Shown here one piece after another: positions 1 to 52,729 of a DNA stretch of 52,729 nucleotides. This DNA comes from Opitutaceae bacterium (lineage in GTDB: Bacteria; Verrucomicrobiota; Verrucomicrobiia; Opitutales; Opitutaceae), in NCBI GenBank assembly GCA_014879845.1, contig JACSRI010000098.1, forward strand, positions 1 through 52,729, read 5' to 3'. Made by a program: the position numbers and the translations under genes. The first letter of the stretch is position 1, and each line of letters opens with the position of its first letter. The notes under the pieces were generated by a model. It searched no databases and had not been told where the DNA came from. It saw only the letters and a program-made list of their open reading frames with translations.

Positions 1-822
1 CTCCTGTTGGCCTCGCCTCTCGCCTCCTCGCTCGCAGCCGATGACACCGCGGCATCACCCGCCGCACCCAACGACACGATCCGCACCATCCGCGGATTGC
101 GCTCCACGCACGGCAACTTCTCCGATCGCGAGATCCCGGAGGAGCAGCTGCAGACGATCCTGGAGTCCAGCCTGCGCGCGGCCAACGCCTCGAACATGCA
201 GAACTACTCCATCATCGTCGTGCGCGACCGCGCGGTGATGAAGCAGCTCTGCGGCTGCCGCGGCAGCCGGCTCCTCGTCTTCTGCGCCGACCACAATCGC
301 ATGATGGCCAGCGCCGCCGCCCTCGGACACACCTACGCACCCGGCGATGCGCCGAGTTTTCTCACGGCCACGGTCGACACCGCCCTCGCCGCGCAGACCG
401 CCGCCATCGCGGCACGCTCGCTCGGGATCGATTATCTCCTGACCAACGGCATCCACCGCGGCGACATGGCGCGCGTGTGGAAGCTGCTCGAGCTCCCGGA
501 GAAGCACTGCTTCCCGGTCATCGCACTCGTGCTCGGATATCCAACCGAGGAGCCCGATCACCTCAAGGGCCGGCTCGACGGCCCGGGCATCATCCACGAG
601 GGCAAATATCACCAGCCCACCGCGGAGGAGCTGGCGACCATCGCCCAGCGCTACGACGACCCGGCCACACACCTTGCGCTCAACGAGGAATGGGCCAAGG
701 CCGGCCACAAGCACTTCTTCGATTGGCTCTTCACTGCGTGGATCGGCCGCTCCGCACGGCCCGCCGGTCAGTCCAGCCAGATGCTCGATTTGCTCAAACG
801 CTCCGGCTATCTCGACGCCTGA
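1..822 (+). CDS. Nitroreductase-family protein (5' end cut by window)
   Basis: The frame is open from the first base, so the true start probably lies upstream. The only in-window candidates are a TTG at 7 and a Met some 60 residues in, which is inside the fold. The N-terminal core segment RSTHGNFSDREIPEEQL, followed by a helix and SNMQNYSIIVVRD, is typical of the FMN-binding nitroreductase fold, where the early Arg/Ser and the Asn/Gln-rich turn contact FMN. The length of about 270 residues is somewhat above the 200-230 usual for the family. The residues before NDTIRTIRG are Ala/Ser/Pro-rich and may belong to a leader. The substrate cannot be read from sequence; nitro-compound or quinone reduction with NAD(P)H is the family norm. 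It is followed 135 bases later by an exported protein gene, with no sign of coupling. Confidence 0.8.
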   Translation, partial: LLLASPLASSLAADDTAASPAAPNDTIRTIRGLRSTHGNFSDREIPEEQLQTILESSLRAANASNMQNYSIIVVRDRAVMKQLCGCRGSRLLVFCADHNRMMASAAALGHTYAPGDAPSFLTATVDTALAAQTAAIAARSLGIDYLLTNGIHRGDMARVWKLLELPEKHCFPVIALVLGYPTEEPDHLKGRLDGPGIIHEGKYHQPTAEELATIAQRYDDPATHLALNEEWAKAGHKHFFDWLFTAWIGRSARPAGQSSQMLDLLKRSGYLDA

Positions 823-957
823 CCGTCGCCGCACGCCGCTGGGGCAGCTCGCTTGGCGGTCTCTCGGCGCGCACCGCGACCGGTCTGGCGCGGTGCGCGC
901 CGCCCGGACGCACTTTTTCTGCAACTCGAGAGCGCCTTCGAGGGTTTACCTTCCGTC

Positions 958-1989
958 ATGACCTGCGTACCCGTTTTCCGCACCCTCGTCCCGGCGGCTG
1001 CGTTTGCCATCGCCGCTGCGCTCTCCGCCACCTCCGTCTCGGCCGAAACCGTCGACACGATCGACAAGTCCTTCAAGGTCGCCGCCGGCGGCACGCTCTC
1101 CGTCGACGTCGACGCCGGCTCGATCGAGGTGAACGCCGCGCCCGGCGACACCGTGAAGGTCCAGGTGGTGCGCAAGTTCCGCGCCTCCTCGAAAGAGAAG
1201 GAGCAGGAGTTGCTCGCCAAACACACGGTGAAGATCGAGCAATCCGGCAACGACGTCTCGATCTATTCGCGCGGCGAGTCGGTCACGCGCTCGTTCTGGA
1301 GCTGGTTCGGCGGCGGCACGGGCCGCGAGGTGCGCTACATCGTCACCGTCCCGGCCTCCTACAACGCCGACCTCAAGACCTCCGGCGGCCCGATCGCCGC
1401 TGACGGACTGCGCGGCCGCGTCGAGGCGAACACCTCGGGCGGGCCGCTCGCTTTCGCCAACATCGCCGGGCCGATCTCCGGCGGCACGTCCGGCGGGCCG
1501 ATCGCGCTGGAGAAGTGCGATGGCGACGTCGACCTGCACACGAGCGGCGGACCGGTCTCGGCCGAGAACTGCAGCGGCACGTTCAAGCTCTCCTCCTCGG
1601 GCGGCGGCATCGGGGTCGAAGACCACCGCGGCACGCTCAAACTTCACACCAGCGGCGGCGGCATCGACGTGGACAACATCGACGGTTCCGTCGACGCATC
1701 GACCTCGGGCGGCCCGGTCGCGGCGTCGTTCCGCGGGCAGCCCACCGGCGATTGCCGCCTGCACACCTCGGGCGGCGGCGTCTCGCTCGAGATCCCGCGC
1801 AACGCACGATTCACGCTCGATGCCCACACCTCGGGCGGCGGCGTCAGCTGCGACATGAGCGGCGGCACCAACATCGAAAAGTCCCGCGGCAACCTGCGCG
1901 CCACCTACAACGGCGGCGGACCGCGCATCGAACTCAGCTCCAGCGGCGGCGGCATCGACATCGAAGCCACCGGTGGCGTGGAAGGTTGA
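958..1989 (+). CDS. DUF4097-like exported beta-repeat protein
   Basis: This encodes 343 residues. The ATG at 958 is preferred over earlier in-frame codons because it gives a clean signal peptide: Met-Thr-Cys-Val, a hydrophobic Ala-rich stretch, and a cleavage-like SVSAE near residue 28. From about residue 140 to the C terminus the protein is a run of short beta-strand repeats. Each carries Thr/Ser-Ser-Gly-Gly followed by Pro or Gly, roughly every 15-22 residues. This is the pattern of DUF4097/DUF4098 adhesin-like putative solenoids, in which stacked strands form a right-handed beta structure. The protein is likely periplasmic or surface-attached. No catalytic motif is visible. In other bacteria such proteins are often near anti-sigma or envelope-stress genes, but none is visible next to this one. 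Confidence 0.75.
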   Translation: MTCVPVFRTLVPAAAFAIAAALSATSVSAETVDTIDKSFKVAAGGTLSVDVDAGSIEVNAAPGDTVKVQVVRKFRASSKEKEQELLAKHTVKIEQSGNDVSIYSRGESVTRSFWSWFGGGTGREVRYIVTVPASYNADLKTSGGPIAADGLRGRVEANTSGGPLAFANIAGPISGGTSGGPIALEKCDGDVDLHTSGGPVSAENCSGTFKLSSSGGGIGVEDHRGTLKLHTSGGGIDVDNIDGSVDASTSGGPVAASFRGQPTGDCRLHTSGGGVSLEIPRNARFTLDAHTSGGGVSCDMSGGTNIEKSRGNLRATYNGGGPRIELSSSGGGIDIEATGGVEG

Positions 1990-2030
1990 TGACGTGACCC
2001 GCCCGCGCGACACGACGGTCAACACCTCGT

Positions 2031-2054
2031 GGGTCTCGGCTCTGGCCGAGGCCC
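2031..2054 (+). terminator. GC-rich stem-loop after the DUF4097-like gene
   Basis: Ten base pairs (GGGTCTCGGC with GCCGAGGCCC, one G-U pair) enclose a TCTG loop, 41 bases after the preceding stop codon. No T-tract follows, so it is at best an atypical terminator or an mRNA 3' end stabiliser. The rest of 1990-2283 shows no gene or repeat that I can support. Confidence 0.35.
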
Positions 2055-2283
2055 TGAGCATACCCGTGAGCGACGAGGGCCCAAACGGGTCCGCAGACAG
2101 CCGCGGTGCCGGCGCGCCCAGGTCCACGGAGGCCGAACCAAGCGAGCCCGGAGCGAACCGCGACGACTCCGCGCTCGCCGTCCTGGCGGTCGACCGCTGA
2201 CGCGGCGTGCACCGCCGCAGACGTCGATTGCTGCAACTTGGCTGCGGTGCCGTGTGTTGTCCGGGTATCCGACCGTTCCACCC

Positions 2284-2493
2284 ATGAAAATCATCTGTGC
2301 CTTCTTCGTCTGGTGCCTGCTCCTCGTGGTCTGCTGGCCGATCGCGCTCCTGGCCCTCGTGGCCGCGCCGGTCATCTGGCTGCTCGCGCTGCCCTTCCGC
2401 CTGCTCGGCATCGCCGTACACGGTGTGTTTGCCCTGATCCGCGCGCTCTTTCTGCTCCCCGCGCGCATCGTGGGTGGACGCAATTTCGCCTGA
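2284..2493 (+). CDS. Small hydrophobic membrane protein
   Basis: A 69-residue protein starting at ATG 2284 (MKIICAFFVWCLLLVV). Nearly all of residues 4-60 are hydrophobic and can form two membrane helices, about 4-32 and 40-60, separated by a short PFR turn. The C terminus is basic (ARIVGGRNFA). Earlier in-frame codons back to 2029 encode Arg/Gly/Pro-rich sequence that does not look like protein. No family is recognised. The downstream peptidase gene starts 44 bases after its stop, so co-transcription is possible. Confidence 0.55.
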   Translation: MKIICAFFVWCLLLVVCWPIALLALVAAPVIWLLALPFRLLGIAVHGVFALIRALFLLPARIVGGRNFA

Positions 2494-2537
2494 CACCGGC
2501 CGGGCGTGGGCGAGAGTCGGGCGCGCACGCCCCACCG

Positions 2538-3032
2538 ATGTTTGCCGACGCTCCCGATCGTTTTCGTGATCGCCCGCCCCGCTTTGCAGAGGCGGGCGAA
2601 CTCGTTTCCGTCGGGCTCGATCGACACGGGCGCGAGGCCTTGCTCGCCCCCGGCGCGGCCGCCGCCTGGCTGGCCATGGCGCGCGCCGCGACCATCGACG
2701 GACGCACGCTCCTGCTCGTCTCGGCCTATCGATCGATCACGCGCCAGGCGGAGATCGTGCGGCGCAAGCGCGCACGCGGCGACTCCTGGGATGCGATCCT
2801 GCGGGTGAACGCCTACCCCGGATTCAGCGAGCATCACACCGGCTGCGCCGTCGACCTGGGCGCGCCGGGCTGTGTTGACTTGACCGAGGCGTTCGAGGCG
2901 ACCGCGGAGTTTGCCTGGCTGAGCACGCACGCGGGCCGCTTCGGATTCCGGCTCTCCTACCCGCGGGACAATACCGAGGGCATCACCTACGAGCCGTGGC
3001 ACTGGCGGTGGCACGACGCTCGCGCCGGGTGA
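2538..3032 (+). CDS. D-alanyl-D-alanine carboxypeptidase, VanY/M15 family
   Basis: A 164-residue zinc peptidase of the M15B (VanY) type, which removes the terminal D-Ala from peptidoglycan stem peptides. The visible motifs are SAYRS (substrate Arg region), SEHHTGCAVDLG (SxHxxGxAxD, zinc His and Asp) and EPWHWR (catalytic Glu and third zinc His). The ATG at 2538 places the start just before the domain. The N terminus has no signal peptide or membrane segment, so either export uses an unseen route or the enzyme acts on cytoplasmic peptides. The length is close to the minimum for a single VanY domain. Confidence 0.85.
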   Translation: MFADAPDRFRDRPPRFAEAGELVSVGLDRHGREALLAPGAAAAWLAMARAATIDGRTLLLVSAYRSITRQAEIVRRKRARGDSWDAILRVNAYPGFSEHHTGCAVDLGAPGCVDLTEAFEATAEFAWLSTHAGRFGFRLSYPRDNTEGITYEPWHWRWHDARAG

Positions 3033-3095
3033 CCCACACCCCGATGCGGGCACGGCGCGCGGGGCGGACTTGCCGCCGCGCCGCCAACGGACAAG

Positions 3096-3118
3096 GCTCG
3101 GGCCACTTCCCCCCGAGC
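3096..3118 (+). terminator. Stem-loop between the peptidase and MBL genes
   Basis: A seven-base-pair perfect stem (GCTCGGG with CCCGAGC) with a nine-base loop, 63 bases after the peptidase stop codon. No T-tract follows, so terminator activity is only a possibility. Confidence 0.2.
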
Positions 3119-3162
3119 GCAGGGAAAGCGCACGTCACGTTCGCACCCCCGATCCACCTGCC

Positions 3163-4623
3163 ATGCCCCTCGACTACGTCAGCACGGATACCGCCCCGTT
3201 TTACGCCTCCTCCTCCGCCACGTCGGCGCGCGCCGAGCTCCTCTGGGGCGACCGCGTGCTCGTCGACGAGGACGCCACGCCCGTCAACGGTCGCGTCCGC
3301 GCCCGGGCGCGCGGCCGCCGCGGGTGGATACGCACGGGCGACCTGGGCGGCGCGTCGCTGCTGGAGTTCTACTTCATCGATGTCGGCCAGGGCGACGGCG
3401 TGCTCATCCGCACGCCCGACCACCGCCACATCCTCATCGACGGCGGCTACGATCGCTCGAAGCAGCCGACGGGAAAGAACGCCGCCGACTTCGTCGACTG
3501 GAAGTTCCGCGTCGACTACGGCGAGAAGGAAATCCACCTCGACGCGATCATCGCCTCGCACAACGACGCCGACCACTACGGCGGCCTCTGGGACCTGCTC
3601 GACGTGCGTCGCCGCGCCGAGATCAACAACATGGGCGTGCGCGTCGACGCCTTCTACACCGCCGGCGTCTGCTGGATGCGCGATTCAGCCAACAAACGCT
3701 TCCTCGGCCGCACGGCCAAACGCTACAGCAAGACCTACCTCACCGACCTGCTCTCCAGCCGCGAGCAGCTGCTCGAGTGGCTCAGGCCGGCGAGCGAGCC
3801 GCGCCTGCAGGGCGAGTGGGCGGAGTTCCTGCAGACCGTGGCCGATCTCGGCTGCCCGGTGGCGCGGCTGAGCCACCGGACCGGATGGCTGCCCGGCTTC
3901 GCCTCGACTCCCGGGACGGCCGCCGTGCGTGTGCTCGGCCCGGTCGAGACCACGGTGAAGGGCGCGCCGGGGCTGCTCTCGCTCGGCGACGACTCGCAGA
4001 ACACCAACGGCAACAGCGTGCTCCTGCGTGTCGACTATGGCCGTGCGCGTTTCCTGCTCACCGGCGACCTCAACGCCCGGGCCCAGGCCGCGTTGCTCGC
4101 CGCGTATCCGGGCGCTGGAGCCGCAGAGTTCGCCGCCGACGTGGCCAAGGCCTGCCACCACGGCAGCGACGATTGTTCGCTCGCCTTCCTGCGCGCCGTC
4201 GGAGCGGGCTGCACGGTCATCTCCTCCGGCGACAATGAGTCGCACTCGCATCCGCGCCCGACGATCGTCGCGGCCAGCGCACTCACCGGCCACACCGTGA
4301 TCAGGAAGGACGCCCTGATCACCCCGATGATCTACTCGACCGAGATCGCGCGCAGCGCGCGACTCGGCCGCGTCACCGGGGTGACCGGCCCGGGTATCGA
4401 GGCCGGCACGCAGCTGGCCGACTACCGCGCCAGCTACACCGAGACCCAGGCCGGCGACCTCAACCCCAAGAAGGGCACGCGCAGTCTGGCCGGCAGCCAC
4501 CTCGTCGTCGGCATGATCTATGGCCTGGTCAACGTGCGCACCGACGGCCGGCGCATCCTCACGGCCACGATGAACGAGAAGCGCACTGGCTGGGACGTGA
4601 AGGCCTTCGACTCGCGCTTCTGA
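3163..4623 (+). CDS. ComEC/Rec2-like metallo-beta-lactamase-fold protein with N-terminal SH3-like domain
   Basis: A 486-residue protein starting at ATG 3163; upstream in-frame codons are Arg/Pro-rich and not protein-like. Residues about 8-62 resemble a bacterial SH3 domain, ending in GRRGWIRTGDL. The hydrolase domain follows: FIDVGQGDGVLI (about 71-82), the metal motif SHNDADHYGG (132-141), a GDLNARAQ segment, and CHHGSDD. This is the order seen in the C-terminal hydrolase domain of ComEC and related soluble proteins. None of the ComEC membrane helices is present, so it is not the DNA uptake channel. A role in nucleic acid or phosphodiester hydrolysis is plausible. A soluble ComEC-like protein could also belong to a defence system, but no partner gene is adjacent. 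Confidence 0.8.
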   Translation: MPLDYVSTDTAPFYASSSATSARAELLWGDRVLVDEDATPVNGRVRARARGRRGWIRTGDLGGASLLEFYFIDVGQGDGVLIRTPDHRHILIDGGYDRSKQPTGKNAADFVDWKFRVDYGEKEIHLDAIIASHNDADHYGGLWDLLDVRRRAEINNMGVRVDAFYTAGVCWMRDSANKRFLGRTAKRYSKTYLTDLLSSREQLLEWLRPASEPRLQGEWAEFLQTVADLGCPVARLSHRTGWLPGFASTPGTAAVRVLGPVETTVKGAPGLLSLGDDSQNTNGNSVLLRVDYGRARFLLTGDLNARAQAALLAAYPGAGAAEFAADVAKACHHGSDDCSLAFLRAVGAGCTVISSGDNESHSHPRPTIVAASALTGHTVIRKDALITPMIYSTEIARSARLGRVTGVTGPGIEAGTQLADYRASYTETQAGDLNPKKGTRSLAGSHLVVGMIYGLVNVRTDGRRILTATMNEKRTGWDVKAFDSRF

Positions 4624-4757
4624 CCATGCCCGGCGACCGCATCCGCCCGCCCCGTGCCCGGGCGATCCGGAAGCGCGCTCGCACCGCGAAATTCTCCTCT
4701 TTTGGCGCTTTACAAGGCGGGCGACGCCTATTCACCTATCGCCCTTTCGCTTCCCAA

Positions 4758-4842
4758 GCTCGGGTGGTGGAATTGGCAGACACGCATGCTTGAGGGGCAT
4801 GTGCCGAAAGGCGTGCAGGTTCGACTCCTGTCCCGAGCACCA
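4758..4842 (+). tRNA. tRNA-Leu(GAG)
   Basis: Acceptor stem GCTCGGG (4758-4764) pairs with CCCGAGC (4832-4838), followed by discriminator A and an encoded CCA (4840-4842). The anticodon stem CATGC/GCATG (4785-4789, 4797-4801) encloses loop TTGAGGG with anticodon GAG at 4792-4794, which reads CUC and CUU. A long variable arm (GCC-GAAA-GGC) marks a class II tRNA, as expected for leucine. The T arm is GCAGG-TTCGACT-CCTGT. A TTTACA hexamer about 40 bases upstream could be a -35 element, but no well-spaced -10 is visible. Confidence 0.97.
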
Positions 4843-4844
4843 CT

Positions 4845-4900
4845 GACGCGGACCCACTGGACCGCGTCACGCCTCGCCAGATTCCTGCGCAGCAGGAATC
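4845..4900 (+). repeat. Structured repeat unit A (two hairpins) after tRNA-Leu
   Basis: First of two 56-base units. Positions 4845-4868 form a seven-base-pair stem (GACGCGG with CCGCGTC). After an 11-base linker containing GCCTCGCC, positions 4880-4900 form a perfect nine-base-pair stem (GATTCCTGC with GCAGGAATC) with a GCA loop. It begins two bases after the encoded CCA of the tRNA, so it may define the tRNA transcript 3' end. The unit recurs 81 bases downstream. Confidence 0.7.
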
Positions 4901-4925
4901 GAGAGATGGAGCGACGTTCCGGTTC

Positions 4926-4981
4926 GACGCGGACCCACTGGACCGCGTCGCGCCTCGCCTAGCTCTCGCGCAGCACGAGCT
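4926..4981 (+). repeat. Structured repeat unit B (two hairpins)
   Basis: Second copy of the unit at 4845-4900. The first 24 bases are identical, the linker differs at two positions, and the second hairpin has a different sequence (AGCTCTCGC with GCACGAGCT). Its outer five pairs are kept by paired substitutions, with two mismatches in the middle of the stem. The 25 bases between units and the stretch 4982-5114 before the next gene hold nothing else I can identify. Confidence 0.65.
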
Positions 4982-5114
4982 GAGGGAGGGTCCCGTCGGG
5001 ATGTTTGCTTTTCTCGGCCCCGGGTCGTTGAGCAGTCAACGACGCGTCGCCGCTCCCCGAAACCCACATTTGACCCCCCGCCCAACCTCCGTTTACTCCG
5101 CGACTTCCACACCT

Positions 5115-6056
5115 ATGTCGCTCGAGCGCATCAAGGCCGCCCTCCTCGCCTCCTATACCGAGCACGGAGGCATCAATCACGTCGACGGCACCAACCTCCC
5201 GTCCGAGGAGTCGGTCAACCGGCTCGCCTCGGACTTTATGCACCTGCTCTTCCCGGGCTTTTTCGAGCAGACCCCACTCACGAAGGACGGTGTCGAGGGT
5301 GCGACGGTCGCCCGCCTGGAAAGTGTGTTCGCGCGCCTGACGGTGGAGACGGAAAAGGCGCTGCGGTCGGTCGGCGACCCCGCCCCGGCGGACAACGCCC
5401 GGGCCCACGCGATGGCGTTGCTCGAGGCACTGCCGGCCGTGCGGCGCATCCTGCAGACCGACGTCGAAGCCGCCTATCTCGGTGACCCGGCCGCGCGCAG
5501 CACCGACGAGATCATCCTCGCCTACCCGTGCGTCCTCGCGATCTCGCTCCAGCGCGTCGCCCACGTCCTCTACGACCGCAAAGTGCCGCACCTGCCGCGC
5601 ATGCTGACCGAGTATGCGCACGAGCGCACGGGCACCGACATCCACCCCGGCGCGCAGATCGGTTCGCACTTTTTCATCGATCACTGCACCGGTGTCGTCA
5701 TCGGCGAGACCGCGCGGATCGGCGACCACGTGAAGATCTACCAGGGCGTCACGCTCGGCGCGCGGTCTTTCGAGCTCGATGACCACGGCAACCCGGTGAA
5801 AGGCGTGAAACGCCATCCCGACATCGAGGACCACGTCACCATCTACCCGGGAGCGACGATCCTCGGTGGCGACACGGTCATCGGCGCGCATTCAATCATC
5901 GGGTCGAATGTCTGGATGATGAAATCGGTGCCGCCCCACTCCATCGTCTACTATCAAGGCGAGGCCACCTCGGTCGTGCGCGACCAACGCCACCGCTCGA
6001 AAAAGAAAGGCGACGGCTCGGACGCGGCCCCTAGCGGCGCGGATTGGGTGATCTGA
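5115..6056 (+). CDS. cysE: Serine O-acetyltransferase
   Basis: A 313-residue left-handed beta-helix acetyltransferase that makes O-acetylserine from serine and acetyl-CoA, the first step of cysteine synthesis. The N-terminal helical region is about residues 1-160. The catalytic region follows with DIHPGAQIGSHFFIDHCTG, VVIGETARIGDHVKIYQGVTL and hexapeptide repeats to about 285. The ATG at 5115 was chosen because upstream codons give a Pro/Arg-rich non-conserved leader. The protein ends in Asp-Trp-Val-Ile. A C-terminal isoleucine is the residue that inserts into the CysK active site in the cysteine synthase complex, so complex formation looks possible. No cysK is in the window. Confidence 0.92.
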   Translation: MSLERIKAALLASYTEHGGINHVDGTNLPSEESVNRLASDFMHLLFPGFFEQTPLTKDGVEGATVARLESVFARLTVETEKALRSVGDPAPADNARAHAMALLEALPAVRRILQTDVEAAYLGDPAARSTDEIILAYPCVLAISLQRVAHVLYDRKVPHLPRMLTEYAHERTGTDIHPGAQIGSHFFIDHCTGVVIGETARIGDHVKIYQGVTLGARSFELDDHGNPVKGVKRHPDIEDHVTIYPGATILGGDTVIGAHSIIGSNVWMMKSVPPHSIVYYQGEATSVVRDQRHRSKKKGDGSDAAPSGADWVI

Positions 6057-6057
6057 G

Positions 6058-6083
6058 CCGGACGCCCCGCCGTCGCCGTCCGG
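6058..6083 (+). terminator. Stem-loop directly after cysE
   Basis: CCGGACG (6058-6064) pairs with CGTCCGG (6077-6083) across a 12-base loop, starting one base after the cysE stop. No T-tract follows, so its function as a terminator is uncertain. Confidence 0.3.
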
Positions 6084-6184
6084 AAGCCCCGGAGTCACCC
6101 GCGCGCCGCGCGCGACCGCACCGGACTTGCACCCACGCACCGAGCCCTCAACCGTCACCGCCCCTTCGTCCCACGACCTTCACC

Positions 6185-7000
6185 ATGCGGATCCAGTTCA
6201 CCAAGATGCACGGCGCCGGAAACGATTTCGTCATGATCGACAATCGTGCCGGCACGATCTCGCTCACGACTGAACAAATCGCGGCCCTCTGCCATCGCCG
6301 TTTCGGCGTCGGTGCCGACGGCGTGCTGCTCCTCCAGCGTCCGGACGATCCCGCGACGTCCGACGCCCGCATGGTCTATTTCAACTCGGACGGCTCCCGC
6401 GCCGAGATGTGCGGCAACGGCGCGCGCTGCTTCACGGCCTTCGCGCTCGCGCACGGCGTCGGCACGCCGGCTCAGCTGCGATTCGTGACGGATGCCGGCC
6501 CGATGACGGCGCTCGTGCGCGGTGGCCAGATCACGATCGCCATGACCCTCCCGAAGGACCTGCGCCTCGGCGAGACACTGCCGCTCAAGGCCGGCGCCGC
6601 CGTGGTCCACCACGTCAACACCGGCGTGCCGCACGCCGTGAAGTTCGTCGCCGACGTGAGCACGGTCGACATCCGTCCCGAGGGCGCGGAACTGCGCTTC
6701 CATTCCGCTTGGGGACCCAAGGGCGCCAATGCCAACTTCGCTCAGATCCGCGCGGGTGCACCCGTCCTCGTCCGCACCTACGAGCGCGGCGTCGAGGACG
6801 AGACGCTGGCCTGCGGCACAGGCGTGACCGCGGTCGGCATCCTCGCGCATCTGGTGCATGGTGTGGCGCTGCCGGTGCGGGTGCAGGTCGCCGGAGGCGA
6901 TGTGCTCACCGTCAATTTCGAGAAGCGCGGGGATGCGATCGCGCAGGTGACCCTGACCGGCCCTGCGGCGGTGGTGTTCACCGGCGAGATCGAACTCTGA
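6185..7000 (+). CDS. dapF: Diaminopimelate epimerase
   Basis: A 271-residue cofactor-independent racemase converting LL- to meso-diaminopimelate for lysine and peptidoglycan synthesis. The two catalytic cysteines are visible: Cys76 in SRAEMCGNGARC and Cys210 in ETLACGTGVTA. The N terminus KMHGAGNDFVMID is characteristic. The ATG at 6185 starts immediately before this motif; the open frame upstream encodes a Pro/Arg-rich stretch. Length is normal for the family. It lies 128 bases after cysE on the same strand. Confidence 0.97.
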   Translation: MRIQFTKMHGAGNDFVMIDNRAGTISLTTEQIAALCHRRFGVGADGVLLLQRPDDPATSDARMVYFNSDGSRAEMCGNGARCFTAFALAHGVGTPAQLRFVTDAGPMTALVRGGQITIAMTLPKDLRLGETLPLKAGAAVVHHVNTGVPHAVKFVADVSTVDIRPEGAELRFHSAWGPKGANANFAQIRAGAPVLVRTYERGVEDETLACGTGVTAVGILAHLVHGVALPVRVQVAGGDVLTVNFEKRGDAIAQVTLTGPAAVVFTGEIEL

Positions 7001-7124
7001 GCTGCTTTCGACCGGTCCGAGCCATGGAGGGCCCACCAGCCATCCCGGTGCACCGGACGGAGACAGACCTCCATTGAGTTTGCCCGGCACCGCGCCAGCC
7101 TCGACCGCGACCCTATTTTGACCC

Positions 7125-7592
7125 ATGGCCATCCCGCACCACACCGCCGAAGTCCACTGGTCGCGCCAAGGCGCGACCTTCACCGACAACCGTTACTCGC
7201 GCGCTCACACCTGGCGTTTCGATGGCGGAGCCGAGGTGCAGGCCTCGTCGTCGCCCCACGTCGTCCCCGTGCCGATGTCGGATCCCGCCGGGGTCGACCC
7301 CGAGGAGGCGTTCGTCGCCGCGCTCTCGAGCTGCCACATGCTCTGGTTTCTCGCGATCGCGGCCAAGCGCGGCTTCGTGGTCGAAGCCTACGATGACGAG
7401 GCTGAGGGCACGATGGGCACCAACGATTCCGGCCGCCTGGCCATGACCCGCGTGATCCTGCGCCCGCGCGCGGAGTTTTCCGGCCCGAGGATCCCGACCT
7501 CCGCCGATCTCGACGCCATGCACCACGAGGCCCACGAGAAGTGCTTCATCGCGGCCTCAGTCCAAACCGAGGTGCTGATCGAGCCGGCCTGA
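7125..7592 (+). CDS. OsmC-family peroxiredoxin-like protein
   Basis: A 155-residue protein of the OsmC/Ohr superfamily, thiol peroxidases that reduce organic hydroperoxides. The two redox cysteines are present: Cys70 in ALSSCHMLWFL and Cys140 in HEKCFIAASV. The N-terminal part (HTAEVHWSRQG, YSRAHTWRFDGG) matches the OsmC-like subgroup rather than Ohr. It sits upstream of a GbsR/MarR regulator, but the gap contains that gene's own promoter region and operator, so joint control is not shown. Confidence 0.88.
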   Translation: MAIPHHTAEVHWSRQGATFTDNRYSRAHTWRFDGGAEVQASSSPHVVPVPMSDPAGVDPEEAFVAALSSCHMLWFLAIAAKRGFVVEAYDDEAEGTMGTNDSGRLAMTRVILRPRAEFSGPRIPTSADLDAMHHEAHEKCFIAASVQTEVLIEPA

Positions 7593-7635
7593 GCGCCGCA
7601 CCCGCCAGATCGCCCGCCGCCCGTTCGATCCCGGG

Positions 7636-7672
7636 TTGACAAGGGGTCACGATTTCTGTCACGACAGAAATC
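7636..7672 (+). promoter_or_regulatory. Perfect palindromic operator (O1) with -35 box before the GbsR/MarR gene
   Basis: GATTTCTGTC-AC-GACAGAAATC at 7651-7672 is a perfect 10+10 palindrome ending five bases before the regulator's ATG. A consensus -35 hexamer TTGACA lies at 7636-7641, so the palindrome covers the -10 and start-site region. No good -10 hexamer is visible. This geometry suits autorepression. A near-copy lies before the next gene at 8231-8250. Confidence 0.75.
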
Positions 7673-7677
7673 GCCGA

Positions 7678-8211
7678 ATGAAAGCCCTCACGTCCATCCA
7701 GCAGAAGTTCATCCTCCACTGGGGGGAGATGGGCACGCGCTGGGGCATCAACCGGACGGTCGCGCAGGTGCATGCCCTGCTCTATCTCTCGCCCGACCCG
7801 CTGCCGGCCGACGAGATCACCACGCTGCTCGGCGTGGCCCGCTCCAACGTGAGCACCAGCCTCAAGGAACTGCAGGGCTGGGGCATCGTGCGCCTCGTCC
7901 ATGTGATGGGCGACAAGCGCGACCATTTCGAGTCGCTCCACGACGTATGGGAGATGTTCCGGATCATTCTCGACGAGCGCAAGCGCCGCGAGATCGACCC
8001 GACACGCGAGATGCTCCGGGCCACGCTCAATGCCTCGGCCGAGGAAGGCCTGGATGAGTTCACCCGCATGCGCATCCAGGAACTCAGCGATTTCATGGAG
8101 ACCTCCATGGCCTGGTACACGCAGGTGAGCCGCTGGCCGCAGTCCGTGCTCACGCGCTTCCTGCGCCTCGGCGACCAGGTGCTTTCACTGCTCAAGGGCG
8201 GTCGCGGCTGA
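7678..8211 (+). CDS. GbsR/MarR-family transcriptional regulator
   Basis: A 177-residue protein with a winged-helix domain of the GbsR type (COG1510-like). WGINRTVAQVHALLYL precedes a recognition-helix region LGVARSNVSTSLKELQGWGIV. After the wing (MGDKRDHFES) comes a long helical C-terminal half, rich in charged residues, probably for dimerisation. The ATG at 7678 was chosen because it directly follows the palindromic operator; the earlier GTG/TTG-type frame would be translated through it. The same palindrome before itself and before the DUF2071 gene implies control of both. The ligand is unknown; GbsR of Bacillus responds to choline, but nothing here indicates that. Confidence 0.9.
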   Translation: MKALTSIQQKFILHWGEMGTRWGINRTVAQVHALLYLSPDPLPADEITTLLGVARSNVSTSLKELQGWGIVRLVHVMGDKRDHFESLHDVWEMFRIILDERKRREIDPTREMLRATLNASAEEGLDEFTRMRIQELSDFMETSMAWYTQVSRWPQSVLTRFLRLGDQVLSLLKGGRG

Positions 8212-8230
8212 CCTCCCTTTTTGAAGATGA

Positions 8231-8250
8231 ATTTCTGTTAATACTGAAAT
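8231..8250 (+). promoter_or_regulatory. Second operator copy (O2) before the DUF2071 gene
   Basis: ATTTCTGTTAATACTGAAAT keeps the left half-site of O1 exactly (ATTTCTGT) and differs in the right half-site at one base (ACTGAAAT against ACAGAAAT). The spacer is again four bases. It ends 16 bases before the ATG at 8267 and overlaps an AT-rich -10-like segment (TAATAC). It links the DUF2071 gene to the regulator encoded just upstream. Confidence 0.65.
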
Positions 8251-8266
8251 CTCAGACCCCGACACC

Positions 8267-9127
8267 ATGCCCCCCGCCATCCACGATCTCCGTTCGGCCA
8301 CGCCTTCGCTCGACGCGCGGGGCTGGAGGTCGGGCTTCGGCGCGGGTCCGGTCACGCCCCTCTTCGTCGCTCACTGGAAGCGTGTGGTTTTCGTGCACTT
8401 CGCCGTCCGACCGGCCGACCTGGCTCCTCACGTGCCGCATGCCCTCGACGTGGTGGATGGCCGCGCGTTCGTCAGCCTCGTGAGTTTCACCCTCGAGGGC
8501 CTGCGGCCCGGCACGCTCATCCCGGAACGCGTCGGGCGCGCCCTGCTCGCACCCGTCTCCGAACACGCTTTTCTCAACCTCCGCACCTATGTCCGCGGCC
8601 CGGCCGGACCGGGCATCCACTTCCTCGCCGAGTGGATCAACAACCCCATCAGCCTGCACCTCGGCCCCCTCACCTTCGGACTCCCCTATCACCTCGCCGA
8701 GATCGAGCGCGTCGACCTGCCGGCGGGCGGGCTTTCGCAGATCCACGTGACCGCTCCCGGTCCCGGGGCGACGATCGGCATCACGGTGCCGCTCGTGCGC
8801 GACGAGGATGCCGTGCCGTGCCGGGACGGCTCGCTCGATGCATTCCTGGTGGAGCGCTACACCGCCTACACCCACCGCCGCGGCGTGGACCGCCATTTCC
8901 ACATCGCCCACCGGCCATGGGACGTCGCCCACGTCGATCTCGTGCGCACCGACACGCCACTCATCGAAGCGATGTATCCTTGGTTCCGACACGCCGAACT
9001 GGTGGGCGCCCATGTCGGTCCCGGCGTCGATGAAGTCATGATCGGACGCCCGCATCGCTGTCGCGAGGCTTCCGCCACCGCGGCCCGCGCCGAACCCCTG
9101 GTCGCCGGCTCGCCGCGCGTGCTCTAG
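8267..9127 (+). CDS. DUF2071 (YqjF-like) protein
   Basis: A 286-residue protein matching the DUF2071/YqjF family: an early WKRVVFVHFAVRPADLAPHVP segment, VSLVSFTLEGLRP, NLRTYVRGPAGPGIHFL and a C-terminal YPWFRHAELVG. The fold resembles acetoacetate decarboxylase-like proteins, but the biochemical role of the family is not established. It is probably controlled by the upstream GbsR/MarR protein through the operator at 8231-8250. The stop codon TAG at 9125-9127 coincides with the first bases of a repeat element, so the C terminus (ending PLVAGSPRVL) may have been set by the repeat's insertion. Confidence 0.82.
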   Translation: MPPAIHDLRSATPSLDARGWRSGFGAGPVTPLFVAHWKRVVFVHFAVRPADLAPHVPHALDVVDGRAFVSLVSFTLEGLRPGTLIPERVGRALLAPVSEHAFLNLRTYVRGPAGPGIHFLAEWINNPISLHLGPLTFGLPYHLAEIERVDLPAGGLSQIHVTAPGPGATIGITVPLVRDEDAVPCRDGSLDAFLVERYTAYTHRRGVDRHFHIAHRPWDVAHVDLVRTDTPLIEAMYPWFRHAELVGAHVGPGVDEVMIGRPHRCREASATAARAEPLVAGSPRVL

Positions 9128-9294
9128 GGCGTGCCTTCAAACCTTGCGGCTGGAGTGGAGGGTGGTGCTCCCGCACCGCCGCGAGTTCCCATCGACGAGC
9201 GTGTGCCGCTCGACATCCGCGGCCGGGCAGGAGCCCGGCCCTCCATTTCTGGCCAAGAGCGGAGGGCGAACGCCGGGTTTGAAAACACGCCATA
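9125..9294. repeat. 170-bp MITE-like element with terminal inverted repeats and three hairpins
   Basis: The ends are inverted repeats: TAGGGCGTGCCTTCAAACC (9125-9143) matches the reverse complement of 9276-9294 at 16 of 19 positions. Three stems lie inside: 9161-9168 with 9173-9180 (one G-U pair), 9196-9201 with 9207-9212 (perfect), and GGCCGGGC/GCCCGGCC at 9221-9228 with 9233-9240 (perfect, AGGA loop). There is no transposase or ORF, so any movement would need an enzyme from elsewhere. The first three bases are the stop codon of the DUF2071 gene. Confidence 0.65.
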
Positions 9295-9470
9295 AAGCCG
9301 TTTCAGCAGAGTCGCAGCCGGGAAAGTCGTTCGGCTCTCTTGGAGGCGGCTCGGTTTCGCATGCAGAAGCGGTTAGGGGATCTCGTGCCGCTGCAGCCAG
9401 CCGGTCACCCACTCCGGAAGCGGTGCCTGCGGGCTTTCCCTCGGGTGCGCAGCGTGTACCCTCCGGCCCG
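9295..9470. other. Gene-free stretch before mobA with a possible minus-strand coding remnant
   Basis: Together with the repeat this makes 343 bases without a confident gene. On the minus strand a short frame ends at TAA 9373-9375 and encodes PLPEWVTGWLQRHEIP as its last residues, which looks protein-like. The frame is closed within about 40 codons and runs into the mobA start region, so at most it is a remnant. No promoter for mobA is obvious. Confidence 0.25.
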
Positions 9471-10043
9471 ATGACACTCAGCGCCGCGATCATCGCCGGA
9501 GGGTTCTCCCGCCGCATGGGCCGGGACAAGGCGCTGCTGCCCGATGCCGCGCATGGGACGCTGCTGCAACGGCAGGTCGCGCTCGTGGCAGCGCTGGCCC
9601 CGGGGGAAGTGCTGCTTTCCTGCCGGCCCGACCAGGACCTGCGCGCACCGCCCCACGTCCGCCGCATCCACGATCCGGGCACGCACGGACCGCTCGGGGG
9701 CCTGGCCGCCTTGCTGGCGGCAATGCATGGCGACCTGCTGCTCGTGCTCGCCGTCGACCTCGGGCGCATGACACCGGCGATGCTCCAACGCTTGGCGGCC
9801 GCGTCGGCCCCGGGGTGCGGCGTCGTGCCGAGGACCGCGCGCGGGATCGAACCTCTCGCCGCGGTCTATCCCGCGACACTCGCCCGCGAGGCGCGGGCGC
9901 GCGTCGCCGCAGGGCGCGACCTTGCGCTCCACGCGTGGAGCGACGCGGGCGTGGCGGCCGGCGCGCTGCGCTGGATGGACATCGCTGCGGCGGACGAAGC
10001 GGCGTTCACCAACTGGAACACGCCGGACGATCTGCACAGCTGA
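9471..10043 (+). CDS. mobA: Molybdenum cofactor guanylyltransferase
   Basis: A 190-residue nucleotidyltransferase that would join GMP to molybdopterin to form the guanine-dinucleotide cofactor. The signature IIAGGFSRRMGRDKALL lies right at the N terminus (nucleotide binding), followed by HDPGTHGPLGGLAALLAAM, LAVDLGRMTPAM at the metal-site Asp position, and NWNTPDDL near the C terminus. The ATG at 9471 starts four residues before the conserved strand; the open frame upstream is not conserved sequence. The family usually has Cys-Asp at the metal motif and here it is Val-Asp. A related MobA-like transferase (for example MocA) is the alternative. No molybdoenzyme gene is nearby. Confidence 0.85.
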   Translation: MTLSAAIIAGGFSRRMGRDKALLPDAAHGTLLQRQVALVAALAPGEVLLSCRPDQDLRAPPHVRRIHDPGTHGPLGGLAALLAAMHGDLLLVLAVDLGRMTPAMLQRLAAASAPGCGVVPRTARGIEPLAAVYPATLAREARARVAAGRDLALHAWSDAGVAAGALRWMDIAAADEAAFTNWNTPDDLHS

Positions 10044-10092
10044 ACGCTCGCGCCTCCCCGGGAGCGCAGCGCGGGTGCACGTGCGCCGACGC

Positions 10093-11799
10093 TCAGGTCG
10101 AGGCGTCGATCTCGGCGATCACCTGCGCGAGCGGGCGCAGCGACTCGGGCGGGTGGAAACCATTCACCCGCGCGATCACCTGCTGGATGATCCCGTCCGG
10201 GCACGAGGCGCCACCGGTGATCAGGATCGTCTGCGGCGTCGCCTTCGCGGCGAGGAACGGCCGCGCCCGCGTCTCGCCCGCGCCCGGCGCGCCCGGTTTG
10301 TAGGGATAGTGGTAGTGCTCGATCTCGCCGAGGGAGAGGATGTTTCGCTCGGATTGGATGTAGTGCGCCGCGGCCCCGTAGCGCGCCTCGCACAGGCGGA
10401 AAAGCTGGTAGGTATTGGAGCTGTTCCGGCCACCGATCACGATTGCAGCATCGGCCTCGATCTCGAGTGCGCGCTGAAGGGCGTCCTGATTCACCTGCGT
10501 GGCATAACAGAGTGTGTCCCCGCGACTCTTGTTGTGGATGTGCGTGCCGGCCTCGGCCGGTCCATAGCGGCGGACCATGATCGACTCGAGCAGATCGATG
10601 ATGCCAACCGTCTCGTTGCGCAGGAGCGTGGTCTGGTTGACCACGGCGAGCCGCTGCAGGTCGCGCTCGACGTCGAACCCGAGCGAGTGTTTGCCCGCGA
10701 ACGCAGCAAAGAGCCGCTCCTTCTCCGCGCGGCCCTCGGCGAGGATGACGGCGCCGAGCGCCTCGGCTTCGCGCGTGTCGCGGATGATGATGCTCGGGCC
10801 GTATTTCGCGGAGTTTGAGAACGTGGCCTTCGTTTCCTCGTGCTCGCTCTTGCCGTGGATCACGACGGTGTAACCGGCCTGGGCATAACGACGGGCCGCC
10901 TTCCAGACCTTCTCCACCAGCATGCAGGTGGCGTCGTAGCGGTTGACGGAGATGCCGCGCTCGATCAGGCGCACCTTGTCCTCGTCAGTCGCGCCGAAGG
11001 CGGGTGTGAGCACGACATCCCCCTGCACGAGTTCGTCCCACCAATCGCGGCCCGTCTCCGGATTCTTGATATGCGCGCCACGATCGGTCTGCAGGTAGGT
11101 GAGTCCGCGTGAGCGCAGGTCGTCGTTCACGAAGGGATTGTGGATGAGCTCGCTGATCATGAACACCCGGCGGCCGGGGTTTTCCGCGATGGCCTCGTAG
11201 GCGCGCTCGATCGCGTTTTGCACGCCGAGGCAGAATCCGAAGTGGCTGGGCAGCACGTAGCGAACGACGCCGAAATCGAGCACCGCCGGCGCGTCCGCGG
11301 TGCGCTCCTTCTGGCGGCGCGCCGCCTTGATCGCAGCGCACAGCTCACTCTGGTAAAGCGCGCGCGAACGATCGTCGCTCGTGTAGACGGCGATGTTGCG
11401 CTGGTCATCGGTGCGGAAGCGGAAGACGTACTCGTTTTCCGAGAAGTTGAGATAGGGGATCCGGATGAGGTGCGGCCGGATGGCCGGCACGAGCGCGGCC
11501 AGCAGCGGCGACACCTGGTCCGGCTCGCGCACGGCCAGGCGCTCGAGTTCGCGGATGCTCGCCCAGGTGGCACCGACCCGAGACTCCTCGGTCGACGACT
11601 GCAGGAGGACGAAGTGCACGGCGAGACGGGCGCCAGCATGCTCCAGGTCGACGATGTGGGTGGGCTCCGGCGTGCCGGCGATCGGCGCCGCGGGCACGAG
11701 GCGCCCGTCGATGTCGCGCACGACGGCGAGCAGGTGCGACTCGTTGAAGACGAGGACGCACGCGCGTGCCTTGGTTTCGGACGTGGAAGTGGCCGGCAT
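10093..11799 (-). CDS. ispH: 4-hydroxy-3-methylbut-2-enyl diphosphate reductase with N-terminal extension
   Basis: A 568-residue protein whose C-terminal 400 residues are IspH (LytB), the last enzyme of the MEP isoprenoid pathway. Its [4Fe-4S] cluster cysteines are Cys190 (FGFCLGV), Cys292 (DATCMLV) and Cys533 (GGASCPDG). The N-terminal region of about 150 residues is extra. It reads like a degenerate Nudix fold (RACVLVFNESHLLAVVRD at the start, TWASIRELERL near its end), but no Nudix box (GX5EX7REUXEEXGU) is present. The start is ATG 11799; an earlier frame start at 11880 would add an Arg/Pro-rich leader. It is convergent with mobA, 49 bases apart. The typical bacterial enzyme is about 310-320 residues. 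Confidence 0.93.
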   Translation of the reverse strand: MPATSTSETKARACVLVFNESHLLAVVRDIDGRLVPAAPIAGTPEPTHIVDLEHAGARLAVHFVLLQSSTEESRVGATWASIRELERLAVREPDQVSPLLAALVPAIRPHLIRIPYLNFSENEYVFRFRTDDQRNIAVYTSDDRSRALYQSELCAAIKAARRQKERTADAPAVLDFGVVRYVLPSHFGFCLGVQNAIERAYEAIAENPGRRVFMISELIHNPFVNDDLRSRGLTYLQTDRGAHIKNPETGRDWWDELVQGDVVLTPAFGATDEDKVRLIERGISVNRYDATCMLVEKVWKAARRYAQAGYTVVIHGKSEHEETKATFSNSAKYGPSIIIRDTREAEALGAVILAEGRAEKERLFAAFAGKHSLGFDVERDLQRLAVVNQTTLLRNETVGIIDLLESIMVRRYGPAEAGTHIHNKSRGDTLCYATQVNQDALQRALEIEADAAIVIGGRNSSNTYQLFRLCEARYGAAAHYIQSERNILSLGEIEHYHYPYKPGAPGAGETRARPFLAAKATPQTILITGGASCPDGIIQQVIARVNGFHPPESLRPLAQVIAEIDAST

Positions 11800-11905
11800 G
11801 GACGAAGGGTGTGAGGGTGGGCCGCGCGAGCGCCGCTCGTCGAACGGAAAAAGGACCCTGCCGATCCCGCGCCGCCGCACGGATGACGCAGATCCCGGGT
11901 CCGCC

Positions 11906-14581
11906 CTAGAGCGTGAACCAATAACTCATCTTGACCAGGAACGTGTTGTCCGGATGGGCACGGAAGAGCTGTCGGTATTCGCGGCCCGGGGCGAAGCCCG
12001 GCGTGGCGCCCGCCTCCTCGCGGTTCTGCGTCCACACGGCATAGAACGTCGAGCCTGCTTTGTACTCCCAGCGCAGCACGAGGTTGGACTGCAGCGTGCG
12101 CACGTCGAAGTCCGGATCGGCGAAGGTCACGGTGTCGCCGCCGGCACTCGCGGTGTAGAGTCCCGTCGCCGGATCGAAGGCGAGACCGTCGTCGAGCCGC
12201 ACAAAGCGATCCTCGTAGCCCGCGGCCCGCGGCTGGGTCACGCGCTTGAACCGCGTGTACTGCCCGGACGACACCAGCACATGCCCGAAGTAGGCGAGCG
12301 AGAGCCTCGGCGTGAAGTTCACCTCGAGCCGAAGCGAGGTGCCGAGCGTATGCTGGTCCATGCGGCCCATGATGTAGCGCACGCCACCCGCACTCGCGCC
12401 ACGGCCGGCGTATTGCAGATCCTCGAGCACGCGCTCGTACTCGAGTCGGGCCTCGACGTTGACGAACTGCATCACGCGCATGTCGACACCGGGATTGAGG
12501 ACGTAGCCGTGTGAGCCGCCGTCCGTGCCGCGCCAGACGTCTCCCTCGAGAAACGCCTGCCATGTCTTGCGGTTGTCGGAACGGATCTCGGTGTAGAACC
12601 ACCCGGCGCCAGGCGTGACGAGAGCCGGTCCGCCGCGCAGGACGCGCGTGTCGAAGTGCTCGGATTCACCGCCGACCTCGGCGTAGATGTTCCAGTGGTT
12701 GTTGAAAAGCGCGCTCGCGCCCAGCTCGATCTCGTCGCCGAGATGTTTGCCGGACCAGTCCCACGAGGCCTCGGGATTGAGCCGGAAGGTGCGACGCTGC
12801 CACCACGCCTGTGGGTCGGTGTCGACATAGGACAGCTCGGCATCCAGTTCGACGAGGTCGGCCACACGGAGGTAGCCCAGGTCGTTGAGTTCCACGCCGG
12901 GTGAACGCCAATCGACCACGGCATCCAGGCGCCACTTGCCGCCGCCCGTCTTGTTGAGCGAGACGGTCCCGCCCCAGCCGGAGAGCGCGTCGGCCTCGGG
13001 GTCGAGATCGAGGTGATCGGCGTCGGGCCGCTGGTAGTTGTGCACTGGATTCCGCATGAGCGCGGTGATCGCCTCGGGCGAGCCGGAGATCCGGCTGGCG
13101 AAGAGCTTGGCGTCGAGGAACCACGCGCGGTCGCTCGAGTACTGGCGCACGTCCAGGCCGGCGGTGAGCGCCTCCTCAGCCAGGCCGGGCGGGCCCTCGG
13201 CGCCGATGTCGCGCTCGACCGCGGTCACCATGCCGCCCACCGTCGTGCGACCCTTGTCGAAATCCTGCTGCACGCGCGCGACGATCTGCTGCGTGGTCGG
13301 CACGACCAGCACCTCCGAGACTTCGCCATCCTCGAAAACCTCGGCGTGCTCCTCGTCAGACAACGCGCAGAGCGCACCCACCGACGTGCCGCCCGCGGTC
13401 TTGCCGGTGAGCTTGCCGGCGCCGAGGATGCGCGTCGCGCCCGGCTGCTCCACCCAACCGGTCGACGGCGGGCGGTAACGCGGCGGCGCACCGATGCGGC
13501 GCGAGTAGAACAGGAGGTCGTCCTCGGCCTGCCACTCGAAGATCGTCTTGCCCTCGAGGAAAAACGGCCGCCGCTCCGGGAAGAACGTCTCGAAGGTGGT
13601 GAGGTTGATCTCGGCCGGGTCGGCCTCGACCTGCCCGAAGTCGGGGTTGAGCGTGAGGTCGAGGATCATGTCGCTCGTCAGCCCGATCTTGGCGTCGAGC
13701 CCGGCCTCGAAATCCGAGTCCGAGCCGGTGCGCAGCGGATTGCCCGCCTCGGCCTGGGTCGTCGCGTAGCTACCCGACACATACGGCGCCAGCTCAATGC
13801 GGCGCGAGCGCGGCAGCCCGGCGATCCCGTGCAGTTCCCCGAGCGAGAAGATCGAGCCGGGATTCTGCTGCGGGATGAGCTGCCAGTTGCTCTCCTCGTT
13901 GTTGCGCTGCAGCCAGCGCCACACGACGAAACCCCAGACTTGCTCGGGCTTGTTGGCGTAGCGCAGCTGGCTGAACGGGATGCGAAACTCCGCGGTCCAG
14001 GCGTTGTGCTCCTTCGCGACGCGCACGTCGTAGACGGCGTTCCAGCTGGTATCGAAGTCGTAGTTGAGCAGCAGGCCGTCGACCTGCGAGCCGCCCGCGG
14101 TGACGTCGAACTCGAACCCGGTGCGCTTGTCGAAGTAGCTGTCGAAGACCACGCCGACGACGTCGCCGGAGTTCTCGTCGCGCTTGCCGCGCAGGAACGG
14201 GAGTTCGTCGATCCTGGAGTCAAAGCACCGGATCGCGACGTAGAGGTGCCGGTCGTCGTAGAGGATCTTGAACTCCGTCGGCTCGGTCGCGGGCTGGCCC
14301 TCGCGCGGCTGGCGCTGCACGAGTTGCCCGCCCCACACGCCCTGCTCCGCCCAGCACCGATCGTCGAGCCGACCGTCGACCGCGGGTGGCTCGCCGGCGA
14401 GGCGCACCGCCTGGAACGTGCGCTTGGGCATCCGGCCGGCGCGAATCACCTCCAGCGGGATCGCGGAGGTCGAGCCCTCGGGCGGACGCTCCGCCGCGGC
14501 GACGCCCGGGACGGCGACGGTGGCGAAAAATGAAAAATGACCGAGCAGACGCGCGCAGCGCCGCCAAGAAACAGGAGACAT
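11906..14581 (-). CDS. DUF5916 outer-membrane protein with CBM9-like domain
   Basis: An 891-residue exported protein. The start at ATG 14581 gives a signal peptide (basic SWRRCARLL, hydrophobic core, cleavage near GVAAAE). A start at 14641 would add 20 residues. The segment from about 50 to 230 resembles the family 9 carbohydrate-binding-like domain that precedes DUF5916 (AVDGRLDDRCWAE, PTEFKILYDDRHLYVAIRCFD). The DUF5916 part follows, with DLTLNPDFGQVEADPAEINL and FFPERRPFFLEGK. The rest alternates polar and aromatic residues and ends MSYWFTL, as in an outer-membrane beta-barrel. Function is unknown in the family; surface binding of a carbohydrate or peptide is a guess. Confidence 0.85.
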   Translation of the reverse strand: MSPVSWRRCARLLGHFSFFATVAVPGVAAAERPPEGSTSAIPLEVIRAGRMPKRTFQAVRLAGEPPAVDGRLDDRCWAEQGVWGGQLVQRQPREGQPATEPTEFKILYDDRHLYVAIRCFDSRIDELPFLRGKRDENSGDVVGVVFDSYFDKRTGFEFDVTAGGSQVDGLLLNYDFDTSWNAVYDVRVAKEHNAWTAEFRIPFSQLRYANKPEQVWGFVVWRWLQRNNEESNWQLIPQQNPGSIFSLGELHGIAGLPRSRRIELAPYVSGSYATTQAEAGNPLRTGSDSDFEAGLDAKIGLTSDMILDLTLNPDFGQVEADPAEINLTTFETFFPERRPFFLEGKTIFEWQAEDDLLFYSRRIGAPPRYRPPSTGWVEQPGATRILGAGKLTGKTAGGTSVGALCALSDEEHAEVFEDGEVSEVLVVPTTQQIVARVQQDFDKGRTTVGGMVTAVERDIGAEGPPGLAEEALTAGLDVRQYSSDRAWFLDAKLFASRISGSPEAITALMRNPVHNYQRPDADHLDLDPEADALSGWGGTVSLNKTGGGKWRLDAVVDWRSPGVELNDLGYLRVADLVELDAELSYVDTDPQAWWQRRTFRLNPEASWDWSGKHLGDEIELGASALFNNHWNIYAEVGGESEHFDTRVLRGGPALVTPGAGWFYTEIRSDNRKTWQAFLEGDVWRGTDGGSHGYVLNPGVDMRVMQFVNVEARLEYERVLEDLQYAGRGASAGGVRYIMGRMDQHTLGTSLRLEVNFTPRLSLAYFGHVLVSSGQYTRFKRVTQPRAAGYEDRFVRLDDGLAFDPATGLYTASAGGDTVTFADPDFDVRTLQSNLVLRWEYKAGSTFYAVWTQNREEAGATPGFAPGREYRQLFRAHPDNTFLVKMSYWFTL

Positions 14582-14735
14582 GTCGGGAGGGAAGCGAGTG
14601 CCGCGGGTGTCGACAGCGATCGAAGGACCGCAACGGTCCACCCGGCTCGTTTTTCAATACTCGCCGGCACGATGCGCGGTTGCAGGGTTTGTGCAATGCC
14701 GCGCAGGGCGGACCTGAGGCGCGCGGGGTCGCCGC

Positions 14736-15086
14736 CTATTGGCCCCGGCCGTGCACGCGGTGCTCACGCAGCGGCGCGACCGACGCATGGCGCTTGAACC
14801 CGTGCGGGTCGTGGCCGTGGCGCGGCGCGTTTCCGTGGGCCAGCGGACCGGTACGCAGCAGGGGCGGCACGGGCGCGCCCAGGCCCTTGCGCGCGACCGG
14901 CGCTTCGGGTGGCAGTTCGGTCACTTCAGGCAACGGCGCCTCCAGGCCCTCCGGGCTGAACAGGTAGGGCGGGATGTCGGCCGGTTGTCCGAGCCCGACG
15001 GCCCGACCCGCCGGTCCCATCTCCCCAGGCGAGCGGCCTCCCATCAGCCGCCCGTGCAGATCACGACGGTTCGTCGATGGTTTCAT
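14736..15086 (-). CDS. Doubtful small Pro/His-rich ORF downstream of pgsA
   Basis: A 116-residue frame from ATG 15086, 76 bases after the pgsA stop and on the same strand. The composition is rich in Pro, Gly, Arg and His, with a less biased middle (PPYLFSPEGLEAPLPEVTEL). There is no domain, signal peptide or strong ribosome binding site. In GC-rich DNA such frames often arise by chance, and the opposite strand is also open here. It is included because the region would otherwise be a 580-base gap (14582-15162) and because of the operon-like position. Confidence 0.3.
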   Translation of the reverse strand: MKPSTNRRDLHGRLMGGRSPGEMGPAGRAVGLGQPADIPPYLFSPEGLEAPLPEVTELPPEAPVARKGLGAPVPPLLRTGPLAHGNAPRHGHDPHGFKRHASVAPLREHRVHGRGQ

Positions 15087-15162
15087 ACCGGGCAAAGGTG
15101 CGCGTTTTCGTCGTCCTGACAAATCCGCCCGCCAACCGACCCGACCCTCGCCACGCCGCCGG

Positions 15163-15744
15163 TCACTTGCCGCGCTCGTGCTGGATCTGCGCCATGCCCT
15201 GCCGCGTGCCCTCCGTCATATAGAGGATTCCGGAAATGACCGTGAACACGCAGGCCACCGCTGCGACCCAGACGACCACCGGCCTCAGGTTCAACATCGA
15301 TGCCGCCACTGTGGTCACCTGCAGGACGGTCGCAACCTTCCCCGTCCAATGTGGCTGGATCTCCACCCGGCCCGCCACGTGGTCGACGACAAAGGTACCG
15401 AAGAGCAGGATCACCTCACGCGAGATCAGCACGACGACAAACCACAGGGGCAGCGGCGCCGGCCACGAACTGAGCGCGAGCGTGAGCACGGCCGCGACCA
15501 TGAGGAGTTTGTCGGCGATGGGATCGAGGATGCGGCCGAGCTTGCTCTCCTGCCGGAAATGCCGCGCGACCCAGCCGTCGATCACATCACTCACCGCCGC
15601 CGCCGCGAACGCGCCGATGGCCACGTACCGGTACCACTCCGTGCGCGCGCCCGCCGCCGTGCTCTCCGCGTAGTAGATCGCAAAGGTCACGAACACCGGG
15701 ATGAGCAGGATGCGCACGATCGTGATCCACGTGGCGCTGGTCAT
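15163..15744 (-). CDS. pgsA: CDP-diacylglycerol-glycerol-3-phosphate 3-phosphatidyltransferase
   Basis: A 193-residue integral membrane enzyme of the CDP-alcohol phosphatidyltransferase family, making phosphatidylglycerol phosphate. The complete signature DG(x)2AR(x)8G(x)3D(x)3D is present in DGWVARHFRQESKLGRILD followed by PIAD. Hydrophobic helices flank it (ILLIPVFVTFAIYY, LPLWFVVVLISREVILLFG, VVVWVAAVACVFTVISG). The start at ATG 15744 (MTSATWITIVRIL) is the usual family beginning; an upstream start would add an Arg-rich leader. It follows cheR by 84 bases on the same strand, so read-through from the chemotaxis genes is possible. Confidence 0.92.
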   Translation of the reverse strand: MTSATWITIVRILLIPVFVTFAIYYAESTAAGARTEWYRYVAIGAFAAAAVSDVIDGWVARHFRQESKLGRILDPIADKLLMVAAVLTLALSSWPAPLPLWFVVVLISREVILLFGTFVVDHVAGRVEIQPHWTGKVATVLQVTTVAASMLNLRPVVVWVAAVACVFTVISGILYMTEGTRQGMAQIQHERGK

Positions 15745-15828
15745 GGCGCGAAGCTGGCAGGACCGGGTCCGCACGGCACGCCGAAACAGCCGCACCGGCC
15801 CCCGTCCCGGCCGGTCGCAGCCGACGCG

Positions 15829-16695
15829 CTACCGCGACGGCTGGAAGAACGTCGCGCGATCGAAGGTCACCGCGCCGAACGCGTTGTCGAGGTTGATGGC
15901 CGTCTCCGCCGTGCCCAGCAGGAGGTAGCCGTCGGGAGCGAGCACGTGGCGCAACTGGCGCAGGATCGAGCGCCGCGTCTCCACGTCGAAATAAATCATG
16001 ACGTTGCGCATGAACACCAGGTCGCAGCGCGGCACGCCGGTCCAGTGGCGCGCGAGGTTGAGCGCGCGAAACTCCACCCGCCGCCGGATCGCGTCGGCCA
16101 GGATCCAGTTGCGCCCCTCCTGGCGGAAGTGCTTCACCAGATAGAGCGCGGGCAGGCCGCGGTTGACCTCGAGTTGCTGGAACACGCCGGCCTGCGCCTT
16201 CCTCAGGACGGTGGGCGAGATGTCGGTACCGATGATCCGGATACTCCAGCCCGCGAGGTCGGGGAAGTGCTCGGCCAGCAGCATGGCGAGGCTGTAGGGC
16301 TCCTGCCCGGTCGAACACGCGGCCGACCACACCGTGATCGTGCGGGTCGAGGCGCGCGCCTCGCGCAGCTTCGGGATGACGTGCTTGCGCAGCGCATCCC
16401 ACGGATGCACGTCGCGGAAGAACAGCGTCTCGTTGGTCGTGAGCGCGTCGACCACCTCGAGGTGCAGGTCGGTCAGGGCCGGCTCTGAGGCGCGCAGACG
16501 GTCGATGAGTTCGTTGACGCTGCCCACGCCGTGCTTCACCGCAAGCGGCGCGAGGCGCGTCTCGACGAGATACTCCTTGCCGGCCTCGAGCGTGATCGCG
16601 GCCTCGCGCATGAGCAGGGCGGCGACGTGCTTGAAGTTCACATTCGTGAGCGGGGCCGGCGTGGCCGGTGCGGGCGTCGGTGATGGATGTGCCAT
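15829..16695 (-). CDS. cheR: Chemotaxis protein methyltransferase CheR
   Basis: A 288-residue protein that methylates glutamates on chemoreceptors with S-adenosylmethionine. The N-terminal helical domain spans about 18-100, with TTNETLFFRDVHPWDAL, a hallmark of the family. The methyltransferase domain follows, with VWSAACSTGQEPYSLAMLL and IIGTDISPTVLRKAQAGVF for SAM binding, then CDLVFMRNVMIYFD. The first 17 residues are a Pro/Ala-rich leader. There is no C-terminal TPR or receptor-tethering extension. It is the last gene of the cheY-cheB-cheR group, 17 bases after cheB. Confidence 0.95.
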   Translation of the reverse strand: MAHPSPTPAPATPAPLTNVNFKHVAALLMREAAITLEAGKEYLVETRLAPLAVKHGVGSVNELIDRLRASEPALTDLHLEVVDALTTNETLFFRDVHPWDALRKHVIPKLREARASTRTITVWSAACSTGQEPYSLAMLLAEHFPDLAGWSIRIIGTDISPTVLRKAQAGVFQQLEVNRGLPALYLVKHFRQEGRNWILADAIRRRVEFRALNLARHWTGVPRCDLVFMRNVMIYFDVETRRSILRQLRHVLAPDGYLLLGTAETAINLDNAFGAVTFDRATFFQPSR

Positions 16696-16712
16696 GGTGC
16701 GCGCGGCCGGGC

Positions 16713-17780
16713 TCAGCCCGAGGTCCCTCCCCCGCTGCGGCGCGTGATCTCGCCCGCGATCTGACCGAGCGGCACGACGACATCGGCGAGCCCGGCCTGC
16801 ACGACCGAGCCGGGCATGCCCCAGACCACGGAGGTGGCCTCGTCCTGTGCGATGACGTGCCCGCCGGCCTCGCGAATGCGTTCCGCGCCACGACAGCCGT
16901 CATGCCCCATGCCGGTCATGACCACGCCCAGCACACCACCGCCGAGCACGTCGACGGCCTGGCGAAAGAGCACGTCGGCCGCGGGCCGGCAGGAGTTTTC
17001 CGGCGGCGAGTCGACCAGCCGCGCGATCAGCCGGCCGTCCGGTGCCCGGGCCACGCCGAGGTGACGTCCGCCCGGCGCGAGCAAAGCGACTCCGGGCTCG
17101 AAGGCATCGCCGTCGCGCGCCTCGCGGCAGCGCAAGGCGCCCGGGCCTGCGTTGAGGCGCTCGGCCAGCATCTGGGTGAACATCGGCGGCATGTGCTGCA
17201 CGATCGCCACCGGCACGGGCAGCGGCCGCGTCAGACCGGCGAAGACGTCGGCCAGCGCATTCGGTCCGCCGGTGGACGTACCGATGCAGACAAATTCCAC
17301 CGCGCCGCGACGCACCGGCCGGGGTGCGGCCGGGGCCGCCGGAGGCGCGGCGGTGCGGGGCTGCGGCGTCTCACCACGGCAGTGCGCCCGCACCTTCGGC
17401 AACAGGTCGGCGGAGAGTCGCTCGATCGACTCCTGGAGATTCGCGACATCGAGCGGCTTGGTCACATAGTCGCTCGCACCGGCGGCCAGCGCGTCGAGCG
17501 TGGCAATCGCGCCGCGCTGCGTCGCGAGCGAGAGCATGATGACGGGAAGCTTGGGATGCGTGCGGCGCAGCTCGCGCAGCGTGGCGATGCCGTCGAGCTC
17601 GGGCATCTCCACGTCGAGGGTGACGAAGTCCGGGTTGACCTGCGTGAGTTTTTGCAGGGCGATGCGGCCGTTGGGTGCGACCGCAGCCACCTCGATGCCG
17701 CCCTCGCGTTCGAGCACCTCGGATACGAGGCGTCGCATGACCACGGCGTCGTCGACGACAAGTGCGCGGAGTTTCGGCAA
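16713..17780 (-). CDS. cheB: Chemotaxis protein-glutamate methylesterase CheB
   Basis: A 355-residue response regulator-methylesterase. The receiver domain covers residues 1-120 with phospho-acceptor Asp56 (VTLDVEMPELDG) and Lys108. An Ala/Pro-rich linker (about 138-156) joins the esterase domain, where the triad Ser169 (GTSTGG), His196 (VQHMPPMF) and Asp294 (TGMGHDG) is complete. The start codon is TTG at 17780: no in-frame ATG lies ahead of the first beta strand, and AAAGGGACGG just upstream can act as ribosome binding site. The gene follows cheY by 18 bases. Confidence 0.94.
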   Translation of the reverse strand: MPKLRALVVDDAVVMRRLVSEVLEREGGIEVAAVAPNGRIALQKLTQVNPDFVTLDVEMPELDGIATLRELRRTHPKLPVIMLSLATQRGAIATLDALAAGASDYVTKPLDVANLQESIERLSADLLPKVRAHCRGETPQPRTAAPPAAPAAPRPVRRGAVEFVCIGTSTGGPNALADVFAGLTRPLPVPVAIVQHMPPMFTQMLAERLNAGPGALRCREARDGDAFEPGVALLAPGGRHLGVARAPDGRLIARLVDSPPENSCRPAADVLFRQAVDVLGGGVLGVVMTGMGHDGCRGAERIREAGGHVIAQDEATSVVWGMPGSVVQAGLADVVVPLGQIAGEITRRSGGGTSG

Positions 17781-17798
17781 GGTGACCGTCCCTTTCGT

Positions 17799-18167
17799 TC
17801 AGACCACCAGGCCGAGGAGGCGGAGCTTGTCCACGAACATCTCCTCGTCGAGCGGCTTCATGAGGTAGTCGTCGGCGCCGGCTCCGAGTGCCTCGGCCAC
17901 GCGGTCGATCGAGCTCTGCGCCGTGACCATCATGATCTTCATGTGATCGTGCTCGGGCACGGTGCGCACGATCTTGAGCAGGTCGAAGCCGTTCATGCGC
18001 GGCATGTCCCAGTCGATCAGGGCGCAATCGAAAGGACCGCTGTCGTCGAGGCGCTCGAGCGCCTCGCACCCGTCGGCCGCCTCGACCGTCGTGCAACCCA
18101 GTTTCTTCGCGTAGGTGCACAACATCGTGCGCATGGTCTTCGAGTCGTCGATGACGAGCAGTTTCAT
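17799..18167 (-). CDS. cheY: CheY-type single-domain response regulator
   Basis: A 122-residue receiver domain with no output domain. The acidic pocket is LLVIDDSK, the phospho-acceptor is Asp52 (ALIDWDMPRMNG), the switch Thr is in MMVTAQSS, and Lys is in LMKPLDEE. The start is ATG 18167; the longer frame adds ten residues with no conserved content. It is the first gene of the cheY-cheB-cheR group and diverges from the PAS/transducer pair across 294 bases. It may be the flagellar switch regulator; a second CheY gene lies in the large operon (29366-29752). Confidence 0.9.
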   Translation of the reverse strand: MKLLVIDDSKTMRTMLCTYAKKLGCTTVEAADGCEALERLDDSGPFDCALIDWDMPRMNGFDLLKIVRTVPEHDHMKIMMVTAQSSIDRVAEALGAGADDYLMKPLDEEMFVDKLRLLGLVV

Positions 18168-18405
18168 GTCCGGGGGAAATCGGGATGAACCCCGCATCCC
18201 GCGCGAACGGGCAACGGCGCGGCACCGGGGCGGGCGGTTGGATCAGAGAGCATGGGAGAGTGCGACTCGCCGGTGAAGCGTGCCGCACCCCCTAAGTCGT
18301 CACACGCCGACGCGGTTTTAGGGGAATAACCCGGGGCGGCGCTTTCGCATCATCCCTCCATCACCTGCCCCTGGAGCGACGCATGCGATGGCGTCTCCAT
18401 TGCCC

Positions 18406-18432
18406 GAAACCCCGCGCGCTTTTGGTCGATAG
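18406..18432 (+). promoter_or_regulatory. FliA (sigma-28)-like promoter before the PAS/transducer pair
   Basis: GAAA (18406-18409), a 15-base spacer and GTCGATAG (18425-18432) match the sigma-28 consensus TAAA-N15-GCCGATAA at 3 of 4 and 6 of 8 positions, with the exact spacing. The -10 ends 29 bases before the ATG at 18462, leaving a leader of about 20 bases. A GC-rich imperfect hairpin lies just upstream (about 18373-18398). The rest of the 18168-18461 gap shows no gene. Confidence 0.4.
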
Positions 18433-18461
18433 GTAATTACACCGATCGTCTCCAACTCCCC

Positions 18462-19016
18462 ATGGCTCGTCCCACCTCCGCTCCCACCGGTCGAACCCTC
18501 ACGTTCGACGAAGACGAGATCATCGTCTCCAAGACCGACCTGCGCGGCATCATCACCTACGCCAACGACGTGTTCGTGCGCGTCTCCGGCTACGGCGAAG
18601 CCGAGCTGCTCGGCGCGCCGCACAATATCCTGCGTCACCCCGACATGCCCGCGTGCGTGTTCCGCCTCCTCTGGGAAACACTCGAGCAGCGCAAGGAGAT
18701 CTTCGCCTACGTGAACAACATGGCGAAGAACGGCGACAACTACTGGGTCTTCGCGCACGTCACCCCGAGCTTCGACGGCCGCGGCCGCGTGGTCGGCTAC
18801 CACTCGAATCGCCGTGTGCCCTACGCCGACGCCCTCGAGAAGGTGAAACCGCTCTACGCCGCGCTCCTAGCCGAGGAAAAGCGCCACGCCTCCCGACAGG
18901 ACGGCATCAAGGCCACGATGCACATGCTCGAGGACGTGCTGAAAGGCGCGGGCATGAGCTACGGCGAGTTTGTCTTCAGCCTCTCCACCCAGACCCGCCT
19001 GGGCTCCGCCGCATGA
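18462..19016 (+). CDS. Aer-type PAS sensor protein (stand-alone)
   Basis: A 184-residue protein consisting of one PAS domain (about 20-130) closely resembling the FAD-binding PAS of the aerotaxis receptor Aer: [32 protein letters not shown] and [12 protein letters not shown] are all in the expected order. A helical tail follows (about 130-184). There is no membrane segment and no transducer domain. Its TGA overlaps the ATG of the following transducer gene (ATGA at 19013-19016), so the two products are likely made in step and act together. Redox or oxygen sensing through FAD is inferred from the family. Confidence 0.88.
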
Positions 19017-19987
19017 ATACGCTCCCGGACACCCACGCCGGCTCGACGCGCACGGACGTGCTCGCCTCGATCGCCGACGCCTGCGAGCGCGCGGCCGCCG
19101 GCGACCTCGAGGCGCGCATCATCCGCACTCCCGAGGACCCGGAACTCGCCCGCGTCTGCCTCGCCATCAACCACCTGCTCGACATGGCCGACGCCTATGT
19201 GCGCGAGTCGGCCGCGGCCATGGACCACTGCGCGCAAGGGCAGTATCACCGCCCGATCCTGCTGCGCGGCATGCACGGTTCCTACCGCAACGCCGCCACC
19301 GTGATCAATGCCGCGGCGGTCAAGATGCGCACCGATACCGAAACGATCCGCCACTACCAGGCCGAGAGCGAGCGCATCGCAGCCGAGGTCGCCGACGCCT
19401 CAAACCAGGCCGCCTCGAGCGTCGGCGCCGTCGCCGCAGCCTGCCATGAGCTCACGGTGTGCACGAGCGAGATCACACGCCAGACCGAGGAGTCGACGAC
19501 CCTCTCGCGTCACGCGGTCGACGAGGCCACGCGCGCGCAGACCGCCGCGATCGAGCTCGGTGAAGCCGCGCGCAAGATCAGCTCCGTCGTCGGCGTGATC
19601 AACAAGATCGCCCACCAGACCAATCTCCTCGCGCTCAACGCCACGATCGAGGCCGCCCGCGCCGGCGAGCACGGCCGCAGCTTCGCCGTGGTCGCGACGG
19701 AGGTGAAACAGCTCTCCCGCGAGACCGAACAGGCCACCTCGACGATCAGCGCGCAGATCGACGCGATGAAGCAGGCCACGACCAATGTGTCCCAGGTGAT
19801 CGGCGGCGTCGGCGAGTCGATCCGGCGCGTCGACTCGACTGCGGCCGCGATCTCGGGTTCGGTCGCGGAGCAGGCCAAGGCCACCGAGGAAATCTCGCGC
19901 CGCATCAACGAGGTGTCGCGCGTGACCCACGACCTCTCGGTCCAGACCGCCGCGGCCGCCAAAGCCTCCCGCGCCCACGGCGCCTGA
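19013..19987 (+). CDS. Soluble methyl-accepting chemotaxis transducer
   Basis: A 324-residue protein. Residues about 1-125 are helical and resemble the HAMP-like region that follows the PAS domain in PAS-containing transducers ([29 protein letters not shown]). The MCP signalling hairpin follows, with its conserved tip [20 protein letters not shown] and then [17 protein letters not shown]. There is no membrane segment. The start overlaps the upstream PAS gene by four bases. The two genes together have the parts of a cytoplasmic Aer split into sensor and transducer. It is convergent with the hybrid kinase gene; the 72-base gap has only a five-base-pair hairpin (20021-20036). Confidence 0.9.
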
Positions 19988-20059
19988 GCGCGCGCCCGCT
20001 CCGCCGACCCAGCAGGGACACGCCGCGTCCACGGCGCCCGCAGCCCGTGCCTGCCGGAC

Positions 20060-23000
20060 TCATATCCCGCACCACGCCGCGACCGCGTGCTTGAGGTCGG
20101 CGGCACGGCACGGCTTGGCGATGCAGTCGTTCATGCCTGCGGCCAGCCCGAGTTCGCGGTCGCCCGGGTTCGCGCTCGAGATCATCCCGACGATCGGCAC
20201 CGGCGCGAGACCGCGCCCGGCCTCGTGCCGGCGGATCTCCCGCGCCGTCGCAGCGCCGTCCAGGCCGGGCATGCGCGCGTCGAGCAGGATGAGATCGTGT
20301 ACCCGCTCAGCGGCGACACGCAGCGCCTCTGCGCCGGCCAGCACCGTGTCCACGGTGCAGCCGAGCCGGCGCAAGGCCTGCACCGGCGCGATGTGATCGG
20401 CGACGCTGTCGTCGACGAGGAGCACGCGCACGGGCCCCGACTGGCGCTGCGCCTCGACTGCCGGTGCGGCCGGCGACGCGGCCAGCGGCAGGGAAAATGA
20501 AAACGTCGAGCCCTTCCCCACCTCGCTCGCGACCGCGACCGTGCCGCCCATCATGTCCACCAGCCGCTTGGAGATGGCGAGGCCGAGACCGGTCCCGCCG
20601 AAGCGCCGCGTGGTCGAGGTGTCGACCTGGGAGAACTTCTCAAACAGCCGGTCCATCTTGTCGGCCGGGATGCCGATGCCGGTGTCGATCACTGATGTCT
20701 CGAACACCCCACGCCCGTCCACCCCAGGCACGACGCGCGCGACGACGCGCACGGCGCCCGTGGTGGTGAACTTGACGGCGTTGCCCACGAAGTTTGTCGC
20801 CACCTGGCGGAAACGCGCGCGGTCGCCCCGCACACTCGCGCCCGGGCCCGGCTCGGTCTCGAGCCGAAGCGCGATCCTTTTCTCCGCGGCGCGCGGCCCG
20901 AAGAGCGCGACCACGTCGCGCAGCACCTCGACCGGGTCGAAAGCCTCCACCTCCAGTTCCATCTTGCCGGCCTCGATCTTGGAGAAGTCAAGGATGTCGT
21001 TGATGATGGTGAGCAACGCGTCGCCCGAAGTGCGCAACATCTTCACCCAGCTCTGCTGCTGCGGGTCGAGCGGCGTTTCGGCCAGCAGGTCGGCGAAACC
21101 GATGACGCCATTCATCGGCGTGCGGATCTCGTGGCTCATCACCGCGAGAAATTCGCTCTTCGCGCGGCTCGCGGCCTTGGCCTCCTCGGCGAGCCGGTTG
21201 GCCGTCTCGACCGACTCGCGCAACTGCGTTTCAACGCGCATCCGGTGCTCGATTTGATCCTGCAACCGGGCGTTTGCCGTCTCGAGTTCGCGCGTGCGCG
21301 TGGCCACGAGTTCAGCCGCGCGCCGCCCCGAACTCTGCAGGCTGCACACCAGCCCCGCGAGCAGCAGCGTGCCGAAGGCGAGCCCGGTGCCCGCCCAGAC
21401 CGGCGCCGAAGCCGACGCGTGCACGAAGCCCGGACCGAGCCGCCATCCTATCGAGAACCGCTGGCCAGCGAGTTCGACGGTCGAAACTCGCTCGAAGCGC
21501 GCAGGTATCACGCCCGCCTCGCTGGCGCTCCACGCCACCAGGGACGCGGGGTTCCCCGGCACGCCATCGAAGACCCAGAGCCGCACGAGTTCCTCGTCCT
21601 CCACCGCCACGCCGTGGAAGAACCTCTCCGTCACAAACGGCGCGTAGACCCATCCACGGAAGATCTGCCGCCGCTCGTCCACCGAGAGACCGGCGGGCTC
21701 CCCGTCATACATCGGCACATACAGCAGGAAGCCCGGCCGCTTCTCGCCGTCCTGCACGAGGGTGATGCGGCCCGTGATCTGGGGCACGGCGCCGTCGCGC
21801 GACAGCTCCGCCGCCCGCCGGCGATTCTCCTCGCTGCCCACGTCGAGGCCGAGCGCCGGTCGGTTCACTTCGACCGGCTCGATCAGCGTGATGACGAACT
21901 GGCTCCAGCCCGCGGAGTCGCCGGGTGGCCGCTCGGCCCCGGTCAGCCCGTAGACCGCGAAGTCCGGCTCGCCGCTCGCACGCACCGCGTTGACAAAATC
22001 CACCTCGGACCCGGCGCGCACCGGCCAGATCACCCCCATGCCATGGATTCCCGGATACCGATCCCCCAGGTGCAGCGTCTGGACGTAGCGCCGCCATTCG
22101 GCGCGCTCGACCGAGTCCGAGGCCGCGAACAGGCTGACACCGCCGCGCAACGCGTCGACGTAGGTCTCCATGCGGCGCCCGATCTTGGCCGTGACACGTT
22201 CGACCGCCTGGTCGAAGCGCACCTCGTCCTCGCGCAGCCGCGCCTCTTCGAGTGACCGATACAGCCACCCGCTGAACGACCAGCCGGCCAGCAGCACGAG
22301 GCCCGGCAGCAGGAGGCTGCCGGAGGCGCGAAACGCCGGGAGCATCAGGGCGGTAAGCCCGACCGCGCCGAGAAAAAGCTGGAGGAGCAGGCGGCTCTGG
22401 TTGACGGACTCGCTGCTGAAGAGATCCGCGCCAAACGCCGAGGCGCCCACCATCGTGGCCGCAACGAGGAACGCCACGATCCGCGAGCCCCGCGCGCCAA
22501 ACCACGCGGCCGCGAGCAGCAGCACCGGAAACACGATGAATGCCACCCGCGATCCGTCGCGCGAAAGCAGCACGATCGCGAGCACCGCGACCAGCACGAG
22601 CACCAGCGCCGCACCCTTCAGCCACGGCCGGCCCGGCGGCGGACCGTCACGCTCCGCGCCGAGCACCATGCACGGCGCGACGATCAGGAGCCCGAGCGCG
22701 TCGCCGACCCACCACGTCAACCCGATGTCGAAGGCGGCCCCGGTCGGCGCGCCGGCAAAGAGCACGACCGCGAGCGTGCCGAAGCACGCGCTGAGCAGCG
22801 GTGCCGCGAGCGCCGCGAGGCAGTAACCCGCCACCGCGGAAAACGGCCCGAGCACGCGCTCGCCCTCGCGCATCACGCCCCGGATCAATCCCGCGCCCAC
22901 CACCGCCTCGAGCGTCGTACCGCAGGCCATGGACAACGCCGAGGCGATCCCGTGCCCGATCGACACCTCGAGGGCCACGACCATCGCGGCGATGACGGGC

Positions 23001-23194
23001 CAGAAACGCCCGCCGAGCACGAGCAGCCCGCCCACGGCCACGCCGGTCGCCGGCCAGACCGGGGAGACGGTGCTGTGCTCGCTCGCGAGGAGGGCGCCGA
23101 TCCGTCCCGCGAGAAAATAGAGGGCGGCCAGGACGCCGGCCGCGACGACAGCGCGCCGTCCGCGCATGCGCGGCGAACCGTCGGTGCCCGTCAT
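20060..23194 (-). CDS. MASE1-CHASE hybrid histidine kinase
   Basis: A 1044-residue membrane sensor. A MASE1-like block of about eight hydrophobic helices (residues 15-320) precedes a periplasmic CHASE domain (about 340-560; [13 protein letters not shown] is typical). A final helix (about 610-630) and coiled coil lead to the HisKA domain with phospho-acceptor His688 ([15 protein letters not shown]). HATPase_c follows ([30 protein letters not shown]), then a receiver with Asp972 ([11 protein letters not shown]). There is no HPt domain, so phosphotransfer to a separate protein would be needed. Its ATG directly abuts the TGA of the preceding gene (zero spacing). It is the last gene of the chemosensory operon. 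Confidence 0.92.
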
Positions 23195-23941
23195 TCAGGT
23201 GAAGGAGGTTCCAGCCGGTATGAACGCCCGCGCGCCGAAGTAGTCGATGCAGTCGGCCGACCAGTGGCTCCACTGGCGCGACTCGTCGTCCTTCCAGGCG
23301 TGGTAGGTGGCGACGCAGCCATGGTAGAGCGCGTCGAAGCGCACCCGCTCATCGTCGCTAAACTCGCATTGCTCGAACCGCTGGTGATCGCGGTCGATGC
23401 CGTAGGTGGACCACGGGCACACGATGATGCGCACGAGGTCCACGTGGCCGTCGACGCGCCCGTCGACACGGCGGTCCTCGAGGATGAGGTCGATGCGGTC
23501 GCGCTTGCTGCGATCATCCCGCACATGACGGCCGAACGAGACCGTCAGCCCCTCGTACTGCGCGCCGCCGGACTCGCGGTTGTGGTAGAAGGTGAACGCC
23601 ATCAACTCCGGGTCGCCGAACATGTCCTCGATGAACGGCAGCGTGAGCAGCGGCTCGGGCGCGAAGTCGCGGATCGCCTCCATCGCGCCGTGCAGTTCCG
23701 CGCCGTCCGTCGCGACCACGTGGCGATGCGTGCGGAAGACAGTCATGCCGATCTTGTTCCACGGACGCGACCAGCCGAGCCCGCGCGCCTGGCGCTTCTT
23801 GTCCAGGGCCTGCATGAGTACGCGCAGCACCCACATCGGCCGCTCGCGCAGGTTGATCTCACGCATGAGCGTGCCGAGCGAGAGCTCGTCGGCGGCGATG
23901 GTGGACTCGTCGAGGACCTGCGGCGGGGTGACCAGGGGCAT
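23195..23941 (-). CDS. Unrecognised 248-residue protein between transducer and hybrid kinase
   Basis: I do not recognise a family. The protein is soluble, without signal peptide or membrane segment. It is rich in His, Trp, Asp and Arg and has a predicted mixed alpha/beta character, with strand-like stretches (LMAFTFYHNRESGG, LVRIIVCPWSTYGID). It carries a short near-duplicated RVDGRVDGHVD segment. The C-terminal part has clustered Trp (SRQWSHWSADCIDYF). It begins 26 bases after the four-PAS transducer and its stop is immediately followed by the hybrid kinase ATG. Codon use looks like its neighbours. The context suggests a signalling accessory or sensor protein working with the kinase; this is inference only. 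Confidence 0.75.
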   Translation of the reverse strand: MPLVTPPQVLDESTIAADELSLGTLMREINLRERPMWVLRVLMQALDKKRQARGLGWSRPWNKIGMTVFRTHRHVVATDGAELHGAMEAIRDFAPEPLLTLPFIEDMFGDPELMAFTFYHNRESGGAQYEGLTVSFGRHVRDDRSKRDRIDLILEDRRVDGRVDGHVDLVRIIVCPWSTYGIDRDHQRFEQCEFSDDERVRFDALYHGCVATYHAWKDDESRQWSHWSADCIDYFGARAFIPAGTSFT

Positions 23942-23967
23942 GGCTGCGGGGATGGGGACCGAACGTG

Positions 23968-26448
23968 TTAGAAGTAGTTTGGCTGCCCGGCGAGCCTGTT
24001 GCGCACGTGCCCGTGCGAATCCCCGCGGACATCGCTCGCAGCGCCGCCAGCGGAGACCGCACCGGCCGCGGTGCCTCGTTCGACCACCGCCTTGAGATCG
24101 GACGCGAGCTTGGCCAGTTCCTGCGCGGCGGACAACGTGTTGACCGCTCCCTGGTTCGTGGCCTTCGCCCCCTGGGACACAGCCGTGATCGAGCGGGTGA
24201 TGTCGGTCGAGCCCTGCGAGGCCTCGGCCGCGTTGCGCGCGATCTCGTTGGTCGTGGCGGACTGTTCCTCCACGGCGCTGGCGATCGTGTTCTGGATGTC
24301 GTTGATCTGGCCGATGATCTTCGAGATCTCGCTGATCGCGGAGACGGCGCCGTGCGTGTCGCTCTGGATCGCCTCGATCTTGCGGGAGATATCCTCGGTG
24401 GCGGCGGCGGTCTGCTTGGCCAGTTCCTTCACCTCGTTGGCGACGACGGCGAAACCCTTGCCCGCCTCGCCGGCGCGCGCGGCCTCGATCGTGGCGTTGA
24501 GCGCGAGCAGGTTGGTCTGCTCGGCGATCGACGTGATCACCTTGATGACTTCGCCGATCTCGTTGCTGGAGGCACCGAGCTTGGCCACGGTGGTGTTGGT
24601 GTCGTTGGTCACCTTCACCGCGGTGGTCGCGACGCGGGCGGCCTCGGCCGAACTGCGGGCGATTTCCTTGATCGAGGCGTTCATCTCCTCCGCGCTCGTC
24701 GCGACGGTGGCGACGTTGCGGGCGACCTGCTCGCAGGCGGCGGCGACGGAGTCGGCCTGCTGCGCGGCGTCGTTGGAGCTGTCGCTCATCTGGCGCGCGG
24801 TCGCGGAAAGCTCCTCCGAGGCGGCGGAAACGGTCTGCGAGTGTTCGCTCACGGCCTCGAGGGTGGTCTTCAGGCCGATCTCGGCCTGCTTGCGAACGGT
24901 GATGTCGGAGGCGAACTTGACCACGCGCGTAACCTTGCCGGTCACATCGACACGCGGGTTGTAGGTGGCCTGCAGCCAGATCTCACGCCCGCCGCGGCCG
25001 AGACGGCGGAACTCCGCCGTCTGGAAACGGCCGGCCTGGAGGTCGGTCCAGAGCTGCGCGTAGGCGGGCGAAGCCACCTCGGCCGGATCGACGAACATGC
25101 GGTGGTGCCGCCCCTTGATCTCGTCGAGCCGGTAGCCGGTGCAGGCCAGGAAATTGTCGTTGGCGTGCAGGATCGTGCCCTGGGCGTCGAACTCGATGAC
25201 CGCCTGGTTGCGGTTGGCCTCGGCGAGCTGGCGCTCGTTGTTCATCGCTTCGACGCGGGAGGCGGTCACGTCGGTCGCGATCTCCACGACCTTGGTCACG
25301 CGTCCCTTCTCGTCCTTGATCGGCGCATACACCGCCTGCACATAGACCTCGCGGCCGTCCTTGGTGCGTCGCGGGAAGGTGTCGCAGCGGACCTGACCGT
25401 CGTTCAGGTCGCGCCAGAAAGTGCGATAGTCGTCGCTTCCGGCCTGGGCCGGGTCGACGAGGATGCGGTGGTGGCGTCCCTGGACCTCGTCGAGCGCGTA
25501 GCCGAACAGGCCGAGGAAGTTGTTGTTGGCTCGGACGAACGTCCCGTCGGTCCCGAACTCGGCGAACGCGTAGGCGCTGTCGATGGCGGCGAGGATGCCG
25601 CGCATGTTCTGGCGCTCGAGTTCGAGCTCGGTGATGTCGTAGCGGATTCCGATGTACTTGCGCGGCTTGCCGTTGGCGCCGAGCACGGGCGCGACGACGG
25701 CATCCACGTAGTAGGGCGAGCCGTCCTTCTTGCGGTTCTTGATCACGCCGCGGAAGGTCTGGCCGCGGCCGATCGTGGCCCACAGCTCGCGGAAGACCTC
25801 CTTGGCCATGTCGGGGTGCCGCGTGGTGTTGTGCGGCCTTCCGACGAGTTCGTCGCGCGAATACTGCGAGACCTGGCAGAACTTGTCGTTGATGGCGATG
25901 ATGTCGCCCTTGAGATCCGCCTCGGAGACGATGCTCGTGAGGTTCGTCATCTCGGCGCGGACCTTGTACTCCTCGATCTGGTCGGCCAGCGCGTGGAGTT
26001 CGCTCACGTCGGTGCCGATCTCGACGATGCGCGCGACGCGCCCGCGCGAATCGGTGACCGGCTGATAGACCGAGCGGACCCAGACCGTGCGGCCGTCCTT
26101 GGTTGTGCGGGCGCAGCTGCCGCTGGCCGGGCGCCCGGCGGCGAGGTCCTGCCAGAGCTGCCGGTAAGCCGCGCCGTCGCGCTCCGCCGGCGCGAGGAGC
26201 GCGCGGTGCTCGAGCCCGGCCAGCTCGGCCTCGGAGAAACCATAGAGTTCGCAGGCGCGCGGATTGGCCGCGAGCACCCGGCCCGCGAGGTCGCACTCAA
26301 GCACGGCGTGGAGCCGCTCGAGCGCGGCGAGGCGCTCGTCCCGCGCGGCCGCGGGCCGGGCGCCGCGTGATCGCGCAGCGGCCTTGGACGACCTGGGGGA
26401 GCGAGCGGCTTTTTTCGGGACGGTGCGTTTGGTCTTGCGCGTACTCAT
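23968..26448 (-). CDS. Soluble four-PAS methyl-accepting chemotaxis protein
   Basis: An 826-residue cytoplasmic chemoreceptor. Residues 1-36 are unusually basic and Ala-rich ([17 protein letters not shown] and on). Four PAS domains follow at about 43-160, 165-285, 290-410 and 412-535. The second is Aer-like ([16 protein letters not shown]). The other three share a pattern ending in D-(I/V)T or TDV typical of PAC segments. The MCP signalling domain (about 540-800) has the conserved tip [19 protein letters not shown] and [19 protein letters not shown]. No membrane helix is present. The C terminus ([13 protein letters not shown]) lacks the classical NWETF CheR-tether pentapeptide. The gene follows cheW by 56 bases. 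Confidence 0.93.
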
Positions 26449-26504
26449 GGCGGGGAGGCGGAGATCTCGGCTGGGTTGGTATTCGAAAAGCGGAACGCGG
26501 AAAA

Positions 26505-26948
26505 TCAGCGCGCCAGGTCGGCCGCGTGCTCGGCGTCGAGCACGTGGAGCAGGCGCTTCGGGAGCTTGTGCACGCCGACGATAAGGTCGCGCACGGTGGT
26601 GCGGATCGTGTCGGGCGGCGGCTCGAAGGTGTCTTCCGCGACATCGATCACGTCGCCGATCGCATCGACGAGGAACGCCACGACCGCGCCCTCGGTGCGG
26701 GCGACGACGAGCATGGGCGGGCGGTTCTCCGGCCGCGGCGGCAGGTCGAGCCGGCGGCGCAGGTCGATCGCGGTGACGATCTGGCCACGCAGGTTGAGCA
26801 GGCCCTGCACGGCGTCGTGCGCGAGCGGCACGGGTGCGAGGTCGCGGGACTTCATCACCTCCTGCACATGCAGCACGTCGATGCCGAGGAAGAGCGAGTC
26901 GACCTCGAAGGTGCAGTACTGGCGGACGCTGGCGGCGGCTTCGGCCAT
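26505..26948 (-). CDS. cheW: Chemotaxis coupling protein CheW
   Basis: A 147-residue protein made of one CheW domain, the SH3-like adaptor between chemoreceptors and CheA. The visible core is [40 protein letters not shown] and a C-terminal LLHVLDAEH. The start is ATG 26948; a longer open frame continues upstream into cheA but encodes the Arg-rich shadow of that gene. It is 20 bases after cheA, as expected for stoichiometric expression. Confidence 0.93.
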
Positions 26949-26968
26949 GGTCGTGATCTTCAGGATAC

Positions 26969-29344
26969 TCAGGCGGCGCGGTCGGCGGCGCGCAGGATGG
27001 CGGGCACGTCGAGCAGGTCGGTGATACGGCCCTGGATGACCGCGGAACCGAGGATGCCGGGACCGGAGGAACCCACCTGGAGGTCCACCTCGTCCTCGAC
27101 GATGTCGCGAATCTCGTCGACGACCAGGCCCACCGTGCGGTCGGCCTGCTGGTAGACGATGACCTGCAGCGCATCGGCCGCGGGCCGGGGCGACGCCTGG
27201 GCGCCCGGGAGCAGGCGCGAGAGGCGCACGAGCGGCAGGATGCGGCCGCGATACTGCACGGCCTCGCGCGTACCGGAGCGTTCGATCGCGTCGGGCAGAA
27301 ACTCCTCGAGACGGGCGGCGGCATCGAGCGGGAGCGCGAGCCGGTCGCGGCCCGCGGCGGAAAAGAGCAGGAGCTGGCGCACGTCCCGGCGCGAGGCGGC
27401 ATCGTCGGTCGCAGCCGTGCCCGCAGACGCCCGGTTCTCCGATACGACCTGGGCACGCTGCGCCAGACCGTAGACATCGAGAATCAAGGCGACCTTGCCG
27501 TCGCCCATGATCGTCGCGCCGGCGTAGACCGGGATGCTCTTGAGCTGCTTGGACAGGGGCTTGACGACAATTTCCTCGGTGTCGCACACGCCGTCGACAA
27601 CGAGACCGAACTGGCGGCTGTCGGCCTGGAGGACCACGATGTTGAGCGCGGCCGTGCCAGCCGGCGGGACCTGGCCAAGCGTGAGTTCGCGGCGCAGGAA
27701 GACCAGCGGCAGGAGATGACCACGCAGGCGGAAGACCGGCGCATCATAAACGTGCTCGAGGGCATCGCGCGCCGCCGCGCCGTCGAGGCGGACGAGTTCC
27801 AGGAGATTGGCCTGGGGGATGGCGAAACGCTGGCCGGCGGTGCGCACGACCAACGCGGGGATGATGGCGAGCGTGAGCGGAATCTTGATCTTGAGCGACG
27901 TGCCCTGCCCGCGCGTGCTCTGCACGTCGACCGAGCCGCCGATCTTCTCGATGTTGGTCCGCACCACGTCCATGCCCACGCCTCGGCCGGAGACGTCGGT
28001 GACGGTCTCCGCGGTCGAGAAGCCCGGGGCGAAGATGAGCGCGGTGAGTTCGCGCTCGCTCATGCGTGCGGCCTCGTCGGGCTTGATCAACCCGCGCTCG
28101 AGCGCGCGCTGGCGGACCTTGTCCACGGCGATGCCACCGCCGTCGTCGACGATCTCGATGTTGACCTGGCCGCCTTCGTGATAGGCGCGCATCATCAATG
28201 TGCCTTCCGGCGGCTTGCCGGCGACAACGCGCTTTTCGGGCGACTCGATGCCGTGGTCGATCGAGTTGCGCACGATATGCGTGAGCGGATCGCGGATCGC
28301 CTCGATGATCGTGCGGTCGAGCTCGGTTTCGGAGCCGAAGGTCTCGAGCCGCACCTGCTTGCCCAGGCTGTGCGCGATGTCGCGCACGATGCGCGGGAAC
28401 TTGCCCCACACCGTGCCGATCGGCTGCATGCGGGTCTTCATCATCCCCTCCTGCAGCTCGCTCGTGATGAGATTGAGACGCTGGGAAACCTCGGTGACCG
28501 ACTCGCTGCGCGCCTTTTTCGACTGCGCGAGCTGCACGAGCTGGTTGCGTGTGAGCACCAGTTCGCCGACAAGGTTCATCAGGCGGTCGAGCAGGTCGAC
28601 GTCGACGCGCACCGTGCTGCCGGCGGCGGAAAGCGCGGCGGCGACCGCCGGTGCGGAGCCCTCCACGCCCGAGGACGGAGCTGTCGTGGACGCCGGTATC
28701 GGTTCGGTCGCTACCGCCGGAGTAGCCGGTGCAGCGACGACCGGTTCATCAAAGAGCCCCCACGAGCCGGGCACGACCGCAGTCTCCTCCGGAGCGGGCG
28801 TGGCCGGCTGCGGCGCCGCAGTGTCTTCAGAAAGTCCCCACGAACCCGCGGAATCGCGTACGGTGGGAGGCGCAACGTCGGCCGTGGACGTGGACGCGGA
28901 GGCGACGACGGCCGTCTCCGCCTCGACGCGCGCCGGTCGCTTCAGCGGAGCCTTGCCGTCCTTCAGCGCCTGCAGGAGCTCGATCACGTCGGCCTGGTCG
29001 GCATCGCTCTCGGCGCCGGTCGCGTCGATCGAGTCGAGGTGCAGTCGCAGCGCATCAGAAAGGCGCAGCAGGCCCTCGGCGATCGCGGGCGACGGCGGCA
29101 GGGCTCCGGAGCGCAGCAGGTCGAGGAGGTTCTCACCGACGTGGGCCACACGCTGGATACGCTGGAATCCCAGACAACCGGCCGTGCCCTTGAGTGAATG
29201 GATGACGCGAAAGATGTCGTTGAGCATCTCGCGGTCCGACTGGCCCTGCTCGATGCGCAGGATGCTCTGGTCGTAACGATCGAGCCCCTCGAAACTCTCC
29301 GTGAGCATGTCACGGACGAACTGTTGATGCAGATCCGAGCTCAT
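26969..29344 (-). CDS. cheA: Chemotaxis histidine kinase CheA with two CheW-like domains
   Basis: A 791-residue kinase. The HPt (P1) domain is residues 1-105 with phospho-acceptor His49 ([13 protein letters not shown]). A Pro/Ala-rich linker (about 130-245) has no recognisable P2 CheY-binding domain; it contains GSWGL twice, at 167-171 and 193-197. P3 dimerisation (245-310) and the P4 ATPase follow, with [23 protein letters not shown] and [11 protein letters not shown]5 (about 505-640) is CheW-like and a second CheW-like domain fills 655-790. The doubled CheW domain may change array architecture. It lies 21 bases after cheY and 20 before cheW. Confidence 0.95.
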
Positions 29345-29365
29345 GCCGGGAGACGGATCCGGTTG

Positions 29366-29752
29366 TCAGGCCGAAGCGACTACGACCCCGGGCAGCACCT
29401 TGCCCACGACGGCGAGCAACTGGTCCTGCTGGAACGGCTTCACGATCCACCCCGTCGCGCCGGCGGCGCGTGCCTCGGCCTTCTTCGACTGGTCGGACTC
29501 GGTCGTGAGGATGAGAATGGGCACAGGACGGCCGCGCAGCGCCGCCCTCGCCTGCCGCGTGAATTCGATGCCATCCATCACCGGCATGTTCACGTCGGTG
29601 ACGATCAGGTCGACGGGCTTGGCGTTGAGCTGCTTGAGCCCATCGGCTCCATGGCCGGCCTCCACGACCTCAAAGCCCGCGCCGCGAAGCGTGAATGCGA
29701 CCATCTTGCGCATGGTCATGGCGTCATCGACTACAAGTACGGTACGGGGCAT
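29366..29752 (-). CDS. cheY: CheY-type response regulator (second copy)
   Basis: A 128-residue single receiver domain with acidic pocket TVLVVDDAM, phospho-acceptor Asp53 (VTDVNMPVMDG), switch Thr in ILTTESD and Lys in IVKPFQQDQL. It is encoded directly before cheA (21-base gap), so it is the natural target of that kinase. The 78 bases upstream, between this gene and the 647-residue protein, are locally AT-rich and could hold an internal promoter, but no convincing hexamers are seen. Confidence 0.92.
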   Translation of the reverse strand: MPRTVLVVDDAMTMRKMVAFTLRGAGFEVVEAGHGADGLKQLNAKPVDLIVTDVNMPVMDGIEFTRQARAALRGRPVPILILTTESDQSKKAEARAAGATGWIVKPFQQDQLLAVVGKVLPGVVVASA

Positions 29753-29830
29753 GGGTCTGTATCGGATATTCCTACGGTCGGGCGACCGGGCGGATTGAGT
29801 AATGAATTCTACAAGGAATGCCTTAGGCCC

Positions 29831-31774
29831 TCAGAAGAGGTCCACGTTGGTGCCGAGCGAGGTCTCGGCTGGCGTCCCGGCGGCCTGACGCGAGCGCGCC
29901 GCCGGACCGCCGGCCATCTGTCGCTGCGGAGACACCTCCGCGGGGACGTCCGCGGTATCGAAGAGTTCGGGAGCGGCCTGCTCGACCTCCGGCATGGCGT
30001 CGCCTCCGCCCGTCGCCGCCACGTGCACGTGGCGCTCCGACGCCATCGTGTACTTGCCGGCATGGGCCGCGAGCAGCTGCTCGGCCCGGGCGGACAACTC
30101 GTCGCTTTCCGAGCAGTAGTTTTCGGCGAAGCCCTCGAGGTCCTCGACGGCCCGGATCAGCCCCGCGTGGGCCTGGGGCACATCCGCAAGCGCCTCGTCG
30201 AGGCCGCTCGCAGCGGCCCGCACATGCTCGACCGCCTGCGTGATCGTCTGGAAAACGGCGAGCGTCCGGTCGCGCAATTGGTGCAACTCCGTCTCGACCG
30301 GGCCCTGGGCCAGCTCCATGCGCTGCTCGCGCTCGCTCCCCTCCTGGCTGAACCGGTCGAACAGGCCGAACATTTCGTCGGTCACGTCGCGCAGGCGCCC
30401 GAGGCGCTCCGCGACCTCATGGCTCACGCCGGTGATGCGGTTGGAGATCTCGGCCGTGCGCACGGCCAGCACCTCGAGGCCGGTCACATCGGTGATCTGT
30501 ACCGAACGCACCTGGGCGTTGAGCGCGACGAGCCGCATGTTGATCGAGAGCTCGCCGAGGGTGGAGGTGAGATTGGCGGCGATGTTGCCCGCCGGCCGGG
30601 CGGCTTCGTTCGCCTCGCGGATCAGCGCCGTCGTCCCCGTGAGGATACCCCGCGTCTCGCGGATGGAATCGAGGAGCATCTGCACCATGCCGTCGGCCGA
30701 GGCGATCATGCCCTCGAGGTCGTCCATCGAGAGGGAGCGCCGCTCGATGCCCTCGCCCAGCTCTCGGATCCTGCCGATACCGCCGGAGATCTCGCTCACC
30801 GCCTGGTCGATATCCTGGTCCACGGTGCGCAAATGCGCGACCTGGACGCGGACGAAGGCGCGATCGTAGAGGTGATGCTCCTCCCAGTCGGCCAGCGCTT
30901 CCACGACGTGGCTGCACTTTTGTTTGATGATGTCCTGGAACTGGAGGGCCGAGACGACCGTCGCGACCTGGACCGAGAGCTGGCGCGCGAGCGCCCGGGC
31001 GTCGGTATCCTGCCGGGCGTTGCTGAGCAGCTGCTGATCGAGCCGGCTGAGCGCCGCCTCGATGCTCTGACGCTTTTCCGAGATGGCGCGGGCGTGGTGG
31101 CGGAAATCGTTCTCGAGCCGCTGCCTCACGGCCGCGAGCGTCGCGTGCGTGGAGCCGAGCAGGCCTGAGTTCTTCTCGAACGCCTCGCCGACGAGCTGGC
31201 GCAGGCGGTGGATGTCCGCCGCGACGGTGCCGAAGGTCTCGCGCTGCTCCATCTCCAGCGACGCCGACTCGACGCGGAAGAGCACCTCGACAAACGACAA
31301 CGGCGCGAGCAGGTCGCTCATCTGCATCTGGAAACGCAGCATCACGCGCATCTCCTCCTCGCAGCGCTTGAGCAGCTCGAGCAGGCGCGTGTGCTGGGAG
31401 ACGCAGCGGTCGATGAACTCGAGCGGCTCGTGCAGCACTGTGATGGCGCGCTGGAAGAGCGTCTGTCCATGCTCCCGGCCGCTCGCGAGCTCGCGCAGCG
31501 ATTCACTCGAGCGCACGAGCCCCTGCATGCGCTCGGTCAGCGGCTCGAAGTGCCGCCCCAGGTTGAGAAAAATGCGCTCGAGCGCGGCGTTGGCCCGATC
31601 GACGTCGGCGCGCACGATCTGCGAGACGTGCGGGATGCTCGCCGCACGCCCGTGGCGCAGGCGTTGTTTCCAGCGCCGCGCGTACCTTCGCGGCAGGTCG
31701 CGCAGGAGGCTGCGCCACCAGGCGCGCCGCGGGTCGCCAGCCGGAGGAGGCGTGTTGGATCCGAATCCGCTCAC
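29831..31774 (-). CDS. Large coiled-coil chemotaxis protein with CheZ-like motif and degenerate transducer tip
   Basis: A 647-residue, almost wholly helical soluble protein. The GTG start at 31774 overlaps the STAS stop codon (GTGA) and follows a strong GAGGAGG ribosome binding site. At residues 277-286 it reads LQFQDIIKQK; Asp281 and Gln285 have the spacing of the CheZ catalytic pair (FQDLTGQ in E. coli CheZ). Around residue 430, NMRLVALNAQVRSVQI resembles the MCP signalling tip (NLLALNAAIEAA) but is degenerate. The basic N terminus (RRYARRWKQRLRHGR) and acidic, Pro-rich C terminus ending NVDLF look unstructured. Its place between a partner switch and cheY-cheA suggests an adaptor, atypical transducer or CheY phosphatase. 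Confidence 0.75.
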   Translation of the reverse strand: MSGFGSNTPPPAGDPRRAWWRSLLRDLPRRYARRWKQRLRHGRAASIPHVSQIVRADVDRANAALERIFLNLGRHFEPLTERMQGLVRSSESLRELASGREHGQTLFQRAITVLHEPLEFIDRCVSQHTRLLELLKRCEEEMRVMLRFQMQMSDLLAPLSFVEVLFRVESASLEMEQRETFGTVAADIHRLRQLVGEAFEKNSGLLGSTHATLAAVRQRLENDFRHHARAISEKRQSIEAALSRLDQQLLSNARQDTDARALARQLSVQVATVVSALQFQDIIKQKCSHVVEALADWEEHHLYDRAFVRVQVAHLRTVDQDIDQAVSEISGGIGRIRELGEGIERRSLSMDDLEGMIASADGMVQMLLDSIRETRGILTGTTALIREANEAARPAGNIAANLTSTLGELSINMRLVALNAQVRSVQITDVTGLEVLAVRTAEISNRITGVSHEVAERLGRLRDVTDEMFGLFDRFSQEGSEREQRMELAQGPVETELHQLRDRTLAVFQTITQAVEHVRAAASGLDEALADVPQAHAGLIRAVEDLEGFAENYCSESDELSARAEQLLAAHAGKYTMASERHVHVAATGGGDAMPEVEQAAPELFDTADVPAEVSPQRQMAGGPAARSRQAAGTPAETSLGTNVDLF

Positions 31775-32097
31775 CTGTCCTCCTCGACGACGACTTCGGC
31801 GTGCTGGTCGATGCGGGTGAAGGCGAGGACGCGCCGGACGTTCTGGTTGGACACGACCACGCGGACGGAGCGGCCGGCCGGGCGCGCACCGCGAATGATC
31901 GAGACGATCAGGTTGAGTCCGACCGAGTCCACGATGCGCGCGGCGCGGAGATCGAGCACGATCGTCTTCCACCGGTCATCCGCGCCCATGAGGCGGGAGA
32001 GTTCCGCCTGCGCGGCGGCGGCGTTGGTGCTGAGCAGGTCGCCACGAAACACGTACGTGATGACCGAACTCGATTGGGTCGGCGGGGGCGTATTCAT
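31771..32097 (-). CDS. STAS-domain anti-sigma factor antagonist (HsbA/SpoIIAA-like)
   Basis: A 108-residue single STAS domain. The phosphorylatable serine of the family is present as Ser58 in ARIVDSVGLNLIV, matching DSSGLG of SpoIIAA. It would be phosphorylated by the HATPase and dephosphorylated by the PP2C domain of the protein encoded just upstream, and when unphosphorylated would bind an anti-sigma factor or another target. It overlaps the upstream gene by ATGA and the downstream gene by GTGA, so all three are translationally coupled. Confidence 0.88.
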   Translation of the reverse strand: MNTPPPTQSSSVITYVFRGDLLSTNAAAAQAELSRLMGADDRWKTIVLDLRAARIVDSVGLNLIVSIIRGARPAGRSVRVVVSNQNVRRVLAFTRIDQHAEVVVEEDR

Positions 32098-33626
32098 AGT
32101 GAGAATTCCATGGTCACCTGGGTGCCGCGCTCGGCCAGGTCGAGGCGGCCGGCGAGGTTGCGCATCAGGACGAGGCCACGGTGCTCGGCGAGCAGGCTCG
32201 TGGCCGCGGCGGCCTCATGCGCGCCAAGGTCGAAGTCGTGGCCGGCGCCGTCGTCCTTGATCCTGAGCGCGAGGGTGCGCGACGCGGCCCGCCACGAGGC
32301 GAGGATGACGACGGACCGCTCCGACGAGGCGTGGCAACCATGTTTGAGTCCGTTGATCACCGCCTCACGCAGGCCGAGCATCACGTCGAAGAGTCGTTCC
32401 TCGTCGAGGTCGGGCAGCGCCACGCGGAGGCATCGCTCCCAGAAGGCTTGAAGATCGTCGATGCGCGCGAGCGCATCTCCTGAAAGCACCTGGCGCAGTA
32501 ACGGCACGGCGGCAGGCCCGGTCGGCGCGATTCCATGACCCAACCGGGCACGCACAGCGAAGATGTCGTCCTCGGCATAGCAGGTCAGCGCCTCGCGGTC
32601 GGCCTCCGGCGCAAGCAGTCGGTGCGCGACGGCGAGCGGGTCGACCTCGAGGCGGTCGGCCAGCGCCTCGAGTCCGTCGGACCAGAAGGAAAGCACACCC
32701 CCGGCCGTGGAGGCGGTGATCGCGCCGGGCACGTCCTCGAACCAACCGAGCGGGCTGCCGCACACGGCATCCTGGGCGACGGCCCAGCCCCCAGCGTCGG
32801 AAAGCACGGGATGAGGAAAGCCGCAGTTGAGCATGGCGAGACGGCCCGAAGTCGCCTCGATCTCCACGCCGAGCGCGGCGATCGAGGTCTCGACGAGGCC
32901 GCCGTGGTTCCAGTCGCGCAGGAGCATGTCGTTGAACCGCCGGAAGACCGACTCGATCGGCGCTCCCTGTTCGATCATGCCGCGCGCGAGTCCGTGAAAG
33001 TAGAGCGACTTGTAGGCAGCAGTCAGGTCGTGCCCGGAAACGTCGGAAGCGAGGATCACCACGCGGTCCCCGGCCGTTCGGAACGAGGAGACGAAGTCGC
33101 CGCTCGCATCGGAGAGTGGAAGATACACGATCTGGATACGGTCGAGCACCGCCGCCGTATGCAGGCCCAGGAGGGCGAGTTGGCTCTCGCCGACGGCGCG
33201 CGCCGCGGAGACCGTCTGCTGCACGCCGCGCTGCTCGATCGTGCGCTGCACGGCCTTGGCCACCGAGTCGCGCAGCAACTCGGGCTGGATCGGCTTGTCC
33301 ACGAAACCGCTCGCACCCTCGCGCAGCGACTCGGCCACGAGTTGTTTCTCCCCCACCGCCGTGGCGATGACAAACGAGAGGGTCGCGTCCATCGCTCGCA
33401 CGCGACGGAGCAGGTCGAGACCCGTTCCGCCCGGCATACAGTAATCCGTCACGACCGCCACAAACGAGCGCGTCCCCTCCCGCTCCAGAATCTCGAGCGC
33501 AGGCACAAAATCACCCGCCGCCGCGACCTCGTAGCCGGCGTTCAGCAGATGGCGCTGCGCGATGAACAGGGAATTGGGATCGTCATCGACGACAAGCAGT
33601 CGCCGACGCGCCTCCGGGGGAGTCAT
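32094..33626 (-). CDS. Receiver-PP2C-HATPase partner-switch regulator (HsbR-like)
   Basis: A 510-residue three-domain protein. The receiver (residues 5-125) has Asp61 (VVTDYCMPGGTG) and Lys in DKPIQP. The SpoIIE/PP2C phosphatase domain (about 150-340) shows the acidic motifs DASGDF, SDVSGHDL and FWSDGLEAL. The C-terminal GHKL domain of the RsbW type (about 390-510) has its N-box REAVINGLKHG, DDGAGHDF and HRGLVLMRNLAG. One chain therefore carries opposing kinase and phosphatase activities, probably set by receiver phosphorylation, as in Pseudomonas HsbR. It heads the nine-gene operon running to 20060. A GCCGATGA box nine bases before the ATG lacks a matching -35. Confidence 0.9.
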   Translation of the reverse strand: MTPPEARRRLLVVDDDPNSLFIAQRHLLNAGYEVAAAGDFVPALEILEREGTRSFVAVVTDYCMPGGTGLDLLRRVRAMDATLSFVIATAVGEKQLVAESLREGASGFVDKPIQPELLRDSVAKAVQRTIEQRGVQQTVSAARAVGESQLALLGLHTAAVLDRIQIVYLPLSDASGDFVSSFRTAGDRVVILASDVSGHDLTAAYKSLYFHGLARGMIEQGAPIESVFRRFNDMLLRDWNHGGLVETSIAALGVEIEATSGRLAMLNCGFPHPVLSDAGGWAVAQDAVCGSPLGWFEDVPGAITASTAGGVLSFWSDGLEALADRLEVDPLAVAHRLLAPEADREALTCYAEDDIFAVRARLGHGIAPTGPAAVPLLRQVLSGDALARIDDLQAFWERCLRVALPDLDEERLFDVMLGLREAVINGLKHGCHASSERSVVILASWRAASRTLALRIKDDGAGHDFDLGAHEAAAATSLLAEHRGLVLMRNLAGRLDLAERGTQVTMEFSL

Positions 33627-33714
33627 ATCCCGTTGTCATCGGCCCGCACCCCAGGGAGCTGAACCCCCGGGATGCCTCCTGAAGAAATCCCCCCAGGCAG
33701 GCCTCCCGTCACGC

Positions 33715-33728
33715 CCTCCGAGCGGAGG
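33715..33728 (-). terminator. Short stem-loop after the CPBP gene
   Basis: CCTCC-GCTC-GGAGG read on the minus strand begins directly after the CPBP stop codon. The stem has five pairs and there is no immediate T-tract, though ATTTCTTC lies further on. It would separate this gene from the partner-switch operon. Confidence 0.25.
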
Positions 33729-34421
33729 TCACGGCGCGGACGCGAGCGCGGGATGGCTCACCACGTAGAGGCTGATTCCCTCGATCATGGCATGCGCGAC
33801 GATGACCGGCCAGAGCCGGCCCGTGCGCCAGTGATAGATGCCGAAAAGCAGGCCGAGCGGCACGATGCCGACGAGCGCGTGGGGACCCTGGTCGAGGTTG
33901 GCCAGCAGGCGCGCCAGGAGCGCGCCCCCGATCGCGAACGCCGCCCCCTGCGGCCGCAGCCGCGTCTGGATGTAACCGAGGTTGATGGCCTCCTCAAAAA
34001 GCGGATTGATCAACGCCACCAGGACCGCCGCCGGCAGGCCGAATGAAGCCTCCACGGGTACGTCGGCCAACCGGTCTCCCGCCGCGGGCAGCCCGGCGGC
34101 AAACACGAGGGCCAGCCACATCGCGGCGATCGCGCCGAAAAACACCCCAACACCACGCACCGTGTCCTGCCACGACACTTCCGGACGCAGGTCCGCCCAC
34201 GTCCGCCCGCGCCCGCGCAGGAAAAGCAGGATCAAGCCGCCGGCGACCAGTTCGAAGATGACGATCGGCCACAGGTCGGCATCACCCACCCGCACGGGAC
34301 CACGGGCCTCGTCCGTCGCGCGCGCCGCCCACAACTCCATCACGCCCGCCACGAACGGGTAACCGTAGGCGACGAGCAGGAGGATCCAGAATTCTGCACG
34401 TTCGGAGAGGCGCTTGACCAT
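33729..34421 (-). CDS. CPBP-family intramembrane protein with altered active-site motif
   Basis: A 230-residue polytopic membrane protein. The CPBP (Abi, CAAX protease and bacteriocin-processing) pattern is recognisable: NPLFEEAINLGYIQTRL stands where EExxxR is expected, then LFGIYHWRTGRLWP and VIVAHAMIEG. The first motif keeps the Glu pair but has Asn-Leu-Gly where the family has Phe-Arg-Gly, and the last motif ends in Glu rather than Asn/Asp. It may therefore be a divergent or inactive protease. ATG 34421 was preferred over GTG 34427, two codons earlier. It starts 45 bases after the GH51 fusion gene. Confidence 0.75.
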   Translation of the reverse strand: MVKRLSERAEFWILLLVAYGYPFVAGVMELWAARATDEARGPVRVGDADLWPIVIFELVAGGLILLFLRGRGRTWADLRPEVSWQDTVRGVGVFFGAIAAMWLALVFAAGLPAAGDRLADVPVEASFGLPAAVLVALINPLFEEAINLGYIQTRLRPQGAAFAIGGALLARLLANLDQGPHALVGIVPLGLLFGIYHWRTGRLWPVIVAHAMIEGISLYVVSHPALASAP

Positions 34422-34466
34422 CGCCACCCATCCAGCCGCGAGGCAGGCGGCGAGGTCAAAGGTGTT

Positions 34467-37400
34467 TCACCGCGCCCCCATCCGCAGCACGGTGGCCGAA
34501 TACGGCGGATACGTGCGCGTGTAGTCGGGGCCGCCCGCGAATCGGTAGGTTTCGAAACGCGGCGCCACGCGGTGCGGCTGCGCGAGGGTGTTGTCGTCGC
34601 TGGCCTGTGCACCCGTCAGGATCGTCGCGCGCACTTCACCGGCCGGGAGCACGGCGCCCTCGAATGCCACGGTCGCGCGCAACGGCTGGCCGAATGGATT
34701 GACCACGGTGACGACCCACTCGCGCGTGCGCTCGTCGCGCCCGGCCGTGGCGTAGATGCGGTCATACGAGCCGCGCGTGGCCTCCTGCAGGAGCGTGCCG
34801 TCGAGGGTGCACGTCACGCGATTGCCCCGCGACTCGATGCGCACGTCGTACCAGCGCCCCGTCTCGATCGTGCCAGGGATGCGCTGCAGGATCGTGCCGG
34901 GCACGTCGAGCCCGTGCTCGCGGTTGCCCCAGCCGCCGAGATTCCACCGGCCCTGCGCGCCGTCACCCGCGCCGAAGAAGATGAGAAATCCCTCCTGGCC
35001 CGCGAGCTTGCGCGCCTTGAGCGTGAGCGTGATGTCGCGCCAGGTGTCGTCACCCGTCGTGGCCTCGAGATTGGGATCCTCGAGCGTCTGGCGCAGCGCG
35101 CCGTCGACGACGCTCCACTGGCCCCGCGCGGTATTCCACCCCGCAGCCGCACCGGAGGCGAAGTCGCTGCGGTAGAGTTCCCGGCCGTCGGCACCGGTCA
35201 CGACGATGTCCTTGAACTCCGCCTGCGTGAGCCACGTACCCACGCCGATGCGACCGGCCATCTGCGGCTGGATGCGGCTCTGGCCGTCGATGCGCACCGG
35301 CAGCACGCGGTCGACGCGATGGCGCGCGAAGAGCGCCTGCGCGTGGTAGGACGGCGTGAGCACGACCCGCGTGTTGTCGAACCAGATGAGGTCGGGCCGC
35401 CACTGGTCGCGACCGAACTTCGCGAGCAGCGGCGCATACGAGGCCATGATCACGACATCGGCGTGCTTGCGCAGGCCGGTCATGTAGGCGGCCTCGGCGA
35501 GCGCGGCGCCGAGATCATTGGCGCGGCTCGCGTGATGCGCGGCGAACTCGCCGACGAAAACCTTCGGCCCGGCGCGATCGTAGGAGGCGTAGCGGTCGAC
35601 GTTCTCATAGAGCCAGTGCGGCGAGACGTAATAGTGCTCGTCGACCACCTCGGCCGGCGTGCCGGACCGGAATTTCTCCCAAGCGAACTTCCAAAGTGGG
35701 TCGTCCACGAACGGCCCCGAGGTGCTGATGATCTGGATATCCGGATACTTCGCCTTGATCGCCTGGTGAAAGGCGAAGTAACGCTCGAAGTACTGAGACT
35801 CCCACTGTTCGTTGCCCACGCCGAGGTAACGCATGTGAAACGGCTCCGGGTGCCCCATGGCGGCGCGTTTCGCGCCCCAGGTGCTCGTGGCCGGGCCGTT
35901 GGCGAACTCGATCAGGTCGAGCGCATCCTGGATCCACGGTCCAAGCTCCTCCATCGGCACGCACGGGCCCTGCCGCGCCTGGCAGGCCATGCCGCAGTTG
36001 ACCACCGGGACCGGCTCGGCGCCGATGTCCTCGCAGAACTGGAAGTACTCGTAGAAGCCGAGACCGTAAGTCTGCTGGTAATGCGGCGAGCGCCGGTCCT
36101 GCCAGAGGTTGTAGTTCTCCTTCCGCTCCGCCACATCGCCGATGGTGTCCTTCCAGCGGTAGGCGTTGGCGAGGTCGCGTCCTTCGACAATGCAGCCGCC
36201 GGGGAAGCGAAGAAAACCGGGCCTCAAGTCGGCGAGCGCCTGGGCGAGGTCGGCGCGCAGGCCGTTGCGACGCCCCCTGAAGGTGCGCTCGGGGAAGAGC
36301 GAGATCATGTCGAGGTCGATCGTGCCCACGCCTTGCGCGACGAGAACGAGCCGCGCATCGACGTCGCCGCCCGTCGCCTGGATCGGCGCATCGATGCGCT
36401 GCCATTTCGTGGTCGAGCCGGTGGCGGTCGCATCGACCTCCAATTCGCCCAGCACCGCGCCGGTGGCGCTCTCAAGGGTGATGCGCAACGGCACGGACTT
36501 GCCCTGCATCACGCGCGTGTAGAGGGAGAACCGATACGTCTCGCCCGCCTTCACGGCGAGGCCGTCGAAGCCGTCGTTGGCCAGGCCGAACCCGCGATCA
36601 CGGCCGGAGCCGGCCTGGGCGACCACAAGGCGGATGGCCGTGGGATTGTTCGGATGGATCGGCGATTCGCGGACGATCGTCGCGGTGCCGGCCGCGCCGC
36701 CTCGCACGACGTCGGTCCAGCTGTGGCGGTGCTCGGCCTGCTCGAAGGAACGGTTCTCGATGAGTTCGGCGTAGAGGCCGCCGTCAGCGGCGTAGTTGAT
36801 GTCCTCGAAGAACAGGCCGTGCAGGGTCGGCTCCACCGCGAGACCCGGGGCCTTCGCGTCGACGGCGATGCGCACCTGCGCGGGCGCGGCCGCGGGTGGC
36901 GTGAGTGCGATCGACGTCGGCGCATCGCGGTCGCAGGTCAGCCGGCCGTCGACGAGTTGGAGCTCGGTCACGAGGATGGAGCTGCGGCGCTGCTCGTAGC
37001 CGTCGACCGGCGCGCGGTCGACGAGCCGGCCCGGATGCGTGAAGTAGAAGAGGAAGGCGCGGTCGCCGTTCACGACGACGTCGCAGTGACCGCCCTTGAC
37101 TTGATCGTCGGGCCCGCGGCCGGGCTTCTCCAGGAGATTGTCCCCAGGCTGGCGCGTCCACGTCGTGAGATCGTCGGAGCGGTAGACCGCGAGGCCGCGC
37201 CACACGTCGGTGATCATCCAATACGCGTCGCGCCAGCGAAACACCTTCGGGCCCTCGCCCGGCTGGTCGGCGACGACCTTGCCCTGGTCGCTCCACGTGA
37301 CGAGATCGGCGCTGTCGGCGACGTAGATCGACTTTCCGTCGCGCTCATTGTTGTACCACATGCGCCACGTGCCGTCGGGCAGAGGGAAGACGCTGGCGTC

Positions 37401-37925
37401 GATCACGCGATCGGACGCGAGCGCGATCACACGCGGGTGATGCCAGGAACGCAGGTCGGTGCTGGTGAGGTGCACGATCGAGCGCGGGTGGTTCCAGTTC
37501 TCAAACACGCCCGGCACGACGGTGAGGAACATGTGGTGCATGCCATCCGGCGTGGTGATGACATCCGGCGCCCAGTGCGTGGGCTCGGCCCCGCCGATCT
37601 CCGGCGGAAGGTCGATCTGCGCCTCGCCGCTGTAGCTCCACGTCGCACCTCCATCCGTCGACTCGGCGATGCCGATGCGCGTGCCGTGCACCCAGGCCAC
37701 GCCGGACAGGCCGTCGGCGCGCGCCCGCCGGTTGGTGTAGAACATCCACCACGCGCCGCGGTGTGGGTTCCAGATCACGACGGGATCAGCCGCGCCGTCG
37801 AAGACCGGGTCGCGGTAGAGCGGCTGCGGCGCGGCGGAGCCCGGGTCACGAACGGAGTCGGCCGCAGCCAGGGGCGCGAGTGACGCGAGGACGGCGAGCA
37901 GGCCGAGGCAAAGGAATGGTCTCAT
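34467..37925 (-). CDS. GH43-like / GH51 alpha-L-arabinofuranosidase fusion
   Basis: A 1152-residue exported enzyme with signal peptide (MRPFLCLGLLAVLASLAPLA). Residues about 35-345 form a five-bladed propeller of the GH43 type, with candidate triad Asp47 (AADPVV), Asp176 (VIDASVF) and Glu224 (GEGPKVF). The rest is a GH51 arabinofuranosidase: LHGLFFEDINYAADGGLYAE, acid/base Glu706 (GVGNEQWE) and nucleophile Glu793 (VFVGEFAAHH), with a beta-sandwich insertion (about 920-1070) before the end. Both modules suggest release of arabinose from pectic arabinan or arabinoxylan. It is the last gene of the pectin locus, 164 bases after the esterase-pectinesterase gene. A natural GH43+GH51 pair in one chain is uncommon. 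Confidence 0.88.
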   Translation of the reverse strand: MRPFLCLGLLAVLASLAPLAAADSVRDPGSAAPQPLYRDPVFDGAADPVVIWNPHRGAWWMFYTNRRARADGLSGVAWVHGTRIGIAESTDGGATWSYSGEAQIDLPPEIGGAEPTHWAPDVITTPDGMHHMFLTVVPGVFENWNHPRSIVHLTSTDLRSWHHPRVIALASDRVIDASVFPLPDGTWRMWYNNERDGKSIYVADSADLVTWSDQGKVVADQPGEGPKVFRWRDAYWMITDVWRGLAVYRSDDLTTWTRQPGDNLLEKPGRGPDDQVKGGHCDVVVNGDRAFLFYFTHPGRLVDRAPVDGYEQRRSSILVTELQLVDGRLTCDRDAPTSIALTPPAAAPAQVRIAVDAKAPGLAVEPTLHGLFFEDINYAADGGLYAELIENRSFEQAEHRHSWTDVVRGGAAGTATIVRESPIHPNNPTAIRLVVAQAGSGRDRGFGLANDGFDGLAVKAGETYRFSLYTRVMQGKSVPLRITLESATGAVLGELEVDATATGSTTKWQRIDAPIQATGGDVDARLVLVAQGVGTIDLDMISLFPERTFRGRRNGLRADLAQALADLRPGFLRFPGGCIVEGRDLANAYRWKDTIGDVAERKENYNLWQDRRSPHYQQTYGLGFYEYFQFCEDIGAEPVPVVNCGMACQARQGPCVPMEELGPWIQDALDLIEFANGPATSTWGAKRAAMGHPEPFHMRYLGVGNEQWESQYFERYFAFHQAIKAKYPDIQIISTSGPFVDDPLWKFAWEKFRSGTPAEVVDEHYYVSPHWLYENVDRYASYDRAGPKVFVGEFAAHHASRANDLGAALAEAAYMTGLRKHADVVIMASYAPLLAKFGRDQWRPDLIWFDNTRVVLTPSYHAQALFARHRVDRVLPVRIDGQSRIQPQMAGRIGVGTWLTQAEFKDIVVTGADGRELYRSDFASGAAAGWNTARGQWSVVDGALRQTLEDPNLEATTGDDTWRDITLTLKARKLAGQEGFLIFFGAGDGAQGRWNLGGWGNREHGLDVPGTILQRIPGTIETGRWYDVRIESRGNRVTCTLDGTLLQEATRGSYDRIYATAGRDERTREWVVTVVNPFGQPLRATVAFEGAVLPAGEVRATILTGAQASDDNTLAQPHRVAPRFETYRFAGGPDYTRTYPPYSATVLRMGAR

Positions 37926-38089
37926 GGGGCGAGGCGGAGGATGTGGGTGAGCGCGCGGGCGACTTCAGGCAAGGCCCGCATGCGCAGGACAGATTGAGCG
38001 ACGAAGGTGCGACGGGCAACCCAGCCAGCCGGACAAAACACCATGCGACGTCCCGTCGTCGAACCCGACACGGGCGGCGAGATCCGTGG

Positions 38090-40141
38090 CTACTTGGCAG
38101 GGAGTGTTAGGGACGCACGCCGTGGCCACGCCCCGGCCTCGCTCGCGATGATCACGCCGCCCAGATCGGTGCCCTCGCGTGCCGCGCCAAACGTCAGGCG
38201 CCGCGAGCCGCTGCCGCCCACGTAGGTCACGCGGCGTCCATCGCGCAGGACCACCGTCGGCACACCCTTGACCGTGACCACCTCGGAAAACGTCAGCACC
38301 ACCTCGCCGGAGTCGAGCGGCTCGACGCGGTCGATGCGCGGCGCGTCGGTGCGCTCAGGATCCCACGTCGCGGCAAAGGTCCAGGCCGGCGTGATCTGCC
38401 CGGGCGTCGGCGCTCCGTCGGCCGCGACGAGATTGTCGGCGTGCCAGGCGTAGTCGCCGCCGTCGCGGTGGCAGTTCCAGAAATAGAAGCGCTCGCCCCA
38501 GAGGTTCTTCTTGTCGAGTTCGCGGTTGCGCGCGATGTCCGCCTCGGTCGCGGGCTTGTCGCCCAGCGGGTAGATCACGCGATAGGGCGCGCGATCGCGC
38601 ATCGTGGCCGAGAACGTGGCGTCGAGCAGGTAGAACTGCGCGTCGGCGTGGTGACGCGCCAGATACCAATCCGGGGGGCCATCGAAGCGGCAGTCGCGCA
38701 GCACGAACTTCATGTCGCGTGCGCGGCTGCCATCGTGCCAGATCGCGGCGGTGGCGCCGGGATTGACCTGCGTGATCACGCTGTCGCGCATGAAGCACCA
38801 GCCGCGCGGGCAGACGAAGTCGACCGAGCCCTTCACATCGAGCCGCGCGTGGTAATAGCGCCCGCCGTTGGCCCAGAGCGAGAGCGTGTCGGCGCCGTGG
38901 CTCCAGACGTTGGCATCCTGCACGACCGTGCGGTCGCCGCGTCCGAAGATGGCGAAGGCGTGCGGGCCGATCACGCCGTGGGTGTTGCGCACGGTCATGG
39001 CCTCGATCACGCAGTCGTCGCCCTCGATATTGATCACGGCGCGGCCGATCAAGTCGGGCTTTTCCGAAAACTCGTTCATGCCCTGCGCGAACTCCACGAT
39101 CGTCGCATCGCGGCTCTCGCCCCGCAGGGTCACGCAGTCCGCATCGATGCGCACCTTCTCGCGATACACGCCGTCGCGTATCCAGACGACGGTGCGCTCG
39201 CGCCGGCCGACCGGGATCGAACGCAGGGCGGCGCCGATCGTGGCAAAGTCGCCATCGCCGCGCGCCGACACGACGAGATCCGGCGCGGGCGACTCCAAGG
39301 TGCGCCGCAGCCACGCGACGAGACGGCGCGGCCAGGCGGGATCGTGCTTGGCCCACTCGGAGAGCCGGTGCGGCGCGCCGGGCAGCGTGATCAGTTCACA
39401 CGATACGCGCGCCTCGCGCAGTTTCGCCTGGAAGTTGAGTGTCTGCTGGGAGGGCACGGTCTTGTCCGCGTCGCCGTGCAGGATGAGGAATGGCGGCAGT
39501 CCCGGCCGCACGTGGTTGATCGGCGAGGACGCGCGCAGGACCTCGAGCGCCTCGGGCGTGACCTCCTTGGCGAGTCCGTGGAGGTTCTGCAGGGCGAGGC
39601 TCACGCCGCCGCGGATCGGTAGTTCCTGCTCGAAGTCAGTGACCGGCGCAAAGCCCACCACCGCCTGCACGCGCGTGTCGTCCTCGGCCACCACGCCGGC
39701 CATGCAGGCGAGATGACCGCCGGCGGAGTGACCGAAGAGCGCGATGCGTGACGGGTCGCCGCCGTAGTCGGCGGCATGTGCCTTGACCCAACGGACCGCG
39801 ATCTGCACGTCGTCGAGACAGGCCGGCCAGCGATGGGCGGACGCAAGCCGGTAATTGATGGAGAACGCGAGGATTCCCGCCTGCTCGATCGGCGTGAACC
39901 ACACCGAGATGTCGGCGCCGCCGCCGGGCGTTTCCGGCATGCCCTTGTCGCCGCTCCCCCACCCGCCGCCGTGGATCATGATCACGACGGGAAACGGCCC
40001 CTCGCCAGCCGGCCGGCGCACGTCGAGGAGCAAGCGCTCGCCGGCGGCGATGCCGTACTCCACATCGCTGATCAACTCGGCGCGGAGTGGACCGCCCGAA
40101 AGGGCCAACGCGATCAGCACGCTCGCAAACCAGGCACGCAT
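38090..40141 (-). CDS. Carbohydrate esterase / pectinesterase fusion
   Basis: A 683-residue exported protein (signal MRAWFASVLIALALSG, cleavage near residue 21). The first half is an alpha/beta-hydrolase of the BD-FAE/acetyl-xylan esterase kind: oxyanion HGGGWG (57-62), Ser139 (GHSAGGH), Asp226 (HGDADKTVP) and His258. The second half (about 288-610) is a CE8 pectin methylesterase, starting VSARGDGDFATIGAAL, with the two catalytic Asp at 418 (GADTL) and 441 (GSVDFV). A short beta domain (about 612-683) closes the protein. It could remove both acetyl and methyl groups from pectin. It lies seven bases after the transporter gene. Confidence 0.88.
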   Translation of the reverse strand: MRAWFASVLIALALSGGPLRAELISDVEYGIAAGERLLLDVRRPAGEGPFPVVIMIHGGGWGSGDKGMPETPGGGADISVWFTPIEQAGILAFSINYRLASAHRWPACLDDVQIAVRWVKAHAADYGGDPSRIALFGHSAGGHLACMAGVVAEDDTRVQAVVGFAPVTDFEQELPIRGGVSLALQNLHGLAKEVTPEALEVLRASSPINHVRPGLPPFLILHGDADKTVPSQQTLNFQAKLREARVSCELITLPGAPHRLSEWAKHDPAWPRRLVAWLRRTLESPAPDLVVSARGDGDFATIGAALRSIPVGRRERTVVWIRDGVYREKVRIDADCVTLRGESRDATIVEFAQGMNEFSEKPDLIGRAVINIEGDDCVIEAMTVRNTHGVIGPHAFAIFGRGDRTVVQDANVWSHGADTLSLWANGGRYYHARLDVKGSVDFVCPRGWCFMRDSVITQVNPGATAAIWHDGSRARDMKFVLRDCRFDGPPDWYLARHHADAQFYLLDATFSATMRDRAPYRVIYPLGDKPATEADIARNRELDKKNLWGERFYFWNCHRDGGDYAWHADNLVAADGAPTPGQITPAWTFAATWDPERTDAPRIDRVEPLDSGEVVLTFSEVVTVKGVPTVVLRDGRRVTYVGGSGSRRLTFGAAREGTDLGGVIIASEAGAWPRRASLTLPAK

Positions 40142-40148
40142 GCGCGGC

Positions 40149-41567
40149 TCACTCCTTCCGTTCGCCAAGACGCGGCACCAGAATCTGGATGGCGAGGAGC
40201 GAGATCACGTACATGCCCGAGAAATACGCGAAGACGAGCAGGTAGCCGCTCGCATCGCCGAGCCCGAAGTAGTCGGCCCCGCTCGCCTTGGTCGACTGGA
40301 GGATCTCGCCGGTGAAGCCGTTGACGAATCCACCCGTGAAGTAGGAGACGAATCCACCGAGCCCGACCACGGAACTGATCGTCTGCTTTGGCATGGTGTC
40401 AGAGACGATGCTGAAAAGGTTGGCCGACCAGCCCTGGTGCGCCGAACCCGCCACGCCCACGATCACCACTGCGAGCCAGACGCTGCCGGCGAACGGCGCG
40501 AGAAACACCGGCACCACGGCGAGCGCACATGCGAGGAGCGAGACCTTGCGGGCCGCGTTGACCGACCAGCCCATGCCGAGGAGTTTCCCGGCCAGCCAGC
40601 CGCCCGCCACACCGCCGATCGCCGCGACCGCGAAGAAGGCCCCCGTCCACCACCCCACCGCCTGCGTCTCGAGGCCGAAACGCTTGCCGAGAAAGTCGGG
40701 CACGAAGAACTGGTAGAAACCCCACGCCGGCCCCGCGAGGATGCTCGCGATGACAAACGCCCACACCGGGCGATACCGCAGCAGCGAGAGCCACGGCACC
40801 TTGACCTTCTTCTCTGCGGCGACCGGCTTGTCGCTCTGGATGTAGGCGAGTTCGACCGGGGAGAGATGCTTGTGCTTCTCCGGAGCCTCGTAGATCCACC
40901 ACCAGACCGCCACCCAGACGAAGCCGGTGCCACCGGTGATGTAGAACGTCGATTCCCAGCCGAGGTGACGGTAGAGCCACGGCACGGCGATCGGGCACAC
41001 GATCGCGCCGACATTGGTGCCGGCGTTGAACAGGCCCGTCGCGAGCGCGCGCTCCTTCACCGGGTACCACTCGGCCACGGCCTTGATCGCGCCCGGAAAG
41101 TTGCCTCCCTCGGTCAGTCCGAGCGCGATGCGCGCCAGCATGAAGCCCGCAGCCGTCATCGGCAGTGTGAGCGTCATGAGCGCAAAACCCTTGTCGAAGG
41201 AGAGCCACGGATACGTCATCTCGAAGCGCGACCCGACATCGATCAGCCCGCACAGGCCATGGGCCGTCGCGGCACAGCTCCAGAGCGTGACGAAGATCGG
41301 CAGGCCCTTCTTCACGCCCCAGCGATCCATCAGCCGCCCGCCGAGCAGGTAGCCAAAGGCATAGGCAAAGGAGAACGCGGCGGTGATCCAGCCATAGTCG
41401 GCATCGGACCAGCCAAGCTCGCGGCAGAGGTCCTTCTTGAGGATGGCGAGCACGAGGCGGTCGAGGTAATTGACCGCGACCGAGAAGAAGAGCAGCCCGC
41501 AGATGACCCAGCGGAAGTTTCCACCGGCGGACTTCGGAGCGGGAGGCGAGGCTTCAGAGGAGGACAT
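40149..41567 (-). CDS. MFS transporter, hexuronate (ExuT-like) type
   Basis: A 472-residue twelve-helix major facilitator of the anion:cation symporter group. Early NFRWVICGLLFFSVAVNYLDR and ALGLTEGGNFPGAIKAVAEW, with GLFNAGTNVGAI, are typical of ExuT, GarP and related sugar-acid transporters. Start ATG 41567; the 81 codons of extra frame upstream are Pro/Arg-rich. Embedded among pectin-degrading genes, the most likely substrate is galacturonate, brought in by proton symport across the inner membrane. It is 43 bases after the GH28 gene. Confidence 0.88.
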   Translation of the reverse strand: MSSSEASPPAPKSAGGNFRWVICGLLFFSVAVNYLDRLVLAILKKDLCRELGWSDADYGWITAAFSFAYAFGYLLGGRLMDRWGVKKGLPIFVTLWSCAATAHGLCGLIDVGSRFEMTYPWLSFDKGFALMTLTLPMTAAGFMLARIALGLTEGGNFPGAIKAVAEWYPVKERALATGLFNAGTNVGAIVCPIAVPWLYRHLGWESTFYITGGTGFVWVAVWWWIYEAPEKHKHLSPVELAYIQSDKPVAAEKKVKVPWLSLLRYRPVWAFVIASILAGPAWGFYQFFVPDFLGKRFGLETQAVGWWTGAFFAVAAIGGVAGGWLAGKLLGMGWSVNAARKVSLLACALAVVPVFLAPFAGSVWLAVVIVGVAGSAHQGWSANLFSIVSDTMPKQTISSVVGLGGFVSYFTGGFVNGFTGEILQSTKASGADYFGLGDASGYLLVFAYFSGMYVISLLAIQILVPRLGERKE

Positions 41568-41610
41568 GGGGTGAAGACAACCAGCGGTGGCGGGTGCGGA
41601 CGGAGGTCGC

Positions 41611-43152
41611 TCAGGGCACGAGCGTGACTGAATCAGCCGGCGCGCCATCCGCGAGGACGAAGGGCTGCGCCGCGCCGGAGAGGTCGCTCGCCTCGATGCG
41701 CACGCCGCGCGAGCCCGGGCCCGAGAGTTTCATGAAACTCTCCAGGCCGTCCGGCGCCTTCGCGCCGCGGATGACGACGCCACGCGCGTCGGTGAGCTCG
41801 AAGGCCGGACCCTGCGCCGGAGCAATCGTGACGCGATCGAACGAAAGATCCTGCACATGTGTCGCGATGACGCCCTTCGTGGACGTGATGGTGACGTCCT
41901 CGAAATGCACGTCGCGGATGAGCGAGTCGTCCATGCCGGTGATGCGCACGGCGACGGGCGCGCCGTGGCCAGTGACGCGGCGCACGTTGATGTTTCGAAA
42001 CACCGGCGGCTTGCGCGTGATCGTGGCATTGCGGTCGGCCGTGTAGTCCATGTTGAGAATCACGACCTCGTACTGCATGTCGCGCACGGTGATATTCTCG
42101 ACCCACACGTTCTCGACCACGCCTCCGCGGTCGGCGCGCGACTTGATGCGCAGCGCGCGGTCGGTGCCCTCGAACTCGCAGTCGTGCATATAGACATTGC
42201 GCACGTCGCCGGACATCTCGCTGCCGATGACGAGGCCGCCGTGGCCGCGCCGCGAGGAGCACCAGCGCATGACGACATTTTCCGTGGGCTTGGCGACCCG
42301 CCAGCCGTCCTCGTTGTAGCCGGACTTGAGCACGAGGCAGTCGTCGCCCGTGTCGAACACGCAATGCTCGACGAGCAGGTTGCGGCAGGAGTCGGGGTCG
42401 ATGCCGTCGTTGTTCGGCCCGTCGGTGAGCACGTGCACCCGGCGGATGATCACATCCTCGCAATAGATCGGATGGATCGTCCAGTTCGGCCCGCTGCCGA
42501 TGGTGAAACCCTCCATGAGCACGTTGCGGCAGTTGAAGAATACGACAAAGCTCGGGCGGATCGCCGCCTCCTCGGTGCCGTAGATGCGCTGCTCGACGGG
42601 CACACCGCGGCGCTCGAGCTGGAAGATCTCCTTGGTCTCTTTGGTTTTCCACGGCCACCACGCGGCGGCGTTGCCGTTGAGCCTGCCCGGCCCGGTGATC
42701 GCGACGTTCTCGCAATCGCGCGCGTAGATCAGCGGCGAGTAGTTGTAGAACTCGATGCCACCACCGCGGACGAGCACGACGGGGAGGTAATCGGTGAACA
42801 CGTCGCTGAAAACAATCTCCGCGCCCTCGGCGAGATGCAGGTCGATGCGGCTCCTCAGGTGGATCGGTCCGGTGAGCCATTTGCCCGCGGGCACGAGGAC
42901 GCGCCCGCCGCCAGCCTCGGCACAGGCCGCGATCGCGGCGGCAAAGGCGGCGGTGTTCTTCGCCGCGCCGCCCTCGACCGCGCCGTGGTCGCGGATGTCG
43001 ACGACGCGGTCGGGAAACACCGGCCGTTGCAGCTGCTTCATCGGAAACGGCGCCGAGATCGGAGCGATCGGCTCAAGTTCTGTGGAAGCGCGAACGGCGG
43101 TGACGAGCCCGGCCGCGATCGCGCCGGCGAGGACTACCCGGATGGCGTGCAT
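41611..43152 (-). CDS. GH28 polygalacturonase
   Basis: A 513-residue exported right-handed beta-helix enzyme (signal MHAIRVVLAGAIAAGLVTAVRA). All GH28 signatures are present: NNDG at 247-250 (Asp249), DTGDD at 267-271 (Asp270, Asp271), GHG at 303-305 (His304) and RIKS at 335-338. It would hydrolyse alpha-1,4 bonds in de-esterified homogalacturonan; endo or exo mode cannot be told apart here. Its ATG is two bases after the GH43 stop, so the two are tightly coupled. Confidence 0.93.
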   Translation of the reverse strand: MHAIRVVLAGAIAAGLVTAVRASTELEPIAPISAPFPMKQLQRPVFPDRVVDIRDHGAVEGGAAKNTAAFAAAIAACAEAGGGRVLVPAGKWLTGPIHLRSRIDLHLAEGAEIVFSDVFTDYLPVVLVRGGGIEFYNYSPLIYARDCENVAITGPGRLNGNAAAWWPWKTKETKEIFQLERRGVPVEQRIYGTEEAAIRPSFVVFFNCRNVLMEGFTIGSGPNWTIHPIYCEDVIIRRVHVLTDGPNNDGIDPDSCRNLLVEHCVFDTGDDCLVLKSGYNEDGWRVAKPTENVVMRWCSSRRGHGGLVIGSEMSGDVRNVYMHDCEFEGTDRALRIKSRADRGGVVENVWVENITVRDMQYEVVILNMDYTADRNATITRKPPVFRNINVRRVTGHGAPVAVRITGMDDSLIRDVHFEDVTITSTKGVIATHVQDLSFDRVTIAPAQGPAFELTDARGVVIRGAKAPDGLESFMKLSGPGSRGVRIEASDLSGAAQPFVLADGAPADSVTLVP

Positions 43153-43154
43153 GG

Positions 43155-44795
43155 TCAGTCAGCGGTTACGCGAAACCACTCCACGTCGGCGTGCCCACTG
43201 GCGACCGCATCGCCTGGCGCGAGCGCGAACACGCCCACGCGCGCGCCGACCCAGATGCCCTTGAGGGCGGCAAACGGTTCGCCGAGTGCGGTCCACGTCG
43301 CGCCGTCATCCAGACTGAAGCTGAAGCTCCACGCCTCACCTTCGGCGATCTGCACGCGGAAGAGGGCGCGTCCACCGGGAGCGATCGGTCCGGCGACCTC
43401 GGTTTCCTCGCGGTTGCCCTTGTCGGCATCCCTGCAGGTGCGGCGCACGATGCGCATGCGGCCGTCACGCGCGACGAGTTCGAGCGACGTGTAGTCGCGT
43501 CCCATCACCACGAGCCCGGTGCGCGCGGCGCCATGCGAGGCGATCGCCGTCGTGACGACGGAGCGCGGGCCGAGCACGCGCTGCGTGAGCACGTGCGGCG
43601 CGACCCAGAGGTTGGCGGCGGGTTGCGCGAAGAGGCGCAGACAACCCGGCACAGCCTCGAGCGAGTACCACCCATCGCGCCGCCCACCTTCCCATTGCCA
43701 CTGCAGGCCGAGCGTCGGCGCGTCGAATTCGTCGCCCGCGGGCAGCGTGAGGATCGGCCGCGCGGGCGCGCCGGTCGCCGGCTTGGCATGCACGAGCACG
43801 GGCTCGCCGCGACCGTCGTCGTCGGCATCGGCACCCATGACCGGCCAGCCGTCCGCGCGCCAGCGCATCGGCTGCAGGTGCATGATGCGGCCGAACGGGC
43901 CGCGGTCCTGAAAATGGAAAAACCAATGCTCGCCCGAGGGCGTGTCGATCCACGCGCCCTGATGGGGCCCGTTGACCGGCGACTTGCCCCGCTCGAGGAC
44001 GATGCGGTCCTCGTACGGACCCCAGATGTTCTTCGCGCGAAACACCGACTGCCAGCCCTCCTCCACGCCGCCGGCCGGGGCGAAGACCCAGTACCAGCCG
44101 TCGCGCTTGTAGAGCTTCGGCCCCTCGAGCGTGCGGTAGCCGGGCAGCGTGTTCGCGTCGATGATCACCCGCCCCTCGTCGAGCACGCGCGAGCCGTCGG
44201 GCGCGATCTCGTGCAGTGTGAGCAGATTGTTGATACCGGCGCGGCTCCTGGCCCAGCCATGGATCATGTAGGCGCGACCGTCGTCGTCCCAGAGCGGGCA
44301 CGGGTCGATGAGGCCTTTGCCGGCCTTGATCAGGTGGGGCGCGCTCCACGGGCCGGCGAAGTTTTCCGCCGTGATGACGTAGAGGCCGTGATCGGGATCG
44401 GGAAAGAAGATCCAGAACTTGCCCGCATGATGGCGCAGGGCCGGGGCCCAGACGCCGCAGCCGCGGCGCGGCTCCGCGAAAAACTCCGCGGGCACGAGGC
44501 GATCGAGCGCGTGGCCGACCAGCCGCCAGTTCACCATGTCGCGCGACTGCAACAGCATCAGGCCCGGCTCGTGGCTGAAGGTCGAGCACACGAGGTAATA
44601 CTCGTCGCCGACACGCACGCCGTCGGGGTCGGAGAAGTCCTGAAAGAGGACGGGGTTGCGGTAGGTGCCGTCACCGGCATCGGAGACCCACGGGGCCGGG
44701 GCCGCAACGTCTGGCGTGGATGCCGCGTTCATGGACAACGCCGTGCCCACCACGGCCGGGGCGAGGAAACTGGAGAGGGGCACATGAATGGACAT
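43155..44795 (-). CDS. GH43 family glycosidase (xylosidase/arabinofuranosidase type)
   Basis: A 546-residue protein. ATG 44795 gives a moderately hydrophobic N terminus (SSFLAPAVVGTALSMNA) that can serve as a signal peptide. The propeller domain (about 40-340) shows FSDPDGVRVGDEYYL with base Asp56, LIDPCPLWDDDGRAY with the pKa-modulating Asp, and TLEGPKLYKRDGWYW with the acid Glu. The C-terminal 190 residues (from ILTLPAGDEFDAP) form the concanavalin-like sandwich typical of GH43 subfamilies with a DUF1349-like domain. Substrate is likely arabinose- or xylose-containing side chains. It is the first enzyme gene of the locus, 112 bases after lacI. Confidence 0.9.
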   Translation of the reverse strand: MSIHVPLSSFLAPAVVGTALSMNAASTPDVAAPAPWVSDAGDGTYRNPVLFQDFSDPDGVRVGDEYYLVCSTFSHEPGLMLLQSRDMVNWRLVGHALDRLVPAEFFAEPRRGCGVWAPALRHHAGKFWIFFPDPDHGLYVITAENFAGPWSAPHLIKAGKGLIDPCPLWDDDGRAYMIHGWARSRAGINNLLTLHEIAPDGSRVLDEGRVIIDANTLPGYRTLEGPKLYKRDGWYWVFAPAGGVEEGWQSVFRAKNIWGPYEDRIVLERGKSPVNGPHQGAWIDTPSGEHWFFHFQDRGPFGRIMHLQPMRWRADGWPVMGADADDDGRGEPVLVHAKPATGAPARPILTLPAGDEFDAPTLGLQWQWEGGRRDGWYSLEAVPGCLRLFAQPAANLWVAPHVLTQRVLGPRSVVTTAIASHGAARTGLVVMGRDYTSLELVARDGRMRIVRRTCRDADKGNREETEVAGPIAPGGRALFRVQIAEGEAWSFSFSLDDGATWTALGEPFAALKGIWVGARVGVFALAPGDAVASGHADVEWFRVTAD

Positions 44796-44907
44796 AGCGC
44801 ACGAACCGCGACGCAGGACGGCAAACACGGGGGCGTGCGCATTGTTGACGTCTCGCCTGCCTGGGCGGTCACATCCATCGCTCGCGCCGCGTCGCCGGCG
44901 ATCCGCG

Positions 44908-45939
44908 TCAGGTCCGCCGCGGGAGCGTGTTGCCGTCCCGCCAGTGCCCGGTCAGCAGCACCTCGTGCGGATCCGCCGGCACGCCTGTCTCGTTGCGGTG
45001 CATCAACCCGACCAGCATCTCGACCGCGAGGGCACCGACCTTGGCCGGATCGTAGTGGATGCCCGCGCAGGGCGACTCCGGGCGGTTCTCGAGGTCGACG
45101 ACCCCGACCTCCTCCGGCACCCCCGCGCCGAGCCGCTGCAGCCACTCCAGCACCGGTCGATGGTGCGTCGCCAGGATGGCATCGGGGCGCGTCCGTCTGA
45201 ACCAGGCGGCGAAGGTCGTGCTGTCGGCGGGATCTCCGGGGCACACCGGCAGGCGATCCTTCTCCGGCAGGGCAAGCTGGTGCCGGAGATAGGCCCCGAG
45301 CCAGCGGTCGCCCACGCGCGGGCTGTCGTTGGCCTCGGAGAAGACAAATCCCACGCGTCGGTAGCCCCGCTCGAAACAACGCTGCATGGCCTGGGACACC
45401 GTGGAGAAGTGGTTCTCCGTGACGTGATGGAGACGCGGCTCGCGCATCGTCATGCCGAGGGCCACGCACGAGAAACGCCCCCATTCCAGCTCGAGCGTGT
45501 GGAGGCCGGGCGGGAGCCGGCCGACGATCATGCCGGTGATGCCGCGCGCGGTGAGGATATCGCAAAAGCGCCGCGGCGAGATCCCGGGTTCGCGGCACCA
45601 GAAAGGCTCGAGCCGGTAGCCAAAGTCGCGCGCGCGCGCCGCTGCGCCGGGGAAGAAGTCCGGGCGGTCGTGCTTGGCCGGCCGCCAGCCCTCGCGTGTG
45701 GGATAACTGGTGACAAAGGCGAGCACGACGTCCTTGGTCGAGCGACCGCTGCGGCGCGACTGCATGAGCGCGGCCACGAGCGGATTGACCCGGTAACCGA
45801 GTTCGCGGGCGATCCGCTGCACGCGCTCCCGCACCTCGGGCGAGATGCGCGGCGCGTCGCGCAGCGCGAGCGACACCGTCGAACGGTGCACGCCGGCGCG
45901 CTCGGCCACATCCTGGAGGGTGACTTGGGAAGGCTTCAC
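44908..45939 (-). CDS. LacI-family transcriptional regulator of the pectin locus
   Basis: A 343-residue regulator. The helix-turn-helix is right at the N terminus (TLQDVAERAGVHRSTVSLAL), followed by the hinge GYRVNPLVAALM, and a periplasmic-binding-like ligand domain from about residue 60. The GTG at 45939 is the favoured start because it places LysProSer before the HTH as usual; another GTG lies six codons earlier. Its location just before the pectin enzymes suggests it controls them in response to a pectin breakdown product, but I found no clear CG-centred palindrome near 44796-44907. A six-pair hairpin (45960-45976) separates it from nadK. Confidence 0.9.
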   Translation of the reverse strand: MKPSQVTLQDVAERAGVHRSTVSLALRDAPRISPEVRERVQRIARELGYRVNPLVAALMQSRRSGRSTKDVVLAFVTSYPTREGWRPAKHDRPDFFPGAAARARDFGYRLEPFWCREPGISPRRFCDILTARGITGMIVGRLPPGLHTLELEWGRFSCVALGMTMREPRLHHVTENHFSTVSQAMQRCFERGYRRVGFVFSEANDSPRVGDRWLGAYLRHQLALPEKDRLPVCPGDPADSTTFAAWFRRTRPDAILATHHRPVLEWLQRLGAGVPEEVGVVDLENRPESPCAGIHYDPAKVGALAVEMLVGLMHRNETGVPADPHEVLLTGHWRDGNTLPRRT

Positions 45940-45988
45940 ACGGGACGGCCCGCACACAATCCCGCCTCACGCGGGAGGCAAGGCAGGA

Positions 45989-46834
45989 TCAAAACCGCTC
46001 CGGACGCTCGCGGATGTCGCCGCTCCACTTGAGCTTGGTGCGCACGACCCCGAAGTGCTGGTAGTCGACCGGCACGGCCAGCGGCAGGCGGGTGTTGGCC
46101 AGACTGATCTCGATCGGGCCCGACGCGCACACGATCTGGTTGCTGTGCCCGTCCACCGCGATGCGCAGGCAGGACTCGCGACTGCAGTTCTCAATGCGCA
46201 GCCGCACCGTGTCCGGGAAGATCACCGTGCGGTTGCTGAGCGTGTGCGGGCAGATCGGCGTGAGCGCGATCACCCGGGACGCCGGATGGACGATCGGTCC
46301 GCCGGCGGAAAGGTTGTAGGCCGTCGAACCCGTCGGCGTGGACAGGATGAGACCGTCGCAGAAGTAGTCGGTCACCAGTTCGCCGTCGGCATGCACCGCG
46401 ACATGCGCGATCTTGGAGGGGAGATCGTGCTTGATGAGCACATCATTGAGGGCGAACCCGCCCCCATGCTGCGTCGAGCACTCGAGCAGCGTCCGAAGAT
46501 CGACGCGAAAGCGCCCGGCGAGGATCTCGCGAAACCGCGACTCGAACTCCGCAGAGGCGAAGGTCGTGAGGAAACCGAGACTGCCGCGATTGACCCCGAT
46601 GACCGGCACCTGCGCCGCGGCTGCCTCGTGCACCACGCCGAGGAGCGTGCCGTCGCCGCCGATCACACAGCAGGCGTCCGCACCGTGGAACGCGCCTGCC
46701 GGAACGGGGAAGGCAGTCAACAGCGTCGCGTGCACGCCCGCCGAGGCGCACACACGCAGGAGCTCCTGCGCGAGCGCGACAGCTCCGGGTTTGCTTTCAT
46801 TGACGACGATGCAGAGTCGGCGGATGGCAGGCAT
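45989..46834 (-). CDS. nadK: NAD kinase
   Basis: A 281-residue enzyme that phosphorylates NAD to NADP with ATP or polyphosphate. The GGDGT motif is at 59-63 (CVIGGDGTLLG), followed by GVNRGSLGFLT and the second family region DGLILSTPTGSTAYNLSAGG. Start ATG 46834; the longer frame upstream would add an Arg-rich leader. It follows tlyA across a 134-base gap containing a palindromic repeat. Confidence 0.95.
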   Translation of the reverse strand: MPAIRRLCIVVNESKPGAVALAQELLRVCASAGVHATLLTAFPVPAGAFHGADACCVIGGDGTLLGVVHEAAAAQVPVIGVNRGSLGFLTTFASAEFESRFREILAGRFRVDLRTLLECSTQHGGGFALNDVLIKHDLPSKIAHVAVHADGELVTDYFCDGLILSTPTGSTAYNLSAGGPIVHPASRVIALTPICPHTLSNRTVIFPDTVRLRIENCSRESCLRIAVDGHSNQIVCASGPIEISLANTRLPLAVPVDYQHFGVVRTKLKWSGDIRERPERF

Positions 46835-46888
46835 GGGGCGGTGGCGTGGATGGACGGTACCGATGCGCTCCGCGCGCTCAATCACCAA

Positions 46889-46973
46889 GGTAGCGACGCC
46901 TCGCCGAGGCGTCCGCAATCGAGTCCGGGAATGCAAAAGTCACATCCGGATGCCTCGGTGAGGCCGCCCTACC
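46889..46973. repeat. 85-bp palindromic repeat, copy 1
   Basis: The 26-base arms at 46889-46914 and 46948-46973 are inverted copies with five mismatches, following the pattern GGTAGSGMSGCCTC. Each arm also contains an inner palindrome of the form GCCTCGCCGAGGC. The right arm overlaps the last bases of tlyA and supplies its TAG stop codon (46969-46971). No target duplication is seen. A second member of the family is at 48826-48911. Confidence 0.65.
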
Positions 46974-47718
46974 CTTTCGCCAGCACGAGCAGGAACTCGC
47001 GGTTGCCATCGGCTCCCGCGATCGGGGAATCAATCACGCCGCGGTCGCGGCAGCCCGGCAGTTCGCGCGCGGCGAACTCCCGCACCTCCGCGAGCGCGCG
47101 CTGGCGCACGGCCTCGTCGCGGATGACCCCGCGCCCTTTCGTCGCCTCCTCGCGGCCGGCCTCGAACTGCGGCTTGACCAGCGCGACAAGCACGCCGCCC
47201 GCGTCGAGAAACGGCCACACCGCCGGCAGCACACTGCGCAGCGAGATGAACGAGAGATCCATGACCACACGATCGTAGGCGCGCAGCGGCAGGTCGCCGG
47301 CCTTGAGGTGGCGGGCGTTGAGCTGCTCGATGTTGGTCACGCGCGGGTCGGCGCGAAGTCTGCCGTGCAACTGCGCGCGGCCGACGTCGATGCACGTCGC
47401 GCTTTTGGCGCCATGCTGCAGCGCGCAGTCCGTGAAGCCACCCGTCGAGGCCCCCACGTCGAGGACGGTGCACTCCTGGAACGAAATCTGGAAGTGCTCG
47501 ATCGCCGCGAGGAGTTTCTCCCCACCCCGACCGACAAAACGCGGCGGCGCCTCAAGCTCGATGGCGGTGTCGACCGGCAGGGACTTCCCGGGTTTGTCCG
47601 AGCGCTCACCGCCGACCCACACACGCCCCGCCAGGATCAATGCCTGCGCCTGCGCGCGCGACTCCGCGAGCCCGCGGGCGACGAGCAGCTGGTCGAGACG
47701 TTCACGCGGCGTGGCCAT
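46969..47718 (-). CDS. tlyA: TlyA-family rRNA 2'-O-methyltransferase
   Basis: A 249-residue protein with an N-terminal S4 RNA-binding domain (RLDQLLVARGLAESRAQAQA) and an FtsJ-like methyltransferase domain (VLDVGASTGGFTDCALQ, DRVVMDLSFISLRS, LVALVKPQFEAG). TlyA methylates 2'-hydroxyls in 16S and 23S rRNA in mycobacteria; some homologues are annotated as haemolysins. In many bacteria it sits beside nadK, as here. The stop codon TAG is formed by the arm of a palindromic repeat, directly after LVLAKG. Confidence 0.9.
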   Translation of the reverse strand: MATPRERLDQLLVARGLAESRAQAQALILAGRVWVGGERSDKPGKSLPVDTAIELEAPPRFVGRGGEKLLAAIEHFQISFQECTVLDVGASTGGFTDCALQHGAKSATCIDVGRAQLHGRLRADPRVTNIEQLNARHLKAGDLPLRAYDRVVMDLSFISLRSVLPAVWPFLDAGGVLVALVKPQFEAGREEATKGRGVIRDEAVRQRALAEVREFAARELPGCRDRGVIDSPIAGADGNREFLLVLAKG

Positions 47719-47729
47719 GGGAAGTCAGG

Positions 47730-47862
47730 TTTGAACCACAGAGAACACAGAGGGCACAGAGAAAAACAGGATGGTCTTACGGGGGCCAAACGACGAAGCG
47801 TTCAGACTCCGACTCCGTCAACGGCTCGGACTCTGTGCTCCCTGTGTCCTCTGTGGTTCAAA
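47730..47862. mobile_element. 133-bp MITE with 32-bp inverted ends and 5-bp target duplication
   Basis: The ends 47730-47761 (TTTGAACCACAGAGAACACA and on) and 47831-47862 are inverted copies with three mismatches in 32. Both sides are flanked by the same five bases TCAGG (47725-47729 and 47863-47867), which looks like a target-site duplication from transposition. The interior (69 bases) has an imperfect stem but no ORF. The right end lies inside the 3' end of ribF and provides its TGA stop. Confidence 0.8.
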
Positions 47863-48799
47863 TCAGGATTGCCTGTGCCGCCTCGCGGTCGCGCGCGATC
47901 TGCTCGCGCAGCTGGTCGATCGAGTCGAAGCGGCGCTCGGCGCGGAGGTGCCGCACGAGTTCGACGCGCAGCGTGTCCCCGGTCGTGAACGGACAGTCGC
48001 CGATGATGTGCACCTCGAGCACGGGATCACCCGTGCCGTCGACCGTCGGGCGCACGCCGTAGTTGGCCACGCCGGCGCGCGGCGCCCCGCCCATCACGCC
48101 GCGTATCCGCACGGCGTAGACGCCGCGGGCGGGCTTGAGGTCGGGACGCCAGTCGAGGTTGAGGGTGGGAAACTGGATCGTGCGGCCGAGCTGCCGCCCG
48201 GGCACGACGCCGCCGACGGCGATATAGGGATGCCCGAGCAGCTCGGCTGCCGCAGCGACATCACCGCTCTCCAGCAGCAGGCGGATGCGCGTGCTGCTGA
48301 TCGGCTCGCCGTTGAAGCGCAGCCGCGCCGCGCTCACCACGTCGACGCCCTCGCGGCGCGCGCAGGTGACGAGCGCGGCCACGTCGCCCGCCCGGCCCCG
48401 GCCGAAGCGCCAGTTTTCGCCGACATAAAGCGCCTGCAGCGGCGGCATCGCCCGCTTCAGGTGTGGCACGACCTGGTCCGCCTCGATCGAGGCGAACTCG
48501 CGCGTGAACGGCTGCTCGATGATGAAGTCCGCGCCCAGGCCGAGCAGGAGCTCCGCGCGCTCGGCCGCGGTAAAGATCATGCGCACCGGGTCCTCCGGGC
48601 GGAACAGCCGGCTCGGATGTGGCCAGAACGTGAATACGCCGGCGATGCCGCCGGCCCGGCGCGCGGCGTGCACGGCCGCCTCGATCACGGCCTGGTGGCC
48701 ACGATGCACGCCGTCGAACATCCCGACCGCCACGTGGCAGGGCCGGTCGGGCAGCTGGATGCCCGCGAGATCGCGGAAGATGCGGGCGGCGGGGGACAT
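47858..48799 (-). CDS. ribF: Bifunctional riboflavin kinase / FAD synthetase
   Basis: A 313-residue enzyme that turns riboflavin into FMN and then FAD. The N-terminal adenylyltransferase shows GMFDGVHRGHQAVI and later SSTRIRLLLESGDV; the C-terminal kinase shows GRQLGRTIQFPTLNL and VANYGVRPTVDG. ATG 48799 is chosen over a TTG three codons earlier. Order after truB is the classical infB-rbfA-truB-ribF arrangement. The last codons and TGA fall in the flanking duplication and the end of a MITE, so the present C terminus (QAILI) may differ from the ancestral one. Confidence 0.94.
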   Translation of the reverse strand: MSPAARIFRDLAGIQLPDRPCHVAVGMFDGVHRGHQAVIEAAVHAARRAGGIAGVFTFWPHPSRLFRPEDPVRMIFTAAERAELLLGLGADFIIEQPFTREFASIEADQVVPHLKRAMPPLQALYVGENWRFGRGRAGDVAALVTCARREGVDVVSAARLRFNGEPISSTRIRLLLESGDVAAAAELLGHPYIAVGGVVPGRQLGRTIQFPTLNLDWRPDLKPARGVYAVRIRGVMGGAPRAGVANYGVRPTVDGTGDPVLEVHIIGDCPFTTGDTLRVELVRHLRAERRFDSIDQLREQIARDREAAQAILI

Positions 48800-48825
48800 G
48801 TCAGACAAGACCAGGCTTCACGGAT

Positions 48826-48911
48826 GGTCGGGACGCCTCACCGTGGCGCCCCCGGCGGTTCTTCCGGATTGCGTGGGACTCACGAGGATGCCTCGGCGTG
48901 GCGTCCCTACC
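48826..48911. repeat. 86-bp palindromic repeat, copy 2
   Basis: Arms at 48826-48851 and 48886-48911 are inverted relatives (GGTCGGGACGCC against GGTAGGGACGCC), with the same arm length and overall size as the element at 46889-46973. It sits between truB and ribF, 26 bases before the ribF start. The 34-base middle shows little similarity to that of copy 1. Confidence 0.6.
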
Positions 48912-48944
48912 CGAAGAATCTCGCGGCGCCGATCCATGGCGCGA

Positions 48945-49667
48945 TCACAGCACGTGCCCCGGAGCCGCCTCGTAAGCGGAGAGCAGGCGCTGGCGGATGG
49001 CCTGCAGGTCCATCGTCTCGAGCTCGGCGAGCGGGACGGCCTGCGAGATGTTGAACCGGTCGGTGGCGGTGCGGCGCAGGGCGGAGAGGTGCGCGCCGCA
49101 GCCGATCTTCTCGCCAAGATCGTGTGCGATGGTGCGCACGTAGGTGCCCTTGCTGCAGCGCAGCCGCACGTCAAAGCTCGGCGGCGCGAAACGCGTGAGC
49201 TCGAAGCTCGAGATGCGGATGAAGCGGGGCTCGCGCTCCACTTCCTTGCCCTTGCGCGCGAGTTTGTAGAGCGGCACGCCGTCCTGCTTCTTCGCGGAGA
49301 ACATCGGCGGCGTCTGGTACTGGTCGCCGATGAAGGTGGCCATGACCTGCTTCACCTGGGCCTCGGTCAGCTCCGGCACGGGGCGCGAGGTGACGACCTC
49401 GCCCTCCGCGTCGTGCGTGGTCGTGGTCGTGCCGAGCGTGATCGTGCCCTCGTACTCCTTGTCCAGGCTCATGAGGAACTGTGAGAGCTTCGTCGCCTTG
49501 CCCACCAACATGATGAGCAGGCCGGTGGCCATCGGGTCGAGCGTCCCGGCGTGGCCGATACGCTTCATGCGCAACACGCGGCGCAGGCGGTCCACGACGT
49601 CGTGCGACGTCATCCCGGACGGTTTGTCGATGAGCAAGACGCCCTCGAGTTCGTTCAATTCAGGCAT
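48945..49667 (-). CDS. truB: tRNA pseudouridine(55) synthase
   Basis: A 240-residue enzyme that converts U55 in the T-loop of tRNAs to pseudouridine. The catalytic Asp44 is in [14 protein letters not shown]; other family segments are [34 protein letters not shown] and [14 protein letters not shown]. It is near the short end of TruB length and has little beyond the catalytic core, so the C-terminal PUA domain appears reduced or absent. It is 32 bases after nrnA. Confidence 0.95.
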
Positions 49668-49699
49668 GGAAGTGAGGCGCGGGCGGCGGGCGCCGAGTG

Positions 49700-50716
49700 T
49701 CAGCGCCGTGCCGCGTCGAGGCGGCCGAGGTGGGCGCCGATCGCGGTGATGAGTTGGGTGCGCAGCAGTTCGACGGATTCGCCGACATTGAGGCCCGCGG
49801 CGCAGGCGTGGCCGCCGCCGCCGAAGGTCGCGGCGATCTGGTCGACGCGCATGGCCGGGTCCTTCGCGCGCAGCGAGGCTTTCGCGCCCTCGGGCCGTTC
49901 CTCGACGAGCACGCCGATCTCGATGCCCTCGATGGAGCGGGCGTAGTCAACCAGCCCCTCGGTGTCCTCGCTCAGCGCGCCGGTCTCCGCGAAATCGCTG
50001 CGGCGCAGCACGCCGACACAGACGCGTCCGCCGCACTCGCGACGCAGCGAGGCGAGGAACCGGCCGAGCAACTCGAGCTTGGCGAACGACTCCTGCGCGT
50101 AGAGCTGGTTCGAGGCGACGGCGGGGTTCGCGCCACGCTCGATCAACTCGCCCGTGAGCTCGAACACGCGATGTGTGGTCGAGGGGAAACTGAACTGGCC
50201 GGTGTCCGTCGCGATGCCCGCGTAGAGCGCCTGCGCGCCGACCGCATCGATGGTGATGCCGAGGTCGAGGAAGAGACCGGCGAGGATCTCCGCAGTCGCA
50301 GCCGCCGCGCTGTCCACGATGTTGTGCTCGGCGTAGCTGCCGTTGGACAGGTGGTGATCGATGCAACCGAGCGGGCGCAGAAAGGCGGAGGCCAGGCGCT
50401 TGCCCGGACGGGCGTGATCGGCGCAGTCGACAAAGACCGCGCGCCAGCCATCGATCGCCGCTCCCTCGGGCAGGAAATCGCGGCCAAGGAGGAAGGGCGT
50501 GTCGCCAACGAGGAAGGCGAGCCGGCGCGGCACGGGGTCGGCGTTGACGCAGACGGCCTCGACACCACGCGCGCGCAGCACGCGGCAGAGCGCGACCTGC
50601 GAGCCGATGCAGTCGCCGTCGGGCCGGGCATGGCCGATCACGGCGATGCGCTCGCCCGGCGCGATGGCGGCGAGCATCTGGGCAAACGTGGGCTGGAGGG
50701 CGGAAAAATGACTCAT
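49700..50716 (-). CDS. nrnA: DHH-family oligoribonuclease / pAp phosphatase (NrnA-like)
   Basis: A 338-residue phosphoesterase that degrades short RNA and pAp. The DHH domain shows [21 protein letters not shown] and CIDHHLSN with metal-binding Asp and His; the DHHA1 domain ends in [14 protein letters not shown]. Its ATG overlaps the rbfA stop (ATGA at 50713-50716), which couples the two. NrnA between rbfA and truB is common outside Proteobacteria. Confidence 0.92.
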
Positions 50717-51072
50717 GGTTGCGGTCGGCGTTTCTGCTCGGCGTCGATTTCGTCGAGCATCTGCAGGATGCGCGAGCCGCGCTCCATCGAGATGTCGTGT
50801 TTGAAACGGATGCGCGGGATGTTGCGCAGCGTGATGGTGTGGCGGAGGTGCTGGTTGATCTCCTGGGCGCAGTCGTTGAGGCGACTCTCCATCGCGCCGG
50901 TCGTGGTCGCATCCCCGACCATCGAGAAATAGACCGTGGCGCTCTTGTAGTCGCTGGAGGCCGCGACGTCGGTGATCGTCACGCCGACGACCGCCGAACC
51001 GAGTTCGCGATGGATGAACTGGCTGACCTCGCGCTTGAGGAGCTCGTTGACGCGGAGAGTGCGATTTCCCAT
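50713..51072 (-). CDS. rbfA: Ribosome-binding factor A
   Basis: A 119-residue KH-like protein needed for late maturation of the 30S subunit. Visible segments are NRTLRVNELLKREVSQFI, TITDVAASSDYKSATVYFS and IPRIRFKHDISMERGSRI. ATG 51072 matches the family start; the longer frame adds a Pro-rich leader of 23 residues. It is 135 bases after infB and overlaps nrnA by four bases. Confidence 0.94.
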   Translation of the reverse strand: MGNRTLRVNELLKREVSQFIHRELGSAVVGVTITDVAASSDYKSATVYFSMVGDATTTGAMESRLNDCAQEINQHLRHTITLRNIPRIRFKHDISMERGSRILQMLDEIDAEQKRRPQP

Positions 51073-51207
51073 GGGAGGACCGGGTGGAACGGTGGGCTGG
51101 ACTTGCGCTGCGGCGATGCGGGCGGGGGCCGGAGGCGTCACGCGGCCGCGCGATCCATGGATCGCACGGCCGGATCGGACCGGCTCACGCGCTGCACCTT
51201 GGCCCGG

Positions 51208-52729
51208 TCAAAGGCTCGGGCGCAGCTTCTGGATCTCGTAACACTCGATGATGTCGCCGGGCTGGTAGGCCTCGTAGGCTTCGAGGTGGATACCGCACTC
51301 GGTGCCGGCGCGGACTTCCTTCACCTCGTCCTTCACGCGGCGCAGGCCGACGATCTTGCTCTCGACCTCGACGGCGCCCTTGCGGCGGAGACGCGCGGCG
51401 GCCTGGGTCTGGATGCGGCCCTCGGTGACGAGACAGCCGGCGACAAAGCCCTTCGAGACCGGGAAGACCGCACGGACCTCGGCACTGCCGAGCTTGATCT
51501 CGCGCGTCTCGGGCTCGAGGAGATCGGCCATGGCGTCGCGCACCTTGTCGACTAGCTCGTAGATGATCTCGTACTGGTTGACGACGACCCCGTGGTGCTT
51601 GGCCACGGCGTCGACGCCGTTTTCCGTGCGGACGTTGAAGCCGACGATCGCCGCCTTGGCCGCGCTGGCCATGAGCACGTCGTTCTTGGAAATCTGGCCG
51701 ACATCGGAGGCGACGATCTCGAGCGAGACCTTGTCGCTCTTGATCGTGCCGAGGGCGGCGGCGACGGCCTCGACCGAACCATACACGTCGGCCTTGACCA
51801 CGATGCGCAGCACGCGCTTGTGCTGGGACTTGATGTCGTCGAGCAGCTGGGCGAGCGTGGCCTTCGGCGCGGCCTCGGTGACGGCCGCCTGCTTCTTGAG
51901 CTCGTACTCCGCCTCTTCGGCGATGCGCTTGGCCTCGCGTTCGTTCTTGGCGGCGGCGACGACGCCACCGCACTCCGGCGTACCGGACCAGCCGATCACG
52001 CGGACGGCGGAGGACGGGCCGGCTTCCTTCACCTGCTTGCCCTGGTCGTCGAACATCGCGCGGACCTTCGCGTAGAAGGGACCGCAGACCACGGCGTCGC
52101 CGGTCTTGAGCGTGCCCGACTCGATGAGCACCGTGGCCGTGGGGCCACGACCGACCTCGATCTCGGCCTCGATGACCACACCATTGACGGGAGCCTTCGG
52201 GTTGGCCTTGAGTTCGAGCACGTCGGCCTGAAGGAGAATCATCTCGAGCAGGTGGTCGATGCCCTCGCCCTTGAGCGCGGAGATCGGGCAGGTGATCGTC
52301 TCACCACCCCAGTCTTCCGGCATGAGGCCGCGGTCCTGCATCTGTTTCTTCACGCGGTCGATATTGGCGCCCTTGGTGTCGGTCTTGTTGATCGCCACGA
52401 TGGGCGTGACGTCAGCCGAGCGGATGTGCTGCAGGGCCTCGTCGGTCTGCGGCATGAAACCGTCGTCGGCGGCGACCACGAGGATGGCCACGTCGGTGAC
52501 GTTGGCGCCGCGCGCGCGCATCTTCGTGAAGGCGGCGTGGCCCGGTGTATCCAGGAAGGTGATCTTGCGGTTGTTGACCGTGACCTGGTAGGCGCCGATG
52601 TGCTGCGTGATGCCGCCGGCCTCGCCGGAGACGACATTGGTCTTGCGCAGCGCGTCGAGAAGCGAGGTCTTGCCGTGGTCGACGTGACCCATGATGGTGA
52701 CGACCGGGGCGCGCGACTCCAGCATCTCC
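51208..52729 (-). CDS. infB: Translation initiation factor IF-2 (N terminus outside window)
   Basis: The frame is open to the right edge, so only the C-terminal 507 codons or so are seen. The GTPase domain is complete: [14 protein letters not shown] (G1), [12 protein letters not shown] (switch I), DTPGHAAF (G3), NKTD (G4). Domain II follows, then a helical region, domain III and the C-terminal fMet-tRNA-binding domain ending in [14 protein letters not shown]-2 delivers initiator tRNA to the 30S subunit. The Lys/Ala/Pro-rich N-terminal domain expected for IF-2 would lie beyond 52729. It leads the rbfA-nrnA-truB-ribF-tlyA-nadK series. Confidence 0.98.

Follow-up and report, generated by a model that had tools for sequence, protein, structure and literature searches.

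IspH catalyses the last step of isoprenoid synthesis in bacteria and yields IPP and DMAPP. It is oxygen-sensitive and belongs to an essential pathway, the MEP pathway, and its regulation and electron-donor contacts matter for drugs and for terpenoid engineering. Fusions of IspH to unrelated domains have precedent. The sections on fusions in Rao et al. (PMC4746011) describe IspH–RPS1 and IspH–UbiA 'Rosetta stone' proteins, each kept in many species, and name CMP kinase, helicase, FBP and UDP/PNP phosphorylase as other partners. The word 'Nudix' is absent from the main text of that paper. The name N-terminal conserved domain (NCD) is taken from passages of PMC12605070 and PMC4746011, which report that the NCD is required for complementation by plant/cyanobacterial IspH and suggest a role against oxygen. 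Non-catalytic Nudix domains are described in PMC5389931, whose passages on Nudix domains do not mention IspH or LytB.

Here, we describe an IspH encoded in a 52,729-nucleotide window, positions 1-52,729 of contig JACSRI010000098.1 from an Opitutaceae bacterium (GCA_014879845.1). Like IspH–RPS1 and IspH–UbiA, as presented in those sections of PMC4746011, it joins IspH to an unrelated domain that many species have kept. There, IspH is joined to S1 repeats or to a C-terminal prenyltransferase; here its partner is a predicted Nudix fold. No published IspH–Nudix fusion was found in the open-access literature; it is Nudix as the partner that is new, IspH fusions as such being already known.

Architecture of the fused IspH

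By sequence, the protein is an IspH, and plain IspH is what routine annotation would call it. The Pfam LYTB model matches residues 185-545 (E 1e-58), and TIGR00216 scores 194.9 bits, above its cut-off of 187.85. NF009911, which represents plant/cyanobacterial-type IspH (HDR), aligns over 146-546 with 346.9 bits, under its equivalog cut-off of 440. Foldseek with the reductase part retrieves IspH crystal structures at E values down to 1.4e-15. The three [4Fe-4S] cluster cysteines were assigned by alignment with IspH of solved structure (3dnf for Cys190) and are invariant in alignments of 30 and 75 rows. The NCD, the long-type reductase and these cysteines are all shared with plant/cyanobacterial-type IspH, which is nevertheless without a Nudix domain. 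Coordinates are collected in Table 1.

Table 1. Features of the ispH gene and its neighbours in the window.
Feature	Residues	Position	Strand	Detail or basis
ispH (lytB)		10093..11799	minus	568 aa; ATG at 11799, stop 10093-10095
Predicted degenerate Nudix-fold domain, IDI/YfcD/DR0079 clade, no Nudix box	10-118	11446..11772	minus	AF2, Foldseek, VIA-align, hhalign
Site without ~14 residues present in most relatives	40/41	11677..11682	minus	alignment insertion columns
NCD (N-terminal conserved domain)	119-177	11269..11445	minus	NF009911, relatives, alignment conservation
IspH reductase, long type	178-548	10156..11268	minus	Pfam LYTB 185-545; Foldseek
First [4Fe-4S] cysteine (GFC)	Cys190	11230..11232	minus	alignment with Cys of 3dnf
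Second cluster cysteine (DATC)	Cys292	10924..10926	minus	alignment with IspH of solved structure
Third cluster cysteine (DTLC)	Cys431	10507..10509	minus	alignment with IspH of solved structure
OsmC-like protein, MarR-type regulator, DUF2071 protein in a row		7125-9127	plus	
MobA-like gene, after the OsmC/MarR/DUF2071 row		9144-10043		
DUF5916 protein, weak CBM9-like N-terminal part, adjoins ispH		11906-14641	minus	same strand as ispH

The NCD is nearly invariant in its motif (LYQSxLCxAIK, FR, RN, Y), which is also found in relatives from the same class. Y139, Y149, R134, K158, R162 and E165 are identical in 129 of 129 rows. A conserved tyrosine, as in plant/cyanobacterial-type IspH, is thereby present, with Y139 and Y149 both candidates for the published residue. 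The junction between the Nudix part and the NCD, IPYL...FR, is nearly invariant as well. In class relatives of other orders, which are without the Nudix part, the protein begins just before the NCD region. The initial annotation had set the 568 residues against the usual size of the enzyme and credited the surplus to one extra domain. That domain is there, but part of the surplus is the known NCD and the reductase itself is of the long type, so that the size is the sum of Nudix part, NCD and long-type reductase.

Fold of the N-terminal domain

Structure prediction and fold search, proposed in the initial annotation as a check on its Nudix assignment, both bore it out. The AF2 model of residues 1-182, built from 79 sequences, has pLDDT mostly >90 across residues 10-118, and the full-length AlphaFold2 model has a mean pLDDT of 89.8 and a pTM of 0.85. 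Foldseek against the PDB ranks Dcp2, MutT, IPP isomerase and ADP-ribose pyrophosphatases first. With VIA-align, type I IPP isomerase (IDI) takes seven of the eight top rows (Z 10.5-9.2) and DR0079 the eighth (Z 10.0), the best match being the type I IDI 3hyq (Z 10.5, rmsd 2.6, 105 residues) and the remaining Nudix rows lying at Z 9.0 or less. Z gaps below 1 count as ties, so IDI and DR0079 are inseparable by fold. On these models, residues 10-118 can be confidently predicted to adopt a Nudix fold. The Nudix-like stretch thus exists as annotated but covers about 110 residues, not about 150.

Family models are largely blind to this domain. Pfam and NCBIfam gave no match on the N-terminus of the window protein, and no single N-domain reached the curated Nudix cut-off in PF00293 searches of 30 and 79 members; one of the 30 (E 0.25) and one of the 79 (E 0.031) matched below it. 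NF041653 matches the N-domain of one relative, L005, over 12-133 at E 0.00099, also below its cut-off. A profile of the 79 N-domains found nothing among PDB sequences at E 10, nor did phmmer with the L005 N-domain. The pseudo-Nudix domain that IspH bears here, of isomerase-clade descent, thus escapes Pfam and NCBIfam.

Ancestry within the Nudix proteins

We compared a profile of 129 N-domains with Nudix proteins from the same genomes using hhalign. The set comprised 129 of 130 N-domains, L231 being too short. Loci L050 and L060 gave no motif match and were dropped. On the other side, 32 of 45 Nudix/IDI loci matched the motif used for them. The N-domains matched 16 IDI/YfcD-like Nudix paralogs, three duplicate pairs among them, with a probability of 86.5% over 107 columns, against 0.5% for MutT-type, 10.7% for zinc-type and 0.8% for ADPRase-like proteins. 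Reversed and shuffled controls stayed at ≤0.3%. When the IDI/YfcD-like set was subsampled to seven rows, the probability was 43-83%.

The six least eroded N-domain rows, picked by eye ahead of this comparison, gave the best profile match of all, 96.4% over 129 columns with the IDI/YfcD-like set and 1.3% with MutT-type. Without these six rows the values were 42.0% for IDI/YfcD-like, 44.6% for IDI (a profile of only two of six loci) and 1.1% for MutT-type. The match is therefore owed in good part to those six, while the ranking of clades is unchanged by their removal. For L154, the IDI/YfcD-like paralog of a relative, the nearest PDB sequences are DR0079, YfcD and IDI, which are also the proteins at the top of the fold search.

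Fold (AF2, Foldseek, VIA-align) and profile homology (hhalign) together place the N-domain in the Nudix homology clan, and the comparisons above derive it computationally from an IDI/YfcD/DR0079-like clade. Type I IDI has the same fold, but IDI is a free-standing enzyme and the N-domain is fused. The window's own genome encodes, outside the window, a free-standing type I IDI (136.9 bits, above cut-off) and an IDI/YfcD-like Nudix protein (G000:C176:2971-3456 and G000:C266:6915-7322), so the fused domain is an additional copy of the clade.

Loss of catalytic features

The REUXEE Nudix box, expected of an active hydrolase, is absent from all 130 distinct N-domains, which extends the loss noticed in the initial annotation to every member; YfcD/DR0079-like Nudix hydrolases, in contrast, carry the full box. 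Most relatives retain a remnant of the Nudix helix of about 14 residues, for example DLAMATARLESAF, and the 14 corresponding insertion columns are filled in 74-94% of 129 rows. The window protein is without it. The active-site Cys and His of type I IDI follow strand 3, which we take to correspond to columns 36-40 and the next insertion. No common Cys or His was found in this segment, which holds F, T, G and small residues. Judged by these motifs, the N-domain is probably neither a hydrolase nor an isomerase.

Erosion has also affected length. Measured from strand 1 as far as the NCD, the domain varies from about 95 to 139 residues among relatives. Even where it is down to ~95-100 residues (L062, L090, L104, L230 and L232), the sequence of the first strand and the last helix is kept.

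A role in replacing an isomerase was considered and rejected; 6 of 57 relatives, with the window genome among them, have a free-standing type I IDI that scores above cut-off. No type II IDI exceeded its cut-off in these 57, and the fusion is therefore not coupled to type II IDI.

Distribution and phylogeny

The long form occurs in 44 of 387 genomes of the phylum, all of the window's order, though some of the 44 align only from model positions 63-90, and for those the presence of the N-domain is judged from frame length and from matches to the N-domain/NCD alignment. In all 44 the frame stays open for 562 aa or more. The N-domain plus NCD alignment matched in 53 of 223 genomes of the order. Elsewhere in the class, 63 genomes from other orders have matches, none of which begins before model position 133. 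These searches confine the Nudix part to the window's order, with the 63 matching genomes elsewhere in the class missing it. By eye, no such domain was seen in ten regions without the long form (six from other orders of the class, two from elsewhere in the phylum and two from the same family). Among GTDB contigs, 244 relatives were confirmed by scanning, and the 80 that were kept all bear the title Verrucomicrobia or that of a subgroup. The extension is thus neither disordered, as judged by AF2, nor missing from relatives, either of which would have spoken against the initial annotation.

That annotation also raised the question of whether the extension is universal in Opitutaceae. It is present across the family, but two genomes of the same family, G003 and G021, encode a short IspH (L244 and L245) with neither NCD nor Nudix part in place of the long form, likely a replacement.

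In a tree of the IspH core, built by a quick method from 66 of 132 rows (38 hand-picked, 22 random and 6 outgroup), a fully supported branch separates the fused forms from the remaining rows. The six least eroded members fall within the part of the tree that holds the window protein, and not at its base.

Selection and possible roles

Of 52 pairs, four were dropped for undefined dN/dS values; the remaining 48 had a median dN/dS of 0.27 in the N-domain and 0.09 in the core. No N-domain value exceeded 0.55 across the 47 pairs in which dS was <1.5. By this computation the N-domain is under purifying selection. Mean column entropy was 2.4 bits in the N-domain versus 1.2 bits in the NCD. A single residue reaches ≥70% in only 14 of the 96 well-filled N-domain columns, and nearly all of these conserved residues are hydrophobic, glycine or proline, with almost none polar or charged (N22, R27); conservation across the 96 columns revealed no conserved polar pocket. 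A fold that is kept while its surface changes, with no polar pocket, suggests a structural or contact role over binding of a shared ligand.

We infer, with moderate confidence, both a role and a partner: the pseudo-Nudix domain, a member of the IPP-isomerase clade, would have been retained as a structural or docking module. Within the Opitutales, an ancestral IspH of the plant/cyanobacterial long type, consisting of NCD and reductase, would have acquired at its N-terminus a Nudix protein from the IDI/YfcD/DR0079 clade. The catalytic motif would have been lost afterwards and the domain retained in non-catalytic form. Directly preceding the NCD, which plant and cyanobacterial enzymes reportedly require for activity, it may aid reductase folding, closure over the substrate or contact with a partner such as an electron donor. 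The same evidence of decay could be read as a once bifunctional protein, IspH plus isomerase or pyrophosphatase, whose extra domain is now a relic of little function. The range of lengths, the weak conservation relative to the NCD and the six least eroded forms, which still match Nudix along their entire length, would fit such a history. Purifying selection and the intact frames in every long-form genome of the order speak against it, however, and we consider it unlikely.

The initial annotation had conceived of a sensor of diphosphates or nucleotides. Binding of a nucleotide or of a prenyl diphosphate (HMBPP, IPP or DMAPP) without hydrolysis, tuning IspH, is made conceivable by the Nudix fold and IDI-clade ancestry, and DBC1-type non-catalytic Nudix domains, predicted in passages of PMC5389931 to bind NAD metabolites, offer a known parallel. 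The conserved columns are nevertheless few and nearly devoid of polar residues, the IDI active-site place has no common Cys or His, and the window protein is without the Nudix helix segment. The sensor proposal is thus unsupported, and we regard it as quite improbable. More speculative still, and doubtful in our estimate, is a MEP-pathway 'Rosetta stone', in which the dead isomerase-like domain would be a built-in product sensor or channel setting flux or the IPP:DMAPP ratio in Opitutales. That there is no domain at all, only a mis-called start or a disordered tail with a chance likeness to Nudix, might be argued from the blank Pfam and NCBIfam results and from the ribosome-binding site, none being clearly seen by eye before the ATG. 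Against this stand the high-confidence fold, Nudix-led fold matches, a profile match with clean controls, purifying selection, and the conservation of length and place in relatives. This reading is in the main refuted and has hardly any credence with us. Kept by a whole group and lying beside the NCD, the pseudo-Nudix domain offers a natural test of what the N-terminal parts of IspH do.

Genomic neighbourhood

None of the genes flanking ispH in the window was recognised as an isoprenoid or redox gene; the neighbours are the MobA-like, DUF5916, DUF2071, OsmC and MarR genes of Table 1. ORF clustering across 80 loci returned recurring families mingled with antisense frames.
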